Below the pieces are notes generated by a model, which had not been told where the DNA came from, made no database searches, and was given only the letters and a program-made list of their open reading frames with translations. Below are positions 1 through 24,307 of a DNA stretch of 24,307 nt, piece by piece. Every line of letters starts with the position of its first letter. The first letter of the stretch is position 1. This DNA comes from a virus. Made by a program: the position numbers and the translations under genes. Location: positions 1-24,307 of the IMG/VR virus record IMGVR_UViG_3300047560_000147. The stretch is one strand, 5' to 3'.

Positions 1-10
1 CTATTACGTG

Positions 11-1141
11 ATGAAACCTTACCTAGAATACGCACTAGAACTACACCAACAAGGCGATCTTAACAAAGCTGAGATTGCTAGAAGAGTACAGGAGAATTAT
101 AATATGCACGACAGAAATGTCGATACGCTACGCAAAAGAATTTCCGAATACATTTTAAGAACAGAACATCGCAGCCTAAACGATGAGTGTGATAAAGAAG
201 GTGCACCAATCGGTGAGGTATCGCACTACTGGCTGAAGACTGATAAGCAGTCTATTTTTGTCAAGGTTGACAAGAAAGACCCGGTGCAAACATATCATGA
301 CATGCGAGCTGATATCGTGGCTGAGATGCAAAAACACGCACCTGTATATCCTAAGTTAGATCGCAGTAACATTCAGGATGGTCACCTATTAGTTGTTGAT
401 CCAGCTGACATTCACATTGGTAAGTTAGCCTCCTCTTTTGAGACTGGAGATGACTACAACAATCAAATTGCTGTCCAACGTGTACTTGATGGTGTACGTG
501 GAATTGTACAGAAAGCATCAGGTTTTAATATTGACAAGATTCTTTTTGTAGGTGGCAATGATATCCTTCACATAGACACCCCAAAACGTACGACTACAAG
601 TGGAACTCCACAGGACACAGATGGAATGTGGTACGACAACTTTAGAGTCGCTAAGAAGCTATATATCGAGGTCATCGAGATGTTGATTGGTATAGCTGAC
701 GTTCACTTTGTATTTAATCCATCAAACCACGACTATACTAATGGCTTCTTTTTAGCCGATGCAATCGAGTCTTGGTTCCACAATAATCCAAACATCACAT
801 TTGATTGCTCTATTGCCCACCGTAAGTACACACAATATGGGTCAAACCTAATTGGCACAACACACGGAGACGGGGCTAAGGTATCAGACTTACCCCTATT
901 AATGGCTCATGAAGCAAGTAAAGAGTGGGCAGACTCAAAACACCGCTACATTTATACTCATCACGTGCACCACAAGTCTTCTAAGGATTACATGGGCGTT
1001 TGCGTCGAGTCTCTCCGATCTCCCAGTGGTACCGATAGTTGGCACCATCGTTCCGGATACGCTCATAGTCCTAAGGCGGTTGAAGGATTTATACATCATA
1101 AAAATAATGGACAAGTAGCTAGATTATTACATATATTTTGA
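11..1141 (+). CDS. Metallophosphoesterase (calcineurin/Mre11-like) with N-terminal HTH-like segment
   Basis: Likely a metal-dependent phosphoesterase or nuclease acting on DNA during phage replication or recombination. From the ATG at 11 it is 376 aa. Visible motifs in order: DIH (D133, H135), GGND (residues 181-184), SNHD (238-241), THGDG (H285) and a histidine cluster YTHHVHH (315-321). These match the five metal-binding blocks of the calcineurin-like superfamily. Residues 5-50 are helical, with a pattern (LNKAEIARRV) like a helix-turn-helix, so the protein may be DNA-binding. The reading frame is open to the left edge, with a GTG at 8, so an upstream start cannot be excluded; ATG at 11 is preferred because the HTH-like segment follows at once. 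It overlaps the next gene by 4 bases (TTGA). The nuclease assignment and DNA substrate are inference; the fold call is fairly secure. Confidence 0.8.
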   Translation: MKPYLEYALELHQQGDLNKAEIARRVQENYNMHDRNVDTLRKRISEYILRTEHRSLNDECDKEGAPIGEVSHYWLKTDKQSIFVKVDKKDPVQTYHDMRADIVAEMQKHAPVYPKLDRSNIQDGHLLVVDPADIHIGKLASSFETGDDYNNQIAVQRVLDGVRGIVQKASGFNIDKILFVGGNDILHIDTPKRTTTSGTPQDTDGMWYDNFRVAKKLYIEVIEMLIGIADVHFVFNPSNHDYTNGFFLADAIESWFHNNPNITFDCSIAHRKYTQYGSNLIGTTHGDGAKVSDLPLLMAHEASKEWADSKHRYIYTHHVHHKSSKDYMGVCVESLRSPSGTDSWHHRSGYAHSPKAVEGFIHHKNNGQVARLLHIF

Positions 1142-1548
1142 AAAAGACTTGCACTAAATGTTTACAGGAAAAGCCTTTAGAGGATTTCCATAAGAGATAT
1201 AATAGACCTTGCGGATACAAGTCTAGGTGTATCGATTGTGTTAAAAAAGCTAAAAAGCCTCAGAGGTCACGTGATTATATGAGAAAATATGATTTAAAAA
1301 AATCATATAATATGACAATCGAGCAATACGATGAAATGCTTTTAAAGCAAAATAATTGTTGTGGCATATGTAAAAAACATATATCCGAAATAATTAGTAC
1401 TAAAAAATTCAATTTCTGTGTAGATCATGATCACAACACAGGCAGAATTAGAGGATTATTGTGTGATAAGTGTAATCGTGGTATTGGCTTGTTGCGTGAT
1501 GATATTGATATATTATTAAATGCAATAGAATATCTATTGCAAGACTAG
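1138..1548 (+). CDS. HNH endonuclease, recombination endonuclease VII family
   Basis: A 136-aa nuclease of the T4 gp49 (endonuclease VII) type, which cleaves branched DNA or acts as a free-standing homing-type nuclease. Residues 4-34 hold a zinc-binding segment CTKC...CIDC. A second pair CGIC (375-type spacing at residues 76-79) and CDKC (109-112) surround the core FCVDHDHNTGRIRGLLC, whose DHDH is the catalytic HNH signature; the final NRGIGLLRDD segment is also typical of the family. The start is TTG at 1138, overlapping the stop of the upstream gene as TTGA; no in-frame ATG lies before the N-terminal zinc motif, which the family normally keeps, so this rare start is well supported. The gene is much more AT-rich than its neighbours (33 of 120 bases are G or C at 1321-1440, against 57 of 120 in two 60-base lines of the upstream gene), which suggests separate acquisition. 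Confidence 0.88.
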   Translation: MKKTCTKCLQEKPLEDFHKRYNRPCGYKSRCIDCVKKAKKPQRSRDYMRKYDLKKSYNMTIEQYDEMLLKQNNCCGICKKHISEIISTKKFNFCVDHDHNTGRIRGLLCDKCNRGIGLLRDDIDILLNAIEYLLQD

Positions 1549-1570
1549 TAAATATATTTTAGTATTTTTG
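1537..1570 (+). promoter_or_regulatory. Putative Bacteroidota-type promoter (TTG-N23-TATTTTTG)
   Basis: TTG at 1537-1539 and TATTTTTG at 1563-1570 are separated by 23 bases, at the upper end of the 17-23 base spacing reported for Flavobacterium promoters (TTG-N17-23-TAnnTTTG). The box ends 15 bases before the ATG at 1586. It would let the Dps-like gene be transcribed independently of the upstream nuclease. This is pattern matching only, in AT-rich DNA. Confidence 0.4.
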
Positions 1571-1585
1571 TGAAAATATAAGATT

Positions 1586-1939
1586 ATGACAGTTCAAGAA
1601 TACGTTAGTGCATTAATGGAGATTGAGAATGTATCTCACATCGCACACTTACAGACATCATCATTCGCAGAGCACAAGGCTTTGAATGAATTATATGACG
1701 GCATCGTTGACCAGTTCGACGCTTACGTTGAGGCTTACCAAGGCAAGTACGGCATCATCAAAGGATACAAGTCTTTTAAATTAGAAGAAAACGTTGATAT
1801 GGTAGATTACTTGAAAGAAAAGATGACAGCATTTGAAGGATACCGTTCTACATTAACTGATGGTTACTTACAACAAATGGTTGACAACACTCAAGAGTTA
1901 TTAAGCTCTACACTTTACAAACTAAGATTTTTAAGTTAG
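1586..1939 (+). CDS. Small helical phage protein with Dps/ferritin-like metal-site spacing (DUF5856-like)
   Basis: A 117-aa, almost entirely helical protein resembling a conserved family of phage proteins (I believe DUF5856). The region HIAHLQTSSFAEHKALNEL followed by YDGIVDQFDAYVEAYQG looks like helices A and B of Dps. H18, H30, D45 and E49 have spacings of 12, 15 and 4 residues, the same as the E. coli Dps ferroxidase ligands H51, H63, D78 and E82; the fifth ligand (D67) would be N34. Residues 69-117 can supply two more helices, giving a minimal four-helix bundle, shorter than Dps (167 aa) and without its basic N-terminal tail. The start is ATG after an A-rich leader with no Shine-Dalgarno. 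Iron oxidation or DNA protection is inference from spacing; an unrelated helical protein remains possible. It is the last plus-strand gene before a convergent terminator. Confidence 0.8.
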   Translation: MTVQEYVSALMEIENVSHIAHLQTSSFAEHKALNELYDGIVDQFDAYVEAYQGKYGIIKGYKSFKLEENVDMVDYLKEKMTAFEGYRSTLTDGYLQQMVDNTQELLSSTLYKLRFLS

Positions 1940-1962
1940 AATTGCGTATAAGGTGATTAATT

Positions 1963-1990
1963 AAAAAGGGGACTTATGGTCCCCATTTTT
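1963..1990. terminator. Bidirectional intrinsic terminator between convergent gene blocks
   Basis: GGGGAC (1968-1973) and GTCCCC (1979-1984) form a perfect 6-bp GC-rich stem with loop TTATG. It is flanked by AAAAA on the left and ATTTTT on the right, so a U tract follows the hairpin on both strands. It sits between the stop of the plus-strand Dps-like gene (1939) and the stop of the minus-strand giant ejection protein gene (1992), so it can end transcription from both blocks. Confidence 0.88.
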
Positions 1991-1991
1991 A

Positions 1992-4900
1992 TTATTTAGC
2001 TTCTTTTTCTATCGTCTGTTTTACTTTTTCATTTAGTCTTACAACTTCAGAAGGCAAAATATTACTTGCTCCCAGTAATTCCACAGCCAATACTAATCCT
2101 AGTTTTTGCTTGTCTTCATTAGATAACTCTATCTCGTTGCCAAATTTATCAACATAGCTATCACTAGATATTTTATATATAGTATCACCCATGTTTATGA
2201 AAGGTTTAGTAGCCACTTCTGGGATACCTCCTATTAGATTCAACATAGCATCTAATTCACTTTCAGGTTTGTATGAAAATAACTTAAACTTATCTTCTTC
2301 ATCCAAATCAGTTTGGGCTAAATCCAATAAACCATTCATGATTCCAACTACTGCTTTATCTCCGATATTAGGTATTGGTGATAATACATCAGTAGTAAAT
2401 CTAGTGAATGCAGAATTTATATACTGATTTCTTCTTTTCTCTTTTTCATCTTCGTCCTCATCGATACCAAGTATTGAATTTGCCGCAATAACAATTCCAG
2501 AACTAATAGCAGCAGACATTGCTTCAAAAGCAACCATCTCAGCACCAGTTGCCGTTAATGATTTTAATGCATCAATTTTATCTTGCTTGTTAGAATTCTT
2601 AGATGTAAGAATAGTTACATCTGTAGTTATTTTATCTTTAGCATTGAAAATAAAACTACTAAATGGTATCACCATTGATCTAGCAATAGTTGCATATGGA
2701 TTCTTAGTTGTCAGGAACTTACCCATCATTGCCGCATCAGATACGTTTTGTTGTAAATTGATTTGGTCTTCTGCGTAATCACCAGCTTCTTTAACTAACT
2801 TGTGATTTTTCCAATCAATATTATCTGTGTTGTATCCAAGTTGCTTCAACTTATGAACATAATATGCCATCCAAGATGCTCTAGCTCCTAAAACGTCACC
2901 ATTCTTAAGTGAGTATTCTAGATATATCTTACCTGCCTTTGCTACAGTTTCCGCTACCTTATTAGCTGAGTTAACATCTGTTTGCTCAATAATCTTATTT
3001 GCAGATTCAATGGCTGTCTGTGATTCTAAACCACGATTAGCAATACCATATCCTGAATTATTCAAGAAGTCCATTGCATCTTTATTAGTTAATAAAGACA
3101 CACCTTTGCCAAATGACTTAGGATCATTCATCAATGAAACAGCTGTGTTAACAAGGGCTGTTGATGCTTGTTTGAGACCTGATAAAGCACCACCTAAAGC
3201 ACGAGATGTTCCGTATCTACTAACTGCTTGGATAACTTTAGCAAAAGCCTTTTCGTTAACAGAACCAGTAGCTACATTTTTAGAGCGAACCTCGTTTACA
3301 TAATAGTTTAATTTATTTTGAATTACATTTCTTTCTCTAACATTTGGATAAATCTTTTCAAATGCAGGAGACTGAACAAATCCTCTGTATTGTTGAACAG
3401 AAGGTGCAGTTCTTACATCTGTAAGCATTTTGTGAAATGCAGAAGAGTTATTGTAATCAAAATCAAAACTTATTACACGATTCTGAGGAATACCTTTGAT
3501 ACGATTATTCTTCATTAATGTGCCTGATTTAGATTGATTTAAGAAATCAAATCCCATTCTATATGAAGAAGGCTCATTAACATCCTTAGATTTGTCTTCT
3601 ACAATATTTTCATAGTTATCAGTAGAATAATTAATATCATCTTCCAATATAGTATTGTAAACAGATGCTGCAATCTGCTTTACCTCAGGATAGTATTTAT
3701 CAAAAATAGCATTCCACCACTTAACCGCATCCTGATTAATTGGGTCTATGTATGATTCAACCTGACTGATATCTTCAGCATCTTTTATATTCTCAAATAT
3801 TGAGTCAATAATCTTACCTCTTTTTACTAACTTGTCATCTTGAGATTTTAATAAAGCATCAATGGTTTCAACAATTTGATTTTTACGTCTGTCAAATTCA
3901 ACTTTCATTTCCTCAGCCGTACCCACAACATTTCTTCTTAAATGTGCATAGATACCTCTTTCGAATACATTCTCTACATCATTAAAATCCTTGTTGTTTG
4001 GTTTTTTCTTCCCAAATTTCTCATTGTAAGCCTTATCTATATTATTAGCTTCTGTTTTAGCTCTACTTGATTGATTTGATAAATCACGAAGACCCATTGC
4101 ATCAAAAACTTTTGATCCAACAGCACGACTTCTGTGAACTAAATCCAATGTAGATTTAACAGGCGAGAATGCAGATGTCCAAGCCTGAGACAAGAAGTTC
4201 ATTCCCTTACCTCCAAAGACTCTTCTGAAACTTTCTGCTACTATGCCTTGATTAGCTAATCCTGTTGCCTTCTCTGCACCTTCATAAGTCTTGTACATTG
4301 TTTCCATATTATCAACAATGCCATTAACTAAGAAGTTTTCTAATGCCTCCACAGCTCTGTATGAGTCTCTAACAGACATATCATTCAAATCCATACTAGT
4401 GAAGTTCTTAATTAGATTTTTTGTGTAATTATCTAATTCAACTTCTTCTCCTGTAAGTGGATTGTATTCTTCGTTGACAATTGAATCTACGATATCAGAC
4501 ATTGAATCAAACAATTCACCCAAGTTTTCTCTAATCTTAGCTTCATTAACAGTTGCATCAGGTTTAGTACCTGATTCTACATCCATTACATATTGTTGTA
4601 TTTGAGCTAAACTCATAGACTCATCTATTAATCCAGCTTCAGCTAGATAATCGTATTGGTCAAGTAAAGTATTCTTTACCTTCTCTTCTTGTTTAGCTAA
4701 CTCTTTCTTTGTGAATGCATTGATATCCTCAATAAGAGCAGCTGCTCTAATTGGTTTTTTAATAGCACCATACACCTCTCTAGCTTTTTCTAGATATTGG
4801 TCAACATCTGTAAACTCTGGTATCACTTTACCAAAATCCCTAGCCATGTTAGCAACAGATGCCTGCAACGTATCTGACTTGGCTAACTTTTTGATTTTAT

Positions 4901-7865
4901 TTCTAAAAGTAGTTGCCTCCTTAATTCTATCCTGATAGTCAGCACGCTTGAACATCTTTTGCATACGTTCAAATAAACGCTCACGCATTACAGGGTTTAA
5001 GATGTTAGTTTTAGCTAAAGAGCTTAATAAAGACTTTTGTTGGGCTTTACTTAATCCACCTCTAGTAATAAAAGATTTAACCTTTTCTACTACATCTTTT
5101 CTGATTTGGTCAGTAGCTTTCTCGGATCCTTTAGCTGCTTTAGATTCAAGTTTTATTTGGTCTTTAAGTGCAGTCATTTCATTGACTGTAACTTTCTTTT
5201 GAGTAGTTTCACCCATTACCTTTTTAACAGATGGAGCCTTCTTTTCTTTTACACCAAACTTCTTATTGATGTCACGAAGCATTTGCTCACGAGTAACGTC
5301 ATCCGCTTGTTCATAGGCAATTGTTTTTTGCATAAATGCAATACCACCTTCGACAGCTTTCTTTAAAGGTCTACCACGCTCCACAGCTTTATTAACAGCA
5401 TCAATTCCTTTTTTAACTGCAGTAACTTGTTCTGCCTTTTGTTGAGGTGTAACTACTACTTCTTCTTTAACCTCTGTGGCAGAAGTTGGTTCTGTTTTAA
5501 GTGATTTAGAGGCATCAAGAACTAGTATGTTTTCAATACCTGACTTTAAATCTTTTTGATCAATATCAGTATATCTTACCGCCTCAAATCCTCTTTCTTT
5601 TAATGTGTCAAAAACCCTCTTTATGTCTTCTTCAGAAAATGCCTCATCAAATCTAGGATCAATAAGTTCAAAGAAATTTCCAAATGAATCTAGCCCCAAT
5701 TCTTCCATTATATCGAAAGCCTCTTGTTCGCTAGCTATTTTATTTTTGTCTAAAAAGAATTTTGACACTTCTCCACCAGACATCTTTGCATACTCGTTCG
5801 CTTGACTAGCATCTTCTGATACGTACAAAGGTCTACCTTCTTCTAATGAAGGTAAATCTCCACCATGAAATACTTCAATTGTTTCAGAAGGAGTTGTTAC
5901 TTCTTCGACTTTAACTTCTTCTATAGGTTGTTCTAATGCTGCTAATTCTGCATCGTATTTAGAATTAATATTTTCTTTTAGTTTTTCAAAACCGGTTCTT
6001 TGTGCTGATTCTAATTCAAGCTTTCCGTGTGTACCTGATTTTGTCCACAGTCCAGTTTCAGTATCTTTTCGCTCAAGTTTTCCAGTAAATTCATTAATTC
6101 TATAAATAATATTATTAGGGTCGCCTACTAACTTAAATTCTCCATCTTCTATAGTTGGTTTTCTGTCGTATACGACTCTATTTTGCAACTCCTCTTTTCT
6201 TCTTCTTTCTATTTCTTCCCTTTTATCTTCTTCGGCAGGGACTTGAGGTTCTGCTTGGGGTTCTCCTTTCGCCACTTCTCCGCTAATTCCGGTTTCTGGC
6301 TGTACAGATATTTGACTTGTTGCTTGCTTTTGAATGGCATCTTTTTGTTGTTTAAGGTTATTTTGTTGTTTTAATAAATCATCTAATAATAACTTCTTTG
6401 CGTTATCATCCATAGCCGCATCGTCAATAATAGACTTTGCACTATTATAGTTTTCTTCTAATTTATCGTCAATGTCAAATATTTCTTTTACCTGATCCGC
6501 AGATAAATTTTCAGCAATCTTTTCATTTTCAAAAACAATAGCTTCATTCTCTGCTAATAATTCATCTATTTTTTTATTGACAATCTCATTAACACGAGGG
6601 TCAACATCTTCTCCGTGCTCAAGATTTAGACTTTGAATAGTCTTAATATTATTGTCTATCTTTTCTATTTGCTCTTTAGGCATAATTTTGCCTGCTACAT
6701 ATCTTCTTGCTGCACCAACACCAGCTCCTGTAGCTGATATGCCTCCTCCTGAAAGTCCACCTAGAATAGCACTATTGCCAACCTTCTTAGCTAAATCCCA
6801 AAATTTAATTTCTTCACCTTTTGTTATCTTGTCTGATAACTCTTGAATTAAAGTTGTGGCTCCTTCAGAAGCCCCTTCTTGACCAAAATCTTTAAAGATA
6901 GACTTAACAAATCCTTCAGCAACTGCTTTAGATGCAGTAGGATTTCCTAATGCAGCCTTAGCTGCTTTACCTAAAATCTTTTGAGTTGTGCCTTCAAATA
7001 CAGCTTCAGCCGCACCAGTAACTCCAGCATTTAATAGTTGACCTATGCCAACATTCCCTTCTTTTATTACATCTTCAGCTCTTTTAGCTGCAGCAGCCGT
7101 AACTCCCATTGCAGGTAAACTAACGGCACCAATAGCCATATATGGTATAGATTCTACCGTAGTCTTTAATCCTTGGTAAAGAATTTTCTGAATGGATTCT
7201 GCATTTGGGTTATCTTTAAATTTAGATAACTCATCTATAACATCAACCTCCTCTTGGCGAGTCTTCTTGTAGATGTCTTCAGATTTTTTATTAAGATAAT
7301 CTGTAGCTTCTTGAGATGCTTGTGCAAAGCGACCTGTAGGTGTGGCTGCACTAAGAGATCCTGCTATTGCATCTCTTACTTGCTTCTTGACATTCGATGG
7401 TAATTTATTGAAATCACTAGAGCGTCCGGTTACACTAGACATAATATCTATAGCAGCATTTTGTGCAAACTGAGGTACAGCAGCAATAGAAGCTAATGCT
7501 TTAGCACCAGCTCCTTTAAATGAATTCCAAAGGTCATCAATAACACCAACCTCTTCTTTACCTGCTTTTGCAGGAGAAGCCACAAGTCCACTCCCTTGAA
7601 TCTTTGGAGATACCGATGAAGTAGGTTTTGGAGCTGGTTGACCAACGGATTCCGTAGAATTTTTTTTTTTTAATATATCTAAGTCCGACTCAGTAATACT
7701 CTCTGAGAAGTTATCAATAGGAATAACAGAATCGCCATCTAAAATACCATATTGCCCTTGCTTCTGAACAAGTTTCATATTCTCTGAAATAGGTAATACT
7801 GTGTTAGACGCTTCGTCTAAGATACCATATTGGCTACCTTTTTTTACTAATCTTTGTTTTGCCAT
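1992..7865 (-). CDS. Giant internal virion / DNA-ejection protein (T7 gp16-like position, polyvalent type)
   Basis: A 1957-aa protein, probably packed inside the capsid and ejected with the DNA. Order of parts: two WG-like repeats each containing QYGILD (about 1-52); a low-complexity linker containing an A12 run; hydrophobic, Gly/Ala-rich segments (about 235-295 and 362-385) with the EGASEGATTLIQ pattern typical of phage ejection proteins; charged coiled coil (about 395-515 and 545-650); an ADP-ribosyltransferase-like domain (about 664-790); long helical stretches; and near the C-terminus PFSSFIFNAKDKI with a hydrophobic segment at about 1772-1801 suited to membrane contact. I see no lysozyme or peptidase motif, unlike T7 gp16, which has a transglycosylase domain. 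It follows GNAT-, gp14- and gp15-like genes in the T7 order. The leader is A-rich, and the gene ends at the bidirectional terminator. Internal-virion function is inferred from context and composition. Confidence 0.75.
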   Translation of the reverse strand: MAKQRLVKKGSQYGILDEASNTVLPISENMKLVQKQGQYGILDGDSVIPIDNFSESITESDLDILKKKNSTESVGQPAPKPTSSVSPKIQGSGLVASPAKAGKEEVGVIDDLWNSFKGAGAKALASIAAVPQFAQNAAIDIMSSVTGRSSDFNKLPSNVKKQVRDAIAGSLSAATPTGRFAQASQEATDYLNKKSEDIYKKTRQEEVDVIDELSKFKDNPNAESIQKILYQGLKTTVESIPYMAIGAVSLPAMGVTAAAAKRAEDVIKEGNVGIGQLLNAGVTGAAEAVFEGTTQKILGKAAKAALGNPTASKAVAEGFVKSIFKDFGQEGASEGATTLIQELSDKITKGEEIKFWDLAKKVGNSAILGGLSGGGISATGAGVGAARRYVAGKIMPKEQIEKIDNNIKTIQSLNLEHGEDVDPRVNEIVNKKIDELLAENEAIVFENEKIAENLSADQVKEIFDIDDKLEENYNSAKSIIDDAAMDDNAKKLLLDDLLKQQNNLKQQKDAIQKQATSQISVQPETGISGEVAKGEPQAEPQVPAEEDKREEIERRRKEELQNRVVYDRKPTIEDGEFKLVGDPNNIIYRINEFTGKLERKDTETGLWTKSGTHGKLELESAQRTGFEKLKENINSKYDAELAALEQPIEEVKVEEVTTPSETIEVFHGGDLPSLEEGRPLYVSEDASQANEYAKMSGGEVSKFFLDKNKIASEQEAFDIMEELGLDSFGNFFELIDPRFDEAFSEEDIKRVFDTLKERGFEAVRYTDIDQKDLKSGIENILVLDASKSLKTEPTSATEVKEEVVVTPQQKAEQVTAVKKGIDAVNKAVERGRPLKKAVEGGIAFMQKTIAYEQADDVTREQMLRDINKKFGVKEKKAPSVKKVMGETTQKKVTVNEMTALKDQIKLESKAAKGSEKATDQIRKDVVEKVKSFITRGGLSKAQQKSLLSSLAKTNILNPVMRERLFERMQKMFKRADYQDRIKEATTFRNKIKKLAKSDTLQASVANMARDFGKVIPEFTDVDQYLEKAREVYGAIKKPIRAAALIEDINAFTKKELAKQEEKVKNTLLDQYDYLAEAGLIDESMSLAQIQQYVMDVESGTKPDATVNEAKIRENLGELFDSMSDIVDSIVNEEYNPLTGEEVELDNYTKNLIKNFTSMDLNDMSVRDSYRAVEALENFLVNGIVDNMETMYKTYEGAEKATGLANQGIVAESFRRVFGGKGMNFLSQAWTSAFSPVKSTLDLVHRSRAVGSKVFDAMGLRDLSNQSSRAKTEANNIDKAYNEKFGKKKPNNKDFNDVENVFERGIYAHLRRNVVGTAEEMKVEFDRRKNQIVETIDALLKSQDDKLVKRGKIIDSIFENIKDAEDISQVESYIDPINQDAVKWWNAIFDKYYPEVKQIAASVYNTILEDDINYSTDNYENIVEDKSKDVNEPSSYRMGFDFLNQSKSGTLMKNNRIKGIPQNRVISFDFDYNNSSAFHKMLTDVRTAPSVQQYRGFVQSPAFEKIYPNVRERNVIQNKLNYYVNEVRSKNVATGSVNEKAFAKVIQAVSRYGTSRALGGALSGLKQASTALVNTAVSLMNDPKSFGKGVSLLTNKDAMDFLNNSGYGIANRGLESQTAIESANKIIEQTDVNSANKVAETVAKAGKIYLEYSLKNGDVLGARASWMAYYVHKLKQLGYNTDNIDWKNHKLVKEAGDYAEDQINLQQNVSDAAMMGKFLTTKNPYATIARSMVIPFSSFIFNAKDKITTDVTILTSKNSNKQDKIDALKSLTATGAEMVAFEAMSAAISSGIVIAANSILGIDEDEDEKEKRRNQYINSAFTRFTTDVLSPIPNIGDKAVVGIMNGLLDLAQTDLDEEDKFKLFSYKPESELDAMLNLIGGIPEVATKPFINMGDTIYKISSDSYVDKFGNEIELSNEDKQKLGLVLAVELLGASNILPSEVVRLNEKVKQTIEKEAK
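5496..5876 (-). other. ADP-ribosyltransferase-like domain within the giant ejection protein
   Basis: Residues 664-790 of the 1957-aa protein follow the layout of ADP-ribosyltransferase domains found in phage polyvalent proteins: IEVFHGG (H667) at the start, RPLYVSEDASQANEYA (Y681) as the second block, then GFEAVRYTD and a final GIENILVLDASKSLK (E778). H667, Y681 and E778 would be the H-Y-E triad. The YVSED...A..YA and ENILVLDASK blocks resemble the usual 'FTSDPEIANSYA' and 'YIVFDPSQIK' patterns. Activity and target are unknown; the domain may be degenerate. Confidence 0.5.
7660..7671 (-). repeat. A12 homopolymer (potential slippage site) in the ejection protein gene
   Basis: Twelve consecutive T on the plus strand give A12 in the coding strand, covering the end of codon 65 through codon 69 (Leu-Lys-Lys-Lys-Asn). 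Adding one A opens a frame ending after about 102 residues in total; losing one A gives about 123 residues. Either product would contain the WG-like N-terminal part and little else. It is the longest homopolymer I see in the window. Confidence 0.9.
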
Positions 7866-7881
7866 TATATATTTATATTAA

Positions 7882-9351
7882 CTATTGCCAGCCTTGAGCT
7901 GAAACTCTTGTTCTTGTTGCAGGTGCTGCTGATTGCCCTCTATTTGCTTCAAAATACTCATTACCTTCAATATAATCAGAAGATGCGGCTAATGGATCTT
8001 GCTTAGTACTAATATAAGTGTATACATCTTCAGGACTCTTCAAGTCTCTAACAACCAATGCACCTTTCTTTTTTCTACCTCCTTCATCTACAGTCATCTC
8101 GTTACCAGTAATCCTAATAATTGGAGGAAGTAAATTGCCTGCAGAATCTCTTTCTCTAACAAAAGTAACTTTAGGAGAATCTAAACCACGGTCAGATGCA
8201 GCAGATCTAAGTAATGGCCATTGTGGGCTATTTTGTCTAGCTGCCCAAATCTTATTAGCTGTTTCTGCTTTGGTTGTAATAGTTTGAATACGTTTATCTT
8301 CTTTGATTTCAGTAGCACTTGGTTTTTTTACTTCTCTAGGTTGTTGAGGAGCGAATCCTTGAGTACGTGTTTCTTTATACCCAACACCTACTTCAATTTG
8401 GTCACGAACATATTGCTTTGCAACGTCTTCTTGTTTGTCTGTAGGAACAGGTTCGTAGACCCCATTCTTTCTCTCTACCTTGATTAACTTTTCCTCCTTA
8501 ACACCTTTTGCTATTAACTCTTTTTTCTGTGCGTCAGATTCAAAGAATTGGTAGTCTCCAATATAATCAGTAAGCACACTTGTAGTTGAGCGAGGTGTTA
8601 CAGTTAATGCATTGACTTGTGCATCTAATGCTTTATTGAATGAAGGGTTTTTACGTGCATCTTCAATATTTAAAATCTTGCCACTTCCTTTATCAACAGA
8701 TACACCATAATCAGCAACACGCTTCAAAAACGTGGTAACTCCGTCGTTAATATCAACCTTCAAGTCAACCAAGTTTCCTGGGTTAAGCATTGCTGATGGA
8801 CTGTAAACTTGTGAGTCAGATGCAATTGTACCTGTTTTAGGATCAATGTTTGCTCGATATAATCTGCCTGTCTCAGGGTTAACCATAATCTTAGCATCTT
8901 TTAAGTTGCTAAGTTTAGCGTAAGTCAATGCATTATATTGACCAAGTCCAGACATTTTACCTTCTGTAATAATCTTTTGAATACCAGCAATAGTATTTCC
9001 ATAACCCTTAACTGCTTTATTCAATGTAGACCAATCGGTCATTGCAGTGTTCTTATACAACTTATAGTCTGCCATTGTAATGGCTCCTTTTTTTAATAAA
9101 TCGTATTGAGTTTTCATGGCATTGCGAACTTCATCAACACCTTTATAAATCATCTCGTTTAGAGATTGATCCGTGGTCTGCTCGTACTCGCCTATCTTAG
9201 AAAATGCCTCATTATAATCATCGTCGATTTTTTGCTTCTCAGCCTTTCTCTCGTCGTTGACCTTATTTATTTTATCGTATAAGTCCGTACCAATTTTACC
9301 CCAATCTATTGGAGGTACTTGATTGCCTACATATCCTGCAAATTCTGCCAT
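7882..9351 (-). CDS. Probable internal virion / ejection protein (T7 gp15-like position)
   Basis: A 489-aa protein I cannot assign by motif. Residues 15-130 are helical and charged, with coiled-coil character (DERKAEKQKIDDDYNEAF and DEVRNAMKTQYDLLKK). A mixed middle section contains NPETGRLYRANIDPKTG, and residues 335-365 are a polar linker rich in K, E and T. There is no signal peptide and no clear membrane segment. It lies between the 260-aa gp14-like gene (13-base gap) and the giant gene (16-base gap), the middle place of a three-gene ejection cassette, as T7 gp15 does, although it is shorter than T7 gp15 (747 aa). Translation starts at an ATG in an A/T-only leader. A structural role inside the capsid is inferred from position. 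Confidence 0.65.
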   Translation of the reverse strand: MAEFAGYVGNQVPPIDWGKIGTDLYDKINKVNDERKAEKQKIDDDYNEAFSKIGEYEQTTDQSLNEMIYKGVDEVRNAMKTQYDLLKKGAITMADYKLYKNTAMTDWSTLNKAVKGYGNTIAGIQKIITEGKMSGLGQYNALTYAKLSNLKDAKIMVNPETGRLYRANIDPKTGTIASDSQVYSPSAMLNPGNLVDLKVDINDGVTTFLKRVADYGVSVDKGSGKILNIEDARKNPSFNKALDAQVNALTVTPRSTTSVLTDYIGDYQFFESDAQKKELIAKGVKEEKLIKVERKNGVYEPVPTDKQEDVAKQYVRDQIEVGVGYKETRTQGFAPQQPREVKKPSATEIKEDKRIQTITTKAETANKIWAARQNSPQWPLLRSAASDRGLDSPKVTFVRERDSAGNLLPPIIRITGNEMTVDEGGRKKKGALVVRDLKSPEDVYTYISTKQDPLAASSDYIEGNEYFEANRGQSAAPATRTRVSAQGWQ

Positions 9352-9364
9352 TTTATTTTTTTAT

Positions 9365-10147
9365 TTAAAATCCTAAACTAGACCAAGAATATGGAGCAGG
9401 TTGTTGATTCCAATTTAATGGAGCTAATACACCCATACCTGGTGCCATAGGAGGAGTAGGAGCTAATACTCCTGTGCCAGTAGGCATCAAAGGATTATTT
9501 TTTAGATAGTTCTCATATTGACCTTGAGCAGCTTGCATTTCAGGAGTTGCCTTTTGACCCGCCCAAATAGGATTACCCTTTGTTCCTAATTCAGCATTCG
9601 TTTGGTCTCCATACAAAGGTTCATTTTTAATAGATTGAACCAATACATTTCCTGCTGTCTGAGCCAATCCTTGAATACCTGAATTGATTTGTTGTTGACC
9701 ATAAGCAGCAGCAGCTTGAGCACCCGTTAATCTTTGTTGCTCTAATGCTGCTAATCTTGCTACATTTCTTTGTTGTACTGCTTGAGCGTTTTCTGCTTGA
9801 GCTAAATCACGAGCATACTGAGCTTGTTGAGCTTGAGCCGATAAAGCTAAATCTTCTTGTTGACCTTGTTGATTTAATGCAGTAAGTCCACCTAATACTC
9901 CAGCAGCTCCAATATCTTTTAAACCTTGAAGTTGTTGTGCCTGACGTGCTTGAACATTTTGTTGAGCCATCTCTAATCCAAGAGTGGGTACTTGTAAGTT
10001 TGCAAACTTATCAGCCTCTTGCATTTGAGCTAAAGATTGAGCAGCCTTGCCAGCTGCTTGTTCTGCCTCTGCCTTAGCGTTTGCTCCTTGAATAATACTA
10101 TATGCAGCACCACCTGCTGCGATTACTGCTGCTGTTATTGCTGCCAT
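9365..10147 (-). CDS. Probable internal virion protein (T7 gp14-like), Ala/Gln-rich
   Basis: A 260-aa protein that begins with a hydrophobic Ala/Gly-rich helix (residues 2-22, AAITAAVIAAGGAAYSIIQG). A long Ala/Gln-rich helical region follows to about residue 165 (for example QEDLALSAQAQQAQYARDLA), then a Pro/Gly-rich tail with PLMPTGTGVLAPTPP and a near-repeat PGMGVLAPLN. The N-terminal layout closely resembles T7 gp14 (MAAIPIAISGAQAISGQNA, then helical), the ejected protein that lines the outer-membrane channel. The gene starts one base after the stop of the GNAT-like gene, so the two are probably co-translated. Identity with gp14 in function is inferred from layout and gene order, not from significant alignment. 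Confidence 0.7.
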   Translation of the reverse strand: MAAITAAVIAAGGAAYSIIQGANAKAEAEQAAGKAAQSLAQMQEADKFANLQVPTLGLEMAQQNVQARQAQQLQGLKDIGAAGVLGGLTALNQQGQQEDLALSAQAQQAQYARDLAQAENAQAVQQRNVARLAALEQQRLTGAQAAAAYGQQQINSGIQGLAQTAGNVLVQSIKNEPLYGDQTNAELGTKGNPIWAGQKATPEMQAAQGQYENYLKNNPLMPTGTGVLAPTPPMAPGMGVLAPLNWNQQPAPYSWSSLGF

Positions 10148-10148
10148 A

Positions 10149-10556
10149 TTATAATAATTTAATCATTTCTGTACAATTGGTGTTTGACTTTGTAAATCCA
10201 CAGTTCTCGTATTTACTAATCAAACTATTATTAATAAGACAAGTCCAAACAGCTTTATGCCCTGCATCTTTACAAGCCTGAGATATTGTTTCAATTAATA
10301 ACTCAATGGCTTCGTGCCTATCCTCGTCTTTGTATTCAAAATTAGATACTATAAACTCACAAAATGCGATTCCTGAATTAGTGAAATATGCAAAACCTGC
10401 ACAAATATTCACATCTTCTTTTGAAATCATAAAACCACCTAATCCATTGTTGGGTAACATTTCTTTTGGAGGGGCTTGCCATCTCCAATCTTTCCACCAT
10501 TTTACCAATGTATTATCGTAGTCACTTTCGTTTAGTAACCTAATATTAAATTTCAT
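10149..10556 (-). CDS. GNAT-fold protein in the virion block (T7 gp13-like position)
   Basis: A 135-aa protein resembling GNAT acetyltransferase-fold proteins common in tail modules of podovirus-like phages. Recognisable pieces are the N-terminal RLLNESDYDNTLVKWWKDW, the central AGFAYFTNSGIAFCEFIVSN strands, the helix EAIELLIETISQACKDAGHK, and C-terminal NNSLISKYENCGF, the usual strand-helix end of GNAT proteins. The acetyl-CoA loop pattern (Q/R-x-x-G-x-G/A) is missing: KDEDRHEAI stands in its place, so catalytic activity is doubtful. T7 gp13 has almost the same length (138 aa) and genome place, and I recall it being grouped with the acetyltransferase fold. A structural or assembly role is therefore as likely as an enzymatic one. 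A TATATTTG box lies 4 bases before the ATG. Confidence 0.78.
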   Translation of the reverse strand: MKFNIRLLNESDYDNTLVKWWKDWRWQAPPKEMLPNNGLGGFMISKEDVNICAGFAYFTNSGIAFCEFIVSNFEYKDEDRHEAIELLIETISQACKDAGHKAVWTCLINNSLISKYENCGFTKSNTNCTEMIKLL

Positions 10557-10560
10557 TCTA

Positions 10561-10568
10561 CAAATATA
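10561..10568 (-). promoter_or_regulatory. Putative -7 box TATATTTG before the GNAT-like gene
   Basis: On the minus strand TATATTTGTAGA directly precedes the ATG at 10556. The box fits the Bacteroidota -7 element TAnnTTTG, with only 4 bases to the start codon, so a transcript from it would have essentially no leader. No TTG lies at the usual distance upstream; the nearest is only 10 bases away. Weak on its own. Confidence 0.3.
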
Positions 10569-10577
10569 ATTAAATTA

Positions 10578-11306
10578 TCAAGGATAACTCTTGAATACGT
10601 CAGAAGTTACCATATACATTTCTGTGTAATCTGTATCGTTATTTGTAAACTCTACGCTCAAGTAAGTTCCTCTTGTTGGACTAGACTCTGCTACCGGGCT
10701 CTTCTCATAAAGAATAAAGCTCCCATTTGTTGGTGCGGTGCCAGTCACACTCACGGTTACTGTAGTCGCAGTGTGTGCAGTAATTGTCCCAATTAGCGTA
10801 AGTACGCCTGAGTTAACCCAATAAAGTGCATCTCCTGTGCTAATAATATCGCCAATATTAAACGCAAACGTAAGTACACCTGCCGCATACGTAGTCACAT
10901 TACCTATACCCTGCACAGATGTCATAGACACATCGCTATGTGTAGCTTCGTTACGTCTGATATAAGCGTACCAAGTACCTTCTTTTAATGCATACCAATC
11001 TGCATCGATATACCCTTCTCCTTGGTCAGCTAAGATAGCTGTATCCCAAGCAGTCGTTGAGTTGGTAGATATGGTTTTAAATGATTTAGTCTGAGACGGA
11101 TCATTATTGAATATGGTTGTTATTTTAGATGGGTACAATACACCATAGTAACTATTTCTAGTTGTGTTGGAGTTATGTTTGTATAAATTACCGTTCTTAA
11201 ATGTGTACAAATAATTATTCATAGACACCATCCACTCAGGTAAATATGAGTGGTATGATGTCCATCCTGATAATCTTGGAGAATATGTTATTGTATAGTT
11301 AGCCAT
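10578..11306 (-). CDS. Tail protein matching the C-terminal part of the phage 'stabilization' hub family
   Basis: A 242-aa, beta-rich structural protein. Residues 5-56 (YSPRLSGWTSYHSYLPEW, then MNNYLYTFKNGNLYKHN and TTRNSYYG) and residues 212-242 (RGTYLSVEFTNNDTDYTEMY, ending DVFKSYP) are patterns I know from the C-terminal part of large tail hub or 'stabilization' proteins of environmental and Bacteroidota phages, where they are contiguous with the part encoded upstream. Residues about 130-200 look like a small beta-barrel (GDALYWVNSGVLTLIGTITA). Here it is a separate gene, 27 bases after the 1379-aa gene, with its own promoter-like element. It probably assembles with the upstream protein in the tail. 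The family pattern is recalled; the split is inference. Confidence 0.7.
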   Translation of the reverse strand: MANYTITYSPRLSGWTSYHSYLPEWMVSMNNYLYTFKNGNLYKHNSNTTRNSYYGVLYPSKITTIFNNDPSQTKSFKTISTNSTTAWDTAILADQGEGYIDADWYALKEGTWYAYIRRNEATHSDVSMTSVQGIGNVTTYAAGVLTFAFNIGDIISTGDALYWVNSGVLTLIGTITAHTATTVTVSVTGTAPTNGSFILYEKSPVAESSPTRGTYLSVEFTNNDTDYTEMYMVTSDVFKSYP

Positions 11307-11313
11307 ATGCTTA

Positions 11314-11343
11314 CAAATTTACTTATTTTAATATTACGGACAA
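11314..11343 (-). promoter_or_regulatory. Putative Bacteroidota-type promoter (TTG-N19-TAAATTTG)
   Basis: On the minus strand TTG (11343-11341) and TAAATTTG (11321-11314) are separated by exactly 19 bases, the best match in the window to the Bacteroidota -33/-7 arrangement. The TTG lies inside the 3' end of the 1379-aa gene, and the -7 box ends 7 bases before the ATG of the 242-aa gene. It could allow separate transcription of that gene and of the ejection cassette downstream. Confidence 0.5.
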
Positions 11344-14300
11344 CTATAGAACGATGTTATTTGAATTGAACCATTATATCCAGGAGGAACAGTGCTTTGT
11401 GTTAATGTTGATCCTGTATAAGTATAGAATGTTTCAGTTGGATATGGTAATACATATCTCCTTCCAACAGATCCAGGTACAATTGTAGTGAAAGCATATC
11501 CTGTTCCAGGAGAACATTCTGATAACTCATAATAAGTAGTCAATGTCTCACACCCTGTTTCTCCTGTAGGCGTAATTGCTAATAATGTTCCACCAGGGTT
11601 ATATTCTATCTCCCCTGTAATAACATATGTTGATCCTCCTGATGTAACCCTATCATCTATATTAAATACACCTGGTGCATAACTTTGTGAATTAGCAGTA
11701 GAGCTGTCAAAACAATTAAATAACTGATACCAAAAAGCAGCTGGAGTAGGACATCCCTGAAGCCCTGTAGATTCAACATCTATTAATACCCCAACAGGTT
11801 CTTCGTGTAATACATCTACAATATTAAATGTTGCATCACCAAAAGTAACACGATCATTAAGTTCATAGGTTCCTGCTGCATATTGAATACTATAAGATGT
11901 TTCAGATGTGTCGCAATCTAACAACTCATACCAATCGTATAAAACAGTTTGGCTAATATTTAATACAACATCGTCAGCACAACTACTTATTGTTATATCT
12001 AAGTCTCTAGCAGTTGTTGTGTTTTCTGTAACTGTAACTGTAATCAATTGATTATTAGAGCCAAATCTGTCACTTAATGTAATCCAAGTATTAGTCGGAA
12101 CAGTTATCTCCCAATCAGAATTAGATTCTATGTAGAATGTTTTGCTCTGAGCTAAACCATCAAATGATAAAGATGTAGGTGTTACAGATAATGAGCAAGT
12201 TTTAATTTGTCTATCATTATCTAACGCCAAAACATAATGCTCAAAGTATGGATCAAACATACCTAGTTTTACCGTATTAGTATCTAGGTTTGCTTTGAAC
12301 CAGTTCTTCATTCCTTGAGAAGATATCTCAAATAATCCATTAGGTTGTAATGCCATAACAGCACCACGTCTAGCATCGGTAAAGAATAAATCGTTACCCC
12401 ATTTAGTAAAACTTTCAGGGTTTAAACTAATACCATATTCACCTTCGTAAGAAATCTGAGTACCCAATACCTCAGGAATAGATGCTACTACACCACCACC
12501 AACTGAATCACTCAATAGGTTTTTACCATAAAGCACTTTAGATATCTTATTCTCTTGAAGAACAATTAAATCTGTATCACGAGAGAATAATTTTTGAATA
12601 GACCCAAAGAATCTATCTAAATACTTAAAGTTACCAAGTGATAGGTTGAACTCATTCAATCTATTAATTGCAGATGTTTGAGTATATATACCACTATAAG
12701 TTAGTGCCTGAACAAGTGTTTGTTGTTCATATCCTTCGATAGTTGAATTAGCACGTGGACTATATTGCATTGTTGCTGAGTTCCAGTCATCTCTAATTCT
12801 AAAACTTTCTACTCCATTACCAAATGTAAACGCATTAAAGTCAGAGTTGAAATCAAGCGTATTTAAGTCTATTATCGCCGGAGCACCCAATGCAATGTCC
12901 TGATTGTCAACATTTCCATAGTGATTGCCATCGATAATAGGATACGTTTGTGAAAGCTCATAGTATATATCTTGGTTGGTGTCAGTTGGAACTGTTTCAA
13001 ATAAAGATGGCTTTTCAGATTGCTGAAGAGTCAATACAGTATCTGTTGCAGGATTAGTACCCCCTTGTGCTGTAAACATATACATATACACAGGGTAAGC
13101 TAATGTAGTCGAACTTATAACACTTCCTTGGTCAATTGTACCAGGTCTTGCGGTAGATATAATATAACCTCTTCTGAAGGTAATAAGTTTAGGTCCAATA
13201 CTTTGGTTTGCATCATCTAGTTGAGACCATTTTTGATATGCAGAATCCTCAATAAACCATTCTTCTATATTAACATAGTCTTTCGTAGAAATAAATGTTT
13301 GACTTATCCATTGGTCAGTTCCATTTGTTTCCTTGTACTTAAATGTCAATACAGCACCAGCTTTAATTGGTCTATCTTCATCATTGCTTGGACTAACACT
13401 CCAATTGTCAAATGTAAAGAAAGTTGGAGTTGTAAGTGCATAATATGTTGGGTCGGGACCATAAGTATCTCCACCAAAAATATTCTTACCTAAATCACTT
13501 CTACAGTTAACAACCCAATAGTCGTCTAATCTATGCCCTGTGTTTGCAGCAAAATTAATATCACAACTTTGTCCAGAATATGTTAGTGTTTGGTCTACAC
13601 CAGCTGTTATAGCTTGGTTACTAGCAACAAGAACTTTATATGTACCATCATAAGTAGCATAATATTTAAAGGTATCTGTTACGCCTACACTATCTATTTG
13701 TACATAGAATCTAATATCATTAGTACCTGTAAATATATTAGAATTGCCAGTGGTCATATCATTTAATCCACGACCATAGAATATAGCATTCTCAGCAACA
13801 TCAAATCTAAAATCAACAGGAGCTAATGTACTTAATCCACCTGCATTAGAATCTGTATAATACGTAACAGGAGGCAGAACAGTGTCCTCTATTTTTATTT
13901 TAAAATATATACCAGCTGGCTGATCAACATTTGACGTGTTTAAGAAGTTAGCTGACTTCGATTGAATGTCTAATATCTTATATTGAATATTAGTGTTAGA
14001 TGACTCTCCCTTTAAATAAACATAAGACCCAACGGATATTTTATCTTGGTCTGCTTGATTAATCAAAAACCACTTAAACTGACCGTCCTTGAAATAAGTT
14101 AATGGGAATACATTGTAATAATCCTGCTTATCTTGCTTAATCATAAAACGATAATGTGTAGCAAAAGATGGTGGCTGATAAGTACCATCAATTGTGATAC
14201 GAATATTATTCGCATCAACAGCATTAGCAGGAGGTATGTAAATTGTATTGGTATTATCTGTTGGAGTAATTACAGTAGTTGTTCTGCCGTAGTCATCTAA

Positions 14301-15473
14301 GTAAACAATACCAATTTCATAATCTCTATTACTCTTAAATGTAGGAGTAGGCGTTCCACTTACTACAGAGTTAGATAATAGAGATACCGAGAAATCAGGA
14401 TTAATAGGCTCGTAGTTATCCTTCAGTAAATCAAAAAACTGAGTATAATTGCCATATACTAATCTACTTCCAATTAATTCTTGTGATTTAGCCTTAATAG
14501 GCACATTATCAAACAATCTATTTACTTGCTCAATTGGCAATAATGTAAATACTTTATTGTTTTTAAATTGAAAAGAATATTCCGTATTATCAGCATATCC
14601 ATTTGCCTCTTTAATCAAATTATCAATTACATAAGTATTAGTACTTAATGTGTCTCTAAAAACCAACTGAATCTCTTTTACAGTTTTAGGGCCAGAGTTG
14701 AAAGTTATATCTGCTGTGTTAAAGTTGTTAACCATAGATACGTTCTCTGATACACCATAATCGTATGCATATTCTTTTGGAAAGAATGCTACAGGTGAGA
14801 ATGGAGATAGAGCACTATACTCGTTGTCTAAATATTTATATCTGTAAGAAAAGTATAAAAATTTATTCTCTAAGTTGTTAGCTTCACCCTGTGAATATAA
14901 ATTAATTGTTGGAGCAGACAATGGAGGAGCTAAGATAACATTGATGTCAGCTTCCGTAAAAATACTACTTCCTGTTAATGGGTCAATTGGATAGTTCTTT
15001 GCACGATCAATATTGATTCTACGTGGAGGGTTTAAATTATCAGTCCAAAAAAGTAACCCATTAATATAGTTTATGCCTGTAACAAAAAACTCTTTATTGA
15101 AATTCAATTGAGTTTTACCATCTAACCCTCGAACAGATATTAATACAGTAGTTTTTAAATCTAATGTCTCATTATACTCATATATTGCATCTTGTTCATC
15201 AGAAGTTACTAGCCAATAAATACAATTGTTAGTCTCGTAAGCCAAAGAACCAATACACATTGCATTGGTTAACTCGTAGTCCGTTCCCTTTAATACGTTA
15301 CCTAAATAATTTTGTGCTACCCCATTATGTGAGCCTTCTTCAGAAACAAATGTTCCATCAGAATCGCCCACAATAATATTGAGTGCATCTCTATACGCAC
15401 CATCAGGTAAAAAGTGAGGGTCAAGATCTTTATTCATGACCCCCGAAAGGAAATTTCTTTGAAGTTCTATCAT
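11334..15473 (-). CDS. Large tail hub / stabilization protein with C-terminal BACON domain and repeats
   Basis: A 1379-aa tail protein. The N-terminus (residues 9-34) carries the pattern GVMNKDLDPHFLPDGAYRD, typical of large phage tail hub proteins compared with P22 gp10 or T7 gp12. Residues up to about 1090 are beta-rich, propeller-like segments, ending with GLFEISSQGMKNWFKANL and FDPYFEHYVLALDND (1073-1087). Then come a BACON-like domain (1092-1178) and three cysteine-bounded repeats of about 66 aa (1181-1379). In relatives as I recall them, FDPYFEHYVLALDND is followed directly by the GWTSYHSYLPEW segment that here begins the next gene. The start abuts the upstream connector gene's stop with no gap. 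The likely role is the tail tube or hub beneath the connector, with the C-terminus exposed for binding host surface glycans. The hub role is family knowledge; glycan binding is inference. Confidence 0.82.
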   Translation of the reverse strand: MIELQRNFLSGVMNKDLDPHFLPDGAYRDALNIIVGDSDGTFVSEEGSHNGVAQNYLGNVLKGTDYELTNAMCIGSLAYETNNCIYWLVTSDEQDAIYEYNETLDLKTTVLISVRGLDGKTQLNFNKEFFVTGINYINGLLFWTDNLNPPRRINIDRAKNYPIDPLTGSSIFTEADINVILAPPLSAPTINLYSQGEANNLENKFLYFSYRYKYLDNEYSALSPFSPVAFFPKEYAYDYGVSENVSMVNNFNTADITFNSGPKTVKEIQLVFRDTLSTNTYVIDNLIKEANGYADNTEYSFQFKNNKVFTLLPIEQVNRLFDNVPIKAKSQELIGSRLVYGNYTQFFDLLKDNYEPINPDFSVSLLSNSVVSGTPTPTFKSNRDYEIGIVYLDDYGRTTTVITPTDNTNTIYIPPANAVDANNIRITIDGTYQPPSFATHYRFMIKQDKQDYYNVFPLTYFKDGQFKWFLINQADQDKISVGSYVYLKGESSNTNIQYKILDIQSKSANFLNTSNVDQPAGIYFKIKIEDTVLPPVTYYTDSNAGGLSTLAPVDFRFDVAENAIFYGRGLNDMTTGNSNIFTGTNDIRFYVQIDSVGVTDTFKYYATYDGTYKVLVASNQAITAGVDQTLTYSGQSCDINFAANTGHRLDDYWVVNCRSDLGKNIFGGDTYGPDPTYYALTTPTFFTFDNWSVSPSNDEDRPIKAGAVLTFKYKETNGTDQWISQTFISTKDYVNIEEWFIEDSAYQKWSQLDDANQSIGPKLITFRRGYIISTARPGTIDQGSVISSTTLAYPVYMYMFTAQGGTNPATDTVLTLQQSEKPSLFETVPTDTNQDIYYELSQTYPIIDGNHYGNVDNQDIALGAPAIIDLNTLDFNSDFNAFTFGNGVESFRIRDDWNSATMQYSPRANSTIEGYEQQTLVQALTYSGIYTQTSAINRLNEFNLSLGNFKYLDRFFGSIQKLFSRDTDLIVLQENKISKVLYGKNLLSDSVGGGVVASIPEVLGTQISYEGEYGISLNPESFTKWGNDLFFTDARRGAVMALQPNGLFEISSQGMKNWFKANLDTNTVKLGMFDPYFEHYVLALDNDRQIKTCSLSVTPTSLSFDGLAQSKTFYIESNSDWEITVPTNTWITLSDRFGSNNQLITVTVTENTTTARDLDITISSCADDVVLNISQTVLYDWYELLDCDTSETSYSIQYAAGTYELNDRVTFGDATFNIVDVLHEEPVGVLIDVESTGLQGCPTPAAFWYQLFNCFDSSTANSQSYAPGVFNIDDRVTSGGSTYVITGEIEYNPGGTLLAITPTGETGCETLTTYYELSECSPGTGYAFTTIVPGSVGRRYVLPYPTETFYTYTGSTLTQSTVPPGYNGSIQITSFYSCP
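11337..11939 (-). repeat. Three tandem ~66-aa cysteine-bounded protein repeats at the tail protein C-terminus
   Basis: Repeat 1 begins WYELLDC and ends GLQGCP; repeat 2 begins WYQLFNC and ends GETGC; repeat 3 begins YYELSEC and ends FYSCP. Between the cysteines, repeats 1 and 2 share ELNDRVTFGDATFNI / NIDDRVTSGGSTYVI; repeat 3 is more diverged. The repetition is clear in protein but not obvious in DNA, so the copies are old. Similar 'YY.L..C' modules occur in phage receptor-binding tails. Confidence 0.75.
11940..12200 (-). other. BACON-like domain in the tail protein
   Basis: Residues 1092-1178 show the BACON pattern: LSVTPTSLSFDGLAQSKTF, then IESNSDWEITVPTNTWITLS, then ITVTVTENTTTARDLDITIS and VVLNISQ. 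The S-L-S-F start, the N-S-D-W-x-I/V core and W-I-T-L-S are characteristic of this Bacteroidota-associated immunoglobulin-like domain, often linked to carbohydrate or mucin binding and known in crAss-like phages. Confidence 0.85.
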
Positions 15474-16370
15474 TTACTTAATCCACTTAGATTGGCCTCT
15501 CATGTTCATCAACAAGCGACCTGGGTGTAAATTACTTAATCTAATCTTTGCGTTTCTCCAGTTAGAAACTTTTTCTTTTCGAGCTCTATTAATAACATAC
15601 TCAGGCTGATTTGCTTTAGTATTTAAGATAGCCCACTTAATATATGAGTAGATATACTCTTCTGCTAATTTATTGATAACAATCTGATTGTCATCACCTG
15701 GATACAAACCATCGGAAATATACTCCAATACTACTGATTGGTTAAATACACCTGAACTAAAGTTAATAACACCAGCTGCTTTGTCTACTCTAAATGTAGG
15801 GTTAACATTTGCTACCTCAGTGTTCATACCATAGTATGCACCAAATCCCCAAGTGAAGTACCAAAGACCATCTACGTACCAGCCCCACTGATTATTGAAT
15901 GGGCACAACATATAGTTCTCTCCATCAATGCGAGATAGGTCTAGTTTAGATGTTCCTTGCAAAGCATTGCCTTGGTCATCAAATAAGATTTGATATTGGT
16001 CGTCTTGCAAGAATTCTGTAGATGAGTTAGCTTGAGTATTCTCAAACATAGGGTACAAATTGCCACCCCAAAATAAAGATACACGAACATAATTCACGTA
16101 ATCAGGAGGCAACACAAATTTAAGGTCGTGTCCAACTTCTAACTGCAAAGCATTAATCTGACGATTACCATCGTAGTTTAATTCTTGTACAGCTCTTTTA
16201 GCGTGGAATAATACCTTGTATCTGTTGATGTTATTCAACAAATCGCCATCATCTGTATACATTAAGATGAAGTTATTCACAACATCTCCTAATGTTACAT
16301 TCTGATAAGAGCCCCAATTGGCATCAGTGGGTGTTACCCCATCATTGGTGTAATATTTTTCCTGATTCAT
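15474..16370 (-). CDS. Head-tail connector / neck protein (second)
   Basis: A 298-aa structural protein of a family common in podovirus-like phages of Bacteroidota and marine bacteria. Hallmarks are GDVVNNFILMYTDDGDLL, NRYKVLFHAKRAVQELNYDG, and LEVGHDLKFVLPPDYVNYVR in residues 27-110, with a C-terminal helical and basic part (EEYIYSYIKWAILNTKA, ending RGQSKWIK). The helical N-terminus followed by a beta sandwich and a helical end fits ring-forming connector proteins. Its ATG overlaps the previous stop by one base (TAATG) and its own stop abuts the ATG of the tail hub gene, so the three are translated as a unit. The exact ring it forms cannot be told from sequence alone. Confidence 0.72.
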   Translation of the reverse strand: MNQEKYYTNDGVTPTDANWGSYQNVTLGDVVNNFILMYTDDGDLLNNINRYKVLFHAKRAVQELNYDGNRQINALQLEVGHDLKFVLPPDYVNYVRVSLFWGGNLYPMFENTQANSSTEFLQDDQYQILFDDQGNALQGTSKLDLSRIDGENYMLCPFNNQWGWYVDGLWYFTWGFGAYYGMNTEVANVNPTFRVDKAAGVINFSSGVFNQSVVLEYISDGLYPGDDNQIVINKLAEEYIYSYIKWAILNTKANQPEYVINRARKEKVSNWRNAKIRLSNLHPGRLLMNMRGQSKWIK

Positions 16371-17062
16371 TATTGTTGTTTTTGATCAGTGTATGCTTCT
16401 TCTGCACGAGCCGCTGATGTAACATCCATCTCTCTAATACTAACGCCTGCGTATTCGCAAACCTTAATTACTAACTTAGGGAAGTCAGATATAGCTAACT
16501 CGAAATCTTGATAGTCATTAGCCGATTGATTAAACAAAGGGCTACCGTTTACTACTGTATATGTCCACTTTGGATCCGCTGGATAGCGAACATAATAAAT
16601 ATTAATGTCATCTGTAATAGTAGTAGGATACACAGCTATCTGACTTCCTTGCATAACATATGTAGGATATGTTTCTGTAGGTGCTGTCAAATTGGAATTA
16701 AGCAAATAATATAATTTACCTTGGTCCACGTGAGTAACCTCTTTACCATTATAGTATAGTACATTTAATAAGAAAAAGTTATTAGGTAGATCAAACTTGC
16801 CATCTACAGAATTATATACTAAGTCTTCATTCTTAGAGAAGTAATCAATCGTTTGGTCTATTTGTTTAGTGATATCTGAATACCCACTAGTCTCCATTCC
16901 CTTCAAATCACTAATCTTAGTTTTCTGAAAGTCATAGAAGTATTGTTGAAATAATTCTAACTGAGCCTGCTTTGCAAAGCTGTTGAATTCTTCTGGTGTA
17001 ATGAAGCCATTTCTCTCCTTGGCGACAATATTCAGCACAGTGTTATATACAGAATTTATCAT
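16370..17062 (-). CDS. Head-tail adaptor-like protein (T7 gp11 / P22 gp4-like position)
   Basis: A 230-aa protein with an N-terminal helical half (FITPEEFNSFAKQAQLELFQ) followed by a beta section (DGKFDLPNNFFLLNVLYYNG; YPTYVMQGSQIAVYPT; DINIYYVRYPADPKW) and a helical end (DFPKLVIKVCEYAGVSIRE). The layout, size and place between capsid and tail hub fit adaptor proteins that bind below the portal, such as T7 gp11 (196 aa). It is the first gene after an intrinsic terminator and has a TATCTTTG box 5 bases before its ATG, so it may begin a separate transcription unit. It shares a one-base overlap with the next connector gene. Function is inferred from order and fold pattern. Confidence 0.68.
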   Translation of the reverse strand: MINSVYNTVLNIVAKERNGFITPEEFNSFAKQAQLELFQQYFYDFQKTKISDLKGMETSGYSDITKQIDQTIDYFSKNEDLVYNSVDGKFDLPNNFFLLNVLYYNGKEVTHVDQGKLYYLLNSNLTAPTETYPTYVMQGSQIAVYPTTITDDINIYYVRYPADPKWTYTVVNGSPLFNQSANDYQDFELAISDFPKLVIKVCEYAGVSIREMDVTSAARAEEAYTDQKQQ

Positions 17063-17067
17063 AATGA

Positions 17068-17075
17068 CAAAGATA
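17068..17075 (-). promoter_or_regulatory. Putative -7 box TATCTTTG before the adaptor gene
   Basis: The minus strand reads TATCTTTGTCATT then ATG (17062). The box matches TAnnTTTG and lies just after the terminator hairpin at 17085-17101, partly within its T-rich tail. No TTG lies at the expected distance upstream. If used, the transcript would be nearly leaderless. Confidence 0.28.
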
Positions 17076-17077
17076 AT

Positions 17078-17101
17078 AAAAAAAGGGCACTCAGTGTGCC
17101 C
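17078..17101 (-). terminator. Intrinsic terminator downstream of the 248-aa gene
   Basis: On the minus strand GGGCAC (17101-17096) pairs with GTGCCC (17090-17085) around loop ACTGA, followed by TTTTTTT (17084-17078). It begins 8 bases after the stop of the 248-aa gene and ends before the adaptor gene, separating capsid genes from connector and tail genes. Confidence 0.85.
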
Positions 17102-17108
17102 TCTTAAT

Positions 17109-17855
17109 TTAGCGATACTTTTTAGATAGTATCTCGTATGTGTCTAGACCATCATTGCTTTGTAGCCACGATGCTAGTAGTTTTAGTGGGTCCTCACCAA
17201 ATGGTATACCCATTAATTTATTCTTGTTATCAGGTAAGTTAAAGAAGATATCACGTTTCTTATTTTTCAATACGAATGTTCCATCTTGCATAGCTTTTGC
17301 TGCAATATCATTAAGCTTAAGCTCAGGGTCATTTAACATATTCAAGAACTCACGTGGGTGATTACGAGCATAAAGAATTAAGTCACGCTTAAGTTCTTCA
17401 CTAGATAATCTATCTACACGAGCTCCTAATAATACACGACCTAATGCATCTGCAGTATTGATATCCAATTCACGTGCTGCAATCTGAGCATCTAATTGAG
17501 CATTTAATGTGTCAATCTGATTAGTTGCATCTCTCTGAGTATCAACTTCTTCGAACAACACGCCATTATCTGGGTGGAATTCTAAGAATTGTTGTAATAC
17601 TTGGTTGTACTTATTTACGGCTAACACACCATCTTCAAAGATGATTGGCTCCAAAATAAAATTTCCATCTTGCTCATCTTCAAATGGAGATTTCTGATTA
17701 ACTGCATAACGTAATGCACGGTTAAGTCCTTTTGATGAATCAAAATGTAATAAAGGTTTATTTCTAGTATTTCTACTAGCAAGCATAAATGAGATAGGGA
17801 ATGTTTTTCTTTTAAGGACATAGACTTTGTCCTTTAATTCTTTCTGAGTTGACAT
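17109..17855 (-). CDS. Unrecognised virion-block protein between two terminators
   Basis: A 248-aa protein that I cannot name, though similar proteins seem to follow capsid genes in related phages. Residues 1-60 are basic and beta-like (VYVLKRKTFPISFMLASRN); residues 60-110 are mixed; 110-145 form a polar helix (QIDTLNAQLDAQIAARELD). Residues 150-248 include RDLILYARNHPREFLNMLND, then a beta-like GTFVLKNKKRDIFFNLPDN and GIPFGEDPLKLLASWLQS. There is no signal peptide or membrane helix. It lies alone between the capsid-gene terminator and another terminator, so it may be expressed partly by readthrough. Candidate roles are a capsid-decorating or portal-proximal protein; both are guesses from position. 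Confidence 0.7.
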   Translation of the reverse strand: MSTQKELKDKVYVLKRKTFPISFMLASRNTRNKPLLHFDSSKGLNRALRYAVNQKSPFEDEQDGNFILEPIIFEDGVLAVNKYNQVLQQFLEFHPDNGVLFEEVDTQRDATNQIDTLNAQLDAQIAARELDINTADALGRVLLGARVDRLSSEELKRDLILYARNHPREFLNMLNDPELKLNDIAAKAMQDGTFVLKNKKRDIFFNLPDNKNKLMGIPFGEDPLKLLASWLQSNDGLDTYEILSKKYR

Positions 17856-17890
17856 TTTATTTGATTTTAAATTTTAAACAAATTAAATAA

Positions 17891-17910
17891 GGGGAGACCG
17901 AAGCCTCCCC
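17891..17910 (-). terminator. Intrinsic terminator with UUCG loop just after the capsid gene
   Basis: The minus strand reads GGGGAGGC-TTCG-GTCTCCCC: an 8-bp stem with one G-U pair, closed by C-G around a UUCG tetraloop, followed by TTATTTAATT. It starts 9 bases after the capsid gene stop codon. Strong hairpin, moderate U tract. It resembles in position the T7 terminator directly downstream of gene 10. Confidence 0.88.
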
Positions 17911-17919
17911 CTAAGTTTA

Positions 17920-19335
17920 CTAGTTCTCGAACAAGAAGAAGTTGTTCGCACCAAGAGTACATAATGCACGCTCAGATAAGAAGTTAACTTCCATTGCATC
18001 TAAAGAACTTGTTTGAGCACCACCAGCAGAACCAGTGATCCAAGTTTTGTAACGACGATCTTCAGTTTCAGAAGCACGGTAACGAACGTGTAAGAACGGA
18101 CGCTTTGCATTCTTTCCTAAGATTTGATCGTATACGTTAGTAGAACCTGCAGGTACCAAGATACCATTGATAGCTCCACCTACGATTCCACCACGAGTAG
18201 TTGCATCGTTTAAGTATTTCCAGTCAGTCTTGTAGAAATCGTATCCACGCTTAAAGCCTGTGAAACCTAAGTTTAACGCCATAGTCTCGCTGTTGTCGAA
18301 TAAACCATAAGAAGTACCACCTGCTCCATAAGAGTTTTGAGATGCCAACATATCGTCGATATCAAAACCAAACTTACGGTTTAAGAAGATAACGTTCTCT
18401 TGGATTGCTCCTTGCTTGTCAAGACGTTGGATGATAGAATCGAAGTCAGACAAAGTAGTTGGGTTACCACCTGCCCAAACGTTTCCACGCTCTGCAACTG
18501 CATTGAATAAACCTTGAGTACCAGCAGCACCAGGTTGTACTTGAGAAGAAGCAACTGTTAAGTAAGTAGCAGCAGCTGAACCTGATTCAGCAGGAACACC
18601 TTCAACCATTGACATCTCTAAGTAATCTTCGAAACGTAAACGAGTCTCGTGCTCAGATTTGATGTACCATAAGTAACCAGTAGCACCGTTCTCAGAAGTT
18701 ACTTCAACCCATCCGATTTGAGCCATATCAGAACCAGATACAGTGTACTTGTCCTTGATGATAATTGGCTTGTTCTCGAAGAATAAGTCTTGAGACTCTA
18801 AAGAACCGTCCATTCCTAATGAACCTTTAGTGAATTCAGAACCGTAAACGAATGCAGTAGAAGCAGTATCTACAGCAATTGATTGTCCTGAAGCAGCATA
18901 GTAAGCAACTGTGAAAGTGTTAGCAGTTGTATCTACTGCAGTGATAACCGCTTTATCAGAAGCAGAACCAGCATTTGCAGATAAGAATACAGTTTGGTTA
19001 ACACGGAAGTTAACAGTTACGTTAGCATCGTTAACAGTCCACACTGCAGTATCATCACCAGCATCACCAGCTGAAGTAACGTCAACATATTTAGTGTGTA
19101 AACGACCTTGCTCTGCCCACTTAATTAAGTCAGAGTTAGAAGGTAATTCTGCACCTACCATACGTAAGAAAGATGCAATAGAACGATTACCATAACGCTC
19201 GAATTCTGCCTCGTAAGTATCAGGAAGATACTGGTTTAAGAAATCGAAGTTAGTAATGTAGTTTGTAGGCAATGTTGCCTTTACCGCTGAGGGCTCTAAT
19301 TGATAACCCGGGGTAGCTTGAACTGATCCAGCCAT
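17920..19335 (-). CDS. Major capsid protein
   Basis: A 471-aa protein of the HK97-fold size class, identified by position after portal and scaffold genes and by sequence pattern: TNYITNFDFLNQYLPDTYEA and RSIASFLRMVGAELPSNSDL near the N-terminus, a QENVIFLNRKFGFDIDDML segment in the body, and the C-terminal end FLSERALCTLGANNFFLFEN, which resembles capsid proteins of Bacteroidota podovirus-like phages. Residues about 84-170 look like an inserted beta domain (FRVNQTVFLSANAGS, then KAVITAVDTTANTFTVAYY). The 18-base leader before the ATG contains no G on the coding strand (mostly A and C), a sign of efficient initiation without Shine-Dalgarno in this host group. A strong terminator follows, consistent with high expression. 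Composition is less AT-rich than in the ejection genes. Confidence 0.88.
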   Translation of the reverse strand: MAGSVQATPGYQLEPSAVKATLPTNYITNFDFLNQYLPDTYEAEFERYGNRSIASFLRMVGAELPSNSDLIKWAEQGRLHTKYVDVTSAGDAGDDTAVWTVNDANVTVNFRVNQTVFLSANAGSASDKAVITAVDTTANTFTVAYYAASGQSIAVDTASTAFVYGSEFTKGSLGMDGSLESQDLFFENKPIIIKDKYTVSGSDMAQIGWVEVTSENGATGYLWYIKSEHETRLRFEDYLEMSMVEGVPAESGSAAATYLTVASSQVQPGAAGTQGLFNAVAERGNVWAGGNPTTLSDFDSIIQRLDKQGAIQENVIFLNRKFGFDIDDMLASQNSYGAGGTSYGLFDNSETMALNLGFTGFKRGYDFYKTDWKYLNDATTRGGIVGGAINGILVPAGSTNVYDQILGKNAKRPFLHVRYRASETEDRRYKTWITGSAGGAQTSSLDAMEVNFLSERALCTLGANNFFLFEN

Positions 19336-19353
19336 TGTTTTGTGTTTTTGGTT

Positions 19354-20445
19354 TTAGTTTTTTAAAGATTTAATCTTAAGTCTGTTACCGTGATCACTAT
19401 CCAATGCCGTTACTTTAAACCCACCTTTCTCGATATTCTGTGGAGCATTTCTAACGCTCATATCGATGTTCTTACTTTGACGAACTGAATCATCAATCGC
19501 ATCTGCTTTGCCCATATCATAAAAGAATTTGGCCATTGCATCAGGGTTCATTGCCGCAGCAATTGTTTTGTGATACTGTTTAGCATCCTTAATGTATCCA
19601 TTTTCATCAACAAAATTTGTGAAGAATTTGGAAATGTCTGTTTGTTGAGCTTTCAGCTGCTCTGGAGTTCCAGGTTTATAAGATACTTCCTTATCTCCAA
19701 CTTTGAAATCAAAACCTTTGAATTCATCAGAGAATAATTCGTTTGTCTTATTCATAAAGTACTCCGACTTTTTAGCCTGGTCTTGCTGCATAGCAGTAGA
19801 TTGGCTGATATATTGCTTGTAAGATTCCAAAGCTTCTCTGTCCTCAGCAGGAATAGTAGCTTCCATCCTCGACTCAAGGGGAGCTTTATATTTTTCCTTT
19901 TGTTCTTCAAAGTACTTTGACGCCTTGCCAAGTTCTTTTTTAAGTGCTAACTTCTTGCGTTTGATTTCTTTCTCGTCATCAATATCCTCATCGTATGCAA
20001 ACTTTGATTCATATTCGAATGCGATATCCTCATCATCAAAATCAGGATTAATCTCACGCATATAGTCAGCTAGAAGTCTTTCTGGGTTAACCTTAGAAAA
20101 ATCTTGGTTAACACGATAGAAATCTTCTAAACCACGCCCTGTCTCTTTCTTGAATTTTAAGAAAGCATTTACATCTTCAGGAAGTAACTCCTGTTGTTGT
20201 GGTTTCTCTACAAATAGTTCATCCAAAGAGTTTACCTCCTTGTTGAATTTTGTTTTTAAATATGAAAGAACGTCGTTGTCGCCAAATTGTGGTGACTCTA
20301 CTACAGGTGGCTCTTCTATAGGTGACTCCTCTACAGGAGCTACATCTTCAGCCATTTTTTGTTCGTGCTCATCAAGCAACTGTTGCTCGATTTCTTGCAC
20401 AGACTTTTCTTCAAAGTCTACAAGTTTTACTTGAATATTATCCAT
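19354..20445 (-). CDS. Scaffold-like protein
   Basis: A 363-aa, strongly charged protein between portal and major capsid genes, the usual place for a scaffolding protein that directs procapsid assembly and is then lost. The N-terminus is very acidic with a proline/glutamate stretch (EESPIEEPPVVESPQ). Residues 135-225 are highly helical and charged (EDIDDEKEIKRKKLALKKEL; FEEQKEKYKAPLESRMEA), and the end is basic (NRLKIKSLKN), as in scaffold proteins that bind capsid subunits through a C-terminal basic helix. No protease motif is seen. The ATG lies 19 bases after a TACTTTTG box, and the stop is 18 bases before the capsid start, so the two are probably on one transcript. Identification is by context and composition. 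Confidence 0.75.
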   Translation of the reverse strand: MDNIQVKLVDFEEKSVQEIEQQLLDEHEQKMAEDVAPVEESPIEEPPVVESPQFGDNDVLSYLKTKFNKEVNSLDELFVEKPQQQELLPEDVNAFLKFKKETGRGLEDFYRVNQDFSKVNPERLLADYMREINPDFDDEDIAFEYESKFAYDEDIDDEKEIKRKKLALKKELGKASKYFEEQKEKYKAPLESRMEATIPAEDREALESYKQYISQSTAMQQDQAKKSEYFMNKTNELFSDEFKGFDFKVGDKEVSYKPGTPEQLKAQQTDISKFFTNFVDENGYIKDAKQYHKTIAAAMNPDAMAKFFYDMGKADAIDDSVRQSKNIDMSVRNAPQNIEKGGFKVTALDSDHGNRLKIKSLKN

Positions 20446-20464
20446 TTAATTTAATTTAGTTGCA

Positions 20465-20472
20465 CAAAAGTA
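20465..20472 (-). promoter_or_regulatory. Putative -7 box TACTTTTG before scaffold and capsid genes
   Basis: On the minus strand TACTTTTGTGCAAC lies in the 37-base gap between the portal stop and scaffold ATG, 19 bases before that ATG. It matches TAnnTTTG followed by T. No TTG is seen at the normal distance upstream. If real, it would add transcription of the scaffold and capsid genes, ended by the terminator at 17891-17910. Confidence 0.38.
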
Positions 20473-20482
20473 ATAATAAAAA

Positions 20483-22915
20483 TTATCTTGGGTTGAATTG
20501 TTCTAAATTAAAGCCATCTAGTGAGTCTTCTTCTGATTCGAAGTTCATCGCTGGAAGGTCTTTTTGACGTTGTTCAATTAACTTAGATTGTTGAGTAGCT
20601 TGAAGTTTTGTGCGATCGTCTTTAGCTTTCTCTTTATCCATATCAAGGTTTTTGATTTTATCAATCTCCATACCTTTTAATTGCATATTGTATTCAAATT
20701 CACGTTGCATTAATTGCTCTTTAATCTGAGCTTCTGCTTGCATACGTTGAATATCAAATTGCATCTGTGCTTCAGCAAGTTGTGCTTTAGCTTGAGCTTC
20801 TGCTTGAACCTTTTGTAATGCTGATTGAGCTGCTGCTTGAGAAGATTGGATATTACCTTGAGTCTGCATTTGAATCTTAGCTTGCTCATTCTCCATATCC
20901 TTCTTCTGCTTATCCTTACGCTTCATCTTAAGCAACTCATTAGCTAACTTAAGGTTCTTCATTTGACGGATATCAATAGCATCCTCAAGAGTGATTTGGT
21001 CACGCTGTAGTGCCATCTGAATGTTAGCCTCTAATTGAGACTTCTCTTCTTCGTCAGGAGCAACCTCGATGAAAATACCGAAGTCGTGTAAGTATAAATC
21101 TTTAATTTCTTCTAAAAGACCAACAGCATACTTACCGATTTGCATAGTAAACTCTTCTTTAAAGTCAGAGTATTCTAAGATATCGGCAACACGAAGCGAC
21201 AACGCTTCAGATAATCTACGAGTGATAAATAAACTTCCTTCTAAGATATGGCGAGTTGCTGTATTTGAATTTAATGCAGCAAGTTTCTGAACGCCAACTA
21301 ATGCATCCGGACTAGGAGTGGAGGCATCACGAGCCTCATTCAATCCTGTTACATCACGGATCATACTTAGGTATTGATTGTATGCATTAATCAATGCAGT
21401 AATCTTACCTTGACCACTATTAGTGTTTAACTCTTGTATTGGTACACGACCATGGTTTAAATCACCATCAGTAGTCATACTACGTCCAATAACACTACCC
21501 GTTTGGAAATACAAACGAAGAGCATCCTCAGGATTGTAAGCACCACCAGTTCCTAAGTCAACCTCATTGATACCATCAGCATCGATGAACACACCATCCG
21601 GCACAACACGTTGTAGAACTTGTTGTAATTTAAGATGGGTCATTTGAATTAAGTCAGCAAAAGGAATCATACGACGAGTCAATGACTCGATGATACCTTT
21701 GTACATTCTTGGTGCTACAGCGATGTAGTTTGGTAACGCATATTGAGAAGCAGACTTAGGGCGAACCATATTGCGAGCAAGCTCCCACTTAAGTAAATAA
21801 GGAGATCCAGGTACCATAATACCTTCGTACCATACATCAATTCTCTTTTCAATTCTCTCGAATCTTTCTTCAGTTCCTTCAGGAGGGTTGAAATTTTCAT
21901 CTTTTTGGATTACACGAACGCCATTGTTCTCAAGATATTTCTTCTTGTAAACAAACGTCTTGTCAGTTTTATAATTAAAATATAATAACGTAACTACATC
22001 TCTATTGAAGATATCGCTACGATAAGGACGCATAATTCCATAATAATTGTACCACGCTGTTCCTAATTGTTGAATCTCAGCCAACTCCTCTTTTGTAATG
22101 TCTGGCTTAATCTTAATTAGTTCAGTGATTGGTACTTGCTTTACTTCTCCCCAATAGAAACAATCGTCAAATGTTGGAGATTCAGTGTAACTATAAACAA
22201 TGTTAGCGGGGTCAACATACTCAACACGAACTCCTGTTCCCGGCACAAATGAGTGTTTTACTACTCCGATACCGATTGTTGTGATGTCGTAGTCGACCCT
22301 TTTACGAACGTCTTGATAATGGTTTAAATCTAAAATAGTATTGATTGCCTCCTCCTCAGCAATCTCAATTGCAGGCTTATAATTAAGCTGCATATATAAC
22401 GATAACTCTTGGTCATTCTCTGGCAAGTCTTGCTCAGGAACATTGAATGCATCAATACCAAACTCTTGCTTAGTCTGAACTAAGAAGTCTTTAGCAATCA
22501 TATCTGCCTCAACCATCTCTTGAAACTTAGAGCGTTTGTTAGATGACATTGCATCTTGTGCATATGCTTTAACCTCAAATAAGCGGTCGTGCATACCATT
22601 TACAACGATGTCAACAAACTTAGGGATGATTGGTACAGGAGTCCAGTCTAGGTTGATATGCGACATATCGCCATCAACTTCTAATTGGCTTTTGTATTTA
22701 GCTACTGGTTGCTCACCACGAGCATAAAGTCTAACTCTATGGAAATCAATCCATTGTGAATAGTATCGGCAGCTATTGCCTGTTTTAGCAAACCATTCGT
22801 ATGAGATGCTTTGACCAATTCTTAATCCATACTCCCAAGATGCCTTCTCCGCATCAGTTGCTAACTGCGAAGGGAATTGGGTATCTGGCATTAATATTCC
22901 AGTTGGTTTGTTCAT
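20483..22915 (-). CDS. Portal protein
   Basis: An 810-aa portal protein, the dodecameric ring through which DNA enters and leaves the capsid. N-terminal pattern: DAEKASWEYGLRIGQSISYE and WIDFHRVRLYARGEQPVAKY; then VPIIPKFVDIVVNGMHDRLF (a portal wing or stem segment), and ESLTRRMIPFADLIQMTHLK plus INAYNQYLSMIRDVTGLNEA further on, typical of large portals in Bacteroidota podovirus-like phages. Residues about 654-785 form a long Gln/Ala/Lys/Glu coiled coil (LQKVQAEAQAKAQLAEAQMQ), probably the crown or barrel extending into the capsid. The gene starts at the ATG of an ATGA overlap with the terminase stop and is followed by the scaffold and capsid genes. The length is large for a portal, mostly because of this C-terminal helix. 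Confidence 0.88.
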   Translation of the reverse strand: MNKPTGILMPDTQFPSQLATDAEKASWEYGLRIGQSISYEWFAKTGNSCRYYSQWIDFHRVRLYARGEQPVAKYKSQLEVDGDMSHINLDWTPVPIIPKFVDIVVNGMHDRLFEVKAYAQDAMSSNKRSKFQEMVEADMIAKDFLVQTKQEFGIDAFNVPEQDLPENDQELSLYMQLNYKPAIEIAEEEAINTILDLNHYQDVRKRVDYDITTIGIGVVKHSFVPGTGVRVEYVDPANIVYSYTESPTFDDCFYWGEVKQVPITELIKIKPDITKEELAEIQQLGTAWYNYYGIMRPYRSDIFNRDVVTLLYFNYKTDKTFVYKKKYLENNGVRVIQKDENFNPPEGTEERFERIEKRIDVWYEGIMVPGSPYLLKWELARNMVRPKSASQYALPNYIAVAPRMYKGIIESLTRRMIPFADLIQMTHLKLQQVLQRVVPDGVFIDADGINEVDLGTGGAYNPEDALRLYFQTGSVIGRSMTTDGDLNHGRVPIQELNTNSGQGKITALINAYNQYLSMIRDVTGLNEARDASTPSPDALVGVQKLAALNSNTATRHILEGSLFITRRLSEALSLRVADILEYSDFKEEFTMQIGKYAVGLLEEIKDLYLHDFGIFIEVAPDEEEKSQLEANIQMALQRDQITLEDAIDIRQMKNLKLANELLKMKRKDKQKKDMENEQAKIQMQTQGNIQSSQAAAQSALQKVQAEAQAKAQLAEAQMQFDIQRMQAEAQIKEQLMQREFEYNMQLKGMEIDKIKNLDMDKEKAKDDRTKLQATQQSKLIEQRQKDLPAMNFESEEDSLDGFNLEQFNPR

Positions 22916-24307
22916 ATCTTGTTAATTCTACTGAAGGAACCAGTGTTATCGTAAGTTGCAAATTTAATGCTTATTTTTGACTCTTTTTTCTCAGGCAAAT
23001 ATACGTGCTTTTGATTTGCCATAATAGCATATCCCGAACTAATTGACGCATCAAATTTAGTTCTGTCGTTTACGTCGAATCTAGCCCAGTCTTGAAGTGT
23101 CTTATTGAACGGCATATCGCCTATTTCATCAGGCTGACGGTAGTTACCCTCCATGTCTAATCCCACAAAACGCTCAATGTATGTCTCGATTGCCGTGGCG
23201 TGTGCTTGCTTAATATCTTCACTTGATGACGGTATACCACCAATCTCTCTTTCTGTGAACGACAATTTATGTGCGTGCTTATCAGGACGGTTCATTGAGA
23301 ACCCACGATAGCCTCTATTCTTAAAGTGGTAAAGCAAACGTGCTTTGTTATTCTCACAAAGAATAGGCATACCATAGAACACGCAAGCCATCAGTACCTC
23401 TTCAAAGAATATCTCTGCTGTCTGTGGACGAGCAATGTATTCTAAAAAGAATTGATTGGATGGTGCACCTGTCATATTAAACTTGGTTAATCCGTGCAGT
23501 GAGCCATTTGATCCACCAAAGGTAGCACCTGAGATGTCATAGGGGTCACAGCCAAACGCACCAATATGCTCATTACCTGGATATCTATTCCCATTCTTAG
23601 TAATATAATTATTATTGATGCCTGGTCCCGGTATCCAAGATACTAGGAACCGACCATTCTTGTCAGGTGTCCAAACAACTCTAGTATCTTTTTCTCCATT
23701 AGCCCAATGAAAGTAGCCACGTGTTAGAACGTGGTCTTGGATTAAGCTATCATTATAATCTATCTGCTGATAGATTTTAGTCAAGTTAAATAGAGATGAC
23801 TTAGTCTCATCACGGAAAGCGTGTGATTCTGTTCTAGGGAACTGACGATAGAATTCGTTTAGTGCATCAGGGTTAGCTTTTAGCGATGCCACCTCATTGT
23901 TCCAATACTCAATTACGCCTTGTGTTATCCAAGTACCCTCTGCTGAACGCACAGGTTTCTCTGGTGTCTCTAGGACTGCGTGACCGTACTCGTCAATATA
24001 TCCCTCAAAGTTATACTCCATTGGAATAAAGAGCGAATATAGACCCGATATAGTCTGACCATTCTGGTTTCTTTTCTTGACGTTCGAGTCATAGTAAATA
24101 CGTTTATAGTTTTCTCCACCTTTATCTAGTGCATTAGATGTTGATCCCATCATACACTTACCGATGATCCTAGCACCTAGACGAAGACAAGTTTTTCTGA
24201 CACGCCAACCGTTCTCTATGTTCATAGGACGCTCTAACTTAGCAGCCTCATCCTCAACCAAATATAATAATTTTTCTCCATCATAGGAGTTGTCTGCTGT
24301 GTTACGC
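22912..24307 (-). CDS. Terminase large subunit (N-terminus beyond window)
   Basis: DNA-packaging motor with ATPase and nuclease; 464 residues are visible and the frame remains open to the right edge. The ATPase part starts just before Walker B (KLLYLVEDEAAK, residues 12-23), followed by the coupling motif MGSTSN (53-58); Walker A lies outside the window. The RNase H-like nuclease shows its three acidic positions: D254 in FGCDPYD, E318 in LCENNK, and D419 in FDASISSGYAIMA. The TTG at 24261 is inside the Walker B motif and is not the start. The stop overlaps the portal ATG by four bases (ATGA). Terminase just upstream of the portal differs from T7, where the large terminase gene is at the far end of the block. 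Confidence 0.92.
   Translation of the reverse strand, partial: RNTADNSYDGEKLLYLVEDEAAKLERPMNIENGWRVRKTCLRLGARIIGKCMMGSTSNALDKGGENYKRIYYDSNVKKRNQNGQTISGLYSLFIPMEYNFEGYIDEYGHAVLETPEKPVRSAEGTWITQGVIEYWNNEVASLKANPDALNEFYRQFPRTESHAFRDETKSSLFNLTKIYQQIDYNDSLIQDHVLTRGYFHWANGEKDTRVVWTPDKNGRFLVSWIPGPGINNNYITKNGNRYPGNEHIGAFGCDPYDISGATFGGSNGSLHGLTKFNMTGAPSNQFFLEYIARPQTAEIFFEEVLMACVFYGMPILCENNKARLLYHFKNRGYRGFSMNRPDKHAHKLSFTEREIGGIPSSSEDIKQAHATAIETYIERFVGLDMEGNYRQPDEIGDMPFNKTLQDWARFDVNDRTKFDASISSGYAIMANQKHVYLPEKKESKISIKFATYDNTGSFSRINKI

Follow-up and report, generated by a model that had tools for sequence, protein, structure and literature searches.

A miniature Dps-like protein of family DUF5856 with a conserved putative ferroxidase site in tailed phages

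The 117-residue protein P0001, encoded in a 24,307-nucleotide stretch of viral DNA (IMG/VR record IMGVR_UViG_3300047560_000147; hereafter the window), is probably a miniature Dps-type ferritin-like protein with a putative inter-subunit ferroxidase site, and as such would guard phage DNA and the early infected cell. The most economical reading is that this protein and its relatives in family DUF5856 are Fe(II)-oxidising, sequestering proteins of Dps chemistry that are made together with late genes and that virions often carry. An earlier note, made from the sequence alone, had pointed to the Dps ligand spacing in this protein. The reading frame, its coordinates and the four residues named there were found exactly as described, and one of the four was reassigned (Table 1).

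Table 1. Positions in the window of the DUF5856 gene, its predicted helices and the codons of key residues.
Feature	Position	Strand	Basis
DUF5856 gene, 117-aa miniature Dps-like protein (P0001)	1586..1939	+	Pfam PF19174, PHROG 858, AlphaFold2
Helix A, residues 3-21, ligand H21 at its end	1592..1648	+	DSSP on model
H18 codon, second-shell His (HP-NAP His22, not Dps H51)	1637..1639	+	HMMER profile alignment; 68/69
H21 codon, predicted iron ligand (Dps H51, HP-NAP His25)	1646..1648	+	alignments; 69/69
Helix B, residues 27-55, with H30, Y37, D45, E49	1664..1750	+	DSSP on model
H30 codon (Dps H63, HP-NAP His37)	1673..1675	+	alignments; 69/69
Y37 codon (HP-NAP Tyr44, near ferroxidase centre)	1694..1696	+	profile alignment; 69/69; PMC4192664
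D45 codon (Dps D78, HP-NAP Asp52)	1718..1720	+	alignments; 69/69
E49 codon (Dps E82, HP-NAP Glu56)	1730..1732	+	alignments; 69/69
Helix C, residues 72-87, 16 residues	1799..1846	+	DSSP on model
Helix D, residues 93-116	1862..1933	+	DSSP on model
Terminator-like hairpin that could serve both the DUF5856 gene and the 1957-aa ORF converging on it, in the gap between them	1968..1984	.	hairpin scan

Gene, family and predicted fold

The ORF begins with ATG and runs for 117 codons. It is preceded by an endonuclease VII gene at 1138-1548 (PF02945, E 3.6e-21), and a 1957-residue ORF on the minus strand (1992-7865) converges on it; the hairpin scan found two terminator-like hairpins where 0.4 were expected in shuffles. 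The endonuclease VII gene also occurs in locus L002, and other close relatives have no match at that place; it has the look of a mobile insertion that separates the metallophosphoesterase gene from the DUF5856 gene, two genes that stay near each other in most close relatives. The convergent ORF has almost no family match, is highly variable among close relatives (25-77% identity) and probably encodes a large virion protein. The remainder of the window encodes terminase, portal and virion proteins and forms a module for the phage head and packaging; comparison of the portal related the phage to those of Flavobacterium, Cellulophaga, Maribacter and Tenacibaculum, and no tRNA or Rfam match was found in the window. 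Two identical viral loci (L007 and L008, 6001-6354) carry a DUF5856 gene that is intact except for a TAG stop at codon 12. Recoding of TAG was considered and rejected, as the adjacent ORF is open and coding coverage hardly rises with readthrough, and because no sign of recoding was seen nearby the stop suggests a natural loss or a rare variant.

The protein is a full member of DUF5856. It matched PF19174 at E 3.8e-19 over residues 21-113, covering all 94 profile positions (1-94) with 70 bits against a gathering cut-off of 34.6, and it matched PHROG 858 at E 3.2e-21. Pfam gives the family no function, and a literature search for papers naming DUF5856 found none. The earlier statement that the family lacks an assigned function nevertheless needed correction: PHROG 858 is labelled 'starvation-inducible transcriptional regulator', RefSeq also has a Dps-derived name, which in both cases looks like a transferred one, and a member was modelled as ferritin in PMC10892097. 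Hundreds of relatives of the window protein are present in IMG/VR, and 1,403 records of sequenced phages contain a relative of T4 rI.-1. No cellular relatives turned up in scans of bacterial genomes and plasmids, which reach close relatives only. Among 14 control genomes, a sub-threshold match to the DUF5856 profile appeared only in Bacillus subtilis, perhaps to one of its Dps proteins.

The AlphaFold2 monomer model is a confident four-helix bundle (pLDDT 95.6, pTM 0.89). A Foldseek search of the PDB returned Dps proteins as leading matches, with probability 1.00 and a TM-score by query length of about 0.7, at modest E-values (0.02 at best). Structure prediction and structure search thus agreed on the Dps-like fold that the earlier note had envisaged. 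A separate model of T4 RI.-1 (pLDDT 91.1) again found mostly Dps, although its alignment takes in the window's family and the two models are therefore not fully independent. Foldseek matches of the window model also extended to crAss-like phages and two giant viruses. In BFVD, the entries A0A6J7WIS1 (a prohead protease of 432 residues) and A0A8S5MNG7 (a NUDIX hydrolase of 713 residues) matched the mini-Dps model; these are possibly fusions, possibly generic helix similarity.

Sequence profiles led to the same relatives. The single window protein reached the H. pylori Dps, HP-NAP, only at E 0.25, while a profile of 37 family members reached it at E 2.7e-6, with further Dps chains below E 1, and addition of T4 members brought this value to 5.3e-7. 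The best non-Dps match of either profile was a de novo helical bundle, at E 0.011 and 0.0022, respectively, so that the Dps signal stands clear of generic helix similarity. With hhalign the same alignment to Dps was obtained at weak statistics (E 2.3e-4, probability 44%). The Pfam Ferritin profile (PF00210) did not match P0001, and matched five of the 37 family members weakly, below its cut-off (best E 0.01).

The putative metal site

We followed the conservation of the site in a main set of 69 homologues, filtered at 90% identity. H21, S26, H30, L33, Y37, D45, E49, G53 and Y111 were invariant in all 69, and H18 was conserved in 68, so the four residues that the earlier note had named were all retained or very nearly so. 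In a deeper set of 12 sequences reaching down to 21% identity, the only invariant columns were H21, H30, D45, E49, Y111 and L113; T4 and jumbo-phage members keep all four ligands. The chance of finding the four designated ligands among six invariant columns is 2e-6, a figure to be read as no more than a guide, since the alignment is itself anchored on conserved columns. The conserved columns contain no ExxH pair, and an intra-subunit di-iron site of the classical ferritin, bacterioferritin or rubrerythrin kind was therefore rejected.

The earlier note had read H18, H30, D45 and E49 as the Dps ligands H51, H63, D78 and E82 because of their spacing. The pattern H-x11-H-x14-D-x3-E has one match in the protein, starting at residue 18, and appeared in 28 of 100,000 shuffled copies, the pattern having been chosen after inspection; its occurrence is more than chance. 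In both the HMMER and hhalign profile alignments, however, Dps H51 was paired with H21, with a three-residue gap ahead of H30. The window side of the profile alignment reads H18 I A H21 L Q T - - - S S F A E H30 K A L against H22 N F H25 W N V K G T D F F N V H37 K A T in HP-NAP, and over its full length it pairs H18, H21, H30, Y37, D45 and E49 with His22, His25, His37, Tyr44, Asp52 and Glu56. Four of the 69 relatives have three extra loop residues after H21; in these the H21-x11-H30 spacing is exact and that of H18 to H30 becomes x14. Three of the four read HW at the ligand histidine, as in the Dps signature, and one distant member reads HHW, with Arg at position 18 and H21 retained. The gapped alignments and the longer-loop relatives together ruled out H18 as the counterpart of H51.

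In HP-NAP, the iron ligands are His25, Asp52 and Glu56, and His37 helps to hold a second metal in the zinc form; His25 and His37 belong to one subunit and Asp52 and Glu56 to the other, and in the apo protein Asp52 forms a salt bridge with His22 (PMC4192664). Because the alignment pairs them with HP-NAP His25 and His22, H21 is the predicted first ligand and H18 a predicted second-shell residue. The assignments of H30, D45 and E49 made earlier thus stand and that of H18 passes to H21, and the 'exact spacing' of H18 is a coincidence of a loop deletion and a conserved HxxH. The A-H pair at residues 20-21, previously listed as an extra shared feature, is present but in fact corresponds to E. coli A50-H51. 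The test by convergence of the ligands, named in the earlier note, does not apply to the monomer model, because the Dps site lies between two subunits.

Several elements of Dps are missing from the protein. Trp52, Gly56 and Arg83, which were invariant in our Dps comparison set, are replaced by Leu, lost with the Gly-bearing loop and absent, respectively, and a Dps-type Trp occurs in four of the 69 family members. Residues 56-71 form a loop in the model where Dps has the BC helix. Because these residues and this helix are missing, the Dps dimer or dodecamer may not form. There is also no basic N-terminal tail, residue 3 being already the first of helix A, and with a pI of 4.7 and a net charge of -8 the protein is acidic. 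E. coli Dps coats DNA through such a tail, which is typical of that protein but is not found in all Dps. DNA binding by a basic tail was accordingly rejected, and with no tail on an acidic protein, DNA coating of the E. coli type is unlikely. This stripped, acidic mini-Dps is more likely a ferroxidase than a DNA-coating protein.

T4 rI.-1 and virion association

The T4 gene rI.-1 is a DUF5856 member (PF19174, E 5e-33) and is named so in the T4 record; in RB49 the gene at the same place after rI is annotated rI.-1. The ligands of T4 RI.-1 are H33, H42, D57 and E61. In T4 (locus L194, 2453-2839) the gene overlaps the end of the antiholin gene rI by four bases, and this overlap suggests coupled translation of the two. 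T4 sublines differ by a frameshift at rI.-1 codon Glu61 (PMC8573959), which is the counterpart of ligand E49. This frameshift and the early stop in one close relative indicate that the gene can at times be dispensed with, and in laboratory culture it seems dispensable, as expected of a stress-protection gene.

The position of rI.-1 directly after rI, reported as one operon, and the slight delay in the collapse of lysis inhibition on its over-expression (both Golec et al. 2010, as cited in PMC6832632) raise the alternative that the protein is a lysis-timing regulator that binds RI, RIII or the holin, its His/Asp/Glu cluster being a structural metal site. We consider this unlikely. The effects are weak and come from plasmid over-expression, and many members do not sit beside rI, lying instead in the structural cluster of Ackermannviridae, next to a podovirus portal gene or, in the window, after endonuclease VII. 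In addition, RaK2 has an RI.-1 homologue yet is without T holin and RI (PMC3622015). For a function of Dps chemistry, the T4 data are thin but compatible.

Members of the family have been detected in virions. LIMEstone1 ORF78 was found in the virion proteome with three unique peptides and 28% coverage (PMC3296691), and Sajous1 gp217 in CsCl-purified virions with 10 spectra and a Phyre2 'Ferritin' score of 96.7 (PMC10892097). The ValerieMcCarty03/04 proteins gp108/gp100 gave 26/27 spectra in CsCl virions, above the cut-off of 15 that the authors had set from known virion proteins (PMC13119998). We confirmed that all of these genes are DUF5856 members; LIMEstone1 and Sajous1 are Ackermannviridae, and ValerieMcCarty03/04 are T4-like. 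A putative late promoter is annotated just upstream of the LIMEstone1 gene, the member gene of Ackermannviridae lies within the structural cluster, and in 51 of 78 loci of a podovirus clade the start of the gene lies 0-12 bases past the portal match. Virion detection can reflect carry-over, and neither the proteomes nor the gene context prove that the protein lies inside the head. For the window phage's own clade, a literature search found no virion proteome.

Proposed role and comparison with known systems

In the mechanism that we propose, two subunits would pair as in Dps, and H21 and H30 of one subunit with D45 and E49 of the other would form the iron site, with H18 and Y37 in its second shell. 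Fe(II) would be oxidised there, probably by hydrogen peroxide, and consumption of the two would remove both reactants of Fenton chemistry. Unlike E. coli Dps with its basic tail, the protein would not coat DNA. Given that it appears to be carried in or on the virion in several phages, the likely benefit would be that packaged or freshly injected phage DNA and the early infected cell are spared iron-driven damage.

Three further explanations were weighed against this ferroxidase. A four-helix protein that scavenges or chaperones copper or zinc would account for the HxxH and further histidines, and the copper protein CopM was among the weaker Foldseek matches; but the full Dps ligand set is conserved together with the second-shell His and Tyr, and Dps ranked above CopM in the structure searches with both the window protein and T4 RI.-1, which makes this explanation improbable. 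Slightly less probable again is a dead Dps descendant that serves as a structural or scaffolding part of the virion and keeps the ligands only for folding. Loss of the loop Trp and Gly, the shortened A-B loop and the virion detection would fit such a protein, but few positions of the family are as well conserved as the metal ligands, and a purely structural role does not readily explain this. An iron-loaded virion decoy ('Ferrojan horse') that aids adsorption through iron-uptake receptors, as proposed for the virion-found member Sajous1 gp217, is very improbable, since, by the authors' account, the efficiency of infection was similar on tonB, feoB and double mutants (PMC10892097).

More widely, DUF5856 might be an old, virus-only mini-Dps lineage that acts as a virion-packaged ferroxidase in many tailed phages including T4 and guards packaged and injected DNA, a proposal that we put forward only tentatively. 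Encapsulins, which carry ferritin-like cargo, offer an analogy. The mini-Dps idea is not wholly new, because a 2024 paper already called a Vi01-like DUF5856 member 'ferritin' (PMC10892097) and a Dps-derived database name exists; phage-borne Dps was also known (PMC8008677). New here are the definition of an invariant ligand set, the correction of one histidine, the placement of T4 rI.-1 in a Dps-like family and the joint view of virion detection in two phage families. The correction changes which histidine to mutate, and T4 rI.-1, a gene of unknown mechanism, becomes a concrete enzyme hypothesis, a tail-less minimal Dps. If true, oxidative DNA protection would be a feature shared by many virions, and a laboratory phage would offer a Dps-type ferroxidase of very small size for study.

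Among known systems, the Dps family (E. coli Dps, Listeria Dps, H. pylori HP-NAP, B. subtilis MrgA) has the four-helix bundle in common with the window protein, and its ligands H51, H63, D78 and E82 correspond to H21, H30, D45 and E49 in the same order and place, as do the second-shell HP-NAP residues His22 and Tyr44 to H18 and Y37. The A-B loop of Dps is three residues longer, and the 117 residues of the window protein are indeed far fewer than the approximately 144-167 of Dps, as the earlier note had remarked. T4 RI.-1 (MobD.6), which adjoins rI, has the family and the four ligands in common with the window protein, but its N-terminus is longer and it is 21% identical. The Sajous1 'ferritin' gp217 is likewise a virion-found, ferritin-modelled DUF5856 protein, from Ackermannviridae, unlike the window phage, and in the accessible text its authors point out neither the ferroxidase ligands nor how widely the family is spread (PMC10892097). 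Full-length Dps of Streptomyces and Lactobacillus phages and of 'Gratiaviridae' are phage-borne as well, and that of phage Coruscant has the same ligand set as the window protein (PMC8008677). Coruscant Dps reaches Pfam Ferritin (E 1.5e-11), however, and DUF5856 members do not; they make up a lineage of their own, seen here only in viruses.
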